NCBI RefSeq assembly: GCF_029714325.1
Contig: NZ_CP121666.1
Location: 4,836,001-4,900,000, forward strand
Length of the DNA stretch: 64,000 bases
Reading direction: 5' to 3'
Source of the DNA: Bradyrhizobium sp. CB1717
GTDB lineage: Bacteria > Pseudomonadota > Alphaproteobacteria > Rhizobiales > Xanthobacteraceae
Shown: positions 1 to 64,000 of the stretch, in pieces
Layout: each line of letters starts with the position of its first letter
Position numbering within the stretch: the stretch's first letter is position 1
Program-made: the position numbers and the translations under genes
Notes under the pieces: generated by a model
Seen by the model: only the letters and a program-made list of their open reading frames with translations
Told to the model about the DNA's origin: nothing
Database searches by the model: none

Positions 1-669
1 CACCGGGTTCCTGGCGACGACGCGCAGCGAGGTCACCATGGCCTCGAACGCGCCCGCATGGCGGTCGAGCATGAGCGGGAACGACACGGCGCTGAGGCAG
101 AGCGCGGCGAGCGCGAACAGGAAGCCTGTGCCGCAGCCGACCACGATCAGCCACCAGCCCTGCCGGGTCGTCAGCACGCGCGTCAGGAAATCCGAGATCC
201 CAGTCACCCCCTCATAACCGAACGCCGCGACATAGATCGCCTGCGCGGTGGCAACCCAGGTCACGAACAGCGCGAGCAGCAGCGTGCCGAGGCCGAGCAT
301 CGCGCCGAACGAAGGCGAGCGCAGCACCTCCATGGCATCCCAGGCACTGGCCTCCTCATAGCGTTCGCGTCGGCTCGACAGCTCGTAGAGGCCGAGGGCG
401 GCGAACGGGCCGATCAGGGCGAAGCCCGCGGCCAGCGGAAACAGCAGCGGCAGCACCGAATAGCCCATCACCACGCGGGCGAGCACGAGGCCCAGCACCG
501 GATAGATCACGCACAGGATGATGGCGTGGCTCGGAACCGCCTTGAAATCCTCCCAGCCGCGCCGGAGCGCCTCGTGCAGATCGGACAGGCGAATGGTTCG
601 AATGACTGGTCCAGCCGCATCAGTGGGCTGGGCCATCGTCGGGACATTGCCCTGGTAGAGTGTCGCCAT
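1..669 (-). CDS. DUF2189-like integral membrane protein (3' end outside window)
   Basis: The protein starts MATLYQGNVPTMAQPTDAAG at the ATG ending at 669 and reads open for 223 codons to the window edge, so its C-terminus is missing. After a short hydrophilic N-terminus (IRTIRLSDLHEALRRGWEDF) it has several hydrophobic stretches: AIILCVIYPVLGLVLARVV, FALIGPFAALGLYELSRR, LLLALFVTWVATAQAIYV and GTGFLFALAALCLSAVSFP. The 'GPFAALGLYELSRRRE' segment and the overall layout are typical of DUF2189 inner-membrane proteins, whose function is unknown. The plus-strand frame over the same bases is Arg/His/Glu-rich and looks like an antisense shadow. Confidence 0.8.
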   Translation of the reverse strand, partial: MATLYQGNVPTMAQPTDAAGPVIRTIRLSDLHEALRRGWEDFKAVPSHAIILCVIYPVLGLVLARVVMGYSVLPLLFPLAAGFALIGPFAALGLYELSSRRERYEEASAWDAMEVLRSPSFGAMLGLGTLLLALFVTWVATAQAIYVAAFGYEGVTGISDFLTRVLTTRQGWWLIVVGCGTGFLFALAALCLSAVSFPLMLDRHAGAFEAMVTSLRVVARNPV

Positions 670-1006
670 GGTCGCTAGCTCCCTTGCCGGGCAGCCGCAC
701 TCGACGCCGGCAAACGGCGCAAGCGGCCGCTCTTCTCTGAGTTTCGCGATTCCAACCAGACGCGAATTCCGGACGGGATCGCGAGTTGAACCTTGAGGCT
801 ACTCCCAATTCCGAGTCCTGTCCCTCACGCCTGGGTGAAATTTGATGCCGCAATGCAACCTCGACGATGTCATTCGGCCGTCATTTCGCCGCAGATAAGC
901 TCATGCTGTTCGCGGGTTCGCAGAACACCGCGGGCGCAACGCAGTAACTTGGTCTATAAGTTGGCCACTCGAGGCCCTTCCAACGGATCCTTTTCGGGGA
1001 GCAGAC
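670..1006. other. intergenic region, no gene seen
   Basis: This is a divergent gap between the DUF2189 gene and the DUF3597 gene, so both promoters should lie here. I see no convincing small ORF, hairpin or repeat. The bases just before 1007 (ggggagcagac) give the DUF3597 gene a reasonable Shine-Dalgarno. Confidence 0.6.
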
Positions 1007-1408
1007 ATGAGTATTTTCGGGAAAATCATGGGCGCGATCTTCGGCAGCCATCCGGCTTCCGCAGCGCCCGCCGGTGGCGCAGCGCCGGGCAGTGCCCCCG
1101 CAGGGACCGCGCCAGCCGGATCGGCGCCGGCGTCCGCGCCGATGGCGACCGTGGACGTTGCGGCCATCGTCGACGCGGCGGTCGCCGCGCACAAGGGCGA
1201 GAAGCTGGAATGGCGCACCTCGATCGTCGACCTCATGAAGGCGCTCGACATCGACTCCAGCCTGGCCGCGCGCAAGGACCTCGCCAAGGAGCTCGGCTAC
1301 AGCGGCGACATGAACGACTCGGCCAGCATGAACGTCTGGCTGCACAAGCAGGTGATGTCCAAGCTCGCTGCCAATGGCGGCAAGCTGCCGCCCGAGATCA
1401 AGCACTGA
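1007..1408 (+). CDS. DUF3597 domain protein
   Basis: The 133-residue protein begins MSIFGKIMGAIFG, the usual start of the DUF3597 family, continues with an Ala/Gly/Pro-rich linker (about residues 17-45) and ends in a compact domain with 'EWRTSIVDLMKALDIDSSL..RKDLAKELGY' and 'MNVWLHKQVM'. The C-terminal domain is annotated in databases as structurally characterised but of unknown function. The gene stands alone and is followed directly by a strong hairpin terminator. Confidence 0.85.
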   Translation: MSIFGKIMGAIFGSHPASAAPAGGAAPGSAPAGTAPAGSAPASAPMATVDVAAIVDAAVAAHKGEKLEWRTSIVDLMKALDIDSSLAARKDLAKELGYSGDMNDSASMNVWLHKQVMSKLAANGGKLPPEIKH

Positions 1409-1426
1409 CCGATCTCTCGGTCGTCG

Positions 1427-1454
1427 AAGGGCCCGCGATCGCGCGGGCCCTTTT
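1427..1454 (+). terminator. intrinsic terminator after the DUF3597 gene
   Basis: An 11-bp perfect stem (AAGGGCCCGCG / CGCGGGCCCTT) with an ATCG loop is followed by a T run, 19 bases after the DUF3597 stop codon. The opposite strand lacks a T run, so it mainly serves the plus-strand gene. Confidence 0.8.
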
Positions 1455-1458
1455 GCGT

Positions 1459-1734
1459 TCAGGCGACGAGGTCGGCATCCTCCGGATGCTTGTCGAGATA
1501 GTCGACGACGAAGCCGCAGCCGGCGATCACCTTCCTGCCGTCGCGGCGGATCAGATCCAGCGCACCCTTGACCAGCTCGGAGGCGATGCCGCGGCCGCGC
1601 AGCGCGCGCGGCGTCTCGGTATGGGTGATGATCACCGCCGACGGCGTCAGGCGGTAATTGGCGAAGGCGATGTCGCTGCCGACATCGAGCTCGAAGCGGC
1701 TCTTGTCCTTGTTGTCGCGTACCGATGCCGCCAT
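1459..1734 (-). CDS. small GNAT-family N-acetyltransferase (CG-type, YjdJ-like)
   Basis: Starting at MAASVRDNKD (ATG ending at 1734) the protein is 91 residues long. It carries the CG-type mini-GNAT core: 'YRLTPSAVIITHTETP', then the acetyl-CoA loop 'RGRGIASELVKGALDLIR', then 'VIAGCGFVVDYLDKHPE'. Substrate unknown. A longer upstream extension of this frame is Arg/Pro-rich and overlaps the TPR gene on the other strand, so I reject it. A clear paralogue of the same length lies 1.6 kb away (3383-3658). Confidence 0.85.
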   Translation of the reverse strand: MAASVRDNKDKSRFELDVGSDIAFANYRLTPSAVIITHTETPRALRGRGIASELVKGALDLIRRDGRKVIAGCGFVVDYLDKHPEDADLVA

Positions 1735-1837
1735 GCGAAATCCTTCCGAAACGATGTCTGCCTCTGATCTAGGCGGCTGAACCGGCCCTTGCCAAGATGC
1801 GACCAAGGGAGGTTGCCGCAGGGGAGATATCCGGAAA

Positions 1838-2770
1838 ATGCGTGTCCCGCTCGTCATGGCCTTGCTGGTCGCGCTCGCTTCGACGGCACCGGTGCTGGCT
1901 GCGGCCGAAGGCGGTCCGGCCTGGGAGGCGTGCGTCGGGCCGACCAGCACGCCGGACCAGCGGGTCGCGGCCTGCTCGAGCGTCATTGACACCGGGAGCG
2001 AGACCGGTCGCAGGCTCGCGGGCGCCCATTGCAATCGCGGCCATGGCTTCACCGAGAAGCGCGAGCTCGACGCCGCGCTGTCCGATCTCGACGAGGCGGT
2101 CCGGCTCGCGCCGGACTATGCCTGCGCCTACAACAACCGTGCCCGCGTCTATAGCTTCAAGCGCGACTACGATCGCGCCATCGCCGATTACGACCAGGCC
2201 ATCAAGCTCGATCCGTCACTGGCGCTGGCCTACAGCAACCGCGGCGAATCCCGCTACAGCAAGGGGGACCTCGACGGCGCCATTGCCGATTTCGACGCCG
2301 CGATCAAGCGCGATCCCAGTTATGCCACCGGCTATGCCAATCGCGGCTACGTCTACGCCCGCAAGCACGATACCACGCATGCGCTCGCCGACTACACCAC
2401 GCGGATCAAGCTTGCGCCCGATATGCTCGCCTATATCGACCGTGGCAACGTCTATCGCGACAGCGAGCAGCTCGATCGTGCGGCCGCCGATTATGGCGAG
2501 GCCATCCGGCTTGCGCCGACGGATGCACGTGGCTGGCGCAATCGCGGCATGATCCGGCTCTTTCAGGGCGACAACAAGGGCGGCCTCGCCGACTACGACA
2601 AGGCGCTGCAATACGATCCCTCAGACGTGCTCTCCTGGAACAACCGCGGACAGGCTAAGCTGCGGCTGGGCGACAAGCAGGGTGCGATCGCCGATTTCAG
2701 GAAGGCGCTGGAATTGAAGCCGGGCTTGCAGACGGCACAGGAGTCGTTGAGGAAGCTCGGGGCGCTCTAG
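1838..2770 (+). CDS. exported tetratricopeptide-repeat protein
   Basis: This 310-residue protein has a signal peptide (MRVPLVMALLVALASTAPVL, likely cleaved after VLA/AAE). It is followed by about seven TPR units with the pattern 'AYNNRARVYSFKRDYDRAIADYDQAIKLDPS', recurring roughly every 34 residues from about residue 60 to the end. TPR arrays mediate protein-protein contacts, here presumably in the periplasm. Partner unknown. It sits divergently from the GNAT gene, so the 103-bp gap should hold both promoters. Confidence 0.85.
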   Translation: MRVPLVMALLVALASTAPVLAAAEGGPAWEACVGPTSTPDQRVAACSSVIDTGSETGRRLAGAHCNRGHGFTEKRELDAALSDLDEAVRLAPDYACAYNNRARVYSFKRDYDRAIADYDQAIKLDPSLALAYSNRGESRYSKGDLDGAIADFDAAIKRDPSYATGYANRGYVYARKHDTTHALADYTTRIKLAPDMLAYIDRGNVYRDSEQLDRAAADYGEAIRLAPTDARGWRNRGMIRLFQGDNKGGLADYDKALQYDPSDVLSWNNRGQAKLRLGDKQGAIADFRKALELKPGLQTAQESLRKLGAL

Positions 2771-2935
2771 CTGCGGTGCGATATGAAATAATCCTCGCTC
2801 TCACTCTTGCGCGGTCACGGGCGGTTCCCACGTGTTCCCTAGGACATACGTCCGAATGCGGCAGGCAGGGTCGCCAGACATTCGGAAGTCGTGATCGCCA
2901 GCCGCCGACGTGTGCCTCTGTCAGAGGAGGGTACG

Positions 2936-3334
2936 ATGTCGGACTTTGGTTTCTTGAATACTCATCGCACATGGGAAGACTGGTCCGGGATGCTGCTGGG
3001 CGCATTGATTGTCGTCTCGCCGTGGTTTCCCATCCAGGATCAGCCCGCGATCGTCGGGGACTCGATGGTCATCCTGAATGCCGTCGCAGTCGGCCTGATC
3101 GTGTTTGGCATCAGCCAGCTCGAATATGTCGCGTTGCAACGCTGGCAGGAAGTGGCGACGATCCTGGTCGGATTGTGGCTCATCGCCTCGCCCTACTTCC
3201 TCGGCTATTCCAGTGAAGGGTTCCTGCGCATCTACCACACGAGCCTTGGCGCGGCCGTGGTTCTCCTCGGCGTGCTGCTGCTGTGGCAGGACTGGGATCT
3301 GAACGATCAGGACATGCTCAAGCATGGGCAGTAG
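2936..3334 (+). CDS. SPW-repeat membrane protein
   Basis: The 132-residue protein begins MSDFGFLNTHRTWEDWSGML and is preceded by an excellent ribosome site (agaggagg) that decides the start. Two SPW-like cores are visible: 'LLGALIVVSPWF' near residues 20-31 and 'ILVGLWLIASPYFLGY' near residues 77-92. Each sits in a pair of hydrophobic helices, giving about four membrane segments. The SPW family has no established biochemical role. Confidence 0.85.
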   Translation: MSDFGFLNTHRTWEDWSGMLLGALIVVSPWFPIQDQPAIVGDSMVILNAVAVGLIVFGISQLEYVALQRWQEVATILVGLWLIASPYFLGYSSEGFLRIYHTSLGAAVVLLGVLLLWQDWDLNDQDMLKHGQ

Positions 3335-3350
3335 ACCGTCGATATCGGCA

Positions 3351-3376
3351 AGGCCCGCCCGGCTACGGGCGGGCCT
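3351..3376. terminator. GC-rich hairpin between convergent genes
   Basis: An 11-bp perfect inverted repeat (AGGCCCGCCCG / CGGGCGGGCCT, loop GCTA) sits between the SPW gene and the convergent GNAT gene. No T run follows on either strand, so termination is inferred from position only. Confidence 0.5.
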
Positions 3377-3382
3377 GCGCGG

Positions 3383-3658
3383 TTATCGCTTCACCAGATC
3401 CTGATAGTCCGGGTGCTTCTCGATCCACGCCTTCACGAACGGGCATTGCGGGATCAGCTTCAATCCGGCGGAGCGAACCTGGTCGAGCGCGCCTTGCACG
3501 AGCTTTGAGCCGACGCCCTTGCCGCCGAGCTCCTTCGGCACCTCGGTATGCTCGAAGGTGATGACATTGCCGTCGAGCTTGTAATGCTCGGTCGCAAGGT
3601 GGCCCTCGACCTCGAACTCGAAGCGGTGGTGGGCTTTGTTGTCGATGACGTCGCTCAT
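3383..3658 (-). CDS. small GNAT-family N-acetyltransferase (CG-type), paralogue
   Basis: This 91-residue protein is the same length as the gene at 1459-1734 and shares its layout: 'HYKLDGNVITFEHTEVP', then 'LGGKGVGSKLVQGALDQV', then 'LIPQCPFVKAWIEKHPD'. The GGKGVGS loop fits an acetyl-CoA binding site. Divergence between the two copies is considerable, so the duplication is not recent. It is followed closely (11 bp upstream) by the DUF3828 gene on the same strand and may be cotranscribed with it. Confidence 0.85.
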   Translation of the reverse strand: MSDVIDNKAHHRFEFEVEGHLATEHYKLDGNVITFEHTEVPKELGGKGVGSKLVQGALDQVRSAGLKLIPQCPFVKAWIEKHPDYQDLVKR

Positions 3659-3669
3659 GTCGTCTCCGG

Positions 3670-4185
3670 TCAGCTCTTGAGGGAGTCCGTCAGCATCTTG
3701 CGGATCGACCAGGCCTCGCCGTCGGAGGCACCCCTGATATCGTCGATCCGCCAGCTACCTGCCTCGCGCACGAAGTCGTAACGCACGATCAGGTCGGCAG
3801 GTTTCCGGTCGTTGCGGTGACCGGTGATGGTGACCGCGACGATCGCCTTGTCCGCCTCCATCTTCTCGGCGTCCACCTTGAACGACTTCACGTCCGGTTC
3901 CTGCGAATTGGTGACCGGATCGAAATCGATCGGCCCGACATCGCCCTTCGGCGTATGCGCATCCGCCTTGGCCCACAGCGCGACCAGCGCCTTGGAGAGA
4001 TATTTTGCCTTGGCCGCCTTGTTCTCGATGATGAAGGCGCCGCCGCCATCGCCCTTGCCCTTGGCCGCGCGGGTGTAGATCGCAGTCAGGATGGTAATGG
4101 GATCGGCGGGGGCAGGGGTCTCGGCCAATGCCGGGGAGATGCCGGCGAGCAGAGAAGCGGCGACGAAGGAGCGACGGGTGAGCAT
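3670..4185 (-). CDS. secreted DUF3828-like protein
   Basis: From MLTRRSFVAASLLAGISPALA (ATG ending at 4185) the protein has 171 residues. The N-terminal MLTRRSF plus hydrophobic stretch is a signal peptide, with only a weak twin-Arg character. The mature part has 'DPITILTAIYTRAAKG', 'YLSKALVALWAKADAH', 'VTITGHRNDRKPADLIVRYDF' and a closing 'GSWRIDDIRG', the NTF2-like pattern of DUF3828 proteins. Function unknown. The frame stays open upstream to 4800 but runs through the lipoprotein gene in another frame, so that extension is rejected. Confidence 0.75.
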   Translation of the reverse strand: MLTRRSFVAASLLAGISPALAETPAPADPITILTAIYTRAAKGKGDGGGAFIIENKAAKAKYLSKALVALWAKADAHTPKGDVGPIDFDPVTNSQEPDVKSFKVDAEKMEADKAIVAVTITGHRNDRKPADLIVRYDFVREAGSWRIDDIRGASDGEAWSIRKMLTDSLKS

Positions 4186-4276
4186 GAGATGTCCCTGAGA
4201 TGATGGCGCATGACGGCAGGCCGGGGCGGCCGGTGCCGGCGCACATCTCTGTAGACCGATGTGAAGGCCGTTCGGT

Positions 4277-4645
4277 TCAATCGCTCGCTTTGGCGAGCCT
4301 GGAATCTTCCGCCTGTGGCTGTGGGCGAAGGCAGCCCTGGCAGATGACGAGGGAGCGGTTGACCCTGGCGTCCTGCTCGGCCTCGATGCCGTCCTGCGCC
4401 TGCCACCATTCCTTCGAATAGGGCTGTAGTCCGGCTCGCGACCCGGTGCGCTCGGATGTGGCGGCGGTACGCGTCGTTCGCGACGGTGCGGAGGCAGCGC
4501 GCGGCTGATTGGGATCCTCGCCGGCGCCATCCCACGCGTAACGTGCAGGCTTGAAGGCGGGATCGGAGGCCAGGTGTGCTTGCGGGGCCATGGCGCATCC
4601 GGCGAGCGCCAGCGACAAGACGAGGAGGGCGGGCGCTTTGACCAT
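4277..4645 (-). CDS. small lipoprotein of unknown function
   Basis: The 122-residue product begins MVKAPALLVLSLALAGCAMA, a clear lipoprotein signal with lipobox LAGC. The mature chain is Pro/Arg-rich and ends with a 'WWQAQDGIEAEQDARVNRSL' and 'CQGC' segment. No catalytic motif is recognised. The start is the ATG directly before the signal sequence. It is likely expressed from the divergent region shared with the gene at 4740. Confidence 0.7.
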   Translation of the reverse strand: MVKAPALLVLSLALAGCAMAPQAHLASDPAFKPARYAWDGAGEDPNQPRAASAPSRTTRTAATSERTGSRAGLQPYSKEWWQAQDGIEAEQDARVNRSLVICQGCLRPQPQAEDSRLAKASD

Positions 4646-4739
4646 GATGCGGCACTCTGTACGCGAGAACTGAGCGAGGTTGCGCCGATCATGTTTAAGA
4701 TTCCCTGAACGATGGCGGGCCTGCGCACGACCAACGCGC

Positions 4740-5237
4740 ATGCGATATCTGATGCTCCTGCTGACCCTCCTTGCCACGGCCGCGCGCGGCGACGACGCAA
4801 AGCCGTTCAATCCGGCCGACTATCCGCCCGGCGTGCAGAAGGCTCTGCGTTACGCCAATGAGGAATGCGAGAGCCAGGACGGAGGCGCGGTGACCTATGC
4901 GCCGGACACGGTGCGCAAGGTCGACCTGACCGGCGACGGCCGCGACGATTATATCGTCGATTTCCGCGACACCAAATGCGGGGAACGCGAGACCACCTAT
5001 TGCGGAACCGGCGGCTGCGTCATGAACATCCTGGTCACGCTGCCGGATGGCAGCGTGCGTTCGGTGTTTGACGGCTATGTCCGCAGCTACAAGATTTTGG
5101 CGCCGCCGATGAAGCGCGGCGCCGCGCGCGTTGTCCGGTTCGATCTGCATGGGAGCTATTGCGGCGGTTTCGGTGCGCAGGCCTGCTCCAAGGAGAAGGC
5201 GATCACGGCAACTCCATTTGCGTTCAGGCAACCGTAG
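4740..5237 (+). CDS. secreted protein of unknown function, cysteine-rich
   Basis: This 165-residue protein starts MRYLMLLLTLLATAARG, a signal peptide. The mature part has a 'VDLTGDGRDDYIVDFRD' stretch resembling an FG-GAP/EF-hand-like calcium loop and several cysteines (NEECES, DTKCGER, YCGTGGCVMN, SYCGGFGAQACS) that could form periplasmic disulphides. I do not recognise an enzyme family. Confidence 0.75.
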   Translation: MRYLMLLLTLLATAARGDDAKPFNPADYPPGVQKALRYANEECESQDGGAVTYAPDTVRKVDLTGDGRDDYIVDFRDTKCGERETTYCGTGGCVMNILVTLPDGSVRSVFDGYVRSYKILAPPMKRGAARVVRFDLHGSYCGGFGAQACSKEKAITATPFAFRQP

Positions 5238-5342
5238 GGCAGGTGTGCGGCTGGCGGCCTTGCAGGGGCGCCGGCGATGGCGATAAATGGGCTGCAATGA
5301 GCGGGCGGCTTGCGCGCCGTCCGCGCTCGAAGAGGAAGCCCG

Positions 5343-6950
5343 ATGCAGCCCCTGCGCATGTCCCGCCGCGTCATGAATCTCGCCTACATGCTGACGCAGA
5401 ATGCGCGGCGGCATGGATCGCGTCCCGGTTTCGTCTGGGGCGACCGATCCTGGACGTGGCGCGAGATCGACGCGCAGGTCTCGGCGCTGGCCGCGGCGCT
5501 CGCCGCGCGCGGCGTCACGAAGGGCGACCGCATCCTCGTCCACTCCAAGAACGGCGACGAGATGTTCTTTTCGATGTTCGCCGCGTTCCGGCTGGGTGCG
5601 GTCTGGGTGCCCACCAACTTCCGCCTGATGCCGGATGAGGTCACCTACCTCGCAGAGGCTTCCGGCGCGAAGGCGTTTCTGTGCCACGTCGATTTTCCCG
5701 AGCATGCGGCGGCGGTGAAGGGCGGCGCGCTGCAATTCACCTGGAGCCTCGACGGCAAGGCCACGTTCGGCGAGCGCTCGGTGGCCGACGCCATCGCTTC
5801 GAACGCCGGCGCAGATGTCGTCAATGCCGACGTCGACTACGACGATCCCTGCTGGTTCTTCTTCACCTCCGGCACCACCGGCCGCTCCAAGGCGGCGGTG
5901 CTGACCCACGGCCAGATGGGATTTGTCGTCACCAACCATCTCGCCGATCTCACCCCGGGCGTCACCGAGAACGATGCCTCGCTGGTGGTGGCGCCGCTGT
6001 CGCATGGCGCGGGCGTCCACCAGCTGGTGCAGACCGTGCGTGGCGTCTGCACCGTGCTGCTGCCGACGGAAAAATTCGACATCAACGAGGCGTTCCGTCT
6101 GATCGAGGCCCACCGCGTCAGCAATCTCTTCACGGTGCCGACCATCCTGAAGATGATGGTCGAGCATCCCGCCGTCGACAAATACGATCATTCCTCGTTG
6201 CGGCAAGTGATCTATGCCGGCGCGCCGATGTATCGCGAGGACCAGAAGTCGGCGCTGACGAAGCTCGGCAAGGTCATCGTGCAGTATTTTGGTCTCGGCG
6301 AGGTCACCGGCAACATCACCGTGCTGCCGGCGGCGTTGCACGATCCCGAGGACGGCCCGCATGCGAAGATCGGCACCTGCGGCTTCGAGCGCACCGGCAT
6401 GCAGGTCTCGATCCAGGATGACGAGGGCCGCGAGCTCAAGGCGAACCAGAGCGGCGAGATCTGCGTGATCGGACCTGCGGTGTTCGCCGGCTACTACGAC
6501 AACCCCGAAGCCAATGCCAAGGCGTTCCGCAACGGCTGGTTCCGCACCGGCGATCTCGGTCATATGGATGAGGAGGGGTTTGTCTACATCACCGGACGCG
6601 CCTCCGACATGTACATCTCCGGCGGCTCCAACATCTATCCGCGCGAGATCGAGGAGAAGATTTTGACGCACCCCGCGGTGGGCGAGGTCGCCGTGCTGGG
6701 CGTGCCAGACGCGACCTGGGGCGAGGTCGGTGTTGCCGTCTGCGTCGCGCGTGAAGGCGCGAAGGCCGTGAGCGAGACCGAGATGGCGGCGTTCCTCGGC
6801 CCGAAGGTGCCGCGCTACAAGATGCCGAAGCGCTTCTTCTTCTGGGAAGCGCTGCCGAAATCCGGCTACGGCAAGGTGCCGAAGCGCATGGTGCGCGATG
6901 AGCTCGAGGCGCGCGGCCTGCTCGACCTCGACAAAATCAAGGCGGGCTGA
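5343..6950 (+). CDS. AMP-forming acyl-CoA synthetase
   Basis: The 535-residue enzyme of the ANL superfamily activates a carboxylic acid as acyl-AMP and transfers it to CoA. The AMP-binding P-loop 'FFFTSGTTGRSKAAV' is near residue 170. Further motifs include 'YFGLGEVTGN', the ANL motif 'GWFRTGDLGHMDEEGF' and 'YITGRASDMYISGGSNIYP'. The C-terminal Lys region 'PKSGYGKVPKRMVRD' is intact. The start (MQPLRMSRRVMNLAYML) follows an agaggaag ribosome site. The real initiator could also be the internal ATG of MNLAYML. The substrate cannot be read from sequence. A DUF296 gene follows 6-9 bp downstream, so the two form an operon. Confidence 0.88.
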   Translation: MQPLRMSRRVMNLAYMLTQNARRHGSRPGFVWGDRSWTWREIDAQVSALAAALAARGVTKGDRILVHSKNGDEMFFSMFAAFRLGAVWVPTNFRLMPDEVTYLAEASGAKAFLCHVDFPEHAAAVKGGALQFTWSLDGKATFGERSVADAIASNAGADVVNADVDYDDPCWFFFTSGTTGRSKAAVLTHGQMGFVVTNHLADLTPGVTENDASLVVAPLSHGAGVHQLVQTVRGVCTVLLPTEKFDINEAFRLIEAHRVSNLFTVPTILKMMVEHPAVDKYDHSSLRQVIYAGAPMYREDQKSALTKLGKVIVQYFGLGEVTGNITVLPAALHDPEDGPHAKIGTCGFERTGMQVSIQDDEGRELKANQSGEICVIGPAVFAGYYDNPEANAKAFRNGWFRTGDLGHMDEEGFVYITGRASDMYISGGSNIYPREIEEKILTHPAVGEVAVLGVPDATWGEVGVAVCVAREGAKAVSETEMAAFLGPKVPRYKMPKRFFFWEALPKSGYGKVPKRMVRDELEARGLLDLDKIKAG

Positions 6951-6956
6951 GCGTAG

Positions 6957-7820
6957 GTGATGCGCAGTATCAAGCAGCCCGGCGCGCCCGTAGCAGAGCG
7001 CATTCAATGGGCGGAGGCGAAGGGGCGTGCCTTCTCCTTTACGCTTCAGGCCGGCCTGCCGCTGCTGGAGGCCGCGCGTCGCGGCTTTGCGGCGGAGGGA
7101 TTTGCCGGCGGCGTGCTGAATTTTCGCGGAGGTACGCTCGGGCCGTTCGGCTATGTCATGCCGGCGCTGTCCAAGACCGGCGAGAATGCCGCGTTCTACA
7201 GCGAGACCTATCGGCCGGCCGGTGTGACGCGCACGAAGCTCGGCAGCATGACGCTCGGCACGCGCGACGGCGCGCCGTTCTTTCATTGCCATGGGCTCTG
7301 GACCGAATCCGATGGCCACGCCGGCGGCGGCCACATGCTGCCGGACGAGACCATCGTTGCCGAGCCGTTCGAGGTCGAGGCGTTTGGCCTCGACGGCGCG
7401 ATGTTCACCGCCGAGCCAGATCCCGAGACCAATTTCAAGCTGTTCGGACCGGTCGCGGCTGCGAGCACCGGTGCGCGCACGACCAGCCGTGCCTTTGCGC
7501 TGCGGCTGCGCCCCAATCAGGATTTTGCCTTCTGCCTCGAGGACTTCTGCCGCGCACACGGCATCGCGCGGGCGAAGATTCATGGCGGCGTCGGCTCGAC
7601 CATCGGCGCGCGCTTCACCCAAGGCGGCGTGACCGAGCCGTTCGCGACGGAGCTGGCGATAACGGCCGGGACGATCGCGTCTGGTCCCTCCGGGGAGCTG
7701 GAGGCTGTACTCGATGTTGCCCTGATCGACTACATGGGCGGCATCGCCGAAGGGCGTCTGATTCGTGGCGACAATCCCGTGCTGATGACGATGGAATTGG
7801 TGCTCGAGGTGTTGAGCTAG
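6957..7820 (+). CDS. tandem PPC (DUF296) domain protein
   Basis: About 287 residues. The gene lies immediately after the acyl-CoA synthetase, with start GTG 6957 or the adjacent ATG 6960. Two PPC/DUF296 units are visible. The first (about residues 25-160) holds 'PFFHCHGLWTESDGHAGGGH', with the His cluster that binds metal in this fold. The second (about 180-287) holds 'AKIHGGVGSTIGARF' and 'VALIDYMGGIAEGRLIRG'. PPC domains occur in plant AT-hook DNA-binding proteins and as free-standing bacterial trimers of unknown function. The operon with an acyl-CoA ligase suggests a metabolic role. That is inference. Confidence 0.75.
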   Translation: MMRSIKQPGAPVAERIQWAEAKGRAFSFTLQAGLPLLEAARRGFAAEGFAGGVLNFRGGTLGPFGYVMPALSKTGENAAFYSETYRPAGVTRTKLGSMTLGTRDGAPFFHCHGLWTESDGHAGGGHMLPDETIVAEPFEVEAFGLDGAMFTAEPDPETNFKLFGPVAAASTGARTTSRAFALRLRPNQDFAFCLEDFCRAHGIARAKIHGGVGSTIGARFTQGGVTEPFATELAITAGTIASGPSGELEAVLDVALIDYMGGIAEGRLIRGDNPVLMTMELVLEVLS

Positions 7821-7836
7821 TCTCGGCGAACGATCA

Positions 7837-9900
7837 TCAGTGAGAACGTAGTTTGGCGATAGCCAAGTACGTGGAGTCACTTATCCCTGAGCCTGATCCC
7901 TGGAAGAGATTGAGCAAAGGGGATTGTCCCTGACCGATGCTCTGGCCGTTTTTGACGTCATACATGGCGGAGAAACGGCCCAGCAGCTTTTCAACCTTCG
8001 CGGGATCGGAGAGATCCTTGATCTTCATGAATTTGTCCACGAACTTGGCCTGCTGATCGATCGGCATCGACGCCATCGAGTCAGGCAGATTGAAGGTGGT
8101 CCTGAACACCTCCGAAAGAGCCTTGTCGGCAAGGATGTCGTATGCGGACGTGATTTCCCCGGCCTTTCGCTGGAAATAGAGCGCCAGGCGCACGCCCGGA
8201 TTCGTATCCCCCTGCTGCTGCTCCAGGCTTTGCTGGAGATAATTCGCCCGTGTTTCCCGGAATTGGTCCTGCTTCTGCGGCCCCATCATCGCAAGGCGCG
8301 CGACGTTGCCCTTGCTGTCGAAGTTGAACGACGCCGCGATTTCGGCAAAGCGATGATCGCTCTCGGTGTTCGCGAAGCTCTTTGGATTGTTCAGGTCGGA
8401 GGCGAAGATCTTCTTCAGATATTCGGTGCTGACCTTCTTGGGGTCCAAACCCTTGGCGACGAGAATGAAATCGACCATCTTCCGGTTCGCAAGCAGCTCG
8501 GAGACGCTGTCTATGCCTGCGATGGCTTCCTGATAAGCCGTCGCGTCTTTCTGGGCCTGTTCCCGAACCGCTTTCTGCTGCTCGGGGCTTGCCTGTTTCA
8601 CGACTGCAATGACGTAGTCCTTCGCGGTCTGGAGGACTTTTGCCGGGTCCTGGGCCACCAAGGGGGTCGTCAGATTGCCTTTCGCGTCGAAGTTGAAGGC
8701 GCGTGCGAGCTCGACGTACCGATTGTCCTTGAGCTTATAGACGTAGCTCTTGGGATCGCCGAGGTCGCTTTCGAGGACAGCCTTGACGGTGTCCGGCGGG
8801 ACCGCTTTGGGATCGAGGCCGACGGCGCCCAGCGCAAAATCATACACGGCCGGAGTCGATACGAACGCCTGGACTGACTTGATGTTGAGGATGGCGTTTC
8901 TGAACTGCCTGATTGCCAGGGCTTCGTTCAGCGGGCTTGCCGCCGCATAGACGGCAGCCTTGCTGTCGTCGAACCGCTTTGTCGTGAGCGTGACGTTCGC
9001 AGCAGTCTGCGCGGGCACACCCGACGGCAGCGACCCGTCAGGCGAAAACTCGAATGCGCCGGCGAGATCGACAAAGTTGCCAATCGTCGATATCTGGTCG
9101 TTGAGGCTGGATACGCTCTTCGTATATGATTCCAGGTGATATTTTTCGACCAGGATCTGGACGTTCAACTGGGCCACGTCGGCGCCTGGTTGCGAGAGTT
9201 GGGCCGTGTAGTCGGCGATCTTCGTAGTGGTGGCACTCACGTCCGATTTGGCTTGAGCGAGCTGGGCGTTGAGGCCGGGCAACTGAGACGCGAAGGTGGT
9301 GTTGACGTAGCTGTTTGGATCGGATGGATCGCTGCGCAGGACCTGACTTATCGTGTCGCGCGGCCACTTGCTCTGATCGATCCCGAATGCCGAATAGACG
9401 TAGTTGCGAAGACGATCGTTGTTCAGGAGCTGGTCTGCACTGCTGACGCTGCCGATCTGGGCGCTGTAGTATTTCGTATCGTCGGCTAGTGCGTCGACCC
9501 GCTTCTTCATGGTTGCCGTGTACAGACCGATCGTCTCATCGGTCTGGTCCTCCGATTGCGCAACCGGCTTTATACCGCCATTAAAGGAGAATGCCGCGGC
9601 AAACTCCCGGTAACGCTTGTCGACCAGCTTGTTGACGAAGCTCTTTGCATCGGAGAGGTCGCTCTCCAGCACCTTTCTCATGAACGCCTTGGCGTAGGCC
9701 ATGTCTTCCAGGCCATACGCCTTCAAAGCGTAATGATACAGGCGATAATCTTTCATGAGATCGTCGACGGTCTTCACCTTGCCGATGTTGGCCTTGTAAT
9801 AGGCGGCCTCTTTCGCGACGTCGGGTTGCTGTTCAACCCGCGTCAGGGACTGCTTGAGATGGTGCGAAATGTAGTTGTAGCTGAAATACGTTGATACCAT
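7837..9900 (-). CDS. large DUF1217 protein with five tandem units
   Basis: The 687-residue protein begins MVSTYFSYNYISHHLKQSL. Five diverged repeats of the DUF1217 pattern 'YY...IGkV.tvddLl.d.rl..yal.ayGLd......fi.kVLeSDl.DpkSfvn' are visible at about residues 33-109, 143-290, 328-410, 450-532 and 575-655. The second unit is interrupted by a coiled-coil-like insertion (about 205-270). DUF1217 proteins are known from rhizobial flagellar gene clusters, usually with fewer units. No flagellar gene is seen in this window. No signal peptide. Exported-by-flagellum or structural roles are possible but unproven. Confidence 0.8.
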   Translation of the reverse strand: MVSTYFSYNYISHHLKQSLTRVEQQPDVAKEAAYYKANIGKVKTVDDLMKDYRLYHYALKAYGLEDMAYAKAFMRKVLESDLSDAKSFVNKLVDKRYREFAAAFSFNGGIKPVAQSEDQTDETIGLYTATMKKRVDALADDTKYYSAQIGSVSSADQLLNNDRLRNYVYSAFGIDQSKWPRDTISQVLRSDPSDPNSYVNTTFASQLPGLNAQLAQAKSDVSATTTKIADYTAQLSQPGADVAQLNVQILVEKYHLESYTKSVSSLNDQISTIGNFVDLAGAFEFSPDGSLPSGVPAQTAANVTLTTKRFDDSKAAVYAAASPLNEALAIRQFRNAILNIKSVQAFVSTPAVYDFALGAVGLDPKAVPPDTVKAVLESDLGDPKSYVYKLKDNRYVELARAFNFDAKGNLTTPLVAQDPAKVLQTAKDYVIAVVKQASPEQQKAVREQAQKDATAYQEAIAGIDSVSELLANRKMVDFILVAKGLDPKKVSTEYLKKIFASDLNNPKSFANTESDHRFAEIAASFNFDSKGNVARLAMMGPQKQDQFRETRANYLQQSLEQQQGDTNPGVRLALYFQRKAGEITSAYDILADKALSEVFRTTFNLPDSMASMPIDQQAKFVDKFMKIKDLSDPAKVEKLLGRFSAMYDVKNGQSIGQGQSPLLNLFQGSGSGISDSTYLAIAKLRSH

Positions 9901-10147
9901 CGCGCATTCCTCGCGGCTTGTTACGGTCCTGGACTTCCGTCAATCATTGCCGGGTCGCGAGGTGGGGGCTGGCCTCATGCCAGCGGCAGTCTCACAGCTA
10001 CGTTCTCTTAGGACGATTCCAGTCCACAATCGAAGGTTTTAGTTCGTGTCCAAGTGACGCATACCGTGTTTGTTGCTGTTTGTTTCCATTTGTTTCTCAG
10101 ATGCAGCTTACGCGAAGGTGGTGTTCCTGATACGTTCTAATCAAGAG

Positions 10148-10249
10148 ATGGCTCGGGATGAATTCCTGAAGCTGCTCCGGCGCATGGACGAGTCGCGCGT
10201 CTGCCAGGTCATCATAGCGACCCATTCGCCGATGCTGGCGGAGCAGGTG
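10148..10249 (+). pseudogene. C-terminal fragment of an AAA ATPase (OLD/RecF-like)
   Basis: Codons from ATG 10148 read 'DEFLKLLRRMDESRVCQV' followed by 'IIATHSPMLAEQV'. The hydrophobic strand followed by a THSPML H-loop is a hallmark of ABC-type AAA ATPases such as predicted ATP-binding proteins of the RecF/OLD group. No Walker A or signature motif exists upstream and the frame runs into repeat DNA, so this is a remnant. Confidence 0.6.
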
Positions 10250-10493
10250 AGGGTCACCTCTCCGTCGTCGCTGCGCTCGCAATGACGGTTTGGGCGACAT
10301 GCTTCCTCTTCCATCGCGCGTTCGAAGTCGCTGACACACTTTCCCGTTCTCGCGGCTGGTTCTGCCCGAGCTTTGCTTCAATCACCGCCCCCAAGGAATG
10401 CCGAGGGCGCAGGGAAGGCCGGGTGCCGGCTGGCACCCACGGTCCACTGTGCGAAAATTGCGCTACGAGAAGCTGCACAGCGGCATACAGGTG

Positions 10494-10850
10494 AAGCCCA
10501 AACATCCGGCCTTCCCTGCGCAGTGGTTTGACGGCTTATGTCGTGCTCTCCCCGGGGAGCGATGCACTATTGCCCCCGTCGCCCTGCGGATGACTGATGC
10601 GCGCGCCCGGTTGGGTCGCAGCATCACAGCAGGACTTGGCGCACAGACCCCGGGCGCCAGGACCACACGATTTTGCCGTACGCAGGCTGCACCGGTCGTG
10701 TGCGCGCTAGCCGTTTGCTCGCGGCGTGACCCGCCCTGCAAACCACCTTCGCGCCGACGCCGCCTGCGTCCACCACGTCCCATCCCGCGTGTCGTGACGA
10801 TCGCGATACGCCCCTCGGACCGGGCTGGGATGGCTGCAACATGCGATAAT
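10494..10850. repeat. dispersed repeat-like sequence
   Basis: The sequence reads through motifs such as 'ggccttccctgcgcagtgg', 'tgctctccccggggagcg', 'ccaggaccacacgat' and 'tcgtgacgatcgcgatacg'. I recognise these from a repeat family found in many copies in Bradyrhizobium genomes. Recognition is from memory. Only one copy is in this window, so repetition cannot be shown here. Confidence 0.4.
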
Positions 10851-11062
10851 TCCGAATTCGCGTAAAGCGAATTGTTTTCGTCCTGATGCATTGACCCCGG
10901 TCTTGTGTGTTTTGCCCGTCGGGCAACGCAAGGGATGGTGTGAACGTGGGGAGCCATCGTCGCCGCAACGGCGCCACGAACCGGTCTCCCCTCGGCCCCA
11001 AAATGCGCTACGATGATCCCAGCGCGCCTCAAGTCGCGCAGATCCAAGAGTGAGGAAACGGT

Positions 11063-11629
11063 ATGAGGATGAGAAGCGGAACGGCGCTCGCCGGGGTGGC
11101 GGCGCTGGCGGTGGTGGGGATCGCCCTGACGACGGCGTTCGAGCCGGTTTGGGCCCATGGGCCGACCCGGCAGAAGGTCCGGGAATCCATCGAGATCAAC
11201 GCAGCCCCGGCGAAAGTGTGGGCGGTGATCGGCAATTTCCAGGACATGAGCTGGCTACCGCCGGTGACCAAGACCGAGGGTGAGAAGGGCAACGAGATCG
11301 GCGCGACGCGGAAGCTGACGCTGACGGGCGGCGCGACCGTCGACGAGGAGCTCTACAAGTTTGACGCCGCCGCGATGACCTATTCCTACCGGATCACCAG
11401 CGTCGACGTGAAGGTGCTGCCGGTCACCAACTATTCCTCGACGCTGACGTTGACGCCGAGCGCCGACGGCAAGGGCGCGACGCTGGAATGGGCCGGCGCG
11501 TTCTACCGCGGCTTTCCCAACAACGATCCGCCGCCCGAGCTCAGCGACGAAGCCGCCAAGACCGCGGTGAGCGGGCTCTACAAGGCCGGCCTCGAGGCGC
11601 TGAAGAAGAAGATCGAGAGCGGAAGCTGA
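11063..11629 (+). CDS. exported SRPBCC (START-like) protein
   Basis: The 188-residue protein has a signal peptide (MRMRSGTALAGVAALAVVGI...VWA/HG). The SRPBCC hallmark 'RESIEINAAPAKVWAVIGNF' follows at about residues 38-57, with 'EEELYKFDAAAMTYSYRI' and the C-terminal helix 'LYKAGLEALKKKIE'. The family binds hydrophobic ligands in a deep cavity. Export to the periplasm is the notable feature. It overlaps functionally with the next gene, which begins 2 bp after its stop, so the two form an operon. A gagg ribosome site supports ATG 11063. Confidence 0.85.
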   Translation: MRMRSGTALAGVAALAVVGIALTTAFEPVWAHGPTRQKVRESIEINAAPAKVWAVIGNFQDMSWLPPVTKTEGEKGNEIGATRKLTLTGGATVDEELYKFDAAAMTYSYRITSVDVKVLPVTNYSSTLTLTPSADGKGATLEWAGAFYRGFPNNDPPPELSDEAAKTAVSGLYKAGLEALKKKIESGS

Positions 11630-11631
11630 CC

Positions 11632-12570
11632 GTGCGGGTCCTGGTCCTGGCGGCGCTCGCCGCCAGCATCGCCCAGGCGTCAGCCGAAGAGGCGTTCGTC
11701 ACCAACCAGCTCAGCGACGATCTGATGGTCGTGGACCTCGCGACCTCGCGCAGCGTTGCGACCATCCCGATCGGCGGCAAGCCGGCCGGCGTCGCCGTCA
11801 GTGCCGACGGGCGCTTTGCCTATGTCACGAGCCCGGACGCCAAGGCCGTGACGGTGGTGGACGCCGCCGCGCGGCAGGTGACGGGGCGGATCGAGGTCGG
11901 CGGCGGGCCGCTCGGCATTGCCGTGGCGCCTGACGGCCGCACCGTCTATGTCGCCGACTGGTACGCGGCGGCGGTGCGGGTGATCGATGCCGCGAGCCGC
12001 AGCGTCACAGCCAGCATCGCGGTCGGCGCCTCGCCGTCGGGGCTGGCAGTGACGCCCGACGGCAAGCTGCTGCTGTCGGCCGACCGCGACGACGACAGCG
12101 TCTCGGTCGTGGACGCGGCGACGCGCCAGCGCAAGGCGGTGATCAAGGTCGGCACGCGCCCGTTCGGCGTTACCATCGATGCCGAGGGCAAGCGCGCCTA
12201 CACCGCCAATGTCGGCTCCGACGACGTCTCCGTGATCGACATCGCGGAGGCGCGCGAGGTCGGCCGCGTGCCGGTTGGAATGCGGCCCTATGCGGTGGCG
12301 CTGACGCAAGGGCGCGGCTTCGTCACCGACCAATATGGCGGCACGGTCAGCGTGTTCGAGCTCACGAGCCTGAAGCCGATCAAGCGCATCAATGTCGGCG
12401 ACTATCCCGAAGGGATCAATGCGACCGCCGACGGCAAGCGCATCATCGTCGCCTGCTGGGAGAGCAACACGCTTGATATCATCGACGCGGCCGAATTGAA
12501 GGTGATCGGCGAGATCAAGACCGGCGACGGCCCGCGCGCGTTCGGGGCGTTCTTGCGCAGGACGGAGTAG
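11632..12570 (+). CDS. YVTN-family beta-propeller protein, exported
   Basis: The GTG at 11632, two bases after the SRPBCC stop, gives a signal peptide (VRVLVLAALAASIAQASA) and a 312-residue product. At least seven blades repeat the pattern 'VGGGPLGIAVAPDGRTVYVAD..AAAVRVIDAASRSVTASI' about every 42 residues. The WD40/YVTN fold is a scaffold or ligand-binding propeller. Similar proteins sit near periplasmic dehydrogenase genes in methylotrophic alphaproteobacteria, but no dehydrogenase is present here. An upstream extension of the frame to 11488 overlaps the SRPBCC gene and lacks a signal peptide, so it is rejected. Confidence 0.85.
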   Translation: MRVLVLAALAASIAQASAEEAFVTNQLSDDLMVVDLATSRSVATIPIGGKPAGVAVSADGRFAYVTSPDAKAVTVVDAAARQVTGRIEVGGGPLGIAVAPDGRTVYVADWYAAAVRVIDAASRSVTASIAVGASPSGLAVTPDGKLLLSADRDDDSVSVVDAATRQRKAVIKVGTRPFGVTIDAEGKRAYTANVGSDDVSVIDIAEAREVGRVPVGMRPYAVALTQGRGFVTDQYGGTVSVFELTSLKPIKRINVGDYPEGINATADGKRIIVACWESNTLDIIDAAELKVIGEIKTGDGPRAFGAFLRRTE

Positions 12571-12576
12571 GGGTGT

Positions 12577-12646
12577 GTAGCCCGCATGGAGCGAAGCGGA
12601 ATGCGGGGACGCTTTCCCGGATTGCGCTTCGCTCCATCCGGGCTAC
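12577..12646. repeat. palindromic extragenic repeat between convergent genes
   Basis: Two arms, 'tagcccgcatggagcgaagc' (from 12578) and 'cgcttcgctccatccgggct' (from 12625), form a long imperfect hairpin of a type common in Bradyrhizobium. The minus-strand stop codon of the nucleoside hydrolase (12643-12645) lies inside the right arm. Confidence 0.75.
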
Positions 12647-13569
12647 GGCACTTTCGTCGCGGCGAATTCTCGCAACTTCACGAAAAAGTCCTTCAGGATG
12701 GGGTTGCGGTCCACATAGGTCACGTAGCGGATCGGATGCCGTCGGCGGTCGATGCTCCACGTCATCTGATCCGTGAGGATCGGAGCGGGGATGATCACGC
12801 TCGGTGCCCACGCAGGGTTGAGCAGCCAGCCGACCGGCGCCATGTCCCAGATCTCCTTGGCCCAGCCCATGTGGTCGGACGAATATTCCTTGAAGCGCAT
12901 GGCGAGAAACGCGCCGATTTTGCCGTGGGGTTCGACGTAGCGTTCGATCTCCGGCACCGTCGAGTGCAGGCGCGAGGTGACGCCCATGCAGGGGACAAGC
13001 ACGAGCGGCACGCCGCTGTCGAGCAGCACCTGCGCGCCGCCGACGTCCTGCTTCAGATTGAACTCGACCGTGTGGGGCCATTCCAGCGCATGGCCGCCGA
13101 GCCAGACCACGACGATCCGGTCGATGATATCGGGCGCCCTCAGCAGCGCAGAGGCGACGTTGCTGATGGCGCCGATGGCGATGACGTAGAGCGGATTGTC
13201 CGGCGTGCCCGCGCGCGCCCGGGCGATGAGGTCGTCCACGGCGGGTGCCGTCCGCGCCGTCTTGCCGGGGCCGACATAGTCGGTGACGCCGCGATGAACC
13301 AGGCCTTCCGGAGCGACGTTCAGGCGGTCCAGCAGGCGCAGGATTTCCTGATAGCTCAGCTCCATGCCGTGGCCGGGACTGTCCGCGCGCGCATTGAAGA
13401 ACGGCGCGGCGTAGATCGCCTCGACTGAGAGGCGGTCCGTCGACAGCAGCATCTGCACGAGCGCGAACTGATCGTCGATCTCGTTATAGGTGTCGGTGTC
13501 GAGCACGACTCGCAGCCGGCCGACCGGCGGCTCCAGGAGCTTGAGGCGGCTTGCGTCCGTGAGTGTCAT
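12643..13569 (-). CDS. inosine-uridine-type nucleoside hydrolase
   Basis: This 308-residue member of the IUNH family hydrolyses the N-glycosidic bond of ribonucleosides or a related substrate. The signature 'VVLDTDTYNEIDDQFALVQM' (about residues 20-39) provides the Asp cluster that binds calcium, although the usual DxDxxxDD appears as DTDTYNEIDD. 'YVIAIGAISNVASAL' is the central motif and 'FNLKQDVGGAQVLLDSGVP' follows. The start MTLTDASRLK is chosen because an upstream extension lies in the gap to the HAD gene. It lies 34 bp after the HAD gene on the same strand, so the two probably form an operon. Confidence 0.85.
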   Translation of the reverse strand: MTLTDASRLKLLEPPVGRLRVVLDTDTYNEIDDQFALVQMLLSTDRLSVEAIYAAPFFNARADSPGHGMELSYQEILRLLDRLNVAPEGLVHRGVTDYVGPGKTARTAPAVDDLIARARAGTPDNPLYVIAIGAISNVASALLRAPDIIDRIVVVWLGGHALEWPHTVEFNLKQDVGGAQVLLDSGVPLVLVPCMGVTSRLHSTVPEIERYVEPHGKIGAFLAMRFKEYSSDHMGWAKEIWDMAPVGWLLNPAWAPSVIIPAPILTDQMTWSIDRRRHPIRYVTYVDRNPILKDFFVKLREFAATKVP

Positions 13570-13603
13570 CGGCGTCTCCCCGGCCGTGCGCTGCGATTGC
13601 GGA

Positions 13604-14245
13604 TCAGGCGCTCTGCTGGATCCGGCAGACCACTTCGGCAATCTCCTCCATCTGGGCGAACATGTGATCGGGCGCAAGCGCCCGCAGCGCCGCCGGGGCC
13701 GCGTAGCCCCAGCTGACCGCGCCGCAGGCGATGCCGACCGCGCGCGCCGCCTCGATGTCGCGGACCTCGTCGCCGATCGCTATCACCTTGCTCGGCTCCA
13801 GACCGGCGCGGCGGACGACGCGGCGGAATTTTGCGGCCTTGCCGAACAGCGATGCCGAGCAGTCGTAATGCGCGAACAACGCAGCCGCTTCGCCGAGCTT
13901 CTCGCGCGCATTGGCTTCGCTGTCGGAGGTCACCAGCGCGAGCTGCACGCCGTTCTCAGTCAGCGTCCGCAGCATCGTCTCGACGCCCGCAAACAGCGAA
14001 ATCTCCGCTGCCGCCTCCGCCTTCAGCCGCCGCGCATGCCGCGCGATCGCCGGCAGCTTCCACAAGGGCACCTCGAGCCGGGTGAGGATGTCGCGGCTCG
14101 AAGCATGCCGCAGCGGCTCGATGTCCTCATCGGCGACGCGGCGAAAGCCGAAGCGATCGGCGACGTCGTTGATGGTGCGCAGGAACCAGGGAAAGCTGTC
14201 GGCGAGGGTGCCGTCGAGGTCGAAGATAACGAGGGAGTAGGGCAT
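13604..14245 (-). CDS. HAD-superfamily phosphatase (PGP/Gph-like)
   Basis: From MPYSLVIFDLDGTLADSFPW the protein has 213 residues with all HAD motifs. Motif I is DLDGTLADS, motif II is LALVTSDSEA, the motif III lysine is in FGKAAKFRRVVR, and motif IV is 'VIAIGDEVRDIEAARA'. The cap is of the C1 helical type, as in phosphoglycolate and related sugar-phosphate phosphatases. An upstream ATG at 14272 would add nine residues. Cotranscription with the nucleoside hydrolase suggests nucleotide or sugar-phosphate salvage, which is inference. Confidence 0.85.
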   Translation of the reverse strand: MPYSLVIFDLDGTLADSFPWFLRTINDVADRFGFRRVADEDIEPLRHASSRDILTRLEVPLWKLPAIARHARRLKAEAAAEISLFAGVETMLRTLTENGVQLALVTSDSEANAREKLGEAAALFAHYDCSASLFGKAAKFRRVVRRAGLEPSKVIAIGDEVRDIEAARAVGIACGAVSWGYAAPAALRALAPDHMFAQMEEIAEVVCRIQQSA

Positions 14246-14309
14246 GGAGGCGGGTAAGTCTGGTCGAGCCAAGTGGCCGGATGTACAAGAGTAAAACAGG
14301 AAGACACAG

Positions 14310-14846
14310 ATGCCGGTCGATCAGGTTCAACTTAGCAAGTTCCTCAGCTTCGTGCTGAGACACAAGCCCGACGAGATCGGCTTGACGCTCAGTGCCGAGG
14401 GTTGGGTCAATATCGACGAATTGGTTGAAAAAGCCAATGCGGCGGGGACGACGTTTGACCGCACCGACCTGCTCGGCGTCGTCGCAAGCAGCGACAAGAA
14501 GAGATTTTCGTTGTCAGCTGACGGGCTGATGATCCGGGCTGCCCAGGGACACTCCGTTTCGGTGGAGCTTGGCTTGCCGCCGCAGGAGCCGCCGTCGATC
14601 CTGTACCACGGCACGGCGAAGCGGTTCGTCGATGCGATCCTTGCCGAGGGCTTGAAGCCGCAGGCGCGCCAACAGGTGCATCTGTCCTCCGACGAGGCCA
14701 CGGCACAGCGGGTCGGGCAGCGCCACGGCAAGCCGCACATCTTTAGGGTCGATGCGGGCGGCATGCACGCGAAGGGGCTCAAGTTCTACCGCGCGGACAA
14801 CGGCGTTTGGTTGACCGACCATGTGCCGCCGGAATTCCTGCGCTGA
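14310..14846 (+). CDS. kptA: RNA 2'-phosphotransferase, KptA/Tpt1 family
   Basis: The 178-residue protein starts 'MPVDQVQLSKFLSFVLRHKP', the typical RHxP N-terminal lobe of Tpt1. It continues with 'RAAQGHS', 'ILYHGTAKRFVDAIL', 'RQQVHLSSD' and the C-terminal 'FYRADNGVWLTDHVPPEFL'. In eukaryotes Tpt1 transfers the 2'-phosphate left at tRNA splice junctions to NAD+. Bacteria lack that splicing pathway, so the physiological substrate here is unknown. It is divergent from the HAD gene. Confidence 0.9.
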   Translation: MPVDQVQLSKFLSFVLRHKPDEIGLTLSAEGWVNIDELVEKANAAGTTFDRTDLLGVVASSDKKRFSLSADGLMIRAAQGHSVSVELGLPPQEPPSILYHGTAKRFVDAILAEGLKPQARQQVHLSSDEATAQRVGQRHGKPHIFRVDAGGMHAKGLKFYRADNGVWLTDHVPPEFLR

Positions 14847-14895
14847 GCCGGCATGCTCGTTCGGAACGCCGCTGCGCAGTTCTTTGGGAAGCGCA

Positions 14896-15459
14896 CTAGG
14901 CCTTCCACACGGTCGCCTCGGTCCATCCGAGCTCGGCGAACTCGGCGGCCCTGAGCGGCGCCTCTCCCGCCGCGAAGAACTCGTCGAGCTGGGGCGGCGC
15001 GACGCTGGTTGCGGACAGCATCGCGTGCGCCTGTCCGCGGTGATGGATCTGATGTTGAAACAGGTGCATCAGCAGCCGGTCGCGGCGTTCGGTCTGGACG
15101 CTGGTGTCGCGGTTGATCCGGACATCGCCGTCGAGAAGCTCGGGCGTGAGCGCGTCGCAGATGGTCAGCAGGCGCTTGTCCATCGCTGCCTGGGCAGGCT
15201 TCAGCTCGGAAACTGAGGCGTACGGCACCTCGTTCGCCCAGGCGCGCGGTCCGAGCCAGCCCCCCTCGAGTGCATCGATGTAGAAGAGGTCGATGACGTA
15301 GATATGGTTCAGCGTGCGCTGAATGCTCGGGAAGAAGCCGGTGCGGTGGGCTTCGAATTCCGACTGGCTTAGGCCGGCGCAGGCGGCGAGCAGGCGATGG
15401 TTCGCCCAGGCACTGTTGTGCGCGAAGGCGCGGTAGGTTTGCACGAGGCCAGCGGACAT
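14896..15459 (-). CDS. DinB-family metal-dependent protein
   Basis: This 187-residue four-helix-bundle protein has the DinB metal-binding histidine pattern: 'TLNHIYVIDLFYIDAL' near residue 50 and 'HLFQHQIHHRGQAHAML' near residue 135. The family includes thiol-dependent transferases and many of unknown function. It starts MSAGLVQTYRAFAHNSAWAN. The next gene on the same strand ends 12 bp upstream of it, but base composition differs sharply, so an operon is doubtful. Confidence 0.85.
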   Translation of the reverse strand: MSAGLVQTYRAFAHNSAWANHRLLAACAGLSQSEFEAHRTGFFPSIQRTLNHIYVIDLFYIDALEGGWLGPRAWANEVPYASVSELKPAQAAMDKRLLTICDALTPELLDGDVRINRDTSVQTERRDRLLMHLFQHQIHHRGQAHAMLSATSVAPPQLDEFFAAGEAPLRAAEFAELGWTEATVWKA

Positions 15460-15471
15460 TGCGATTCTTTC

Positions 15472-16695
15472 CTAAGGCAAGTCCAGGGGAACGCGGAAAT
15501 CTTCCAGCGATAGCTGACGAGATGTCTTTGGCAATTGCAGGGCGATCGAACCATTCGGCGTTTCAGAGAGATGAATATGCCAATACGTACTTCGCTCAGT
15601 GGTGGTCGTGTTGAGTGCGGGTAGGTGTTTTCGCAGTACATCTAATGGGATCGCATAGGCGGCGTTGAGATCCATACATCCGAGCACGAAGAATGCCTTG
15701 CTGCCGCCGCCAAGAAACTCATCCCATTGAGGATGATAGGCATACCAGTATGGATAGCTTCCTCTCGTATATCGCTTCGACACGGAGCATGCGACGCGAG
15801 TGTCATGTGAAGAGTCCCAGTAGAGAGCTCGGCTCTTCTTGATGAATTTTGATCCAAGTCGTTTTGCAAGCGCGTCGATTGCATTTACTCTTTTGGCGTC
15901 CAATACAGTGGCGTCGGTGAATTCCCAGCCGCTAGGTGTTGCAGATGATTCCTTGCTGGTGGCAACGTCCGCCGCCTCGGCCTTCTCAACGGCGTTCTGA
16001 ATGATGTTGGTTTCGACATCAGTGGCTGTCGTGAACATGACATCCACTAGGCTATCCAATCGGGTAAATTCCATCGGCGTTAGAAGGCTCCGGATTTTAC
16101 GTCCGGTTTCGGAGTCGTCTGAATTCTCTTTCAGCTGAATGAGCTTGAGGAGCGAATCCGCGCTGATAACCCTTATGTCCCACGCATGACGCGATCCTCT
16201 TATCTGCGCCTCGAGTTCGCCTGTGTCCTGTCTTCCGACGAGTATCAAGATCGATGAAGGTTCGGTTACTTCCGCGTTGTCCAGCAACTTGCGTCGATAC
16301 GAAGCGATAGTGTCCAATGGGATCCGATACGCGTCAGTGGTCTTTACTTCGGCGATGATGGTGTGGCCCTCAGGTGAAAGCCAAATCCCGTCAAAGCCAA
16401 TTGCGTTCACTGTGCCTTGGTAGCGACCGTTTGTAACTTTGAAGTCCAAGCGGCGGCCTAGCTCATTCACGAGATCCTGTAAGACCTGCCCGCCTTTCGC
16501 GAAACTGTTCGAAAGGCAATGCTCAACGTAGCTCGCAAGCTTCGAAGTGTCAGCCTGGGTTAAGTACTGCCGAAGTTCGTCGGAGCAGATACTGCCATCC
16601 CTTAAGTTGCCGTCACCAGCCATCGCTACGATCTGTTCGATCGATGTTTGGCTCACCTCGTCCGGGTTCGACTCCCAAAAAGCTAAGAGCGGCAT
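15472..16695 (-). CDS. orphan protein with PD-(D/E)XK-like nuclease motifs
   Basis: The 407-residue protein has no recognised name. Residues 70-130 read as a PD-(D/E)XK core: Glu78 in 'VLQDLVNELGRRL', Asp102 in 'GFDGIWLS' and Glu116-Val-Lys118 in 'HTIIAEVKTTDAYRIP', followed by 'YRRKLLDN'. This arrangement is typical of restriction-like and Mrr-type endonucleases. The C-terminal part (about 270-407) contains 'SRALYWDSSHDTRVACSVSK' and 'YPYWYAYHPQWDEFL', which could be a recognition domain. The DNA is visibly AT-richer than its neighbours, suggesting transfer. No methylase or helicase partner is adjacent. The function is inferred from motifs only. Confidence 0.7.
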   Translation of the reverse strand: MPLLAFWESNPDEVSQTSIEQIVAMAGDGNLRDGSICSDELRQYLTQADTSKLASYVEHCLSNSFAKGGQVLQDLVNELGRRLDFKVTNGRYQGTVNAIGFDGIWLSPEGHTIIAEVKTTDAYRIPLDTIASYRRKLLDNAEVTEPSSILILVGRQDTGELEAQIRGSRHAWDIRVISADSLLKLIQLKENSDDSETGRKIRSLLTPMEFTRLDSLVDVMFTTATDVETNIIQNAVEKAEAADVATSKESSATPSGWEFTDATVLDAKRVNAIDALAKRLGSKFIKKSRALYWDSSHDTRVACSVSKRYTRGSYPYWYAYHPQWDEFLGGGSKAFFVLGCMDLNAAYAIPLDVLRKHLPALNTTTTERSTYWHIHLSETPNGSIALQLPKTSRQLSLEDFRVPLDLP

Positions 16696-16814
16696 TAGGA
16701 AAGGACTTCAACGTTTGAATGAAAGGACTGGATCATACAATCCAAGTCTAAACATATCAGTCAAACAAGTCCAAAAGGTTGGGCCGAAGATGGCGACTTT
16801 GTTGCGGTGCAGCC

Positions 16815-19790
<2,976 letters not shown>

Positions 19791-19888
19791 CCGAGTTGCC
19801 CTCAAGGAAGCCCAAAGGTGCGCGATCGCGCCAACAAAAAAGGCGCGCTGCGCCCGGAACCGGGATCGGCGCCGATGGGTATGGCAGC

Positions 19889-19903
19889 GAACGTAGGAAG
19901 AAC
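19889..19903 (-). promoter_or_regulatory. LexA (SOS) box of uvrA
   Basis: GAAC-GTAGGAA-GAAC matches the alphaproteobacterial LexA site (two GAAC/GTTC direct half-sites separated by 7 bp) and lies about 100 bp upstream of uvrA. The match to the consensus is exact in both half-sites. Confidence 0.7.
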
Positions 19904-20012
19904 GGAGACGGATTTCCAGAGGGAGTTGCGAATCGTCAACGGAATGTTGGCGGGCTGGCGGCACGTGGCAGCAGCGGGGCTTGCGGAACTGCGCTGGAAC
20001 GTGCCGCCAAGC

Positions 20013-20040
20013 AAAAAGGCCGGCGCGAGGCCGGCCTTTC
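20013..20040 (-). terminator. intrinsic terminator of the first omp gene
   Basis: The stem AAAGGCCGGC / GCCGGCCTTT with a GCGAG loop has a run of five T on the minus strand, 39 bases past the omp stop. Nearly the same sequence follows the other two omp genes. Confidence 0.85.
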
Positions 20041-20078
20041 GTAACGCGAGGGCGTCGGAGCGACGCTCAGTACTGAAC

Positions 20079-20831
20079 TCAGTACTTGGCGACGACCGGG
20101 CCGCCAAAGGTATAGTTCACGCGAACCGTGGCCATGTCCACGTCCTGCTTGATGCTATCGCTGCGGGTGTTCACGCCCAGGAAGGTGAAGGTGTCGGTGT
20201 GCTTGCCCATGAACAAGTGGTTGTACTCGACGCCGACCGACCAGTTCGGAGCGAAGCCGAACTCGATGCCGGTGCCGACGGTGCCGCCCCAGCGGGTCTC
20301 GTTGGCGGTGTCGAGCGTGACGCCGGCCAGAGTGCCGCTGAACTTGTTGTGGGTGACGGCCGCGCCGCCCTTCACGTACCAGAGCACGTTGTTCCAGGCG
20401 TAGCCCACCTGACCGGTGAAGAGGCCGATGGCGTCGATCTTGGTGTTGTTCACCAGCGGGAAGAAAGCGGCGGGCGAGCTGGTGTTCGAGCCCTTCAGGT
20501 CAGCCCAATCGCCCTGGGCTTCGAGGCCGAACACCCAGCTGGCGGACTGCCAACGATAGCCGATCTGGCCGCCGACGATTGCGCCGGTCGCATTGTGGCA
20601 ACCTTCAGCCGTGACGGGGACAGCCACGCCGACCACAGCGGTCGTATCCCAGCAATTGTGGCTGGAGCCGCCACCGGCGTTGGCGCCGATGTAGAATCCG
20701 CTCCAGTTGTAGATCGAGGCCACAGCGACCGGCGCCTTGGTGTAGGGGCGGGCCGCAAGATCGGCCGCCGAGGCCGGTGTCAACGCGCTGAGTACGAACA
20801 GGCTGGCCGAAGCCAGCAAAATCTTCTTCAT
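20079..20831 (-). CDS. outer-membrane beta-barrel protein, Omp25/31 type (copy 1)
   Basis: This 250-residue porin-like protein has a signal peptide (MKKILLASASLFVLSALTPA...ASA/ADLAARPYTKAP) and an eight-strand barrel pattern: 'IYNWSGFYIGANAGGG', 'GGQIGYRWQSASWVFGLEAQ', 'GLFTGQVGYAWNNVLWYVKG', 'GFAPNWSVGVEYNHLFMG' and a C-terminal 'VRVNYTFGGPVVAKY' ending in an aromatic residue, as required for barrel insertion. These proteins are abundant structural outer-membrane proteins in Rhizobiales. It is most similar to copy 3, with which it shares two paired Cys (SSHNCWD and EGCHNATG). Confidence 0.9.
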   Translation of the reverse strand: MKKILLASASLFVLSALTPASAADLAARPYTKAPVAVASIYNWSGFYIGANAGGGSSHNCWDTTAVVGVAVPVTAEGCHNATGAIVGGQIGYRWQSASWVFGLEAQGDWADLKGSNTSSPAAFFPLVNNTKIDAIGLFTGQVGYAWNNVLWYVKGGAAVTHNKFSGTLAGVTLDTANETRWGGTVGTGIEFGFAPNWSVGVEYNHLFMGKHTDTFTFLGVNTRSDSIKQDVDMATVRVNYTFGGPVVAKY

Positions 20832-21015
20832 CTGATTCCCCAGTTCCGTTTCTCTTTGTTGCCTTCCGCAAGGAAGAGCAGCGGACCCTATGAGCCAACT
20901 GACGTTCACAGCTTTACACCATCGAAGCCTAAGGTTGTGTCACTGGGGAGCCACATCTCAGCCACATCTCGCCGAAAACGCGAGTAGTTGGCGCATACTG
21001 CTACCCGCGCAAAAA

Positions 21016-21044
21016 CAAAAAGGCCGGCGCGAGGCCGGCCTTTC
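21016..21044 (-). terminator. intrinsic terminator of the second omp gene
   Basis: The same AAAGGCCGGC / GCCGGCCTTT stem and GCGAG loop as at 20013, with the surrounding bases also matching ('tttcgtaacgc'), 28 bases beyond the stop. Confidence 0.85.
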
Positions 21045-21071
21045 GTAACGCAAGAGCGTCGGAGACGAAGC

Positions 21072-21758
21072 TTAGTACTTCGCGACGATCGGGCCGCCGA
21101 AGTGATAGTTCACGCCGACCTGCACGGTGTGGAAGTTGAGCGTGCCGGTGGGCAGGGCGCCCGAGAAGTAGGTCTCGCCGCCGAGGCTGCGATAGAGGTA
21201 CTCGCCCTTGACCGACCAGTTCGGAGCGAAGAACGCTTCGACGCCCGCGCCGACGGTCCAGCCGGAGTGCCACTTGCTGTCCGACGCGGTCACGCCGAGG
21301 GCGGACAGGGTGATCTTGTTGTCGATCCAGGCATAACCACCGGTGCCGTAGAACAGCACGTTGTTGACGGCGTAGCCGATACGGCCGCGCACGGTGCCCA
21401 TGGCGTCGGTCTTCGAGCTCGCGGTCGCGGTCACGACACCGAAGCCGGGGACGACGGTCGCGCCGGTCACAGAGGCGCTGACGTCAGCCCAGGAGCCATC
21501 GGCCTCGACGCCGAACACGACGTTGCCGGTCTGCCAGTTGTAGCCGGCGGTGCCACCGACGAAGCCACCCTGCATACGCGGGCTGCCCGAGTCTTCCCAG
21601 GCGCCGCCGCCGACGATACCGAGGTAGAAGCCGGTCCAGTTGTAGACCGAAGCCACAGCCACCGGAGCCTTGGTGTACGGGCGGGCCGCGAGATCAGCCG
21701 CCGACGCGGGGGCAGCCAGAGCGAACAAACAGGCCGAAGCCAACAAAACCTTCTTCAT
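21072..21758 (-). CDS. outer-membrane beta-barrel protein, Omp25/31 type (copy 2)
   Basis: This 228-residue barrel begins MKKVLLASACLFALAAPASA / ADLAARPYTKAP, the same signal and N-terminus as copy 1. It has 'VYNWTGFYLGIVGGG', 'GGTAGYNWQTGNVVFGVEAD', 'VRGRIGYAVNNVLFYGTGGY', 'FAPNWSVKGEYLYRSL' and the terminal 'VGVNYHFGGPIVAKY'. It lacks the Cys pairs of copies 1 and 3 and has a different loop set, so it is an older paralogue. Confidence 0.9.
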   Translation of the reverse strand: MKKVLLASACLFALAAPASAADLAARPYTKAPVAVASVYNWTGFYLGIVGGGAWEDSGSPRMQGGFVGGTAGYNWQTGNVVFGVEADGSWADVSASVTGATVVPGFGVVTATASSKTDAMGTVRGRIGYAVNNVLFYGTGGYAWIDNKITLSALGVTASDSKWHSGWTVGAGVEAFFAPNWSVKGEYLYRSLGGETYFSGALPTGTLNFHTVQVGVNYHFGGPIVAKY

Positions 21759-21941
21759 TTTCAACCTAATCCCAGTCCCAGTTTCTGTTGTTGCCTTCCG
21801 TGAACGGAAGGGCATCGGACGCCGTGGTCCAACTGGCGTCGTGCTTACACCAGCGAAGCCGCAAGTTGTGTACCCAAAAAGCCACAACAGTCACAAAACG
21901 TCATAATCGCTGACTGATCGTTTTCTTCGCTCGCACGCAGC

Positions 21942-21969
21942 AAAAAGGCCGGCACAAGGCCGGCCTTTC
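21942..21969 (-). terminator. intrinsic terminator of the third omp gene
   Basis: The stem AAAGGCCGGC / GCCGGCCTTT has an ACAAG loop and a T run on the minus strand, 24 bases past the stop of the third barrel gene. Confidence 0.85.
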
Positions 21970-21992
21970 GTCAGAAAAGACTATGCTTGCGA

Positions 21993-22754
21993 TCAGTACC
22001 TGGCGATCGCCGGGCCGCCCCAACGATAGTTCACGCGGATGAGGGCGAGATCGACGTCCTGACGGACGCGTTCGGTCTGAACGAAGGCTCCGCCAAAGGT
22101 GAAGTCGACGTTTCGCGTGCCGAGGAAGATGTGATCGTACTCGAAGCCCACCGACCAGTTCGGGGCGAAGCCAAATTCGACTCCCGCGCCGACCGTTCCG
22201 CCCCAGCGTGTTCCGCTGGCTGAACCGAAGGTCGTGCCAGCACCCACAAAGCCCGGCGCGACGATGAGGTCGTATCTGTCGTCCACTACGGCGCCGCCGC
22301 CCTTCACGTAGACCAAAACGTTATTCCAGGCATAACCGACCTGACCGGTAATCAAGCCGAAGGCATCGACCCGCGTACGGTTCTGCTGAGCTGCAGCGGT
22401 CGGGCTGACGTTTCTTCCACTGAAGTCAGCCCAGTTGCCCTGGCCTTCCACGCCAAACACCCAATTGGCCGACTGCCAGCGATAGCCGACCTGACCACCG
22501 ATTGTGCCGCCCGTTGCGTTATGGCAGCCGTCGGTGATCAGCGTACCGGTGACTGGGGTCACGAAGTCCCAGCAATTGCGGCTGGAGCCCCAGCCCCCGT
22601 TGATGCCGATGTAGAAGCCGCTCCAGTCGTAGATGGTCGCGACCATCGGGGGCGGAGCCTTGGTGTAAGGACGCGCCGCCAGATCCGCCGCGCTCGCGGG
22701 AGCCGACAGGCCCAACGCCACAGCACCGATTGTACCAATTAAAATCTTATTCAT
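21993..22754 (-). CDS. outer-membrane beta-barrel protein, Omp25/31 type (copy 3)
   Basis: This 253-residue barrel has a signal peptide (MNKILIGTIGAVALGLSAPASA) and then ADLAARPYTKAPPPM. Strands include 'IYDWSGFYIGINGGWG', 'GGQVGYRWQSANWVFGVEGQ', 'GLITGQVGYAWNNVLVYVKG', 'GFAPNWSVGFEYDHIFLG' and the terminal 'IRVNYRWGGPAIARY'. It carries the same SSRNCWD / DGCHNATG cysteine pair as copy 1. Each of the three genes has its own upstream gap and terminator, so they are probably separate transcription units. Confidence 0.9.
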   Translation of the reverse strand: MNKILIGTIGAVALGLSAPASAADLAARPYTKAPPPMVATIYDWSGFYIGINGGWGSSRNCWDFVTPVTGTLITDGCHNATGGTIGGQVGYRWQSANWVFGVEGQGNWADFSGRNVSPTAAAQQNRTRVDAFGLITGQVGYAWNNVLVYVKGGGAVVDDRYDLIVAPGFVGAGTTFGSASGTRWGGTVGAGVEFGFAPNWSVGFEYDHIFLGTRNVDFTFGGAFVQTERVRQDVDLALIRVNYRWGGPAIARY

Positions 22755-23219
22755 TGCAGTCTCCCCGGGTAAGGTCCGCTTCTTGAGGGTCCCCGAAGCG
22801 GCCGATCAGGCGCGACGCCCATATGAACTCAATTCCGAGGCAACCGTAGCTTAAGCGGGAGGCAAAGTCCGTCTCCGAAATGCAACAGTCGCAGGGCAAG
22901 TGGGGGGCGGGTAACTTGATGAATGCTAAGCGCTTTTTGCTGATTTTGGGAACCTGAAAAAGTTCCATCCGGGGCGCACTATTTTGATAGGCATGTAGGC
23001 ACCGCCCGGGCCGAATATTCCGCATCCCCCAGAAAGAACAAATCTGGAACAGACCGGCAGGCGATGCTATATGTGGGGATAACCTGAGCGCTGATGGGCT
23101 GATCGGTCCGCGCAAGCGTATAGGGTCGCGTCAACAGGTTGCAGAGGACCGCGGGGCGCGGTGCGGTCCTTGCGAATGCGGCCTTACGAATTCAGTGGCA
23201 TTTGGAGTGGAGAGCGGCG
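22755..23219. other. divergent intergenic region omp3 / ssb
   Basis: This 465-bp gap has no supported gene. It contains the LexA-type box at 23036-23050 and must hold the ssb and omp3 promoters. The bases 'ggcatgtaggcac' to 'aacctgagcgctgatggg' show no further clear structure. Confidence 0.6.
23036..23050 (+). promoter_or_regulatory. LexA (SOS) box of ssb
   Basis: GAAC-AAATCTG-GAAC is an exact match to the alphaproteobacterial GAAC-N7-GAAC LexA site, about 170 bp upstream of ssb. Confidence 0.7.
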
Positions 23220-23714
23220 ATGGCGGGAAGCGTCAACAAGGTCATTCTGGTTGGAAATCTCGGCAAGGATCCTGAAATCCGCCGCACCCAGGACGGGCGG
23301 CCGATCGCGAATCTGAGCATCGCGACCTCGGAAACCTGGCGCGACAAGAACAGCGGCGAGCGCAAGGAAAAGACCGAGTGGCACCGCGTCGTGATCTTCA
23401 ATGAAGGGCTCTGCAAGGTCGCCGAGCAGTATCTGAAGAAGGGCGCGAAGGTTTACATCGAAGGCGCGCTCCAGACCCGCAAATGGACCGACCAGAGCGG
23501 CGTCGAGAAGTACTCGACCGAGGTCGTGCTCCAGGGCTTCAACTCGACGCTGACGATGCTCGATGGCCGTGGTGGCGGCGGCGGAGGCGGCAGCTTCGGC
23601 GACGAGCCGGGTGGCGATTTCGGCTCTTCCGGTCCGGTCAGCAGCGCCCCGCGCCGTCCCGTTGCCGCCGGCGGTGGCCGCAACAGCGACATGGACGACG
23701 ACATCCCGTTCTGA
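23220..23714 (+). CDS. ssb: single-stranded DNA-binding protein SSB
   Basis: This 164-residue SSB has an N-terminal OB fold ([20 protein letters not shown]; '[21 protein letters not shown]'; '[12 protein letters not shown]'), a Gly-rich linker (about residues 118-150) and the conserved acidic tip MDDDIPF that recruits repair and replication partners. The start follows 'gtggagagcggcg'. The uvrA / ssb / gyrA neighbourhood is, to my knowledge, common in Rhizobiales. Confidence 0.96.
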
Positions 23715-23732
23715 CGGCTGCGGGAGAGCCGG

Positions 23733-24062
23733 CTAATCCCGGCGCAGATAACGGCCAACTCGGTTTTCAAGGATCCGGACCAAGGCAGGATCCATGAATT
23801 CGTAGTCGTCCGGAATGTCGAGGCAGATGACCCGCTTGTTATTCAAGCTGGATCGGAATTTCCGGTTCAGCTTGTTGCGGTGGGTCTTCTCCATGACGAA
23901 GATGATGTCGGCCCATTCGACCTGCTCGGCGGACAGCAGCACGTCCGCGCCGTTTGCAATGCCGGCCGAGTCGGTCTCGATCCCCGGCCAAGTCGAAAAC
24001 ACCTGTTCGGCGGTAGGGCTGCGGAGGCGATTGGCGCTGCAGACGAAAAGGACGTTGGTCAC
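23733..24062 (-). CDS. low-molecular-weight protein tyrosine phosphatase-like protein
   Basis: This 109-residue protein starts MTNVLFVCSANRLRSPTAE. Cys8-x5-Arg14-Ser15 is the phosphate-binding loop, although canonical LMW-PTPs read C-x-G-N-x-C-R-S. Here the second Cys is missing and the loop is CSANRLRS. 'VEWADIIFVMEKTHRNKL' is the central strand, and the acid segment is 'LDIPDDYEFMDPALV', with D-P close to the usual DP motif. The family is shorter than true LMW-PTPs (about 150 residues). Convergent with ssb. Confidence 0.85.
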   Translation of the reverse strand: MTNVLFVCSANRLRSPTAEQVFSTWPGIETDSAGIANGADVLLSAEQVEWADIIFVMEKTHRNKLNRKFRSSLNNKRVICLDIPDDYEFMDPALVRILENRVGRYLRRD

Positions 24063-24397
24063 TTTACCGCTCTCTCGGTGATGATCGATCAGTGTCCGTG
24101 GGAATGACCGCCGGTGCTTTGCGGGCCAGGCTTCGAAGAGTTCCTGCTACATAAATACCGCTTGCTGGTCGATGGTATCGACGACGTCCGCTCTGACGCC
24201 GGGCGCGAATGCTCCTGTATCGCGTTGTCCGCTCGCGTGAAGTGGCAGGATTTCTTACCAATCAGCAGGTAAGGCTCGAGTTTTCCGCGCTTGCCTCACG
24301 TGCAACCTCAAGTCTTTGACGGGGTGTGATGTGAATGATATTAACTTCATGTTAATCCTATTCACATCGGTCGCCGTGCGACCTGAGGGAGCTCCGC
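24063..24397. other. intergenic region with a large nested palindrome
   Basis: This 335-bp divergent gap has no supported gene. Its main feature is the nested inverted repeat at 24328-24368, 29 bases before the DUF2306 start. AT content rises locally around it. Confidence 0.6.
24328..24368. promoter_or_regulatory. nested 41-bp palindrome (putative operator) before the DUF2306 gene
   Basis: The outer arms GATGTGAAT / ATTCACATC (9 bp) and inner arms ATTAAC / GTTAAT (6 bp) are all perfect and arranged symmetrically around TTCAT with 3-bp spacers. Such a two-tier dyad suits binding of a dimer or dimer pair. The regulator is unknown. Confidence 0.6.
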
Positions 24398-24404
24398 ATG
24401 AGCC

Positions 24405-24797
24405 TTGCGCCGCTGCTTGAGGCCGCGCCCAGCGATCCCGCTGCATGCCTTTGCCGCCATGGCCGCCTTCCTGCTCGGCCTCATCCAGTTCTCCGCCCCC
24501 AAGGGCACGCTGCCACACCGGACGATCGGCTGGATCTGGGTGGTCCTGATGCTGGTCGTGGCTGCCTCGTCGTTCTGGATCCACCAGATCCGTCTGGTCG
24601 GGCCGTTCAGTCCGATCCATCTCTTGTCGATCTTCACCCTGGTGGTTCTGCCGCTGGCGGTATGGCGGGCTCACACGCATCGTGTTGCCGACCACCGGCG
24701 GATGATGATCCTCATCTTCGCCGGAGCGCTGGTGGTGGCGGGCCTGTTCACGCTGGTGCCCGGGCGCGTCATGCACAGCGTGATTTTCGGCGCGTAA
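24405..24797 (+). CDS. DUF2306-like small membrane protein, probable N-terminal frameshift
   Basis: The reading frame encodes 'IPLHAFAAMAAFLLGLIQFS', then 'IGWIWVVLMLVVAASSFWIH', 'IHLLSIFTLVVLPLAVWRAH' and 'MMILIFAGALVVAGLFTLVP', four membrane segments with conserved His and Arg as in DUF2306 proteins. The ATG at 24398 has a good ribosome site (gaggga) and begins MSLAPLLEAAP, but that frame loses the family sequence after codon 11. Removing one base near 24431 would join MSLAPLLEAAP to AIPLHAF. As written, the intact frame can only use a TTG at 24405 or the internal ATG at 24456. It is therefore either a young pseudogene or a sequencing error. Confidence 0.7.
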   Translation: MRRCLRPRPAIPLHAFAAMAAFLLGLIQFSAPKGTLPHRTIGWIWVVLMLVVAASSFWIHQIRLVGPFSPIHLLSIFTLVVLPLAVWRAHTHRVADHRRMMILIFAGALVVAGLFTLVPGRVMHSVIFGA

Positions 24798-24965
24798 GGG
24801 GTGGTTCCGCCCGGTCCGTTCGGGCCCCGTCCGGGACAGTGTTGGGAAGGGCGTAAGTCTCTGGAAAAACAGTCGGAAAAAGCGCTTCCCGAGGCCCGGC
24901 AAGGGTGGTTATCAGGGGTGTGATGCGCTATATGATTCCCAGACAAAAACTCACCGGATTCCCCC

Positions 24966-27734
24966 TTGGCTGACGACGACAACAAGCCCGGCGACCAGCC
25001 GGCGCATCCCTCGGACATTCGCCCCGTTTCCATCTACGAGGAGATGAAGAAGTCCTATCTCGATTACGCCATGAGCGTGATCGTGGCGCGTGCGCTGCCC
25101 GATGCGCGCGACGGGTTGAAGCCGGTCCACCGCCGCATCCTGTTCGCGATGCACAATCGCGGCGACACCCCGGACAAGAAGCACAAGAAGTCCGCCGGTG
25201 CCGTCGGCGAGGTCATGGGTAAGTATCACCCGCACGGCGACCAGGCGATCTACGACGCCTTGGTGCGCATGGCGCAGGACTTCTCGATGCGCGCGCCGCT
25301 GATCGACGGGCAGGGCAATTTCGGCTCGGTCGACGGCGATCCGCCGGCGGCAATGCGCTACACCGAGTCCCGCCTGACCAAGATCGCGCTGAAGCTGCTC
25401 GAGGACATCGACGACGACACCGTCGACTTCCAGGACAATTACGACGGCTCCGAAAGAGAGCCGGTGGTTCTGCCCGCGCGGTTCCCGAACCTGCTGGTCA
25501 ACGGCGCCGGCGGCATCGCGGTCGGCATGGCCACCAACATCCCGCCGCACAATCTCGGCGAGGTGATCGACGCCTGCGTCGCGCTGATCGACAATCCGTC
25601 GCTGACCATCGACGAGCTCATCAACATCATCCCGGGCCCGGATTTCCCGACCGGCGGCATCATCCTCGGGCGCCAGGGCATCCGCAGCGCCTACCATCTC
25701 GGCCGCGGCTCGATCGTGATGCGCGGCAAGGTCACCTTCGAGACGGTCCGGAAAGAACGCGAGGCGATCGTCATCACCGAGATCCCGTATCAGGTGAACA
25801 AGGCGACGATGGTCGAGCGCATCGCCGAGCTCTACAAGGAAAAGAAGATCGAGGGCATCTCCGACCTGCGCGACGAGTCCGACCGTGACGGCTATCGCGT
25901 CGTCGTCGAGCTCAAGCGCGATGCCGTGCCCGACGTCGTGCTGAACCAGCTCTACAAGTTCACGCCGCTGCAGACGAGCTTCGGTGTCAACGCCGTCGCG
26001 CTCGATTCCGGCCGTCCGCAGACCATGACCCTGAAGGACATGCTGACGATCTTCGTCGGCTTCCGCGAGCAGGTCGTCACCCGACGGACCAAATATAAGC
26101 TGCGCAAGGCGCGCGAGCGCGCGCATGAGCAGGTCGGCCTCGCCATCGCGGTCGCCAACATCGACGAGATCATTCGCGTGATCCGGACCTCGCCCACGCC
26201 GGCTGCCGCGCGCGAGACCCTGATGACGCGCGACTGGCCCGCCCGCGACGTCGAGGACATCATCACGCTGATCGACGATCCGCGCCACCGCATCAACGCG
26301 GACGGCACGATCCGCCTGTCGCTGGAGCAGGCGAGGGCGATCCTGGAGCTGCGCCTCGCACGCCTCACCGCGCTCGGCCGCGACGAGATCGGCGACGAGC
26401 TCTCCAAGCTCGCCGGCGAGATCAGCGACTATCTCGAGATCCTGCGCTCGCGCGCTCGCATCCTCGACATCATCAAGACCGAGCTTGCCGAGGTGAAGGC
26501 CGAGTTCGCCACCCCGCGCAAGACCGTGATCATGGAGCAGGAGGGCGAGGTCGAGGACGAGGACCTGATCCAGCGCGAGGACATGGTCGTCACCGTCTCG
26601 CACGCCGGCTACGTCAAGCGCGTGCCGCTGTCGGCCTACCGGGCGCAGCGCCGCGGCGGCAAGGGCCGCTCCGGCATGCAGACCCGCGACGAGGATTTCG
26701 TCAGCCGGCTCTTTGTCGCATCGACTCATACTCCGGTACTGTTCTTCTCCTCGCGCGGCCAGGTCTACAAGGAAAAGGTCTGGCGGCTGCCGATGGCAGC
26801 GCCCAACGCGCGCGGCAAGGCCATGATCAACATCCTGCCGCTGGAGCAGGGCGAGCGCATCACCACCATCATGCCGCTACCCGAGGATGAATCGACCTGG
26901 GGCCAGCTCGACGTGATGTTCGCCACCACGGGCGGCAACGTCCGGCGCAACAAGCTGTCCGACTTCGTCGACGTCCGCCGCTCCGGCATCATCGCGATGA
27001 AGCTCGATGAGGGTGAGGCGATCGTCGACGTGCAGATCTGTACCGAGCACGACGACGTGCTGCTGACTTCGGCCGCCGGCCAGTGTATCCGCTTCCGGGT
27101 CAGTGACCCTCGACCTGACAAGGATGGCGAGATCAAGGAGCACGGTGTTCGGGTCTTCGGTGGTCGAACCTCGATGGGCGTTCGAGGCATCTCACTTGAA
27201 GATGACAAGGTCATCTCAATGTCGATCTTGCGCCATGTCGAGACCACGTCCGACGAGCGCTCGGCCTATCTGAAGATGCGCCGCGCGGTGGCCGGCGAGC
27301 CCACGACCGAGGAGCCTGCGGTAGATACCGAGGCGGAAGAGACCTCTGGCAACTTCCAGCTCACCCAGGAGCGCTATGCCGAGATGTCGGCGGCCGAGCA
27401 AATCGTGCTGACGGTCTCCGTCAACGGCTATGGCAAGCGGACCTCGTCCTACGAGTACCGCACCACGGGCCGCGGCGGCAAAGGCATCGTCGCCATGAGC
27501 GTCAACAACCGCAACGGCAATCTCGTGGCGTCCTTCCCCGTGGAGGAGGCCGACCAGATCATGCTGGTGACCGACAAGGGTCAGTTGATCCGCTGCCCGG
27601 TCGAAGGCATCCGCATCGCCGGTCGCTCGACGCAAGGTGTCATCGTGTTCGACACCGCCGAGGACGAGCACGTCGTCTCGGTCGAGCACATCACGGAAGA
27701 GGCCGAGAGCGGCAACGGGGCGAATGGGGAGTGA
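24966..27734 (+). CDS. gyrA: DNA gyrase subunit A
   Basis: The 922-residue type II topoisomerase subunit cuts and re-seals DNA to introduce negative supercoils with GyrB. The start is a TTG ([15 protein letters not shown]...). The catalytic Tyr131 is in '[14 protein letters not shown]'. The quinolone region reads '[19 protein letters not shown]', so the E. coli Ser83 position is Gln93 and the Asp87 position is kept (Asp97). The GyrA box 'QRRGGKG' is intact, followed by six beta-pinwheel blades. There is an acidic interblade insert near residue 780 ([15 protein letters not shown]) and an acidic C-terminal tail. Confidence 0.97.
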
Positions 27735-27777
27735 TGCGCTGGCGCTATTCTCCTCGCTGGTCGTCGCCTACCGCTCG

Positions 27778-28020
27778 CTAGTACAACGAAGCGAGGATCG
27801 CGATACCCTGTGCGCATGCAGATGCTGCCGCCCATATTGCGGCCCATCTGTTTCGCGAAGCAGCTTGATCGAGCCAAGGCTTCAAATCGGCGATTCCCGC
27901 CCAGGTCATCGGAGGCGCGACTCCCTCAGCGGAACGTAGCCAATAGTATGATGCTGTGAATGCGAGTATCGCTGAGAGAGCTTGGGCTACGAAAGCAATG
28001 TAAGGTCCCAAATGATGCAT
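27778..28020 (-). CDS. small two-helix membrane protein of unknown function
   Basis: This 80-residue protein starts MHHLGPYIAFVAQALSAILA. There are two hydrophobic segments (about 5-28 and 58-79), the second with 'NRWAAIWAAASACAQGIAIL', a pattern seen in a common family of small rhizobial membrane proteins. It is divergent from the gene at 28169 across a 148-bp gap. The hydrophobic periodicity and the N-terminal Met at the start of helix 1 support a real gene. Confidence 0.6.
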   Translation of the reverse strand: MHHLGPYIAFVAQALSAILAFTASYYWLRSAEGVAPPMTWAGIADLKPWLDQAASRNRWAAIWAAASACAQGIAILASLY

Positions 28021-28168
28021 GAGATGTTCCTTTTTCTCGTGATATCCCGGACCGACCGAAGCGACAGCTCTTCAAGAGAATGATACAGGTGGGGCGATTG
28101 ATCTTTTGGGATTGAAGCGCTGCCGATGCGCGAGTCGCCACGTCGTGTCTATCCAGAGGAGAAGCGGG

Positions 28169-28936
28169 ATGTCGGGCGAAGATACTAGCCGGCGGCTGGT
28201 TAAGCACTTTGTATTGTATCTCGATTTTCTCGGAATGTCGCAAGCAGTCAACTCGCCTTCTCAAGATCAGCTTCGACAGCTAATCGCACTGTTGACGAAA
28301 GTTGCTGCGCAGAAAACGAGCTTCTCTATTGACGGCCATTCTCAGCCGGACGGAAGTTATAAATTCAAGGTAACTCCGGAGGTATCAACATTCTCCGACA
28401 ACATTGTTGCGAGTTACCCGATAGTGGAGCCGGGAGACGAGAAGACAGAGGCGATTTTAGTCGAGATGTACGTCAAGGTTGCTCAAGACTTTGCTATTGG
28501 GGTAGCCATTGAAGCCTTAAAAATTGGAATGTTAACGCGCGGAGGTCTCACTATCGGGCAACTTTATCATTCGAATGGGGTCGTGCTTGGGGAGGCTATG
28601 GTGGACGCCTACAATCTCGAAAGCCGAGTCGCGACTTATCCAAGAATTGCAGTTTCTTCACGGATCTATCAGATAATTAATCGCCTGACGATTCGTACCG
28701 ATACTGTCCACCGACTAGCGGAAGACACCGATGGTATTTGGTATCTGCGGTGCTATTCCGAGATGGTCCGTCGTATCAAATTGGCGGAACGTAAGTCTTG
28801 GTTCCAGTCGGTTTTGAAGACCGCTGACGAAAACATTGCACATTTCGAAGCAAGGGAGAGTTGGAACGAATTGGCCAAATGGAGCTGGTTCAAAAGGAGA
28901 TTCATTGAGGAGGTTAAGCCTCAAATCGAGGGGTAA
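28169..28936 (+). CDS. orphan protein with nucleotide-cyclase-like core
   Basis: This 255-residue protein has start MSGEDTSRRL after an excellent agaggag ribosome site. The sequence suggests a distant class III cyclase fold. 'HFVLYLDFLGMSQ' places Asp19 at the first metal position, and 'EVSTFSDNIVASYP' places Asp77 at the second. Then 'TRGGLTIGQLYHSNGVVLGE' and 'VDAYNLESRVATYPRI' parallel the conserved HxGxxxG...AxRLE region of cyclases. The DNA is clearly AT-richer than its neighbours, with different codon use, so acquisition by transfer is likely. No signal peptide. Similar lone cyclase-like proteins occur in defence islands, but activity here is inference. Confidence 0.6.
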   Translation: MSGEDTSRRLVKHFVLYLDFLGMSQAVNSPSQDQLRQLIALLTKVAAQKTSFSIDGHSQPDGSYKFKVTPEVSTFSDNIVASYPIVEPGDEKTEAILVEMYVKVAQDFAIGVAIEALKIGMLTRGGLTIGQLYHSNGVVLGEAMVDAYNLESRVATYPRIAVSSRIYQIINRLTIRTDTVHRLAEDTDGIWYLRCYSEMVRRIKLAERKSWFQSVLKTADENIAHFEARESWNELAKWSWFKRRFIEEVKPQIEG

Positions 28937-28990
28937 AATTCGCTGGCTTTTTAGAACTGCTAGTCACGTTCGGGCGCCAGCATTCTTGCC

Positions 28991-30937
28991 CTAAATCTCC
29001 AGCTCGGTCCCAAACTCCACGACCTGCTTGGTCGGCACGCCGAAGAACGCGGCGGAGCGTTCGGCGTTGCGCTGGAGGAAGGCGAACACGCCTTCGCGCC
29101 AGACCCACATGCCCGGGACGTCCTCGCGCGGGATGATGGTCTCGCGGCCGACGTAATAGGTGATGTCGGCGAGATCGATGCCGGGCAGCTTGCCCTGGCG
29201 GCACGTGAGAGTCAGCCCGTCGTAGATGGTCGGGTTCTGCATGAAGCCGTAATGCAGGACCACGCGGGTGATGCCCGGGATGATTTCAATCACCTCGGCG
29301 CGTTCCTCGTCGGGAATGTGCGGCGATTCCTCGATCAGTACGGTGACCAGCAGCACGCGTTCGTGCAGCACGCGATTGTGCTTGACGAACTGGGTCAGCG
29401 CGAGCGGCACGCCGCGCGCCGCCGACGCCAGGAATACGGCGGTGCCGGGGAGCCTTGCGCTGCATTTGTTGACCGCGGTCTCGATCAGATCCTCCTCGGG
29501 CTGGCGCAGCCGGCCGCGTGCCGCTTCGACCAGCTTCACGCCGGCACGCCAGGTCAGCATCAGGAAGGCGACGAGGCCGGCGAGCAGCAGCGGAAACCAG
29601 CCGCCCTCGAACAGCTTGATCGAGTTGGCCGAGAAGAAGATCAGATCGATCGCGAAGAAGAAGCCGTTCACGGCCACCACGAGCCAGGGCGAAAAGCCCC
29701 ACTGGATCGCGACCAGCGCGGCCAGCAGCGTGGTGATCGCCATCAGCAGCGACACTGCGATGCCATAGGCGCCCGCGAGGGCGTCCGAGGAGCCGAAGCT
29801 CAGGACCGCGGCCAGGGTTGCGGCGGCGAGCAGCCAGTTCACCAGCGGCACGTAGATCTGGCCGATCGCATGGCTGGTGGTGTGGCGGATCTGCATGCGC
29901 GGCAGGAAGCCGAGCTGGATCGACTGCTGGGTCAGCGAGAACACGCCGGAGATGATCGCCTGCGAGGCGATCACGGTCGCGACCGCGGAGAAGGCGACGA
30001 GCGCATAGTGCAGGGCGTCCGGGCAGAGCTGGAAGAACGGGTTCTCGATCATAGTGGGATCGGTGATCAAGAGCGCGGCCTGGCCGAAATAGTTCAGCAC
30101 CAGCGCGGGCAGGCAGATCGCGAACCAGGCGAGCCGGATCGGCAGGCGGCCGAAATGGCCCATGTCGGCATACATGGCTTCGCCGCCGGTCACCGCGAGA
30201 AAGGCGGCGCCGAGGATCGCGAAGGAGATGTGGAAGTCCTGGTGGATCAGGAAGTCGAAGGCATAGAGCGGGCTGAGCGCCGCGAGTACGCCCGGCGCCT
30301 TGACGATGCCGTGGATGCCGAGGGCTGCGAGGACCACGAACCAGGCCAGCATCACCGGTCCGAAAATGCGGCCGATGAAGCCCGTGCCCTGCTTCTGCAT
30401 CATGAACAGCCCGATCAGGATGGCGACGGTCACGGGCACGACCGCCGGCGCGAGCGAGGGCGCATCGACCTTGAGGCCCTCGATGGCACTGAGCACGGAG
30501 ATCGCCGGCGTGATCGCGCCGTCGCCATAGAGCAGGGCGGCACCGACGAGGCCGACCACGAGGAGATGCGCCCGCCAGGTGCCGGGTTGGGCGTTGCGCG
30601 CGTGGAGCAGGGCCAAGAGGGCAACGATGCCGCCTTCGCCGCGGTTGTCCGCGCGCAGGATCAGCAGCGCATATTTCAGCGAGATGATCAGCAGCAGCGC
30701 CCAGAGGATCAGCGAGGCAACCCCCAGGACAGCGTCGTGACTTAGCGTGCCGCCATGGGCAGCCGCCTTGGCGGCTTCCTTCAGGGCGTAAAGGGGGCTG
30801 GTGCCGATATCGCCATAGACCACCCCGAGGGCGCCCATGGTCATGGCAAGCGGCAGTGGATCGGGATGATGGCCGGATGCGACTGCAGGCGTACTGGACA
30901 AAGGCACCCCCCGATGGGATCGCGCCCGCCGGGCCAT
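28991..30937 (-). CDS. kup: Kup-family potassium/proton symporter
   Basis: About 648 residues from ATG 30937. The family signature 'MTMGALGVVYGDIGTSPLYALKE' region begins near residue 30. About twelve membrane helices follow, including 'ALLLIISLKYALLILRADN', 'GEGGIVALLALLHARN' and 'LLYGDGAITPAISVLSAIEG', the conserved Kup motifs for K+ uptake. The C-terminal cytosolic domain holds 'GTAVFLASAARGVPLALTQF' and 'TYYVGRETIIP'. The start is uncertain. A TTG at 30982 in the same frame and a GTG near 30913 are alternatives. None has a strong ribosome site. Confidence 0.93.
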   Translation of the reverse strand: MARRARSHRGVPLSSTPAVASGHHPDPLPLAMTMGALGVVYGDIGTSPLYALKEAAKAAAHGGTLSHDAVLGVASLILWALLLIISLKYALLILRADNRGEGGIVALLALLHARNAQPGTWRAHLLVVGLVGAALLYGDGAITPAISVLSAIEGLKVDAPSLAPAVVPVTVAILIGLFMMQKQGTGFIGRIFGPVMLAWFVVLAALGIHGIVKAPGVLAALSPLYAFDFLIHQDFHISFAILGAAFLAVTGGEAMYADMGHFGRLPIRLAWFAICLPALVLNYFGQAALLITDPTMIENPFFQLCPDALHYALVAFSAVATVIASQAIISGVFSLTQQSIQLGFLPRMQIRHTTSHAIGQIYVPLVNWLLAAATLAAVLSFGSSDALAGAYGIAVSLLMAITTLLAALVAIQWGFSPWLVVAVNGFFFAIDLIFFSANSIKLFEGGWFPLLLAGLVAFLMLTWRAGVKLVEAARGRLRQPEEDLIETAVNKCSARLPGTAVFLASAARGVPLALTQFVKHNRVLHERVLLVTVLIEESPHIPDEERAEVIEIIPGITRVVLHYGFMQNPTIYDGLTLTCRQGKLPGIDLADITYYVGRETIIPREDVPGMWVWREGVFAFLQRNAERSAAFFGVPTKQVVEFGTELEI

Positions 30938-31037
30938 TCCGACGGGCGCGAGCATCACGCAGTCTGCGACGAGACGTCGCAAATATCCATGGGGTTTATC
31001 TTGAGGGGCTTTGCTGACGCGAAACTGACAGAGCCGA

Positions 31038-31295
31038 CTACGGCGTGCGGTCGGCGGTCACGAGGCGGGCCTCGCGGACATTGGCCTTGCTGCCGGCGCG
31101 GCGCAGGCAGGACGCCTCGAAATTCGGCCAGGCCTGCTGCGAGCAGTCACGGCCGATGGTGCGGATATCGAGCCGGTCGCTCTTGGCGAGCGGCTGCGGC
31201 ACGCTGGCTTCGACCGTCGGGGCAAAGCCGGGCAGGAGGGTGAGGGCTGCGGCAACACACGCAGAGAGTGCGATCGCTGAAAGCGCCTTGATCAT
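31038..31295 (-). CDS. small secreted protein of unknown function
   Basis: This 85-residue product starts MIKALSAIALSACVAAALTL, a signal peptide, probably cleaved after VEA. The mature part 'SDRLDIRTIGRDCSQQAWPNFEASCLRR' has two Cys likely to form a disulphide. The RDCSQQAWP...SCLR pattern recurs in short rhizobial exported proteins. No known role. Confidence 0.75.
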   Translation of the reverse strand: MIKALSAIALSACVAAALTLLPGFAPTVEASVPQPLAKSDRLDIRTIGRDCSQQAWPNFEASCLRRAGSKANVREARLVTADRTP

Positions 31296-31423
31296 TGACT
31301 GTCCCCTGTGATGCGGCCGCCTACGCCCAGTCTGCGGCCCGTCGTTCGTTGGCCGGATTAGTAACCATGGCCAGTTTCCGGACGTCTTCGCGGAGGCCGG
31401 AAATGGTTTCGTTCACACTCTGT

Positions 31424-31456
31424 TTTGTTTCGTGGCCGCCCCCAGGACGAAACAAA
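31424..31456. promoter_or_regulatory. 10-bp inverted repeat in the coaD divergent region
   Basis: TTTGTTTCGT and ACGAAACAAA form perfect arms separated by 13 bp, about 110 bp upstream of coaD. It could be an operator or an RNA hairpin. No regulator is assigned. Confidence 0.4.
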
Positions 31457-31564
31457 CCGGCCCTGGCCCGACACCTCCAGCTGACATTTTCCGGCAAACG
31501 GGCAGAAACGGACAAGGAACCTGCCCGGCTTGCCGGGCAGGGCCGGGCGCGGTAGGACGGGGCC

Positions 31565-32062
31565 ATGTCGCGCATCGCCTTCTATCCGGGTTCCTTCGAC
31601 CCCATCACCAACGGCCATCTGGACGTGGTCCGGCATGCCGTTCCCTTGTGCGACCGCCTGGTGGTTGCGATCGGCGTCCATCCCGGCAAGAAGCCGCTGT
31701 TCTCGACCGAGGAGCGCCTGAAGATGCTCGAGGACGTCTGCGGTCCGATCGCGGCCCAGGCCGGCTGCGTGCTCGAAGCCGTGACGTTTGACGATCTGTC
31801 GGTGACCGCGGCGCGCAAGCACGGCGCGACCATCATGATTCGGGGCCTGCGCGACGGCACCGACCTCGACTACGAGATGCAGCTTGCCGGCATGAACGAA
31901 GCCATGGCGCCCGAGGTGCACACGGTCTTCCTGCCGGCCTCTCCCATGGTCCGCCCGATCACCGCCACTTTGGTGCGCCAGATCGCAGGGATGGGCGGAG
32001 ATGTCTCGACCTTCGTGCCGCCGCTCGTTGACACCCTGCTCAAGGCCAAATTCGCCGGATAA
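31565..32062 (+). CDS. coaD: phosphopantetheine adenylyltransferase
   Basis: This 165-residue enzyme makes dephospho-CoA from ATP and 4'-phosphopantetheine. The nucleotidyltransferase motif is in '[19 protein letters not shown]' (T/HxGH with His18). '[20 protein letters not shown]' follows, and the C-terminal '[16 protein letters not shown]' corresponds to ISSTxxR. Length is normal. It is followed after 37 bp by a cyclophilin gene, as in many Rhizobiales. Confidence 0.96.
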
Positions 32063-32099
32063 CGGCGCGCTTCCTCAATTCATCAGATCCGGAGTTTTC

Positions 32100-32675
32100 A
32101 TGATCCGTCGTCTCGCAATTCTTGCCACGATCTTTGCCGCGCTCTTCAGTGCGCTCCCGGCGATGGCGCAGCAACTGCCGGCAAACCTCGACAAGGCCAA
32201 CGCGCTGGTCATCGACACCACCAAGGGCCGCATCGTCATCAAGCTCAGGACCGATCTGGCGCCGCAGCATGCCGAGCGCCTCAAGACGCTTGCGCGCGAG
32301 GGCTATTACAACAACGTGCCGTTCCACCGCGTGATGGACGGCTTCATGGCGCAGACCGGCGACGGCGAGAAATTCAACGGCACCGGCGGCTCGAAATATC
32401 CGAACCTGAAGCAGGAATTCTCCAAGGTGCATTTTGCCCGCGGCATTGTCGGCATGGCCCGGCGCGGCGACAGCGTCGACACCGCCAATTCGCAGTTCTT
32501 CATCATGTTCGCGGATGGCGGCAGCCTCGATGGCCAGTACACCGTGATCGGCGAGGTCGTGCAGGGCATGGACGTCGTCGACAAGCTGAAGAAGGCGCCT
32601 CCCGGATCAAGCAGCGGCTCCGTCACCGATCCCGACAAGATGGTGAAGGTGCAGGTCGCTTCCGACATCAAGTAG
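32100..32675 (+). CDS. periplasmic cyclophilin-type peptidyl-prolyl isomerase
   Basis: This 191-residue protein has a signal peptide (MIRRLAILATIFAALFSALPAMA/QQ). The cyclophilin core shows 'NNVPFHRVMDGFMAQTGDGE' (catalytic Arg in FHRV), 'GIVGMARRGDSVDTANSQFFIMF' and 'LDGQYTVIGEVVQGMDVVDK'. It accelerates proline isomerisation of exported proteins. It forms a run of same-strand genes with coaD, the next hypothetical gene and the cytosolic cyclophilin. Confidence 0.93.
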   Translation: MIRRLAILATIFAALFSALPAMAQQLPANLDKANALVIDTTKGRIVIKLRTDLAPQHAERLKTLAREGYYNNVPFHRVMDGFMAQTGDGEKFNGTGGSKYPNLKQEFSKVHFARGIVGMARRGDSVDTANSQFFIMFADGGSLDGQYTVIGEVVQGMDVVDKLKKAPPGSSSGSVTDPDKMVKVQVASDIK

Positions 32676-32683
32676 GAAACGCG

Positions 32684-33094
32684 ATGGCGCGCTGCGGCAA
32701 CAGGCTTCTGCTCGCTGCCGCGGTGCTGCTGCTCGGTGTCTCAGGCGCGACGGCCGAGGACGCACAGGTCAACACCATCCAGGACGTCTTCCGGCATCTG
32801 CACACCTGCTGGAAGCCGCCGCCGCCCGCCAGGGCCCGCCCACTCGACATCACCGTCGTCGTGAGCTTTAACCGGGCCGGAAACATTCTGGGCCATCCGC
32901 GGATTACCTATGAATCCGCGGAGGCCTCCGACAATGACCGGCTGCAATACCGGATCGCGGTGATGGAGGCGTTGCAACGCTGCACGCCGATGCCATTTAC
33001 CGATGCAATGGCCGGCGCCGCGGCGGGGCGTCCATTCGCGATCCAGTTCCGTAACCGCAAGACTTCACCCCCAACGCAAGAGAGACGAGTATGA
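32684..33094 (+). CDS. exported protein, TonB-C-like
   Basis: This 136-residue protein begins 8 bp after the cyclophilin stop. Its signal peptide is MARCGNRLLLAAAVLLLGVSGATA. The mature part 'HLHTCWKPPPPARARPLDIT' and 'VVVSFNRAGNILGHPRITYE' resembles the C-terminal domain of TonB/TolA-type proteins, which bind partners across the periplasm. There is no N-terminal TM anchor beyond the signal. Its stop overlaps the ATG of the next gene (ATGA), so translation is coupled. Confidence 0.8.
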   Translation: MARCGNRLLLAAAVLLLGVSGATAEDAQVNTIQDVFRHLHTCWKPPPPARARPLDITVVVSFNRAGNILGHPRITYESAEASDNDRLQYRIAVMEALQRCTPMPFTDAMAGAAAGRPFAIQFRNRKTSPPTQERRV

Positions 33095-33555
33095 GCGTCA
33101 CCGAAAACACCTTGATCCTCGAGACCACGCAGGGCCCCGTCACCATCGAGATGCGGCCCGACCTTGCGCCCGGCCATGTCGCGCGCATCAAGGAACTGGT
33201 CCGCGAGGGCTTTTACGACGGTATCGTGTTCCACCGCGTGATCGAGGGCTTCATGGCCCAGACCGGCTGCCCGCACGGCACCGGCACCGGCGGCTCCGGC
33301 AAGAAGCTGAAGGCCGAGTTCAACAAGGAGCCGCATGTGCGCGGCACCGCCTCGATGGCGCGCGCCGCCAATCCCGATTCCGGCGACAGCCAGTTCTTCA
33401 TCTGCTTCGACGACGCCCGCTTCCTCGACAACCAGTACACGGTGTGGGGCAAGGTCACCGAGGGCATGGAGAACGTCGACAAGATCAAGCGCGGCGAGCC
33501 GGTGCAGAACCCGGACAAGATCGTCAAGGCGCGGATGGCTGCGGACAAGGAATAG
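33091..33555 (+). CDS. ppiB: cytoplasmic cyclophilin-type peptidyl-prolyl isomerase
   Basis: This 154-residue protein has no signal peptide. 'DGIVFHRVIEGFMAQTGCP' (catalytic Arg), 'RGTASMARAANPDSGDSQFF', 'ICFDDARFLDNQYTVWGKV' and 'MENVDKIKRGEPV' define a PpiB-type cyclophilin. The start overlaps the preceding stop by four bases, and an agagacga ribosome site is embedded in the upstream coding sequence. The pair of exported and cytosolic cyclophilins is most easily explained by duplication. Confidence 0.93.
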   Translation: MSVTENTLILETTQGPVTIEMRPDLAPGHVARIKELVREGFYDGIVFHRVIEGFMAQTGCPHGTGTGGSGKKLKAEFNKEPHVRGTASMARAANPDSGDSQFFICFDDARFLDNQYTVWGKVTEGMENVDKIKRGEPVQNPDKIVKARMAADKE

Positions 33556-33558
33556 TCA

Positions 33559-33658
33559 CCCGTCATTCCGGGGCGCGCGAAGCGCGAACCCGGAATCTCG
33601 CACCACAATCTCGGGATTCCGGATCGCCGCGCTCGAGGCGCGGCGTCCGGAATGACGG
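33559..33658. repeat. palindromic extragenic repeat
   Basis: Arms 'gtcattccggggcgcgc' and 'gcgcggcgtccggaatgac' bracket internal 'ggaatctcgcaccacaatct'. It separates ppiB from queA and resembles the abundant Bradyrhizobium repeat with the 'gtcattccggg...ccggaatgac' ends. Confidence 0.75.
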
Positions 33659-33670
33659 TGCTAGTGAGAC

Positions 33671-34744
33671 ATGCGCACCGATCTCTTCGATTTCGACCTG
33701 CCCGCCGAGCGCATCGCGTTGCGCCCGGCGAGCCCGCGCGACTCCGCGAAGATGCTGGTCGTCGAGAACGGCGCGCTGCGCGACCAAGTCATTGCCGACC
33801 TGCCGCGATGGCTGAGGCCTGGCGACCAGCTCGTCGTCAACGACACCAAGGTGATCGCGGCACAATTGAAGGGCCGCCGCATCGGCCGCGAGACCGAGCC
33901 GAAGATCGAGGCGACGCTGATCAAGCGGCTCGACGGCTCGCGCTGGCAGGCGCTGGTAAAACCCGCCAAGAAGCTCGTTGCCGGCGACCGCATCCGATTC
34001 GGCAATGAGGGCAAGGTCTGCCTGCTCGGCCATCTCGATGCCGAAGTCGAGGCCAAGGGCGTTGAGGGCGAGGTGACACTGTCGTTCTCATTCCACGGCC
34101 CGGCGCTCGACCAGGCCATCGCCGACCTCGGCAGCCCGCCGCTACCGCCCTACATCGCTTCAAAGCGTACGCCCGACGATCAGGATCTTGCGGACTACCA
34201 GACGATGTTCGCGGCCAACGAAGGCGCGGTTGCAGCGCCGACCGCGGGGCTGCATTTCACGCCGGCGCTAGAGCAGGCGCTGCGCGCGTGCGACGTCGGG
34301 ATCAACCGCGTCACGTTACATGTCGGGGCAGGGACCTTCCTGCCGGTCAAGGTCGACGACACCGAAGGCCACAAGATGCATGCCGAGTGGGGCACCATCT
34401 CGGCTGAGGTGGCCGAGCGGCTCGACGCCGCGCGGAAGAACGGTGGCCGCATTGTTGCGGTCGGCACGACGTCATTGCGTCTGCTCGAAAGCGCGGCGAG
34501 TGAAGACGGCACGATCCAGCCGTTCGCCGCCGAGACCTCGATCTTCATCACCCCCGGTTATCGCTTCCGCGCGGTCGATATCCTGATGACCAATTTCCAC
34601 CTGCCGAAGTCGACGCTGTTCATGCTGGTGTCGGCATTCTCGGGGCTCGAGACGATGAAGCAGGCGTACGCGCACGCGATCGCGAACGGCTATCGGTTCT
34701 ATTCGTACGGGGATGCATGTTTGCTGTTTCGGGCAGAGCCGTAG
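33671..34744 (+). CDS. queA: S-adenosylmethionine:tRNA ribosyltransferase-isomerase QueA
   Basis: This 357-residue enzyme transfers the ribosyl group of SAM to preQ1-tRNA, giving epoxyqueuosine. Conserved segments include '[20 protein letters not shown]', '[18 protein letters not shown]', '[24 protein letters not shown]', '[16 protein letters not shown]', '[14 protein letters not shown]' and '[19 protein letters not shown]'. Together with tgt (39197) it covers two queuosine steps, though the genes are separated by a 4-kb block on the other strand. The stop codon (34742-34744) lies within a repeat arm. Confidence 0.96.
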
Positions 34745-34800
34745 GGTGGGGTAGCCCCGCGGCTGCGCGAAGCGCAGTCCGCTGGCGTAACCCACCCTAC
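34741..34800. repeat. palindromic repeat overlapping the queA stop
   Basis: Perfect 10-bp arms GTAGGGTGGG (34741-34750) and CCCACCCTAC (34791-34800) enclose a second dyad (ctgcgcgaagcgcag). The queA stop TAG is part of the left arm. It lies between convergent queA and asd and may act as a bidirectional terminator. Confidence 0.75.
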
Positions 34801-34811
34801 GCATCTACCTG

Positions 34812-35849
34812 TTACGCCATCACCCGCTGCGGCAAGAGCTCCGCGATCTGCACCGCATTCAGCGCTGCGCCCTTGAGCAACTGATCGGCCGCCACGAACA
34901 TCGAGATCGAATGCCCCGAGGGATCGCTCAGGTCCTTGCGGATGCGGCCGACCAGGACGTCGTCCTGGCCCGAGGCGTCGATCGGCATCGGGAAGTAGTT
35001 CTTGATGCGGTCGTCGACGACCTTCACGCCGGGGGCCTGCGCCATGATGGCGCGGACCTGGTCCTCGGTGATGGGCTTCTCGCATTCGAAGGTGATGGCC
35101 TCGCAATGGGCGCGCAGCACCGGCACGCGCACGCAGGTCACGCCGACCGCGATGCTCTCGTCCTCGAAGATCTTGCGGGTTTCCTTGATGACCTTGGTCT
35201 CTTCGTCGTTGTAGCCGGTCTCAGGATCGACCGCTGTGTTGTGGTTGAAGAGATTGAAGGCGTAGGGATGCGGCATCACCTTGGGCGTATAGACCTGCCC
35301 GTTGAGGTTGGCGCGGGTGGATTCGACGAGCTCGTCCATTGCAGCTGCGCCGGCGCCGCTGGCGGCCTGGTAGGTCGAGATGATCACGCGCTTGATGCGG
35401 TTCTTCTGGTGGATCGGCCAGAGCGGCACCAGCGCGGTGATCGCGGCGCAGTTCGGGTTGGCGATGATGCCCTTGTGGTCGCGGATGCGGTTCGCGTTGA
35501 TCTCGGGGATCACCAGCGGCACGTTGGGATCCATGCGGAAGGCGGAGGAATTGTCGACCACGACGGCGCCCGACTTGACCGCGATCGGTGCAAACTTCTT
35601 CGAGATGCTGCCGCCGGCGGAGAACAGGGCGATGTCGACGCCCTCGAAGGCGCGCTCGGTCAACTCCTCGATGACGACGTTCTGGCCGCGGAACGACACC
35701 GTCTTGCCGGCCGACCGGGCGCTCGCCAGCGCCTTGAGCTTGCCGACGCGAAAGCCGCGCTTGTCCATGGTGGCGATGAATTCGGCGCCCACCGCACCGG
35801 TGACGCCGACAATCGCGACGACGGGATCGTTACTCACTTTGTCCTCCAT
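34812..35849 (-). CDS. asd: aspartate-semialdehyde dehydrogenase
   Basis: This 345-residue enzyme reduces aspartyl phosphate to aspartate semialdehyde, the common precursor of Lys, Met and Thr and of diaminopimelate. The NADP loop is 'VVAIVGVTGAVGAEFIATMD'. The catalytic Cys134 lies in 'GIIANPNCAAITALVPLW', and 'VDNSSAFRMDPNVPLVIPEIN' and 'VRVPVLRAHCEAITFE' are conserved. The start MEDKVSNDP follows 'ggagg'. An internal GTG (VSNDPVV) is possible. It is preceded by its own promoter, a Thr-rich leader ORF and a terminator (35865-36035), which indicates attenuation control. Confidence 0.96.
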   Translation of the reverse strand: MEDKVSNDPVVAIVGVTGAVGAEFIATMDKRGFRVGKLKALASARSAGKTVSFRGQNVVIEELTERAFEGVDIALFSAGGSISKKFAPIAVKSGAVVVDNSSAFRMDPNVPLVIPEINANRIRDHKGIIANPNCAAITALVPLWPIHQKNRIKRVIISTYQAASGAGAAAMDELVESTRANLNGQVYTPKVMPHPYAFNLFNHNTAVDPETGYNDEETKVIKETRKIFEDESIAVGVTCVRVPVLRAHCEAITFECEKPITEDQVRAIMAQAPGVKVVDDRIKNYFPMPIDASGQDDVLVGRIRKDLSDPSGHSISMFVAADQLLKGAALNAVQIAELLPQRVMA

Positions 35850-35864
35850 TGGGTTTTAGACAAC

Positions 35865-35896
35865 AAAAAAGCCCCGGACCATCGAGGGCGGGGCTT
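35865..35896 (-). terminator. attenuator terminator in the asd leader
   Basis: On the minus strand, the stem AAGCCCCG / CGGGGCTT is followed by a run of six T, 16 bases before the asd start codon. It lies after the Thr-rich leader ORF (35927-35998) and before the asd ribosome site, the position expected for a transcription attenuator. It is too far from the PepSY stop (36075) to be simply that gene's terminator, given the promoter in between. Confidence 0.75.
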
Positions 35897-35926
35897 CGGT
35901 AGAGCTGATGCGTTTAAGTCGACGAC

Positions 35927-35998
35927 CTACGCGCGCACGCCTCCCCGGGCCCCTGGGGCCGTGGTGGTTTTGGTCGTGCGTTTGGTGGTCGTGAACAT
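35927..35998 (-). CDS. threonine-rich leader peptide of asd
   Basis: A 23-codon ORF reads MFTTTKRTTKTTTAPGARGG plus VRA, then TAG. Threonine makes up eight of the 11 residues at positions 3-13, in three clusters (ACG ACC ACC, ACG ACC, ACC ACC ACG). No Shine-Dalgarno precedes it. A promoter (TTGACG-N17-CATAAG at 36007-36035) predicts transcription to start at or within a few bases of the ATG, so the ORF may be leaderless, as reported for trpL of Sinorhizobium. The bases across its stop (GGUCGUC in RNA) are complementary to the ACGACC Thr codons, so a stalled ribosome would free them. Function as a Thr attenuator is inference from this architecture. Confidence 0.75.
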   Translation of the reverse strand: MFTTTKRTTKTTTAPGARGGVRA

Positions 35999-36006
35999 GG
36001 CGGCGA

Positions 36007-36035
36007 CTTATGCGGGAGAGTTTTGCGCCCGTCAA
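36007..36035 (-). promoter_or_regulatory. putative sigma-70 promoter of the asd leader
   Basis: On the minus strand, TTGACG (36035-36030), a 17-bp spacer and CATAAG (36012-36007). The expected start point is about eight or nine bases downstream of the -10 box, which coincides with the A of the leader ATG at 35998. Confidence 0.6.
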
Positions 36036-36074
36036 GGCTTTCGGCAGGAATGTGGCCGGGCGACGGACCTGCCG

Positions 36075-36677
36075 CTATTTGGCGCGCGCGCCCGGCGGTT
36101 CCAGGATGACCTCCTTGAGGTCGTCGCCGCTGATCACGACGATCGCGAAACTGAGCCGGCCGCGCTCGCGCACGAGGCCGCCGCTGATGGCCTTGCCCGA
36201 GGCTGCGCGCTCGGCGACGCGCACAGCATCGGACAGGCGGTGCCTGATCGCACCGAGCGCTGCGAGGTTGCTGCGATCGTCGTGGTCGAGCTCGGCGAGG
36301 GGCAGGGCGGCTTCGCCGCCGACGAGCTCGCCGGTGGCGGCGTTGATGGTGTGGCGCCAGATCCGGTCGTTGTGCAGGGTCTTCACCCGGTAGACCGGCA
36401 CGCCCGAGCCGCCGTCGAAACTCACATCGGCGGTGGTGGCGCCGGCATGGCGGGCTTCCGCAATCGCCATGGCCTGGCTGATCGTGATCGAGGAGCTGCG
36501 GAATCGTTCGATCTCGCGGCTCACCGCCTGGCGATCTGCGTCGGCATCACCATCTGTGTCGCTGTGAAGCGCGGTCGGCGTGCCCGCGCTCACGATGGCC
36601 TGTGCCGGCGCAGCGATGAGCAGCGCGGGCAAGGCGACCGCAAGCAGTTGCGAGGTCCATCGTTTGGCTGTCGTCAT
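36075..36677 (-). CDS. exported PepSY-domain protein
   Basis: Starting at MTTAKRWTSQLLAVALPALLIAAPAQA (ATG ending at 36677), a 200-residue protein with a signal peptide. Two PepSY-like units are seen: 'ITISQAMAIAEARHAGATTADVSFDGG..VPVYRVKTLHND..WRHTINAATGELVGGE' near residues 60-130 and 'LSDAVRVAERAASGKAISGGLV..RGRLSFAIVVIS' near 145-190. PepSY domains often inhibit proteases or act as envelope sensors. It has its own promoter with a TetR-like operator (36853-36881). Confidence 0.8.
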   Translation of the reverse strand: MTTAKRWTSQLLAVALPALLIAAPAQAIVSAGTPTALHSDTDGDADADRQAVSREIERFRSSSITISQAMAIAEARHAGATTADVSFDGGSGVPVYRVKTLHNDRIWRHTINAATGELVGGEAALPLAELDHDDRSNLAALGAIRHRLSDAVRVAERAASGKAISGGLVRERGRLSFAIVVISGDDLKEVILEPPGARAK

Positions 36678-36852
36678 GCTCGAAACCCTCGGCCAGCGAG
36701 TGTGCCGGATGATCGTAAACAATTCGCGGCCGACCTTGGGCAAAGGCCGGCCGCGGAGCGCCGCGGCGGGCTGTACCCGCCGCGGCGATCGAAGCGGTAC
36801 TGACCTCTTTTGGGGCTGGTGAAAAAAGCGGCCCGTACCGACTTATAACTAA

Positions 36853-36881
36853 ACCATACCGTATCGTTTTATTTTGGTCAA
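36853..36881 (-). promoter_or_regulatory. promoter with overlapping operator upstream of the PepSY gene
   Basis: On the minus strand, TTGACC (36881-36876), a 17-bp spacer and TATGGT (36858-36853). The spacer contains AAATAAAACGATACGGTATG, which closely matches the spacer of the patatin promoter at 39067-39095. The shared core CGATAC(G/A)GT(A/G)T is a dyad-like element and a plausible site for the adjacent TetR protein. Confidence 0.6.
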
Positions 36882-36930
36882 TGCCGTTGCGCCGGCCCCC
36901 TTGGGGAAAGACCGCCAGCTCACGGAATTG

Positions 36931-37677
36931 TCAGCGGGAGGAACGGCGCCGCGGCGTGCCCTTGGCGGCGTCCTTGACGCGATCGGCGGGGCCCAGCGCA
37001 CCGGCCAGGAACAGCTTGATCGCGGTGCGCATCCGCTTTTCCGCGGACTTCATCTCTAGCGCCGTTCCGAACGTCGCCATGCGGTGGGTGTGGCCGACGA
37101 CGACGTCGAGAAACACCTCGGCTGCGATGGTGGTGTCTTCGATGTCCAGCGCGCCTTGCGCCACGAGATGGTCGAAGAAGCGCGCCGTGGTGGCGACGGC
37201 CTTGAGCCATCCTTCCTCCTTGCCGAGCTTGGCGACGTCAGGGAAGTTGATGGCCTGCGACGTCATCATGCGGCTGAAGGCGACGGCATCGGGCCCGCAG
37301 GTGAAGGTCAGCATCTCGCGCCCGATCTCGACCAGCCGCTGCTCGACCGAAATTTCCGAGGCGCTGGAGAGCTGCGTTTCCGCGGCAGCCGACAGCGGCG
37401 CAAGCCAGCGTTCGATCTCGCGCCTCAACACGGCCGCAAACAGGCCGCGCTTGTCGCCGTAGCGGGAATAGACGGTCGGCTTGCTGACCCGCGCTGCTTC
37501 CGCGACCGCATCGAGCGAGGTCGCGTCAAAGCCGCGGTCCAGGAACAGGCGGGTGGCGACCTCGATCAGCCGCTGGTCGCGCTCGATCGCGGCGGTCTTG
37601 GTCGGCCGCCCGCCGCGCGATTTCGGCACCTCGCGCCGCGGCGATGCCGATCGTGATTTGGTCGCAGTCAATCCCAT
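36931..37677 (-). CDS. TetR-family transcriptional regulator
   Basis: From MGLTATKSRS (ATG ending at 37677) the product has 248 residues. The N-terminal helix-turn-helix is 'QRLIEVATRLFLDRGFDATSLDAVAEAARVSKPTVYSRYGDKRGLF', about residues 35-80, split here by convention into helix 1 (RLIEVATRLFLDRGF), helix 2-3 (SLDAVAEAARVSKPTVYSRY) and helix 4. The C-terminal ligand domain begins 'AVLRREIERWLAP'. The tail is Lys/Arg-rich. An earlier Met (ten codons upstream) is possible. It lies 130 bp downstream of the patatin gene on the same strand and is probably cotranscribed with it. Confidence 0.88.
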   Translation of the reverse strand: MGLTATKSRSASPRREVPKSRGGRPTKTAAIERDQRLIEVATRLFLDRGFDATSLDAVAEAARVSKPTVYSRYGDKRGLFAAVLRREIERWLAPLSAAAETQLSSASEISVEQRLVEIGREMLTFTCGPDAVAFSRMMTSQAINFPDVAKLGKEEGWLKAVATTARFFDHLVAQGALDIEDTTIAAEVFLDVVVGHTHRMATFGTALEMKSAEKRMRTAIKLFLAGALGPADRVKDAAKGTPRRRSSR

Positions 37678-37807
37678 GCCCAATGATTCCTGCACGTTGC
37701 CTGTCATTCGCTCTATATCGCGCAGGAGCGGGGGCGTCATCGCGAATCTGGCCGAATTGGCCGTATCCTCAACGGTTTCGATAGGACCTCGTTCCGTCAC
37801 GACGGGC

Positions 37808-38965
37808 TCATGGGAGCGCCGAAGTCCAGGCCTGGCCGGAGGCGGCCTTCTCATATCCGTACTGATAGAGCGCCCGCATATAGGCGGTGTCGAATCCTTC
37901 CGAGGGAGCGGCGGGATAGTCGCGCGCGATGTAGGAGAGATGGAAGCCCAGGCGGTTGCGTTTGGCGAAATCGTAGGTGGAGAAGATGATCGAGCGGGTC
38001 TGCGACTGCGTGATGGCCGACAGGCTGCGCGAGGCGACGTCGATCGTGCTGTTGGAGACCAGCTCGAAGTTGCGCTCGATCTTCTTGTTGACGAGGATGT
38101 AGATGTCCATCTTCGCGGTGCCCGGCAGGCGGCTGCCCTGGAACAGCAATGCTTCCGGAAGCGTCAGAACCGGTGCCGTCACGCCGCCGTCGACATGCAT
38201 CTCCTGAAACCGGCGGCCTTCGCCCTCAGCGTCGATCATGATGGGCGGAAACACCAGGGGAATGCTGGCGGAGGCCGCCATCACGTCGCGAAACAGCTTG
38301 AGTGCCTCGGGCGTGCCGACGGCCGCGATCTTGCCCATGTCCCAGATGGCGGTCCGCTGGGTGTCGAGATCGGTCGTCACGATCAGCAGCCTGCGGCCCC
38401 TGGCGTTCTCGCGCGCGACCTGCGCCATGATCTCCGGCCCGACATAGCGGGCAACCAGCTCGCGCAGCCGCGTATTGCCGAACAGGCCGGAGCCGAACAG
38501 CACGCGCATGATGCTGGGATCGTTCAGGAGGCTCTCCGCGATTCCGCTGGTGTAGACCTCCCTCAGCGTGTCGTCATATTGGGAGCCGAGAAATGCAAAC
38601 GGCGCGATCAGGCCGCCGGTGCTGACGCCCGAGACGACCGAGAAGGTGGGGCGAGTTCTGGCTGCGGTCCAGCCGTTGAGCACGCCGACGCCGTAGGCGC
38701 CGTCGGCGCCGCCGCCGGACAGCGCCAGATAGGTCTTCGTCGCCGTGCTGGTGTCCTTCTCGAAGCTGAACTTCGTGACCGGCTCGTCGGCGTAGCGGCG
38801 GAGGCCGTCGATATCGAGCACGCGCGATGCGCTGGCCTCGGCGGCGGTATAGGGCGTGCGGGGCAGGGAGGTGCAGCCGGCCAGGGCCAGACTTAAGGCC
38901 AGGACCAGAAGTCCGGTCAGGCGGGCGGCGGTCTGCCATATCCGGTCATGCGAAGGGCCGGACAT
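37808..38965 (-). CDS. patatin-like phospholipase lipoprotein
   Basis: About 385 residues from MSGPSHDRIW. A lipobox LAGC (Cys31) follows the hydrophobic stretch 'LLVLALSLALAGCTSLPRTP'. The patatin fold shows the oxyanion loop 'YLALSGGGADGAYGVGVL', the nucleophile Ser in GVSTGG and the catalytic Asp in 'MHVDGGVTAPV', so the Ser/Asp dyad is intact. A second in-frame ATG at 38992 would add nine residues. It is expressed from the promoter/operator at 39067-39095. Predicted to hydrolyse lipids at the envelope. Confidence 0.9.
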   Translation of the reverse strand: MSGPSHDRIWQTAARLTGLLVLALSLALAGCTSLPRTPYTAAEASASRVLDIDGLRRYADEPVTKFSFEKDTSTATKTYLALSGGGADGAYGVGVLNGWTAARTRPTFSVVSGVSTGGLIAPFAFLGSQYDDTLREVYTSGIAESLLNDPSIMRVLFGSGLFGNTRLRELVARYVGPEIMAQVARENARGRRLLIVTTDLDTQRTAIWDMGKIAAVGTPEALKLFRDVMAASASIPLVFPPIMIDAEGEGRRFQEMHVDGGVTAPVLTLPEALLFQGSRLPGTAKMDIYILVNKKIERNFELVSNSTIDVASRSLSAITQSQTRSIIFSTYDFAKRNRLGFHLSYIARDYPAAPSEGFDTAYMRALYQYGYEKAASGQAWTSALP

Positions 38966-39066
38966 TTCGGTCGAACATGAAGCGGGGGGCATTGTCGGCG
39001 GCTGGCGATCACATGAATACGGCCGCCGGCAGATTTACCGCGGCATCTCGTCCAGGCCCCACAGTA

Positions 39067-39095
39067 AAACTACACTGTATCGTTTTATTTGGCAA
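39067..39095 (-). promoter_or_regulatory. promoter with overlapping operator upstream of the patatin gene
   Basis: On the minus strand, TTGCCA (39095-39090), a 17-bp spacer and TAGTTT (39072-39067). The spacer AATAAAACGATACAGTG is nearly identical to the spacer of the PepSY promoter at 36853-36881, implying one regulator for both. Confidence 0.6.
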
Positions 39096-39196
39096 GCCGG
39101 GCGGAACATGAAGTCCGCATCAAATCTGTCCCAGTCTGACGCATCCTGTGGTTCGGGCGGGTTGATCGGCCTCGCCCGGCACGCAATAAGCACGCC

Positions 39197-40345
39197 ATGA
39201 ATCTCCCCGACACCAATCTTCCCAATCATTTCGAGCTGCTCGCCACCGATTGTGCCGCGCGCACCGGCCGCCTGACGACGCCGCACGGCGTGGTGCGGAC
39301 GCCGGCCTTCATGCCGGTCGGGACCGCCGGCGCCATGAAGGGCATGCACTGGCGCGAGGTCCGCGAGGCCGGCGCCGACATCGTGCTCGGCAACACCTAT
39401 CATCTGATGCTGCGCCCCGGCGCGGAGCGGATCGCAGCCCTCGGCGGCCTGCAGCGGTTCACCGGCTGGAACGGGCCGATGCTGACGGATTCCGGCGGCT
39501 TCCAGGTGATGTCGCTGGCGGACTTGCGCAAGGTCAGCGAGCACGCCGTCACCTTCCGCTCGCATATCGACGGCGCCAAGGTCGAGCTGTCGCCGGAGCG
39601 CTCGATCGAGGTGCAGCGCTTCCTCGGCTCGGACATTGCGATGCAGATGGACGAATGCGTGCGGCTGCCCGCCGAGCGCGACGATATCGACCGCGCGATG
39701 CGGCTGTCGCTGCGCTGGGCCGAGCGCTCCAAGCGTGCCTTCGAGAGCGCGCCCGACGGCTACATGCTGTTCGGCATCGTGCAGGGCGGTGACATCCCGC
39801 AGCTTCGTCACGCCAGCGCCCAAGGCCTCGTCGAGATCGGATTCCACGGCTATGCGATCGGCGGTCTTGCCGTCGGCGAGCCGCAGGAGGTGATGCTGGC
39901 CATGATCGACGAGACCGCGCCGATGCTGCCGAAGGAGCGGCCGCGCTATCTCATGGGCGTCGGCACTCCCGACGACATTCTCGAAGCGGTGAAGCGCGGC
40001 ATCGACATGTTCGACTGCGTGATGCCGACGCGCAATGGCCGGCATGGCGTCGCCTTCACGCGCTTCGGTCAAGTCAATTTGCGCAACGCGCGCCACGCCG
40101 ACGATCCGCGTCCGCTCGATGAAGAGAGCTCATGGCCGTCGACGCGCAACTATGCGCGCGCCTATCTCCACCATCTCGTCAAGGCGGGCGAGACGCTGGG
40201 GGCAATGCTGCTGTCCGAGATCAATATCGCTTACTACCAGTCCCTGATGCAGGGCATCAGGGACGCGATCGCACACGGAACGTTCGATGAGTTCTATCAG
40301 CGTACGCGTGAGGATTGGGCGAGGGGCGATATCGCCCCGCGCTGA
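39197..40345 (+). CDS. tgt: tRNA-guanine transglycosylase
   Basis: This 382-residue enzyme exchanges guanine-34 of GUN-anticodon tRNAs for preQ1. The conserved Asp98 is in '[12 protein letters not shown]', the nucleophile Asp273 in '[16 protein letters not shown]', and the substrate loop is 'LFGIVQGGD'. The usual zinc site CxCxxC...H near the C-terminus is absent. The aligned segment reads '[20 protein letters not shown]', with Ser, Trp and Thr in place of the three Cys. Everything else is full length, so activity without structural zinc, or loss of activity, are both possible. Confidence 0.95.
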
Positions 40346-40351
40346 GCAACG

Positions 40352-40570
40352 TCAATTGCAGACGATCCGCTGCTTGACGGCATGCTTGGTCACGAAACCG
40401 TAGCCGCAATTGTCGCAGGTCCAGAGATAGCTGATCATGTGGTCCGAGACGTAAGCGGATGCTTCGGCGGCGACCATGGAGTCGGCACAGACGGGACAGG
40501 TGGGCAACTCGCTGCAACGCGGATCGCGGTTCAGCGCGACGGTCGACATCACTTCAGCAACTGCTGACAT
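40352..40570 (-). CDS. small zinc-ribbon-like protein
   Basis: This 72-residue protein starts MSAVAEVMSTVALNRDPRCS. Two CxxC knuckles (TCPVC and TCDNCGYGF) about 30 residues apart suggest a zinc ribbon. It is convergent with tgt, only 6 bp away. Function unknown. Confidence 0.75.
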   Translation of the reverse strand: MSAVAEVMSTVALNRDPRCSELPTCPVCADSMVAAEASAYVSDHMISYLWTCDNCGYGFVTKHAVKQRIVCN

Positions 40571-40761
40571 CGTGGTGACCTCCCTGCTTTATTAAGACGT
40601 AAGTCTAACATAAGCAGAAGTACTTGACGAGGTCGCAACACAAACGCGCTGGCTTTTATAAAATTGCCGTCACCACGACGTGACTGCTGACTTGTTATCG
40701 GTATCGCAGCGCAAACAATCCGTGTGCATTGCGATAATTCTTCACGCTTCACGACGCTCGA

Positions 40762-41868
40762 TTACTGCGTCGCACCCTGCCGTCCGAGAGCAGGCTTGAG
40801 CGCGACCGGCTTGCGGTGGCCCGAGCGGAGTCTGCGCGCGAACGAAATCCAGGGCTTCTCGACGAGGGAATATGTCATCCAGCTGACAAGGATCGATGAC
40901 GTCACGACCTCGGCGACGAAGACGAGCCATGCCAGCGGCGCGTCGCCAGGCCAGGCGAAGTGATGAACCCAGACCATTGTGAACGGCGACATCAGGTAGA
41001 CCGAGTAGCTGATGAGGCCGACGAACGCGAGCGGACGCCAGGCCATCCGCTCGCCGAACGCGGCAAACACGATGAAAACGACGGCGGCGCTGACATAAGC
41101 CGCCCCGATTGAATAGCTGTAGAAGAAATTGTCCTCATACGCGCCGCCATAGCGCCTGCCGGCCAGCGTGATCGCAAAGACGGCGTAGAGCGCCGTGCAG
41201 ACGGCGACATGCCGCCATCGCAGCGTTCCGCCGACGATAGTGTCGCGAATGATCTTGCCGAGGAACATCGCCGAGAGGTTCAGCCCGATCTCCATCATCA
41301 CCCAGGCTGCCCGTTCCTCGACCAGGACAGCGACGGCCGTCCCGGCCAGCGCGGTCGCAACGACGATCGCGACGGCGGTGAGGCGCCGGGTCAGCAGTCC
41401 TGTCGCGAAGAGGATGGTGCAGGCGACGTAGAACAGCAGCTCGATCGTCAGCGTCCAGTAGAAGTCCCAGAGGTGACGGACCTCCAGGAAACTCTGGAGC
41501 ATCGTGAGGTTGGCGACGATCTGCGACAGGGGATAGCTCCTCAACTCCACCGCCTGCATCGTGACGAGCCCGATCGCGATCGAGGTCCAGTAGGCCGGAT
41601 AGAGGCGGAAGAAGCGACTGACCGCGAAGTCGTTCACGGGAGACGCGCTGGCGGGAAAGCTCAAGGGAATGACGAAGCCGCTGACGAAGAAGAACAGCGC
41701 GACACCGAACCGGCCGAAATTCATGTAATAGCCGATCGCGTCGTGGAACATCGAATGGTACGCGCCGGTCGGGTGTTCCCGCACGATCACCTCGAGCGCG
41801 TGCTGAACGACCACCGACAAGACGGCGATGCCGCGCAGGGTATCGATGAAGGCGAGCCGTTGATGCAT
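40762..41868 (-). CDS. acyltransferase 3 family membrane protein
   Basis: This 368-residue multi-pass protein starts 'MHQRLAFIDTLRGIAVLSVV', the family's conserved RxxxxDxLRGIA opening with 'QHALEV' carrying the catalytic His. 'RFGVALFFFVSGFVIPLSF' and 'RFFRLYPAYWTSI' are hallmarks. The protein has about ten helices. Such enzymes O-acylate polysaccharides or lipids. The acceptor here is unknown and no glycan cluster is adjacent. Confidence 0.9.
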   Translation of the reverse strand: MHQRLAFIDTLRGIAVLSVVVQHALEVIVREHPTGAYHSMFHDAIGYYMNFGRFGVALFFFVSGFVIPLSFPASASPVNDFAVSRFFRLYPAYWTSIAIGLVTMQAVELRSYPLSQIVANLTMLQSFLEVRHLWDFYWTLTIELLFYVACTILFATGLLTRRLTAVAIVVATALAGTAVAVLVEERAAWVMMEIGLNLSAMFLGKIIRDTIVGGTLRWRHVAVCTALYAVFAITLAGRRYGGAYEDNFFYSYSIGAAYVSAAVVFIVFAAFGERMAWRPLAFVGLISYSVYLMSPFTMVWVHHFAWPGDAPLAWLVFVAEVVTSSILVSWMTYSLVEKPWISFARRLRSGHRKPVALKPALGRQGATQ

Positions 41869-42148
41869 CAGGCGTTCTCTGCGCTCCCGCCGCCCGCAAC
41901 GGACGTCGCCTGTCGGGAGGGTATTTGGCTAAGGCACAAGCGATGATCGGAAGGCTGGACGCTGGTCCGGCAGTTCAGCATGGCAATTGTGAACAGATTG
42001 ACAACGGCAACGGGCAGGGCGGTAAAGTCGGGCCTCCTGCAAATGGCGGCCGGCCGGGTCACGGGATTGCCGCTTGCGTGTCGCCACAAGCTGTCTGTAA
42101 CTGCGGAACAGCTGCGACAGCGGTTCAATTTGTCGCCAAAGGGAGTTC

Positions 42149-43129
42149 ATGATGGACGCATCGTCCAAAACGAGTGCAGCGCACCAACCCGGCCGCGGCC
42201 GGATCTACGATTCAATCGTCGAGGCTTTTGGCGACACGCCGATCGTGCGCTTGCAACGCCTGCCGGGCCAGCACGGGGTGAACGCGACGATTTTGGCAAA
42301 ACTTGAATATTTCAATCCCGCCGCGAGCGTGAAGGACCGCATCGGTGCGGCCATGATCATTGCGATGGAGAAGGCCGGCATCATCAAGCCCGACACCGTG
42401 CTGATCGAGCCGACCTCCGGCAACACCGGCATTGCGCTCGCCTTCGTGGCGGCTTCGCGCGGCTATCGGCTCAAGCTGGTGATGCCGGAATCCATGTCGA
42501 TCGAGCGGCGCAAGATGCTCGCCTTTCTCGGCGCCGAGCTGGTGCTGACCCCGGCCGCGCAAGGCATGAAGGGCGCGATCGCCGCCGCCGAGGAGCTTCT
42601 GAAGACGACGCCGAACTCGGTGATGCCGCAGCAGTTCAAGAATCTGGCCAATCCCGAAGTCCACCGCCGCACCACGGCCGAGGAGGTCTGGAACGATACG
42701 GCCGGCAACATCGACTTCTTCGTCGCAGGCGTCGGCACCGGCGGCACCATCACCGGCGTCGGCCAGGTGCTGAAGCCGCGCAAGCCGTCGCTGCGGGTGA
42801 TCGCGGTCGAGCCGGAGGAGAGTCCGGTGTTGTCAGGCGGCCAGCATACGCCGCACAAGATCCAGGGCATCGGCGCAGGCTTCGTGCCTGACATCCTCGA
42901 CCGCTCGGTGATCGACGAGATCGTGAAGATCAACTCGACCACGGCGATCGAGACCTCGCGCGCGCTGGCGCGGCATGAGGGTATTCCGGGCGGCATCTCC
43001 TCGGGCGCGGCGATCGCCGCCGCGCTCCAGATCGGCAAGCGGCCGGAAGCTGCGGGAAAGACCATTCTGGCCATCGTGCCGTCGTTCTCGGAGCGGTATC
43101 TTTCGACAGCTCTGTTCGAGGGAATCTAG
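42149..43129 (+). CDS. cysK: cysteine synthase A (O-acetylserine sulfhydrylase)
   Basis: This 326-residue PLP enzyme converts O-acetylserine and sulphide to cysteine. The PLP lysine is in '[16 protein letters not shown]'. The substrate loop is '[16 protein letters not shown]', and the phosphate-binding '[15 protein letters not shown]' is intact. The C-terminal Ser is in '[13 protein letters not shown]'. There are two adjacent starts (ATG 42149 and ATG 42152). A BrnA-like gene follows 3 bp after the stop, so the two are cotranscribed. Confidence 0.96.
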
Positions 43130-43132
43130 GAT

Positions 43133-43372
43133 ATGGCGGATCAACCGAGACGGCCACGCACGCTTGGCGATGCCAGGACCGAGGCTGAGGCGGCGTTCAA
43201 GAAGGTGACGGCCAAGGTCGCGGCGGCGCCGCCGAAGCAGAACGCCGTTCCCGGCATCAAGGAGCAGGTCACGCTGCGCATCGACCAGGACGTGCTGGAG
43301 TTCTTCCAGGCGGGCGGCCCCGGCTGGCAGGACCGCATCAACGAAGCGCTGCGAAAGGCGGCGGGGAAGTAA
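43133..43372 (+). CDS. BrnA-like antitoxin, orphan
   Basis: This 79-residue protein ends with the BrnA-type ribbon-helix-helix 'KEQVTLRIDQDVLEFFQAGGPGWQDRINEALRKAA'-like segment (about residues 41-76, not fully quoted here). The N-terminus is Ala/Lys-rich. In type II BrnT/BrnA modules a BrnT toxin gene should be upstream. Here cysK is upstream instead and no BrnT is visible, so this is an orphan, perhaps a repurposed regulator. Confidence 0.8.
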   Translation: MADQPRRPRTLGDARTEAEAAFKKVTAKVAAAPPKQNAVPGIKEQVTLRIDQDVLEFFQAGGPGWQDRINEALRKAAGK

Positions 43373-43410
43373 GGGATCGGTCCGCAGGCCGGACGTCCCT
43401 TTGCTCGCTT

Positions 43411-43494
43411 CCGTGTCATTGCGAGCGAAGCGAAGCAATCCAGGCTGCCGCCGCGGAGAGATTCTGGATTGCTTCGCTGCGCTCGCAATGACGG
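43411..43494. repeat. palindromic extragenic repeat
   Basis: Long arms GTCATTGCGAGCG (from 43415) / CGCTCGCAATGAC (43480-43492) with inner AAGCAATCCA / TGGATTGCTT form a near-perfect hairpin. A partial copy of the same family occurs near 10262. The type is common in Bradyrhizobium. Confidence 0.8.
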
Positions 43495-43546
43495 AGTGTG
43501 CGGCAGAACCCTCCTTCCTTTTGTCTTTCCGTACGACAATAGAAAG

Positions 43547-43578
43547 AAAAAGCCCGGCGCGAGCCGGGCTTTTGTTTT
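43547..43578. terminator. bidirectional intrinsic terminator
   Basis: The stem AAAAGCCCGGC / GCCGGGCTTTT with loop GCGA has T runs on both strands. On the minus strand it lies just beyond the caspase-like gene stop. On the plus strand it ends the cysK-BrnA unit. Confidence 0.85.
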
Positions 43579-43595
43579 TGAACCTGCGTCCTGCC

Positions 43596-45035
43596 TCAGC
43601 GGCGGAACATGCCGCCCATCATGCCGCCGACGACACCGCCGACGAAGGCCGCACCGGCGGCATCGCCGGGGCTGCTGCTGCGCTGTTGAGGCGCCGGTGC
43701 CGGCGCCGGCGCGCTGCTGGCTGCGGGGGCGCTGGCACGTCGGGCCGCCTTCTGGCTGCTATCGCTTGCGGTCGGCGGTGCGGCCACGACCTCGGAGAGC
43801 AGGGCCTTGTGCTGGGGCTTGTTGAGGTAGCCTGACGAAGGATAGCCGCGCGCAGCCTGCCAGCGCTTGAGCACCACGCGGGTCTCGTCGCTGAAGACGC
43901 CGGTCTGCTTGGTGTCGAAGCCGAGCCCGGTGAGGCGACGCTGCACGTCGCGGCGCTGGTTCTTGTCGAGGCCGATCTGGTCCTCGGTGAGCTGAGAGGC
44001 CTCATCGGTAAAGGCTGCTGGATCGACGCCGGAGTTGAGCGTGCGGGTCGCGGTCGAGGGGCCGCTCTTGATCGCCGCGAGACGTGCCAGAGCCAGCGCC
44101 TTGAACTGACCGTTCGGATAGGCGGAAAGGTAGGCGTTGAGCTCTTCCGGCTTGTTGCTCTCCTTCACCGAGCGCCAGTATTCGAGCTCGACACCGTCCG
44201 AGCTTCCATTCGCCGCCGGCAAGATGCCAGAAGCGGTCGGCGCCGCGTTGGCAACCTGCGTGGTCGGAGCCTGGTTGAGATATACGGCGCCGATCAGGTT
44301 GGTGTGGCCCCAGGGCAGCTGGCCCTTGTGGGTTTCTTCATTGACCTGGGCACGGACCGACGTCATCGCCTGCTGGATCTCGACGCCGGGCTTGGTGATG
44401 TTGTCGATCAGCGCGCGGGTGAACGGGCTGTTATTGCCCTCCTGGCCGTCGAGCGCGGTCTGGCCCGGGCCGGTCGCGAACGCGATCAGCGTGCCTTCGC
44501 CGGACTTCATCTCGGCAAGACCGCTCTGCACGTTGACGCTGCGGGTCGCCGAGTTCGACTTGATCTTGGCGGCGAACGGATTGTCGCGGCAGGCATCGAG
44601 GAAGACGAGCTTGACCTTGGCATCGCCCATGGTCTGCTCGAGCGTCAGGTCGATGTTGATGGCGGCGCCCAGCTTGACGTCCATCTCCGTCTTGATGTCG
44701 GCATCGACCGGCAGCAGGTAGTTGGTGCCGCCGACGGCGATGCCGTGGCCGGCATAATAGAACAGAGCGATATCGGAGCCCTGCGCCTTGCGACCGAAGT
44801 CGAGCAGCTTCTCCGTCATCTGGTCGCGGGAGAGATTGGAGCCCTCGATCACCTCGAAGCCGACATTGCGCAGCGTCGCCGCCATCGTCTTGGCGTCGAT
44901 CGGCGGGTTCGGCAATTGTGCGACGTTCTTGTAGGAGCCGTTGCCGACGACGAAGGCGACACGACGGTCCGCCTTCGCGGCACTGACCGACAGTGCCACG
45001 CACATCAGCGAGGCGAGCAGGGTGAGATAGCGCAT
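43596..45035 (-). CDS. secreted caspase-family (C14-like) protein
   Basis: This 479-residue protein has a signal peptide (MRYLTLLASLMCVALSVSAAKA). The caspase-like domain runs from about residue 25 to 270: 'RRVAFVVGNGSYKNVAQLPN', catalytic His97 in 'ALFYYAGHGIAVGGTNYLLP' and catalytic Cys149 in 'VKLVFLDACRDNPF'. The dyad is complete. A linker and a region resembling a peptidoglycan-binding fold ('NQRRDVQRRLTGLGFDTKQTGVFSDET') follow, then an Ala/Pro/Ser tail ending in a Gly/Met-rich segment. The export signal implies an envelope role rather than cytosolic cell death. Confidence 0.88.
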   Translation of the reverse strand: MRYLTLLASLMCVALSVSAAKADRRVAFVVGNGSYKNVAQLPNPPIDAKTMAATLRNVGFEVIEGSNLSRDQMTEKLLDFGRKAQGSDIALFYYAGHGIAVGGTNYLLPVDADIKTEMDVKLGAAINIDLTLEQTMGDAKVKLVFLDACRDNPFAAKIKSNSATRSVNVQSGLAEMKSGEGTLIAFATGPGQTALDGQEGNNSPFTRALIDNITKPGVEIQQAMTSVRAQVNEETHKGQLPWGHTNLIGAVYLNQAPTTQVANAAPTASGILPAANGSSDGVELEYWRSVKESNKPEELNAYLSAYPNGQFKALALARLAAIKSGPSTATRTLNSGVDPAAFTDEASQLTEDQIGLDKNQRRDVQRRLTGLGFDTKQTGVFSDETRVVLKRWQAARGYPSSGYLNKPQHKALLSEVVAAPPTASDSSQKAARRASAPAASSAPAPAPAPQQRSSSPGDAAGAAFVGGVVGGMMGGMFRR

Positions 45036-45236
45036 TCTGAAATCCCCAGAATCGAATTGCAGGCAGCAACAAATTGGCGGCGAACCTACACGAAGTGCCC
45101 GACTTCGCGCCACCAAAACGGCGGTACGTCGCGTTCAACCCGCTGCTGTGTGGCCGAATGTGCACGATGGAGGGGCTCTCCAACGTGATCCAAATCACAC
45201 GGCCACTTTGTTTTGTCGCGTGAGGCGGCGCGAGGT

Positions 45237-46109
45237 TCACTGCGCGCGAGCGAGAACCGGCGCCGGCTTCAAATTCAGGAGATTGCCGCACAGGATCAGC
45301 GCCGCGCCGAGGACGGTCCAGGCGTCGAGCCGCTCCGAATACAGCAACCAACCTGCGGTTGCGGTCAGGGGAACCCGGAGGAAGTCCATGGGAACCACGA
45401 TCGTCGCATCGGCAAAGCGCATCGCGCTGGCGAGGCAATAGTGCGAGAACGTGCCGCAGACGGCGATCACGCCGACCCAGGCCCAGGCGTAGCCCGACGG
45501 CCAGGTCCAGACCAGCAGCGTCGGCACGAAGCCCGCGACCGACTGCACCACCAGCATCCAGAACAGGATCGACAGCGCGCTTTCGGTGCGGGTCAGCGAT
45601 TTCACCAGCGCCATCGACACGCCAAATCCCATGGCGGCCCCGAGCGCGATGAGCTGGCCCGGATTGATCTCGCCGGTGGCCGGCCGCACGATCACGATCA
45701 CACCGACGAGGCCGAGCACGATGGCGGCGATCTTCCACGGCGTCATGCGCTCGGAGAGAAAGCTCGCCGCCAGGATCGCGGTCCAGATCGGCATGGTGAA
45801 CTCGATCGCGACGACCTGGCCGATCGGGATCAGCGTCAGCGCAAAGAACCAGCCGAGCTGGGCGACATAGTGCACGAGGTTGCGCGCGACGTGGTATTGC
45901 AGGCGCGATGTCCTGAGCACCTTGAAGCCGCCGGCACGATAGATGATCGGCGCCAGCAGGACGAAGCCCGCCAGCGACCGGATCTCCATGATCTCGAAAA
46001 CGTTGAGCTCGCGTGTGGTCTCGCGCCCGGCCACCGCCATGATCAGCATCAGCGACAGCCAGCCGGCCATCCACAGTGCGGCCATCGTTTTGGACGGTGT
46101 CGTGCTCAT
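45237..46109 (-). CDS. EamA/DMT-family transporter
   Basis: This 290-residue protein starts MSTTPSKTMAALWMAGWLSL. There are ten hydrophobic helices in two EamA halves: 'ELNVFEIMEIRSLAGFVLLA', 'WFFALTLIPIGQVVAIEFTM' and 'VVIVRPATGEINPGQLIALG', then 'FSHYCLASAMRFADATIVVP' and 'LRVPLTATAGWLLYSERLDA'. The substrate of such drug/metabolite exporters is not predictable. Upstream extension of the frame overlaps RidA on the other strand and is rejected. Confidence 0.88.
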   Translation of the reverse strand: MSTTPSKTMAALWMAGWLSLMLIMAVAGRETTRELNVFEIMEIRSLAGFVLLAPIIYRAGGFKVLRTSRLQYHVARNLVHYVAQLGWFFALTLIPIGQVVAIEFTMPIWTAILAASFLSERMTPWKIAAIVLGLVGVIVIVRPATGEINPGQLIALGAAMGFGVSMALVKSLTRTESALSILFWMLVVQSVAGFVPTLLVWTWPSGYAWAWVGVIAVCGTFSHYCLASAMRFADATIVVPMDFLRVPLTATAGWLLYSERLDAWTVLGAALILCGNLLNLKPAPVLARAQ

Positions 46110-46259
46110 TGCGGCGGACGCGGAAGGGGTGGAATCCGAAGGGACGGCCGGTATCGGCGACCTCGCCGCCGTTTGCAACGGCCAAATCTGCGGATGCAGC
46201 GATGCAGGCCGGCGTGTTAAGGCATCAGCGAACAACGAGAAAATCGGGAGATCTCGCTC

Positions 46260-46658
46260 ATGCGCATCTTGCAGCCGGCCGAATGGAAAAAACCGCGCGG
46301 CTTTTCCCATGGCGTCGTGGTCGACGGGCCGGGCCGGTGGGTGGTGCTCGCCGGCCAGACCGGCGGCGACGAGCTGGGCAATTACGTGCCTGACATGGCG
46401 GCGCAGGTCGGCGTAGCGCTGCAGCGGATCATCAAGCTGCTGGGCGAGGCCGGCGCGGGTCCCGAGCACATCGTCCGCCTGACCTGGTACCTGACCAGCC
46501 GCAGCGAATACGAGGCCGCAGGTGCGGGCATCGGTGCGGCCTGGAAGGAGACGCTCGGGCGCAATTTCCCGCCTTCGACGCTGCTCTATATCGGCGGCCT
46601 CGTGGACGAGCGGGCCAAGGTCGAGATCGAGGTCACGGCGTTCGTGCCGGGCACATAA
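46260..46658 (+). CDS. RidA/YjgF-family protein
   Basis: This 132-residue protein has 'GRWVVLAGQTGGDELGNYV', 'RIIKLLGEAGAGPEHIVRLT' and 'LLYIGGLVDERAKVEIEVTA', the RidA trimer fold. The Arg that RidA enzymes use to bind the imine substrate (in the usual PARS segment) is absent. Here the segment is 'FPPSTLLY'. Imine deaminase activity is therefore doubtful. Divergent from the EamA gene across 150 bp. Confidence 0.88.
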   Translation: MRILQPAEWKKPRGFSHGVVVDGPGRWVVLAGQTGGDELGNYVPDMAAQVGVALQRIIKLLGEAGAGPEHIVRLTWYLTSRSEYEAAGAGIGAAWKETLGRNFPPSTLLYIGGLVDERAKVEIEVTAFVPGT

Positions 46659-46690
46659 AAAATCGACCCGGCGAGGTCGCCGGATCGATT
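46656..46690 (-). terminator. intrinsic terminator of the exported-protein genes
   Basis: Stem AATCGA-CCGGCG / CGCCGG-TCGATT, with one mismatch-sized bulge per arm, is followed on the minus strand by a run of six T (the aaaaaa at 46657-46662 on the plus strand). It overlaps the ridA stop codon. Confidence 0.75.
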
Positions 46691-46708
46691 GTCGTGTCAG
46701 TGGGTGTT

Positions 46709-47254
46709 TTACTTCGACAGCGCGATGTTGGCGCCGCGGAACTGGCTGTCCGCGCGGATCGTGACGGTCTGCTTGTTGCCGCTGGTCCTGAGCGCGATGT
46801 TGGCGTTGAAGCCGGCGGTGGAGGCGACCACCTCGAAGTTTCCGCCGCCGCCGCGCCCCTGGAGCGCGCCGGAGATGTTGCGGCTGGCCTCGGACCAGCT
46901 GCCGGTGATGGCGCTGCCCTCGGCCCTGACGTTCGCCCCGAGATTGAACTTGTAGGCGTCACTGGCGCAGGTCAGCGACAGCTCCATGGTGGGTCCGATC
47001 GGAGCGTATTTGGCCCGGCAGCGGATCCGTTCGGTCGAGCCGTCATCCAGCGTGACGGTGCCGCCGCCGCTCCAGCTGCCCGCCATCGGGGCGAACGGGC
47101 TGGACTGGGCCTTGCTTTCAGAGCCGGCAAGCCCCGCCGCAAACAAAACGGCGGCCGCAATCAGCAGCCGCCGGTTCCGGGCGCGAGCCTCGATTGGTTT
47201 ATTGGCGCGATGCTTCCCACCGCCCGCTGCACGGTATGCCTGCAGATGCTCCAT
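46709..47254 (-). CDS. exported protein of unknown function (start uncertain)
   Basis: From MEHLQAYRAAGG the protein has 181 residues. A hydrophobic segment 'RRLLIAAAVLFAAGLAGSES' is a signal or anchor near residue 30. The mature part 'SPFAPMAGSWSGGGTVTLDD', 'ERIRCRAKYAPIGPTMELSL' and 'ALQGRGGGGNFEVVASTAGF' looks like a small beta-sandwich. This start overlaps the next gene by 56 bp. A downstream CTG/TTG closer to the signal may be the real initiator, but no ribosome site decides it. An ATG at 47308 would also be in frame. Confidence 0.7.
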   Translation of the reverse strand: MEHLQAYRAAGGGKHRANKPIEARARNRRLLIAAAVLFAAGLAGSESKAQSSPFAPMAGSWSGGGTVTLDDGSTERIRCRAKYAPIGPTMELSLTCASDAYKFNLGANVRAEGSAITGSWSEASRNISGALQGRGGGGNFEVVASTAGFNANIALRTSGNKQTVTIRADSQFRGANIALSK

Positions 47255-47549
47255 TCCACTTCCCCGATCCGGCGTTGCCGTTGAGTTGACCGTTGGCATA
47301 TGCACCATTGATCGAAACTTTCACAAGTCCCCCGCTACCGATAGTGCCGGAAACGTTAGCGCCGGGTGCGGTGATCTTGCCGTCGGCAACCGTCAGCATC
47401 GAGCTCGCGGTCGGCTCGCAGGTGCCGCTCTTGGTGACGATGGTGACCTGCCAGTTGCCGTCATAGGGGCTCTGGGCGAAGGCGGGAGCGGCGAGGGTGC
47501 CGGCGAAAACTGAAGCGGCACAGAACGCCGCGATGCGAGCAAAACGCAT
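47199..47549 (-). CDS. exported protein of unknown function
   Basis: This 116-residue protein has a signal peptide (MRFARIAAFCAASVFAGTLA...AFA/QSPYDGNW). The mature part 'DGNWQVTIVTKSGTCEPTAS' to 'IPCSGRWEASRQ' has two Cys and a Gly/Ser-rich middle, again a short beta-rich fold. It ends inside the start region of the gene at 46709-47254 and has a weakly similar composition, so the two may be diverged tandem copies. Confidence 0.75.
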   Translation of the reverse strand: MRFARIAAFCAASVFAGTLAAPAFAQSPYDGNWQVTIVTKSGTCEPTASSMLTVADGKITAPGANVSGTIGSGGLVKVSINGAYANGQLNGNAGSGKWNGASAGIPCSGRWEASRQ

Positions 47550-47732
47550 GAATTCCGTCCTTGAGTATGTCTGATATGCTGTCGCTTATTCGGACAAAAT
47601 GTGACGGAAATTTGTTGCGCTGCCAAATCGAAAATTGTTCCTGTGGAAACAATGGTTTATTTGCGTTCTCGACTCCAATTTTCGAAGCAGAATCAAGGCC
47701 CCCTCACGTTAAGGGTAAACGTCAGCAGAGAC

Positions 47733-48320
47733 TCAGGAAAGACTCGGCGCGGACGTCGCGAACTGTTCGTCCTGGACCTTGGACGGCAGTGCCTTGTGAA
47801 CCTTGATGTAATCGATCACGTCGGCAAGCAATTTGAGCCCGAGCGGGGCGAGCGCACGCTCCCAGAGCTCGCGGGCGGTCTCGCCCTTCTTGACGAAGCA
47901 CCAGTCCTGGGCGGCGATGGCGCCGGCATCCATGCGGTCGGCGAGTTGATAGATGGTGCCGCCGGCGATTGGATCGCCTTCCTTGATGGTCCATTCCACG
48001 GCGGCCTTGCCGCGGTGGCGCGGCAGCAGCGAGGGGTGGTAGCCGATCCCGCCGAACCTGGCGGCGGCGAGCGCGTCCTTGCCGATCCGGGCATGGCTAT
48101 GTGCCGTGATGATCAAATCGGTGTCGGGAGCGATCTCGGAGGCCACCACCAGCTTCGGATTGGCCTGGACCACGACCTCGATGCCGGCGGCCTTGGCCGT
48201 TGCGGCCAGGCGATCCTCGGCGTCGGCCACGACGACCCGTGCGATCGAGACGCTGTGCTCCCGGAGCATGTTCAGGGTGGTCACACCGAAATGGCGGGAG
48301 CCGACGAGGGTAATTCGCAT
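47733..48320 (-). CDS. formyltransferase-family protein
   Basis: This 195-residue protein starts MRITLVGSRHFGVTTLNMLR. The formyltransferase core is 'GIGYHPSLLPRHRGKAAVEW' with catalytic His95 and Asp131 in 'IYQLADRMDAGAI'. The Asn of the usual N-x-H motif is replaced by Gly, as in the hydrolase-type domain of 10-formyl-THF dehydrogenase (IxYHPSLLPRHRG). It has no C-terminal tRNA-binding domain. It therefore resembles a folate-dependent formyl transferase or hydrolase rather than Fmt. Substrate unknown. Confidence 0.85.
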   Translation of the reverse strand: MRITLVGSRHFGVTTLNMLREHSVSIARVVVADAEDRLAATAKAAGIEVVVQANPKLVVASEIAPDTDLIITAHSHARIGKDALAAARFGGIGYHPSLLPRHRGKAAVEWTIKEGDPIAGGTIYQLADRMDAGAIAAQDWCFVKKGETARELWERALAPLGLKLLADVIDYIKVHKALPSKVQDEQFATSAPSLS

Positions 48321-48510
48321 GGGGGTCCGATCCGTTTCGCAACTGCGTCATACCCCCGATAACACGTCCGGGCGCCGTGTCACCACCTGCGGGCCGTTTG
48401 CAGCGGTTATCAACAATGCACCGGGCGCGGGACATGCTGATTTCCGCGATTGCGCGGTCGATCGTTCCGGTGCTTCCATAGGCGTATTGCAGCCTATCAG
48501 GAGCGAGTGC

Positions 48511-48795
48511 ATGCGAAGCGCGTGGTTTTTTCTTCTCGCGACACTGCTTGCGGCCGCTCCAGCCCACGCCGGCGGGTCGTACCCGGCAGTGCCGCCCGAG
48601 ATCGGGGTGGCGCCGTTTATCGGCCCGACCTGGGATGCCTATCGCTGTGCTGAAGGGGTGCCCTACAATTTCTATCACGGCGCCTATTACGGCGAGGAGC
48701 CGCCGGCGATCTATCGCGGCTATGCCTATCGGCCGTACTACCGCTACAGCGCCTATCGCAAACCGCCGCGGACATATTTCTGCGTCACGGACTAG
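48511..48795 (+). CDS. small Tyr-rich secreted protein
   Basis: This 94-residue protein starts MRSAWFFLLATLLAAAPAHA with an upstream caggag ribosome site. The mature part ends 'YRGYAYRPYYRYSAYRKPPR', a Tyr/Arg-rich low-complexity tail also seen in other rhizobial exported proteins. Divergent from the formyltransferase gene. Function unknown. Confidence 0.7.
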   Translation: MRSAWFFLLATLLAAAPAHAGGSYPAVPPEIGVAPFIGPTWDAYRCAEGVPYNFYHGAYYGEEPPAIYRGYAYRPYYRYSAYRKPPRTYFCVTD

Positions 48796-49130
48796 CGTTG
48801 CTTGGCGGCCACGATCGGACGGCAAATGGTGTCATGCGGTTCCTGTGTTTCATTCCGAACTGAAGCGATCCCCGTCTGACGCTAGAACATATCCAACCGG
48901 GGCTGGCGACATTTCAATCCGGATCCATTTTCAAACCCGGCTGTAGCCGCTGGCGCAAATGCCAGCGGCTTTTTCATGCCGTGCGTCACGAAATCATCTG
49001 ACGGTAATACGTTCTCAACCAGCTTGTCGTATCGACGAATCCGTCGCGGATTTGTATTGCGTACCGCGACACCGAAAATGTCCCGCCGGCGTGGGTGCGC
49101 CGCGCGGGTCTTTTCGCCGGGACCGATTTC
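48796..49130. other. intergenic region with a strong terminator
   Basis: This 335-bp stretch has no gene that I can support. It contains the perfect hairpin terminator at 48945-48974, which may end the transcript of 48511-48795 (150-nt 3' UTR) or a small RNA beginning near 48880. Confidence 0.55.
48945..48974 (+). terminator. strong intrinsic terminator
   Basis: Perfect 10-bp stem AGCCGCTGGC / GCCAGCGGCT with a GCAAAT loop and TTTT. Confidence 0.8.
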
Positions 49131-49349
49131 ATGCCGAGCGCGATTGAGCAGATCGTGGACGCCTATGTGCGTCTGAAGAACCGTCGCGGGCTCGACCAGC
49201 TGATGATGCACAGGCAGCGGCTCGCGGTCGATCTGAAGAGCAGGTCCGGCTATGATTTCAGCCTGCCGATCGGCCAGATCGACGAGGAGATCGCGATCAT
49301 CGAGGCGGGCCTCAGCCGGCTGAAGGCGGCGAATTCCACGGCAGCGTAG
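49131..49349 (+). CDS. small conserved helical protein
   Basis: The 72-residue protein starts MPSAIEQIVDAYVRLKNRRG and continues 'DQLMMHRQRLAVDLKSRSGY' and 'IGQIDEEIAIIEAGLSRLK'. It is charged and helical, with no signal peptide. I recognise the type from Bradyrhizobium genomes but not a function. Confidence 0.7.
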   Translation: MPSAIEQIVDAYVRLKNRRGLDQLMMHRQRLAVDLKSRSGYDFSLPIGQIDEEIAIIEAGLSRLKAANSTAA

Positions 49350-49512
49350 CGCGGCTTAGCGGGTGAACTCTTGCGTGGACTGAGGTGCTGCGCATCGTCG
49401 CTGGTCGCTTGCGGTTCATGCACGGTTCAGCCCGGCCATGTCTCTATCGGCAGGTCATTCCGTGGGACACGAATCCTGCTAGGCTTTGTCCCGGTGATTT
49501 GGAGGAGACGTC

Positions 49513-49920
49513 ATGATCGAGCTTGCGCTGGCTGGCCTGATTGCGTTTGCAAGCGCGCCTGCGGCATCGCCGGCGCCCATTGTGGAGCAGGTTCAGTTCC
49601 GCGGTGGTCCAGGTGGGCAATGCCCGGAGGGGTATGATTTCAACCACTCGAACGGCCGTTGCTATCCGAACAACTATCATGCGCCCGGCTACTACACGGC
49701 TCCCCAGCCGACGTACCGACGCGAACTCTGCCCGCAAGGGTACGACTACAATTATTCGAACGGCAATTGCTATCCGAACCGTGCGCGGGCACCCGGCATG
49801 TACGGGCAACCCGAGTATGGGCGCCGCGGCGGACTTTGCCCCGAGGGCTACGACTACAATTATTCCAGCGGCAATTGCTATCCGAACCGCGCACACGCCC
49901 CCGGCTTGTACGCGCGTTAG
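49513..49920 (+). CDS. exported protein with three CPxGYDYNYSNGxCYPN repeats
   Basis: This 135-residue protein has a signal-like N-terminus (MIELALAGLIAFASAPAASP) after a ggagga ribosome site. Three repeats follow: 'CPEGYDFNHSNGRCYPN' (about residue 37), 'CPQGYDYNYSNGNCYPN' (about 73) and 'CPEGYDYNYSSGNCYPN' (about 108), each followed by a Pro-x-Tyr linker (APGYY, APGMY, APGLY). Two Cys per unit suggest one disulphide per repeat. Its stop overlaps the stop of the convergent next gene by two bases. Function unknown. Confidence 0.75.
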   Translation: MIELALAGLIAFASAPAASPAPIVEQVQFRGGPGGQCPEGYDFNHSNGRCYPNNYHAPGYYTAPQPTYRRELCPQGYDYNYSNGNCYPNRARAPGMYGQPEYGRRGGLCPEGYDYNYSSGNCYPNRAHAPGLYAR

Positions 49921-50216
49921 GACTTTCCACCGTCGATCACCGTGAACAGCGGTCGGGCCTTGGTCGGCTCGACCAGCAGCTCCTCGACCATGGCACTCGC
50001 GGCCTCGACATATTTCCGCGTCGGCTTGTCCAGGGGCCGCTGCGCCTCGTCGTCGAGCGCGACCTTGGCGGCTTCGACCAGCTTGCGCATGCGCTCGGCA
50101 TGATCGTCGCCTGCGGTCAGCGTCGCGCGCGCCAGCGAGCGCAGTACGAACAGCTCGCCCTCGAGGCGGAGCAGGCGGTCGTTGAGACGGGCAAGGATGG
50201 CGTTGAGGTCGGCCAT
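49917..50216 (-). CDS. helical protein of unknown function
   Basis: This 99-residue protein starts MADLNAILARLNDRLLRLEG. Heptad-like Leu spacing suggests a coiled coil in the first 40 residues, and a middle segment reads 'AERMRKLVEAAKVALDDEAQ'. No known family. Its TAA (49917-49919) overlaps the TAG of the convergent gene (49918-49920). Confidence 0.7.
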   Translation of the reverse strand: MADLNAILARLNDRLLRLEGELFVLRSLARATLTAGDDHAERMRKLVEAAKVALDDEAQRPLDKPTRKYVEAASAMVEELLVEPTKARPLFTVIDGGKS

Positions 50217-50415
50217 GTCAGGTGTTCGGCGCAGAGGATCCTTCCCGATCTAGCGGCGATCGGTGAACGGAGTCCAAACGGCATCGGCGCAATTGGGCGG
50301 ATCGTCCGCCTGTCGCGGTGCCGTCGTTGTGACCGGTCGTGACGGCGCGTATGCGTGGGCCCAGCATGGTTCCCGCACCACATGTCAGCCTGGGTGGACG
50401 TTTGGAGCCCATGCG

Positions 50416-50628
50416 ATGCGGTTTATCCCGATTGTGATCCTCTTGATGTCGGCATGCACGGCTGCCGCCGCCGCGCCGGCGCACCGCGCCCGTCCGCACC
50501 ACCCCGTTGTCGTCCGTCCGTCCGAGGACGCGCCGGTGCCGCCCGGCTGGTACAAATTTCCCGGGTGGCCGCCGATCCCGCCGTCGGAGAACAGGAATCT
50601 CGATCCCTCCAATTTCGGCGGAGGTTGA
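50416..50628 (+). CDS. small His/Pro-rich exported protein
   Basis: This 70-residue protein has a signal MRFIPIVILLMSACTAAAAA and then 'AHRARPHHPVVVRPSEDAPV' and 'GWYKFPGWPPIPPSENRNLD' ending SNFGGG. The gene at 60986-61207 encodes a relative (AHRSRTHHP...PGWSD...SSNVGRGG). Function unknown. Confidence 0.6.
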   Translation: MRFIPIVILLMSACTAAAAAPAHRARPHHPVVVRPSEDAPVPPGWYKFPGWPPIPPSENRNLDPSNFGGG

Positions 50629-50634
50629 TCGACC

Positions 50635-52683
50635 CTACGCCGCGGTCCGCGCCAGATAGTCGCGGGCGAAGGCGAGGTACCAGTCGAGGCACGCGGGGTT
50701 GGCCATCGCCTCCTTGTTGATGACCTTCTCGACCGGCTGGCCGAGCAACAGCTTCTTGATCGGCAGCTCCTGCTTCTTGCCGGACAGCGTGCGCGGGATC
50801 TCGGCGACTGCGAAGGTTTCATTCGGCAGGAAGCGGCGTGACAGACCGGCCTCGATCGCTTTGTTGATCTTGGCCTGCATTGCGCTGTCGAGTGCGACAC
50901 CTTCGCGCAGCACCACGAACAGCGGCATGTAGCTGTCGCGGCCGAGATATTCGAGGTCGACGACGAGGGAATCGAGCACCTCCGGCAGCGCCTCGATCGC
51001 GGAATAGAGCTCGCTCGTGCCCATGCGCAGGCCGTGGCGGTTGATGGTGGCGTCGCTGCGGCCATAGATGATGCAGGAGCCGTCTCGATTGACCTTGAGC
51101 CAGTCGCCGTGCCGCCACACCGGCCCGCGGCCGCTGCCGTCGAAATTGTCAGGATAGGTCTCGAAATAGCTGGCGCGATAGCGCGCGCCGTCCTTGTCGT
51201 TCCAGAAATAGAGCGGCATCGAGGGCATCGGTTCGGTGCAGACGAGTTCGCCGACCTCGTCGATCACAGCGCGGCCCTGTTCGCTGAAGGCTTCAACGGC
51301 CGCGCCGAGCAGGCGACACTGCATCGCGCCCGGCGTCTGCGGCAGCTCGCGGTTGCCGCCAATGAAGGCGCCGGCGAAATCGGTGCCGCCGGAGATGTTC
51401 GCCCACCAGATGTCGGCCTGCGCCTTGCTGCCGTTGGTCTTCGACAATGCTGCGAAGCGCGCGTTGAACCAGGCTTGCGTGTCGGCGCTGAGCGGCGAGC
51501 CGGTCGAGCCGAGGCAGCGCAGCCGTGACAGATCGCCAGCGGCGGCAAGCTCGATCTCGGCCTTGGCGCAGTTGGCGAAGAACGCCGCGCCGGCGCCGAA
51601 GAAGCTCGCTTTCGACTGCGCCACGAAGCGCCACAGCGTGGTCCAGTCCGGTTTGTCCCGGGTGCCGCCGGGGCTGCCGTCGAAGATGCAGCAGGTGGTG
51701 CCGCTGAGCAGGCCGCCGACTTGCGAATTCCACATGATCCAGCCGGTCGAAGAGTACCAGTGGTAGCGCTCGCCGAACGAGTTTGGGTGATAGGAGCAGC
51801 CGATGTCATTGTGCAGGCCGAGCAGCGCCAGCACCACGATGACGATGCCGCCATGGCCGTGCACGATCGGTTTCGGCAGGCCGGTGGTGCCGCTGGAATA
51901 GACGATCCAGAGCGGGTGATCGAACGGCAGCCACATCGGCTCGAACGCGTCGATCGCGGCGCCCGTCCTTGCCAGGATATCGGCGAGCAGAGCGTCCGGC
52001 GCGGTGGGCGCGTGGGCCTCGCTGTGCAGGATGACGTGCTCGACGGTGGGAAGCGATTCTCGGAGCTCGGCCAGCACATCATGCCGATCGTGCCGCCGGC
52101 CGGCATAGGTGACGGCGTCGGAGGCGATCAGCACTTTCGGCTCGATCTGCTTGAAACGGTCGATCACGGCGGGCGCGGCCATGTCGGGCGCGCAGACGCT
52201 CCAGACCGCGCCGATGCTGGCGCTGGCGAGAAAGCCGATGATGGTCTCGGGGATGTTGGGCAGATAGGCCGCAACGCGGTCGCCTGGCTTGACGCCTTTC
52301 TCCTTCAGATGCAGCGCGAGCGCCGCAGCCTTCCGCCGCAGCTCCGGCCAGCTGGTTTCCCTGAGCTTGCCGTCCTCGCCGCTGCTGACGATCGCGGGCA
52401 GGCCGGCGGCATCGGCCGCCTCGACATGCCGGAACACCTGCCGGGCATAGTTGACCTGCGCACCCGGAAACCAGACCGCGCCCGGCATCTTGCGCTCGGT
52501 GATGACGGCCGCAAACGGCGTCGGAGATTGCAGATCGTAGTAATCCCAGATGCTGCGCCAGAAGCCGTCGAGGTCGCGCACCGACCATTGCCGCATGTCC
52601 TCGTAGCTCGCGAAGGACAGGCCGCGCTGTTCGGCGAGCCAGTTGCGGTAGAGGGCGATCTGCGGAATGAAAGGAGCGGTCAT
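50635..52683 (-). CDS. aacS: acetoacetyl-CoA synthetase
   Basis: This 682-residue ANL enzyme starts MTAPFIPQIALYRNWLAEQR. The N-terminal acetyl-CoA-synthetase-type domain 'FWRSIWDYYDLQSPTP' is followed by 'VWFPGAQVNYARQVF', typical of acetoacetate-CoA ligases. The AMP-binding loop is 'IVYSSGTTGLPKPIVHGHGG', 'WYSSTGWIMWNSQVGGLLSG' is conserved, and the C-terminal Lys region 'IPRTLSGKKQELPIKKLLLG' is intact. It activates acetoacetate, for example in polyhydroxybutyrate turnover. No phb genes are in the window. Confidence 0.92.
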   Translation of the reverse strand: MTAPFIPQIALYRNWLAEQRGLSFASYEDMRQWSVRDLDGFWRSIWDYYDLQSPTPFAAVITERKMPGAVWFPGAQVNYARQVFRHVEAADAAGLPAIVSSGEDGKLRETSWPELRRKAAALALHLKEKGVKPGDRVAAYLPNIPETIIGFLASASIGAVWSVCAPDMAAPAVIDRFKQIEPKVLIASDAVTYAGRRHDRHDVLAELRESLPTVEHVILHSEAHAPTAPDALLADILARTGAAIDAFEPMWLPFDHPLWIVYSSGTTGLPKPIVHGHGGIVIVVLALLGLHNDIGCSYHPNSFGERYHWYSSTGWIMWNSQVGGLLSGTTCCIFDGSPGGTRDKPDWTTLWRFVAQSKASFFGAGAAFFANCAKAEIELAAAGDLSRLRCLGSTGSPLSADTQAWFNARFAALSKTNGSKAQADIWWANISGGTDFAGAFIGGNRELPQTPGAMQCRLLGAAVEAFSEQGRAVIDEVGELVCTEPMPSMPLYFWNDKDGARYRASYFETYPDNFDGSGRGPVWRHGDWLKVNRDGSCIIYGRSDATINRHGLRMGTSELYSAIEALPEVLDSLVVDLEYLGRDSYMPLFVVLREGVALDSAMQAKINKAIEAGLSRRFLPNETFAVAEIPRTLSGKKQELPIKKLLLGQPVEKVINKEAMANPACLDWYLAFARDYLARTAA

Positions 52684-52778
52684 CGCGTGTCGGCTTCGAT
52701 TGCGGGGAGGGAAGTGTAGCTCGCACCGCAGACGAGCAGAAGCCATCGTTCGTGCAGACCGCAATGGCTGCCTTCAGC

Positions 52779-53006
52779 CTACCACTCCACGTCCGCCCAG
52801 CGGCGTCCGAACACCGGCGGCTTCGTCTTCACCGCCTGCCAGCCGAAGAAGTGATGCTTGCCGGACCAGCTGTGCACCACACTGCTGCAGATGTTGCACC
52901 TGAAGTGGCCGACATGCTCCTCGGCATGCTCCTCCCTTGTCGCGGTGTAGTTCATGCTGCAACCGGTGCAGGTGAATTCTTCGATCGTCCAGATGCTGTT
53001 GGCCAT
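52779..53006 (-). CDS. small protein with CxxC pairs
   Basis: This 75-residue protein starts MANSIWTIEEFTCTGCSMNY. A second pair 'FRCNICSSVVHSWSGKHHFF' gives a four-Cys zinc-ribbon layout. Trp/His-rich tail. It lies 95 bp upstream of aacS on the same strand. Confidence 0.75.
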   Translation of the reverse strand: MANSIWTIEEFTCTGCSMNYTATREEHAEEHVGHFRCNICSSVVHSWSGKHHFFGWQAVKTKPPVFGRRWADVEW

Positions 53007-53314
53007 TGCACGCGCCGTTTCTTGGGACCTCGATGCAGGGTAGAAGCGGGCGTTTGCATCGGCGTAAACCTGTCAGGGGAAATCCGGTTAATCGCCGTTA
53101 GCCAAGCCGGCCGGCGTCAGGGCAGGAGCTGATCGGGCTCTCGGGGGCGGTGCGACATTGTCTCGGAATGCTTTTTCGGCCGATGCGTTCCTAATTTGAC
53201 GGCCGGCGGGTCGGAAGCGAACGAGCGGTCGTCTTGACGCCCGCCCCGGGGCTGGCAATAACGGCCCGTGCAAGTGCCGGAACCCGCGTCGATGCCGCAA
53301 GGAAGGTCGTGCCC

Positions 53315-54406
53315 GTGAAAAGCCTCCGTCAGCTCCTCACGGGAGAGGACATCATCCAGCTCGTGATCCGGCTTGGCCTGCTCGCCCTGCTGATCATCTG
53401 GACCTTCTTGATCATCCGTCCGTTCGTGCCGATCCTGGCCTGGAGCGGCGTGCTTGCGGTTGCGTTCTATCCGGCCTTCAGCTGGGTCGCCAAGATCCTC
53501 GGCGGACGTCCCAAGACTGCGGCGGCGATCCTCACCCTCATCACGCTCGGTATCGTCATCGGCCCGGCGACCTGGCTCGGCATCAGCGCGGTGGACGGCG
53601 TGCGCGAGCTGGCGCACCAGCTCGGCACCGGCGACCTCGCGCTGCAATCGGCGCCGGAGCAGCTCAAATCGTGGCCGCTCGTCGGCCCCTGGCTCTATGA
53701 GCTCTGGGACCAAGCCTACACCAACATCCGCGCAGTGCTGCGCGAAGTGGCGCCGTATCTTCAGCCGCTGGCGGGGCCGCTGCTGTCGCTAGCGGGCGAT
53801 GCCGGCGTCGGGACGCTCCAGTTTCTGGTCTCGGTGTTCGTGGCCGGATTCCTGTTCCCGCATGGGCCGCGGCTGGTCGCGGCCGGCCGCAGCTTCCTGT
53901 TCCGCATCGTGCCAGAGCAGAGCGAGCATTTCCTGGGGCTCGCAGGTGCGACCATCCGCGCGGTGGCGCAAGGCGTGATCGGCGTTGCGATCGTGCAGGC
54001 GCTGCTGGCCGGCATCGGCTTCAAGCTCGCTGCCGTGCCGAGCGCGGGCCTGCTCGCCTTCATCGTGCTGCTGCTCTCGATCGTGCAGATCGGCGCCTTC
54101 CTCGTGCTGCTGCCTGTCATCATCTGGATCTGGACCGCCAAGGACGTCACCACGGCGCTGGTGCTGACGGTCTTTCTGGTCCTGGTCGGCTTCATCGACA
54201 CCATGCTGAAGCCGCTGGTGATGGGGCGCGGCCTGAGCACGCCGACCATCGTGATCTTTGTCGGCGTGATCGGCGGCACGCTCGCCCATGGCATCGTCGG
54301 CCTGTTCATCGGGCCGATCATCCTGTCGGTGGCCTGGGAGATGATGATGGCCTGGATCAGGACGGAGGACCGGGCGGAGGCAGGGGCGGGCGCCAGCGAA
54401 GGCTGA
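53315..54406 (+). CDS. AI-2E (TqsA/PerM) family permease
   Basis: The GTG at 53315 is chosen because an AAGGAAGG ribosome site ends 8 bases before it. The 363-residue product has about eight membrane helices: 'IIQLVIRLGLLALLIIWTFL', 'VPILAWSGVLAVAFYPAFSW', 'AAILTLITLGIVIGPATWLG' and 'VIGVAIVQALLAGIGFKLAA', and a C-terminal 'VVGLFIGPIILSVAW'-like segment. The family has been linked to autoinducer-2 export and to Na+/H+ exchange. Substrate unassigned. An open frame upstream to 53234 is not needed. Confidence 0.85.
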   Translation: MKSLRQLLTGEDIIQLVIRLGLLALLIIWTFLIIRPFVPILAWSGVLAVAFYPAFSWVAKILGGRPKTAAAILTLITLGIVIGPATWLGISAVDGVRELAHQLGTGDLALQSAPEQLKSWPLVGPWLYELWDQAYTNIRAVLREVAPYLQPLAGPLLSLAGDAGVGTLQFLVSVFVAGFLFPHGPRLVAAGRSFLFRIVPEQSEHFLGLAGATIRAVAQGVIGVAIVQALLAGIGFKLAAVPSAGLLAFIVLLLSIVQIGAFLVLLPVIIWIWTAKDVTTALVLTVFLVLVGFIDTMLKPLVMGRGLSTPTIVIFVGVIGGTLAHGIVGLFIGPIILSVAWEMMMAWIRTEDRAEAGAGASEG

Positions 54407-54436
54407 TATCGCAGCCTGTGATCAAGACGCGGCCCG

Positions 54437-54462
54437 AACTTGTCTATCCAACTAGACAAGTT
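54437..54462. promoter_or_regulatory. perfect 10-bp-arm operator-like palindrome before the NUDIX gene
   Basis: Arms AACTTGTCTA and TAGACAAGTT are separated by TCCAAC, 37 bp upstream of the NUDIX start. GTCTA/TAGAC half-sites of this type resemble GntR-family operators. No GntR gene is in the window. Confidence 0.6.
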
Positions 54463-54498
54463 ACGATCGGGACGATTCTATTCTCGATTGCGACAGCA

Positions 54499-54891
54499 AT
54501 GGCAAAGTCTTCCAAGTTGGTTGCCGCAAAGCGCGGCAAGGTATTGTTGGTCAGACGCCGGTCGGACGGCCTGTGGATGTTCCCGGGCGGCCGCAAGCGC
54601 GCGCGAGAGTCCGACAAGGATTGCCTGCGGCGGGAGATCAAGGAGGAGCTGCCCAAGCTGAAGCTCGGCAGGGTCAGCCTCTGGAAGGAAGTGAAGGCCA
54701 GGAACAAGCGCTCCGGCCGCAAGATGAGCGATGCGATCTTCATCGCCAAGGGTGCCAAGGGCAGGCTGGCGATCGGCGACAAGAAGGAGATCGACCGCGC
54801 CGCCTGGCAGAAGCCGCGCGGCATCCGCCTGACGCCGACCTCGCGCTACATCCGCGACCGCCTGTTTCCGAGGAAGCGGCAGCGCGGGTGA
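54499..54891 (+). CDS. NUDIX hydrolase
   Basis: This 130-residue protein starts MAKSSKLVAAKRGKVLLVRR. The NUDIX box G-x5-E-x7-RE-x2-EE is present as 'GGRKRARESDKDCLRREIKEEL' (about residues 34-55). Such enzymes hydrolyse nucleoside diphosphates linked to another moiety. It is short and very Lys/Arg-rich. The upstream part of the frame (54418-54498) covers the palindrome and is not counted. Confidence 0.85.
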   Translation: MAKSSKLVAAKRGKVLLVRRRSDGLWMFPGGRKRARESDKDCLRREIKEELPKLKLGRVSLWKEVKARNKRSGRKMSDAIFIAKGAKGRLAIGDKKEIDRAAWQKPRGIRLTPTSRYIRDRLFPRKRQRG

Positions 54892-54892
54892 G

Positions 54893-55168
54893 CTAATCCT
54901 CTCGCTCCGCCGATTGCGTTCGCCCGGCGAACGACCTCGAGCGCGGCTCCGGCGCGGCGCGCCTCACCGCCTCGGCCTCGCGCAGCTCCTTGCGGACCTT
55001 GCGCGCATTGCGCATCGCGCGCTTGACGAAGGGGTGCTGGGAATCCTCGGCGAAGAACAGCACCACCTCGCAACTCGGACATTGCCTGGAATAACCGTCC
55101 TGCAACCGCGCGGCGCGATCGCGGAACACGTTCTTGCAGCGCGTGCACTGAATCTGGACGGAGCCCAT
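54893..55168 (-). CDS. small zinc-ribbon protein
   Basis: This 91-residue protein starts MGSVQIQCTRCKNVFRDRAA, with CxxC pairs in 'CTRC' and 'RQCPSCEVVLFF' forming a zinc ribbon, then a charged helical tail 'AMRNARKVRKELREAEAVRR'. It is convergent with the NUDIX gene, 1 bp apart. A longer upstream open frame lacks family-like sequence. Confidence 0.75.
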   Translation of the reverse strand: MGSVQIQCTRCKNVFRDRAARLQDGYSRQCPSCEVVLFFAEDSQHPFVKRAMRNARKVRKELREAEAVRRAAPEPRSRSFAGRTQSAERED

Positions 55169-55352
55169 GCGCGATCGACAATGACTGATGGAAATGATCG
55201 TCAGCTGATCGCAAATGTCTGAAGAAAGCCTGAAACCCTTTGGCGAATTCACCGCCCACTCGCTGCAAGCCGATGCAGCGGGCGCGAGCATGCCGGCGAT
55301 GCTCGCGTCACGCGCGCGGCGAAGCTATTCCAGGCTCAAGCTTTATTGCAGG

Positions 55353-55592
55353 CTATTGCTTGGCTGCCATCGTCTCCAGGCAATGATTGAGAAAGGCGGT
55401 GCGATCTCTCGGCAGCACCTTCTCGAGATCCGCTTTCAGCGCGCATTCGCGCTGCCGGATCTGCTCGGCACGGCGCTTTTCGGCGGCCTCGCGGAATTCG
55501 GGAGCGACCTTGTTGGGATCGACCAGCGCCTGTGAACGGGCGGGTGTGGTTGCAAGGAGCACGATGGCGGCGATGAAAATGAATGGTTTCAA
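55353..55592 (-). CDS. small exported protein (TTG start)
   Basis: A TTG at 55592 follows a perfect GGAGG five bases upstream and yields MKPFIFIAAIVLLATTPARS, a signal peptide, then a 60-residue charged helical chain 'FREAAEKRRAEQIRQRECAL' with Cys near the C-terminus. 79 residues. Function unknown. Confidence 0.7.
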   Translation of the reverse strand: MKPFIFIAAIVLLATTPARSQALVDPNKVAPEFREAAEKRRAEQIRQRECALKADLEKVLPRDRTAFLNHCLETMAAKQ

Positions 55593-55687
55593 ATGAGCCT
55601 CCGAAAAAAAGCATCCTAGCGCGCGGCGTGCCAACGCTCAAATCGGAGTCCCGCGGTACCCCGTTCCGCCGCAACTGCGCTGACTGT

Positions 55688-55709
55688 GCGTGTGAACCAG
55701 TTCACACGC
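55688..55709. promoter_or_regulatory. 22-bp operator-like palindrome overlapping a -35 box
   Basis: Arms GCGTGTGAAC / GTTCACACGC with a 2-bp centre. The right arm provides TTCACA (55701-55706) as a possible -35, with TGCTAT 18 bp downstream (55725-55730) as -10. TGAAC..GTTCA half-sites are common for TetR-type repressors. Confidence 0.6.
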
Positions 55710-55730
55710 GCTCGACCAGTTCGCTGCTAT

Positions 55731-55798
55731 GAAGGCATATTGCTTGACCAAATCATTTTTTGAACGAAACGCCCCGGCGTCCAAGCGCCGGGGTTTTT
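55731..55798 (+). ncRNA. candidate short transcript ending in a strong terminator
   Basis: Transcription from the box at 55725-55730 would start near 55737 and stop at the hairpin CCCCGGCG / CGCCGGGG followed by TTTTT (55772-55798), giving a roughly 60-nt RNA. No open reading frame of interest is present. It could be a small RNA or a regulated leader of the Mfd-like gene downstream. Confidence 0.4.
55772..55798 (+). terminator. intrinsic terminator
   Basis: 8-bp GC stem CCCCGGCG / CGCCGGGG, loop TCCAAG, then five T. No plus-strand gene precedes it. Confidence 0.8.
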
Positions 55799-56033
55799 CG
55801 TGCTGGCGATGCAGTCTCCGATCGCATCAGCCTACGCCTCAGATGGGGCACGATCCCATGCCGCGTTGTAAGGTTCGGACGGGGCCCCGGTTCCCCTCGG
55901 GGGATGCACGGAACGTTGCTGCGAGGCGTGCGTTCGCCGGGCAAATCCCATATGCATGGCGGCGCGTCGCCGAATCGAAACGCGGGCGGCGCGCGTTCAG
56001 TTGGCGGCGGTTTACGACCAGAAACGGATTCAC

Positions 56034-59000
56034 GTGAGGCTTGCAAAGAAGGCGCGGGCGGCCAAGGCATCGCTGAAGAAGGCATCGCCAAAGACCAGGA
56101 TATCGCCCAAGACCAGGACATCGCTCAAAGCCAAGACATCGCTGAAGACCAAGGCATCGCTCAAGACCAAGGCGTCGCCAAGGAAGAGCGAGGGAGCGCA
56201 GCGCGCCGCGATCTCGTCGTCGTCGCCGCTCGGTTCGATGGCGCTTCATCTGCTTGCGCAATGGAAGCAGTCCGGACCAAGCGGCATCGTGTTTCTCGCC
56301 GAGAACGAGAGCAGGGCGGAGCGGCTCGGCAGCGTCATTCACGCGCTCGATCCGTCCTGCGAGGTGCTGGTGTTTCCGCGGCTGAACACCTTGCCGTTCG
56401 ATCAGCTCGAGCCTTCGCACGAGCTTGCAGGGCGCAGGGCCTCCGTGCTGCGTCGCCTCGCAAGATCCAGGAAGCCGCTGTTTCTCGTCTCGACCGCGGA
56501 AGCCGTGATGGAGCGCCTGCCGCCGCCGGCGAGCCTGTTGCGCCTCAGCGTCAGCTTGAAGGTGGGCGGCGCGTTTTCCGAGCGGGAGCTCGAGAGCCGC
56601 CTCGAATCCCTCGGATACGATCTCGACGACGAGCCGGACTATCCGGGCGGGGCACTGTTTCATGGACAGACCTTCGAGATATTTCCCGCAGGCGCGCTCG
56701 GTCCGTTCCGGATCGAGCATTCCGATCGCGCGATCGACCGGATCGTGGCGTTCGATCCGAAAGAGCACGACATCATCTTCGAGACGAAGGAGCTCGTGGT
56801 CGATCCGATGTCGGAGCGGCTTGGCTTTGCCGGCAAGGGCGGCAAGCGCGCGAGCCTGTTCGACTATTGCGGACGCGCCAAATGGATCGCCGATGCAGGG
56901 GTCCCTGCGCATGCAGATGGCTGGCTTGATACGATCGAGGAGGCTGCGCCGCGCGCGGAGCGGGAGCGCGAATATCTCGGACGCCGCGACTGGAAGCAGC
57001 TCTCCAGGGGCATGAAAGTGCTGCCGCGGACCGCATCGTTCCAGGCCGTGCCCGAATTCTCGAAGCTGACCTCCGCAAGGAAAGCGCTGCGCGCCTTCGT
57101 CGAGGAAACGCGGCGGGCCGGTTCGCGATTGATCCTCGTCGCCGCGCAGGAGGACGATCTGCGCGTGATGGAGCGGATGAGCGGCGTCAAGGCACAGCGC
57201 AGCGAGGATTGGGACGAGGCGACGCGCGGGGGAAGCGGCGAGGCGGCGCTTCTGGCCGATCTCGATGCGGGCTTCATCGTGCCGGGGCGAAAGCCGCTCG
57301 TCGTCGTGACGGCGTCCGACGTGCTCGGCAGCCGGGCGCATCATGCGCAGCCGATGGCGCGCGCCTGGACCGCGGCCTTCGACCATGCCGATGTGCCCGA
57401 GCAGGGCACGGTGGTCGTTCACCTCCAGCGCGGCCTTGCCGTGCTCGACGGCTTGCAGACCGTCAACACCGGCGGCGGCGCGATGCGGGAGATGATCCGC
57501 CTGAAGTTCGCGGGCGACAATGCGGTTCTGGTGCCGCCGACCGATCTGGCGCTGATGTGGCCTTACGCCGCCGAGCTCGGCAAGCTGGCGCTCGACAAGG
57601 CGGACGGCAGCACATGGTGGGCACGGCGCAGCGAGGCCGAGCGCGAGATCCAGATCGCCGGCAAGGTGCTGGCCAAGCACATCAGCCAGCGCCGCCGGCG
57701 GCGCGCGGACAAGCTGGTGCCGCCGGGATCGGCCTACGAGAAGTTCGTCGCGCGGTTTCCCTATTTCACGACGACCGACCAGGCCAAGGCGATCCACGAC
57801 GTGCTGGATGATCTTGCGTCCGGTCACCCGATGGACCGCGTGGTCTGCGGCGATGTCGGATTTGGCAAGACCGAGGTGGCGCTGCGCGCGGCGGCCGCTG
57901 TGGTGCTGTCCGGCAAGCAGGTGGCGATCGCGGTGCCGACGACGGTGCTGGCCCGGCAGCATGTCGCAACCTTCCAGAAACGGTTTGCGCCGTTCGGCAT
58001 CGAGGTCGGGAATTTGTCGCGGGCCACGTCCGGTGCGGAGCTGCGCGAGACCAGAGAGGGGCTGCGCAGTGGCCGGATCAAGGTCGTGGTCGGCACGCAA
58101 GCGCTCACCGCCAAGGACGTGAAGTTCGACGATCTCGGCCTCGTCATCATCGACGAGGAGCAGCATTTTGGCGCAGCCGAGAAGGCAAAGCTCGCCGGCC
58201 TCGCCAAAAATGTCCATGTGCTGATGATGAGCGCGACGCCGATCCCGCGGACGCTCGCCGCGGGTCTAGCCGGATTCCGCGATCTCAGCGTGATCGCCTC
58301 GCCGCCGGTGCACCGGCTTCCGGTCGCGACCAGGATCGCGCCGCTGTCGGATGCCGCCATCGCCTCCGCGCTGCTGCGCGAGCAGCGCCGCCACGGCCAG
58401 AGCTTCCTGATCTGTCCGCGTATCCAGGATCTCGATCCAATGCTGGCGCGGGTGCAGGCGGTGGCGGGCGACCTACGCATCGTCTGCCTGCACGGCAGGC
58501 TGGCGGCGGACGAGATCGACGACCGCATGATGAGCTTCGTCGAGGGCAGGGCCGACGTCCTGCTCGCGACCAACATCGTCGAGAGCGGCCTCGACATTCC
58601 CCGTGCCAACACCATCGTGGTGTGCTGGCCCGAAAAGTTCGGCCTCGCCCAGCTGCACCAGCTGCGCGGACGGGTCGGGCGCGGCGGCATCCGCGCCTTC
58701 GCCCATCTCTTGACCGAGACGGAGTCCGGGCAGTCCGAGAAGCGGCTGGCCGTGCTCGAGGAGTTCAGCCGGCCGGGCGCCGGCTTTGCCATCAGCGAGC
58801 GCGACCTGGATCTGCGAGGCGCGGGCGATCTGTTCTCGGAGCAGCAGTCCGGCCATGTCCAGGTGTTCGGGCCCGTGCTCTACAGCCACCTCCTGAAAAT
58901 GGCCTCGGAGAAGGTCGACGAGGAGCGCGCCGCGGTGTGGGTGCCCGACCTCAACCTGCCGGTCGGGGACATGCTCCCCGAGACCTATGTGCAGTCCGAG

Positions 59001-59342
59001 CCGGTGCGGCTCGAGCTCTATGCGCGCGCCGCAAGATGCAGCAACGAGGACGATCTCGAGGACCTCGAGGAGGAAACCTCCCGCCGCTTCGGACCTTTGC
59101 CGAAGATCGCCCGCGACTTCTTCGCCGCGGCGAAACTCAGGATCGAGTGCAAGCGCCGCGGCATCATCCGCCTCGACGTCGGCCCCGGCGCGGTGGCCGC
59201 GACGTTCCTGCCGGGGCGGTTGCGGAAGTCGAGAGGAAAGTCCCTCCAGCGCGACGGCGACCGCGTCGTCTATCACAGCCCGATGCGCGATGCGCCGTTC
59301 GAGCGGGTGGAGGAGTTGTTCGAGGCGCTGGACGAGGGGTAG
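56034..59342 (+). CDS. Mfd-like DEAD/DEAH helicase (second transcription-repair coupling factor)
   Basis: About 1102 residues from GTG 56034 (an ATG at 55956 is in frame but its extension looks noncoding). Residues 5-55 are Lys/Ser-rich repeats. Then comes an N-terminal Mfd module ('VLVFPRLNTLPFDQLEPSHE', 'LFHGQTFEIFPAGALGPFRI'), a CarD/RID-like segment ('HLQRGLAVLDGLQTV'), the helicase P-loop GDVGFGKTE (about 605), Walker B IIDEEQHFG (about 706), 'SATPIPRTLAAGLAGFRDLS', 'LRGRVGRGGIRAFAHLL' and a C-terminal TRCF domain. It differs from canonical Mfd in the RID motif. Likely a paralogue acting at RNA polymerase or stalled DNA. Confidence 0.85.
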   Translation: MRLAKKARAAKASLKKASPKTRISPKTRTSLKAKTSLKTKASLKTKASPRKSEGAQRAAISSSSPLGSMALHLLAQWKQSGPSGIVFLAENESRAERLGSVIHALDPSCEVLVFPRLNTLPFDQLEPSHELAGRRASVLRRLARSRKPLFLVSTAEAVMERLPPPASLLRLSVSLKVGGAFSERELESRLESLGYDLDDEPDYPGGALFHGQTFEIFPAGALGPFRIEHSDRAIDRIVAFDPKEHDIIFETKELVVDPMSERLGFAGKGGKRASLFDYCGRAKWIADAGVPAHADGWLDTIEEAAPRAEREREYLGRRDWKQLSRGMKVLPRTASFQAVPEFSKLTSARKALRAFVEETRRAGSRLILVAAQEDDLRVMERMSGVKAQRSEDWDEATRGGSGEAALLADLDAGFIVPGRKPLVVVTASDVLGSRAHHAQPMARAWTAAFDHADVPEQGTVVVHLQRGLAVLDGLQTVNTGGGAMREMIRLKFAGDNAVLVPPTDLALMWPYAAELGKLALDKADGSTWWARRSEAEREIQIAGKVLAKHISQRRRRRADKLVPPGSAYEKFVARFPYFTTTDQAKAIHDVLDDLASGHPMDRVVCGDVGFGKTEVALRAAAAVVLSGKQVAIAVPTTVLARQHVATFQKRFAPFGIEVGNLSRATSGAELRETREGLRSGRIKVVVGTQALTAKDVKFDDLGLVIIDEEQHFGAAEKAKLAGLAKNVHVLMMSATPIPRTLAAGLAGFRDLSVIASPPVHRLPVATRIAPLSDAAIASALLREQRRHGQSFLICPRIQDLDPMLARVQAVAGDLRIVCLHGRLAADEIDDRMMSFVEGRADVLLATNIVESGLDIPRANTIVVCWPEKFGLAQLHQLRGRVGRGGIRAFAHLLTETESGQSEKRLAVLEEFSRPGAGFAISERDLDLRGAGDLFSEQQSGHVQVFGPVLYSHLLKMASEKVDEERAAVWVPDLNLPVGDMLPETYVQSEPVRLELYARAARCSNEDDLEDLEEETSRRFGPLPKIARDFFAAAKLRIECKRRGIIRLDVGPGAVAATFLPGRLRKSRGKSLQRDGDRVVYHSPMRDAPFERVEELFEALDEG
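56058..56190. repeat. in-frame short tandem repeats in the Mfd-like N-terminus
   Basis: Imperfect 15-18-bp units around 'aagaccaaggcatcgctc' recur about seven times and encode SLK, SPK and KTKAS blocks. They expand a basic N-terminal tail and may vary in number between strains. Confidence 0.7.
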
Positions 59343-59800
59343 GGCGCTCTAAAATGTGAAAACAACCCCATGCACAGTAGCCAAGTGCTGCTGGCACAAT
59401 GGGTTCTGCAGCCGGCGCAAACGCCGGCGCGGGCCCATGATCGGGTTCAACTGCCCTCCGTCACGTCGGCATCGTTCGACGCCATGCTTCCGGCTCGCAG
59501 CCGGTTTGACCCGTCGGGCAAAACAGTGGCATTCTGTCACCTTCGGAAAATCCGCCGCGGAGAAGGCTGCTTCGTGCGAAGCCGGGTGCTCGGTGGGCCG
59601 CAGCGGCGCCCATTGTCAGCTTAGCCCCCGGCTATTTGAGTCATCCCGTCGCAAGACTCCGTATTCGGCGGGACTGACCGGGCCCGCCCGCTAACTTGGA
59701 ATTAATCCAAAAAGCTCACAATTTTAGGCAGTTGTGTATGGGTGCTGCGTAAAGGAGGCGTCGCGACGACGTTCCGGCGACGGCTTCCTTTTGCTCGCTC
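59343..59800. other. intergenic region with repeat-like sequence
   Basis: No gene is supported in this 458-bp stretch. 'gaaaacaaccccatgcacag' and 'tttgacccgtcgggcaaaac' resemble a Bradyrhizobium dispersed repeat known to me. A related 'tgcccgtcgggca' palindrome occurs near 10912. Three short Met-initiated frames read Arg-rich and unlike proteins. Confidence 0.5.
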
Positions 59801-60478
59801 ATGAGGTCAATGCAGATGACCACGACATCCGAAGCGCAAGGCCTCGTCGAACAACTCGACCCCGCAGCCCTTGCAGCCGCCGCAGCACCCGAACCCGAAG
59901 CGCCGGAAGCTCCCGTGGCGGCCAGGCGGTCCAGCCGGAAATCGGTCCTGGCGCTCTCGGTGTGCGCCCTCGCCATCAACGGTTCGGCGGCCATCTACAC
60001 CTGGCCGTCCGAGCTTCCGTCGCTGAATGTCGGCAAGTTCGCCGAACTGTTTCCGCGCCCGGAATCGTCCGCGCCAAAACCGGATCCGGTCGTCGCCGCC
60101 TTGAAGGATATCCAGTCGGCCCAGCAGCAGCACACGGCTTCGCTGCAGGAGAACAACGCCCTGGTGCAGCAAAATGCAGTTCTGCAGCAGCAGGATACAT
60201 TGGTGCTCTTGTCCCTGCGGCAGAGCATCACCGACGATCGGGTCGATGTGAGGAAGATATCTTCACAGCTCTCCACGCTGATCGCGAAGGTCGACGCGCT
60301 GCAGAGTACGATGATGTCGGACGTCACGTCCTCCATTCGACGAGCGAATGCCCGCTATGGACTGTCGGCAGCGATGCGCAAACGGCTGCTGGTTCGGGAA
60401 TCAAAACCCGTCGGACCCGTTTCGGTTGGAGGAGCTCCACTGACCGCGCCGGCCGCATCCTCGGCACCGGAGAGCTGA
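59801..60478 (+). CDS. single-pass membrane protein with coiled coil
   Basis: This 225-residue protein starts MRSMQMTTTSEAQGLVEQLD (one of the next ATG codons may be the real start). An Ala/Pro/Glu linker leads to a membrane segment (about residues 48-66, 'SVLALSVCALAINGSAAIYT'). A Gln-rich coiled coil 'LKDIQSAQQQHTASLQENNA', 'LVQQNAVLQQQDTLVLLSLR' and 'ISSQLSTLIAKVDALQSTMM' follows. A basic tail 'SIRRANARYGLSAAMRKRL' ends the protein. Function unknown. Confidence 0.75.
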   Translation: MRSMQMTTTSEAQGLVEQLDPAALAAAAAPEPEAPEAPVAARRSSRKSVLALSVCALAINGSAAIYTWPSELPSLNVGKFAELFPRPESSAPKPDPVVAALKDIQSAQQQHTASLQENNALVQQNAVLQQQDTLVLLSLRQSITDDRVDVRKISSQLSTLIAKVDALQSTMMSDVTSSIRRANARYGLSAAMRKRLLVRESKPVGPVSVGGAPLTAPAASSAPES

Positions 60479-60522
60479 AGGCGGTAACTCCCTGACTGAA
60501 AAGGTTGGCCGACTGCAGCCCG

Positions 60523-60765
60523 TCACTTCGAGGCGTGGTCGATCTTGTGCTGCAAATGCCCGGTGTCGTGATCGCGACGCAGCTGGCTCAGCGATGTCTC
60601 GTTCAACTGAAGCAGCACCTCGCTGAGTTGGGTCGTGTCGGGATAGCCGGCCGCAAAACCCTTTCCGTAGATCTTGCGCAACGTGCCGAGCAGCGTGTTG
60701 CCATGCTTCTTGCTGATCCCGCCATCCTTGTCGCGGTGGCGGCCATCCAGGCCATGTTCCTTCAT
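60523..60765 (-). CDS. small conserved hydrophilic protein
   Basis: This 80-residue protein starts MKEHGLDGRHRDKDGGISKK after a good 'cagggagaag' ribosome site. It continues 'HGNTLLGTLRKIYGKGFAAG' and ends Leu/His-rich. I recognise the opening from other Bradyrhizobium genomes but know no function. Confidence 0.7.
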   Translation of the reverse strand: MKEHGLDGRHRDKDGGISKKHGNTLLGTLRKIYGKGFAAGYPDTTQLSEVLLQLNETSLSQLRRDHDTGHLQHKIDHASK

Positions 60766-60985
60766 GTGCTTCTCCCTGCGCGGCGTCTTGAGCGCCTGGA
60801 GAGAGCGTGCTCCTAAACGAGTTGATTGGCAACGGCATGGCGCGCGGCAGTTGAAGGCTGGTCCGTGCCGCTGCAACAGTGTTGCCGTCACGTGTCCATC
60901 GCTGAGCTGTGATGCCGCGTTGGATTGCGGCGGGATCGTTGACGCATCACATCAACCCGGGCAGCGTTCGATTGGAACTGGTACG

Positions 60986-61207
60986 ATGCGCTCTGTTCTG
61001 GCCTTGGGTCTGTTGATTGTCCTGTGCACTGCTGCAAACGCTGCGACGGCGCATCGCTCCCGCACACATCATCCGCGCCATCCCGCGGTCGATCGTTCCG
61101 CCGCGGACGAAAATCCTCGGGCACGCTTCGCCGTCCCTGGCTGGAGCGATGAAGCAACGCAGCGCTGGCTGAACAGCGCCTCCTCCAATGTCGGCCGAGG
61201 CGGATAG
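60986..61207 (+). CDS. small His-rich exported protein
   Basis: This 73-residue protein has a signal MRSVLALGLLIVLCTAANAA and then 'AHRSRTHHPRHPAVDRSAAD' and 'PGWSDEATQRWLNSASSNVG'. It is related to the gene at 50416-50628. His clusters could bind metal. Function unknown. Confidence 0.6.
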   Translation: MRSVLALGLLIVLCTAANAATAHRSRTHHPRHPAVDRSAADENPRARFAVPGWSDEATQRWLNSASSNVGRGG

Positions 61208-61284
61208 CCACCGCGATCCCTGCATTGTCAGGCCGCGCCAGCGATCTGATGGGGGCTGATTTCCGAAGAGCGAAGGCGGGGTGG

Positions 61285-61455
61285 CTAGGCGGCCTGCTCC
61301 TCAAAGGAGGTGTAGACCCGGCCCGTGGGATCGACGACCTGAACGTCCCAGCACCCGTCCTCGACCAGTTCCCTGGCCTTCTTGAGGGCGGCCGCAAGCG
61401 ACAGCCGCTTGAGGCTGACGACGCCTGCTGTGTCGAAACCGCTGATTTCAAACAT
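61285..61455 (-). CDS. 56-residue conserved-type protein
   Basis: The ATG ending at 61455 has a strong GGAGG ribosome site five bases upstream (gaggag before it). The product reads MFEISGFDTAGVVSLKRLSL, then 'AAALKKARELVEDGCWDVQV' and 'VDPTGRVYTSFEEQAA'. The pattern of a short beta strand, a helix and two more strands resembles a common small rhizobial family. Function unknown. It is too short for typical gene-length cut-offs. Confidence 0.7.
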   Translation of the reverse strand: MFEISGFDTAGVVSLKRLSLAAALKKARELVEDGCWDVQVVDPTGRVYTSFEEQAA

Positions 61456-61600
61456 GCCGCTCCTCCTGTTTCTCGAATCCTACACCTTTCTTGCGTGTTG
61501 TCTCGCGGCGTTTTGGGGGAGGCCTCCTCCGCAAGCTGGATTGACTCTGCAGCTTCCCTATCGAACTATTCGGGAAAAAGTAGCAGTCAGGCAGCGAACG

Positions 61601-61786
61601 ATGAAAGACTACCAGGCTCAGCTGGAGAAGTTGCGCACGGACGCGGCCGAGTGCGCACTGATCCGCGATCTTGCGACCGACAAAGCCAAGCGCGAGCTAT
61701 TTGATCGGTTGGCCAATCATCTGACCGTGCTCGCGGAACAGGTCGAATTGGCGATGCTGGAGCGACACAAAGGCGCTGGATCGTAG
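61601..61786 (+). CDS. small helical protein
   Basis: This 61-residue protein starts MKDYQAQLEKLRTDAAECAL and continues 'IRDLATDKAKRELFDRLANH' and 'LTVLAEQVELAMLERHKGAG'. It is a single amphipathic helical hairpin. Small proteins of this type are frequent in Bradyrhizobium. Function unknown. Confidence 0.7.
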   Translation: MKDYQAQLEKLRTDAAECALIRDLATDKAKRELFDRLANHLTVLAEQVELAMLERHKGAGS

Positions 61787-61830
61787 GGCCCCTTCGGCAG
61801 CCGAGCGATGGCCGAGGCGAGCGCAAGGGG

Positions 61831-61989
61831 TTACCGGGTTGGAGGCGCCTTCCATCCATAGGACTGACGCGCGATTTGGCCGGTGACGTCGAGATCCTTC
61901 TCGTCAGAGAGGCGCCAGGCCGCCACGCCGAAGCAGACGGTCAGAACGACGGCGGTCACTAGCAGCAGCATCGATAGAAACTGGCTCAC
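61831..61989 (-). CDS. small membrane protein (GTG start)
   Basis: A GTG at 61989 gives 52 residues: VSQFLSMLLLVTAVVLTVCF (membrane helix) then 'GVAAWRLSDEKDLDVTGQIA' and RQSYGWKAPPTR. The hydrophobic stretch and charged tail are convincing, but no strong ribosome site decides the start. Confidence 0.5.
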   Translation of the reverse strand: MSQFLSMLLLVTAVVLTVCFGVAAWRLSDEKDLDVTGQIARQSYGWKAPPTR

Positions 61990-62086
61990 ACCCACACCCC
62001 TGAACGCGACGCATGAGCGGAGCGACCATGGAACGTCGATTCGGAAAATGCAGGCGCACTGACCCAACGCCGATTTTCCCCATCAC

Positions 62087-62245
62087 TCACGCCGGACCAA
62101 AAGCGCTCACGAGTCCAATCGTGATCGGGACCAGCGCCACGACGGTCCATAGGACCGGCGAACCAGAGGAAAGGCCAGCGATCAGTATCCAGGCACCGAA
62201 GCCCACGAGGAGCACTGAGATGGCATAGGCAACGGCTTTGTCCAT
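62087..62245 (-). CDS. small two-helix membrane protein
   Basis: This 52-residue protein starts MDKAVAYAISVLLVGFGAWI and continues 'LIAGLSSGSPVLWTVVALVP' and ITIGLVSAFGPA: two hydrophobic helices. It lies 97 bp upstream of the gene at 61989 on the same strand. Function unknown. Confidence 0.6.
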   Translation of the reverse strand: MDKAVAYAISVLLVGFGAWILIAGLSSGSPVLWTVVALVPITIGLVSAFGPA

Positions 62246-62403
62246 CGTTCGATCCACGAGCAACACAGGACCGATTGCGACTGTAAGATTCCCGGCGCTT
62301 GGAAACGTTCCTATGCGGCGCGGCGAGCGCGATGGATGGAGCCGGAGGGGCGATGGGCCAACATGCTTGAGCACGGGCCGGCGCCGGCGATCAGGTTGCG
62401 TGC

Positions 62404-62495
62404 GGAAGCGTGGCAGAGTGGCCTATTGCACCGAGCTTACCCCTCGGCGGACCTTTGGGCGTCCAAACCCCGACAGGCTGCACTTCACCGAAGAT
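62404..62495 (+). pseudogene. class II tRNA remnant
   Basis: The 5' part folds as a tRNA. The acceptor arm is GGAAGCG, then TG, a D-stem GCAG with loop AGTGGCCTA and partner TTGC, and an A at 26. The anticodon stem CCGAG / CTCGG has the seven-base loop CTTACCC (U33 kept), and a short GGAC / GTCC variable stem follows. The T-arm and 3' acceptor are not recognisable: no GGTTCGA and no CGCTTCC. It is therefore a decayed serine- or leucine-like tRNA, possibly left by a mobile element. The apparent anticodon UAC would not match a class II tRNA. Confidence 0.5.
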
Positions 62496-62876
62496 CAACG
62501 CTTGTTGGCTGCCACGGCTGCTACGTGGGTTGCTGTGGGCGGCGTTAGCTGGGCGGGACCGGCTGTTGCAGATGAAGTGCTGCGCTATGGCAAATACATC
62601 CGCGCCAAGTATTTCCTCAAACAGCTAGACGAACGTGCAAAGTCCGACCCAACAGATCAGGCCATCGCGGCGAAAGCCAGAGAAGTTCGCCAGACAATCG
62701 CTGATTTGCTCGCGGACGGCGCGAAAAAATTCAACAAAATAAAGCGCTCCATAAAGACAAGGGCTAGCGACCCAATTCCCCTCTGCGGGCGCCCACACGA
62801 GCAGCGACCCCGCCAAGGCTGGCACGTGCGTGCGTGGCGAGGCCGCCTGCGCTCCGGACTCGGTTGGAGGGCGTAG
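62496..62876 (+). pseudogene. remnant coding sequence, unidentified
   Basis: After the tRNA remnant the frame reads 'LLAATAATWVAVGGVSWAGP', then 'LRYGKYIRAKYFLKQLDERA' and 'AREVRQTIADLLADGAKKFN'. The helical, charged composition is protein-like, but there is no start codon with a ribosome site, the tail is Arg-rich and no family is recognised. Probably a fragment. Confidence 0.3.
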
Positions 62877-62946
62877 TCCGGAGGCGTACCGATTTTACGA
62901 CCGCCATCCAGAATAACGATTGCCCGAAAGAGGCACCCACTTCGGG

Positions 62947-63055
62947 CTGTCCTAATCTGCTCTCATGGGTGTCCTAATTAGGACAGCATCGCCCTGGTGG
63001 CGCTGGCCTATTTCCGAGCGCGGTGGCCTATTTTGAATTGTAACTGGCCTGTTTT
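62947..63055. mobile_element. possible insertion-sequence terminus (IS21-type repeats)
   Basis: A perfect 16-bp palindrome TGTCCTAATTAGGACA (62970-62985) has a nearby half-site CTGTCCTAAT (62947). Then TGGCCTATTT, TGGCCTATTT and TGGCCTGTTT follow at 63004, 63024 and 63045, a spacing of 20-21 bp. Multiple short terminal repeats of this sort are typical of IS21-family ends. No istA or istB is present. Confidence 0.4.
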
Positions 63056-63096
63056 GGTTTAGGGGCGCTTGCTCGTTCCTGGTAGGAACCCGGGCA

Positions 63097-63237
63097 ATGA
63101 CGCTGGATGAAAAGATCGCCCAGGCACGGCGCCACGTCGATACCGGCAGGCTCATCATTGAGCGCCAGCGGATCACCGTAGGTCGCCTGAGAACTGCGGC
63201 CTCAATCGAGCTTCTTGATCTGTTCGAGCACCCTTAG
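63097..63237 (+). CDS. short protein, possibly truncated
   Basis: 46 residues: MTLDEKIAQARRHVDTGRLI, then 'IERQRITVGRLRTAASIELL' and DLFEHP. The opening matches a class of small rhizobial helical proteins that are usually longer, so this may be a truncated copy. There is no clear ribosome site. Confidence 0.45.
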   Translation: MTLDEKIAQARRHVDTGRLIIERQRITVGRLRTAASIELLDLFEHP

Positions 63238-63322
63238 CAGATTTTCGAATCTGACTTGGCCGATCTGCTTAGACGCAGCGGAGTAGACAGGAACTGCGCC
63301 GACTAGCCTGTGTTGATAGGCC

Positions 63323-63553
63323 ATGCCGAAATACTACTTCAACGTTCGTGACTTAGAGCCCAGCACCGATGAGTTTGGAGAGGAGCTTCCCGACAATGAA
63401 GCAGCTTGGAAGCAAGCCACCGGCTTTGCTGGCGAGGTTTTGAAGGACATGGACGGCAGATTTCGACCTGGCCAGGAATGGGCCGTTGAAGTCACCGACG
63501 AGCAGAAGCGGATGCTTTACCGTATCGAGATTAGCTCCAGAAAAAGAAAGTAA
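63323..63553 (+). CDS. DUF6894-type small protein
   Basis: This 76-residue protein starts MPKYYFNVRDLEPSTDEFGE with the family-typical MPxYYFxxRD opening. 'LPDNEAAWKQATGFAGEVLK' and 'WAVEVTDEQKRMLYRIEISS' complete the alpha/beta fold. This family is widespread in rhizobia and of unknown function. Confidence 0.8.
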   Translation: MPKYYFNVRDLEPSTDEFGEELPDNEAAWKQATGFAGEVLKDMDGRFRPGQEWAVEVTDEQKRMLYRIEISSRKRK

Positions 63554-63595
63554 GGCCGCTCAGTTGGCGGCCTTTGCCTCAACTGTCCTAAGACT

Positions 63596-63823
63596 CTAAC
63601 TCGCTCGCGACGTGATCTCGCGAACATCCCCCGCCTGGAGGTTCAAGGCTTTCGCCTCCTGATCGCTCAACTCGTTATCGAGCAGGGCCGCGCTCCAGCC
63701 TTCCGGAACTACATTCAACACTGCATCAACCGCTTCGCTTCTAGGGGCGGCGACCGCCCAGAGCTTATGCTCTCGGTTGTCGGTAATGACCCGAACCAGG
63801 TGGACCTTCGTTGCACTTGCCAT
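63596..63823 (-). CDS. small conserved protein of unknown function
   Basis: This 75-residue protein starts MASATKVHLVRVITDNREHK and continues 'LWAVAAPRSEAVDAVLNVVP' and 'LSDQEAKALNLQAGDVREIT'. It is convergent with the DUF6894 gene. I know the type from Bradyrhizobium but no function. Confidence 0.65.
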   Translation of the reverse strand: MASATKVHLVRVITDNREHKLWAVAAPRSEAVDAVLNVVPEGWSAALLDNELSDQEAKALNLQAGDVREITSRAS

Positions 63824-64000
63824 GACGAACTATGCACACGACTTGCTTACGTTCCAACCGCGCCGGCGTCTGGTGACGCGATCTCCGTACCGTGGGGAGC
63901 TATCTGGGTAAGGAACGACTCTCCAGCGGCGAGCCTTAACATTTCGGTCTGTGGCGCGATACCTGGACCACTCCAGCTTCGCGACATCCACCCGGGACGG

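Follow-up and report, generated by a model that had tools for sequence, protein, structure and literature searches.

A threonine- and lysine-codon leader as a candidate transcription attenuator of the second asd gene of Bradyrhizobium

The locus studied here raises a simple question: what is an open reading frame of 23 codons, crowded with threonine, doing between a promoter and a gene for aspartate-semialdehyde dehydrogenase? It lies in a window of 64,000 nucleotides from Bradyrhizobium sp. CB1717, the whole stretch of DNA that was analysed, and all positions below are those of the window. A sequence-only reading had described, on the minus strand, a TTGACG-N17-CATAAG promoter, this ORF with eight Thr codons, an intrinsic terminator and asd, and a base-by-base check confirmed each of them (Table 1). 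The same reading took the arrangement for an attenuator, which our analysis supports, since the parts stand in order and both the layout and the Thr codons are kept in relatives. We consider it highly likely that the leader is a ribosome-mediated transcription attenuator of the gene, here called asd2, with a predicted transcription start on the leader AUG or a few bases from it.

Table 1. Features of the asd2 locus in window coordinates
Feature	Position	Strand	Basis or remark
-35 element TTGACG	36030..36035	minus	base-by-base check and comparison rows
-10 element CATAAG	36007..36012	minus	17-base spacer; 8 bases to leader ATG
Leader ORF MFTTTKRTTKTTTAPGARGGVRA*	35927..35998	minus	ATG at 35998; 23 codons and stop
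Predicted decision codons Lys10-Thr11-Thr12 (AAA ACC ACC)	35963..35971	minus	folding model and K10/T11 conservation
Protector hairpin GGCCC-CAG-GGGCC	35948..35960	minus	predicted to mask the 5' strand of the antiterminator unless a ribosome covers it
Antiterminator 5' strand GGGGCCCGGGGAG	35941..35953	minus	folding and species-matching
GGUCGU over stop codon	35922..35927	minus	pairs with ACGACC of Thr3-Thr4 (35992-35987) in untranslated RNA
Antiterminator 3' strand CUCUACCGAAGCCCC	35890..35904	minus	overlaps terminator 5' arm
Predicted intrinsic terminator with TTTTTT	35865..35896	minus	hairpin AAGCCCCG...CGGGGCTT
asd2, aspartate-semialdehyde dehydrogenase	34812..35849	minus	TIGR01296 above cut-off

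The leader and the gene behind it

The Asd2 protein scores 407.3 bits against TIGR01296 (asd_B), for which the curated cut-off is 324.2. It is one of two in the genome; the other, Asd1 (gene at G000:C1:393272-394258), is 47% identical to it, and both pass the curated cut-offs of the asd models. The gene asd1 is the usual alphaproteobacterial asd and carries no Thr leader in this genome (its best eight-codon stretch has two Thr). At E 1e-105, asd2 was found in 138 of 146 Bradyrhizobium genomes and in 28 of 385 genomes sampled from the class, two of these 28 being Bradyrhizobium. A tree of 44 chosen proteins places asd2 in a single clade (support 100/97), with the asd1-type rows L233 and L236 nearest, and puts the leader-bearing asd2 on one side of a poorly supported branch (69/0). 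L233 belongs to another family; ahead of its asd, which branches near asd2, stand a Thr leader, IATTTMTTKKATRFGG, and a GC hairpin, an arrangement similar to that of asd2.

The ATG of the asd2 frame at 35849 stands 15 bases past the last T of the terminator. Judged from the sequence, the true start is more likely the GTG at 35837 (341 residues), 5 bases downstream of a GGAGG. We prefer it because the upstream ATG is missing from 8 of the 80 loci compared, which were the best 80 among 489 relatives; in these eight the match begins at residue 2 and, by eye, ACG or AAG takes the place of the window's ATG.

Several side observations concern the gene. Four of the 138 asd2-bearing Bradyrhizobium genomes hold a second asd2 copy (L326, L327, L328, L329), in which leader and terminator are kept while a different sequence replaces the TTGACG region. 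A palindromic repeat of the type CATGATCCGGAAAAGTGG...GATCATG lies between terminator and asd2 in L018, L025, L046, L048, L061 and L064, with the leader intact. One record titled Frankia sp. RB7 (L057, JAUEPE010000002.1) appears to be misnamed, since its asd2 locus is of the Bradyrhizobium type; the protein is 96% identical.

The eight Thr codons of the leader are confined to codons 3 to 13, and two Lys codons accompany them. A density of at least five Thr per eight codons would be expected 0.1 times in 103 dinucleotide-shuffled asd upstream regions from other families. The interleaved Thr/Lys codon pattern ACNACNAARNNNACNACNAARACNACN, drawn up after the leader had been seen, matches the 9.23 Mb genome once, at this leader, and its reversed control gave no match in the same 9.23 Mb. 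No Thr leader was seen upstream of the genome's best match to each of hom, thrC and the thrB locus. Rfam, with its thr leader and asd motif families included, returned no match in the 64 kb window; when 451 bases were searched permissively, the one hit was asX2, on the opposite strand and below its gathering score (E 0.054).

Within the genus the layout hardly varies. The 17-base spacer, CATAAG, a gap of 7-8 bases and the leader ORF are kept in 86 of 86 Bradyrhizobium-type rows, which comprise the best 80 of 489 relatives and six more, the window included; all are close relatives, and two loci are counted twice (L087 is L027, L115 is L049). TTGACG is exact in 85 of the 86, L066 having TTGACC, and every leader carries 5-9 Thr codons. 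Among the 41 distinct 24-codon ORFs drawn from 84 of these rows, K6, K10 and T11 are invariant. Twenty further copies, picked for divergence or duplication, all have the leader ORF (19 by script, L331 by eye). Here the exceptions begin to appear: the diverged single copies L329 and L344 have Arg6 and Thr10 in place of K6 and K10, and L331 has Thr left at positions 2, 3 and 11 only, although the Thr-poor leaders L330 and L331 both retain a Lys-Thr pair ahead of the hairpin. A synonymous-change test inside the genus gave no clear third-position signal, with 14, 13 and 13 of 24 sites variable at the three codon positions. The sequence-only reading had proposed alignment across relatives as a check for conserved Thr codons, and our comparison shows them conserved within the genus and, some exceptions aside, in other families of Alphaproteobacteria.

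Could the terminator instead belong to the gene upstream, with the Thr ORF a chance product of its 3' region? That gene (36075-36743) encodes a PepSY domain (PF03413) on the same strand and ends close by, the leader starting 77 bases past it. A promoter of consensus layout nonetheless lies in between and is kept in all 86 rows, the ORF recurs across families, and the duplicates L326-L329 have changed their promoter region and kept leader and terminator. We regard this explanation as very improbable.

The leader AUG is 7-8 bases past the -10 hexamer in the Bradyrhizobium rows, and the distance is similar or slightly longer outside the genus (by eye). If the predicted start holds, an AUG so near the -10 element has no space for a ribosome-binding site before it, and from this geometry we infer that the leader would be translated leaderless or nearly so. 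There is precedent for such starts: 320 mapped gene starts in B. japonicum lie 0-10 bases ahead of start codons (PMC4842269), a paper in whose main text a word search did not find asd, and the Sinorhizobium trpL RNA is described as starting with its AUG in the accessible text of PMC7298713 and PMC10117765.

A predicted switch at codons 10 to 12

We propose a model in which the transcript would begin with the leader AUG, or no more than a few bases away, and translation would start from its 5' end, as with Sinorhizobium trpL. With charged Thr-tRNA, and possibly Lys-tRNA, at hand, the ribosome would reach the stop codon, the antiterminator strand would be covered or folded back, and the terminator would form. 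A ribosome stalled near Lys10-Thr11-Thr12 would cover the 5' half of the protector hairpin; the freed GGGGCCCGGGGAG could then pair with CUCUACCGAAGCCCC, the terminator would be lost and asd2 would be transcribed. A leader that is not translated would form the terminator.

For the window, folding calculations predict such a switch; several of the results that follow, on other leaders and on shuffled sequences, count against it. Without translation, the window's RNA keeps an intact terminator. In an equilibrium model of ribosome stalling, the probability of the terminator is 0.99 for the free RNA and at least 0.97 with a ribosome at codons 2-9, falls to 0.17, 0.00 and 0.52 at codons 10, 11 and 12, and is 0.99 from codon 13 on; with assumed ribosome footprints of 6-16 bases the switch zone stays within codons 8-13. 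When the best of three footprints is taken, the terminator probability drops below 0.5 at some stall codon in 71 of 76 distinct Bradyrhizobium leaders, that codon being Thr11 in 53 of them, and the other five do not switch in the model. L014, L117 and L288 show no switch in the stall model, and the free RNAs of L055 and L223 already form the antiterminator, with a terminator probability of 0.63 for L223. Shuffling the middle segment brought 13 of 60 window sequences and 5 of 60 L042 sequences below 0.5; for either leader, 2 of 60 shuffles fell as far as the real sequence does.

Comparison of species argues for the antiterminator in another manner. Its two strands fit better within a species than between species (p 2e-5 with 23 leaders, p 0.0016 with 11, both sets hand-chosen for divergence), a signal that is not significant when restricted to antiterminator bases outside the terminator stem core (p 0.36). 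The terminator helix is paired in 97.5% of cells (30 sequences). Because the antiterminator core is shared with this nearly invariant terminator, covariation on a fixed alignment is uninformative for it, and its core pair counts are no higher than those of shuffles (72.7% vs 73.4%). The protector hairpin pairs in 66% of cells and, with the register shifted by one column, in 73.8%, so that its register is ambiguous across species.

Two pairings had been suggested from the sequence alone. The GGGG/CCCC contact is the better supported and turns out to be part of the longer antiterminator just described. The other, ACGACC with GGUCGU, is present in the window, but its species-matching is weak (p 0.026, 23 leaders), and on that ground we rejected a long-range helix between the leader start and the bases after the stop as the main switch.

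It may be asked whether the terminated RNA and its peptide act mainly in trans, as do rnTrpL and peTrpL, with attenuation of asd2 secondary. The unit has its own promoter and terminator, its peptide sequence is well conserved in the genus, and the trpL precedent in Sinorhizobium (as presented in the accessible text of PMC7298713) lends the idea some weight. Outside the genus, however, the tail mostly changes while the Thr/Lys cluster stays, with ARA and CAR endings recurring, and the motif occurs once in the genome, before asd2; the loci elsewhere were found via asd and are thus blind to other positions. We judge a principal role in trans to be improbable, and the leader to act very probably as a classic attenuator does, with a predicted response to Thr.

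Leaders beyond the genus and before asd1

Outside Bradyrhizobium, 27 asd2 loci were inspected, with Asd2 58-83% identical and one incomplete locus set aside (L293, whose match starts at residue 55). By eye, 19 of the 27 have a Thr/Lys leader of 22-30 codons followed by a GC hairpin; the low-Thr members among them are L226 and L229, with three and two Thr codons, and at the other eight loci no Thr leader was found. The tails are largely changed and the Thr/Lys cluster persists, with endings of ARA or CAR recurring. A U run of at least five follows the hairpin in 5 of the 16 leaders checked (L088, L223, L224, L228, L291), and termination in the remainder is doubtful for that reason.

Two further features were noted by eye at these loci. 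A second possible hairpin of the type GTCTCTCC...GGAGAGAC lies over the asd2 ribosome-binding site in L118, L226, L228, L229, L230, L282, L292 and L295, all distant relatives, and most of these show no clear U run after the leader hairpin. CAUA or CAUC recurs some 10-20 bases past the leader stop outside Bradyrhizobium, is absent in some leaders, and could pair with the 5' AUG, hiding it from further ribosomes.

Thr-rich leaders are also found before the usual asd. In other families of the order, at least four Thr per eight codons occur upstream of asd1 at 48 of 103 loci and in 21 of 36 families, compared with 1.55 after dinucleotide shuffling and none on the opposite strand. The 103 upstream regions were taken from genomes of the order, 188 of 199 of which gave a match, and the 48 include L220, likely false since its ORF overruns the match start, and L204, a second copy. 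L107 has a leader by eye and a score below the cut-off. Of 26 asd1 loci in the family to which the window belongs, two pass the score, both probably by chance, and outside the order 2 of 20 do (L233, L240).

These asd1 leaders are built differently. In 45 of 54 the last Thr codon lies within 0-2 codons of the stop, a count which, like the per-genus codon counts, retains the probable chance matches L097 and L099. In 23 of 37 genera the segment that pairs most strongly with the asd ribosome-binding region begins 0-20 bases past the leader stop, and the mean pairing energy with that region peaks in the same interval; L097 and L099 were dropped from this analysis. Thr near the stop and a complementary strand downstream fit translational attenuation, in which a ribosome stalled on the Thr codons would cover a strand by which the asd start is otherwise masked. 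Species-matching is weak here (p 0.02), possibly since these strands differ little from one species to another. Thr/Lys ORFs with the Thr cluster at or near the stop were seen at L120, L123, L132, L135, L159, L207, L221 and other asd1 loci, and in many cases the sequence after the ORF can pair with the ribosome-binding region of asd. In much of the order the usual asd is probably under translational attenuation.

By the Thr score used above, no asd1 leader was found in the 16 asd2-bearing genomes examined (15 and that of the window), three of which (L225, L227 and L231, among the 15) have none on asd2 either. A hand-over of end-product control from asd1 to asd2 is suggested at most, and is unproved because most asd1 genes of the window's family have no leader, with asd2 present or not.

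The earlier description of the leader as Thr-rich stands, but it passed over the Lys codons and over the fact that the gene is a second paralog. Asd is the branch-point enzyme for Lys and Thr. Within the 12 codons richest in Thr of each leader, Lys accounts for 55 of 141 residues other than Thr across 23 asd2 leaders. For asd1, sampled at one leader from each of 24 families, the figure is 41 of 135; one of these families is probably a false case, another lies outside the order, and L099 is kept. It may therefore be that the leader senses both end products, a simple reading because Asd supplies both. Alternatively, Lys codons could serve as A-rich spacers that just keep the RNA unstructured, with Thr alone being sensed. 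We give this a real chance of being correct, though a somewhat lesser one than not: AAA is favoured over AAG in the leaders (33:22 for asd2, 56:18 for asd1), unlike the asd2 gene itself, where AAG prevails 19:1. Yet the other A-rich codons, Asn, Gln and Glu, are scarce, together 10 of the 141 residues for asd2 and none of the 135 for asd1, and in 173 control Thr-rich 12-mers from long frames Lys is only 3.1% of non-Thr residues. If both amino acids are read, we would infer that asd2 responds to Lys as well as to Thr.

In a broader context, it is tempting to speculate that asd stands across the Alphaproteobacteria under Thr/Lys-interleaved leaders reading both end products, in two builds, one with a leaderless ORF governing a terminator (asd2) and one hiding the ribosome-binding site (asd1). 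We hold this class-wide view tentatively, as falling just short of an even prospect.

Relation to known systems

That no asd attenuator is known to have been described in Rhizobiales, as the first reading had it, needs amending, although the asd2 leader itself was not found described. SEP5 of Sinorhizobium meliloti is reported as a small ORF that is translated, contains six Thr and three Lys codons and lies within the 5' UTR of a gene named aspartate dehydrogenase; it was suggested to be a possible leader peptide and described as conserved in Sinorhizobium only (accessible text of PMC10117765). The gene so named is most likely asd, going by that text. As described there, SEP5 has its Thr and Lys codons near the 3' end, like the asd1 leaders; the asd2 leader differs in that its cluster is close to the 5' end, with a tail and the terminator after it. 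Beyond SEP5, our literature search, which covered journals outside subscription, found no description of asd attenuation in Alphaproteobacteria, and in the same non-subscription literature neither the asd2 leader nor the asd1 pattern seen across the order was found described. The asd RNA motif of Lactobacillales (RF01732; PMC2864571, as far as its accessible text goes) shares the asd name, but it is a structured RNA from another phylum, and the asd2 leader has no Rfam match. PMC7247131 was considered as a precedent and set aside, its accessible text treating ribosomal-protein leaders and containing neither 'asd' nor 'threonine'.

The locus thus offers a concrete, conserved switch candidate with named decision codons. 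If the model is true, it suggests why Bradyrhizobium retains two asd genes, one constitutive and one on demand.

The classic ribosome-mediated attenuator of this kind is thrL of enterobacteria, which precedes thrABC and combines Thr with Ile codons. The asd2 leader resembles it in being a short ORF rich in end-product codons with a terminator and a putative competing antiterminator. It differs in preceding asd2, in combining Thr with Lys, in having its start codon at the predicted 5' end and in matching no Rfam family. In that start it is closer to the trpL/rnTrpL of Sinorhizobium, likewise alphaproteobacterial, whose RNA begins at the leader AUG according to the accessible text of PMC7298713 and PMC10117765; trpL concerns another amino acid and another gene, and the 5' end of the asd2 leader is a predicted one. 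The asd2 leader may accordingly be placed alongside trpL as a candidate leaderless attenuator, possibly one that reads both end products of a single branch-point enzyme.
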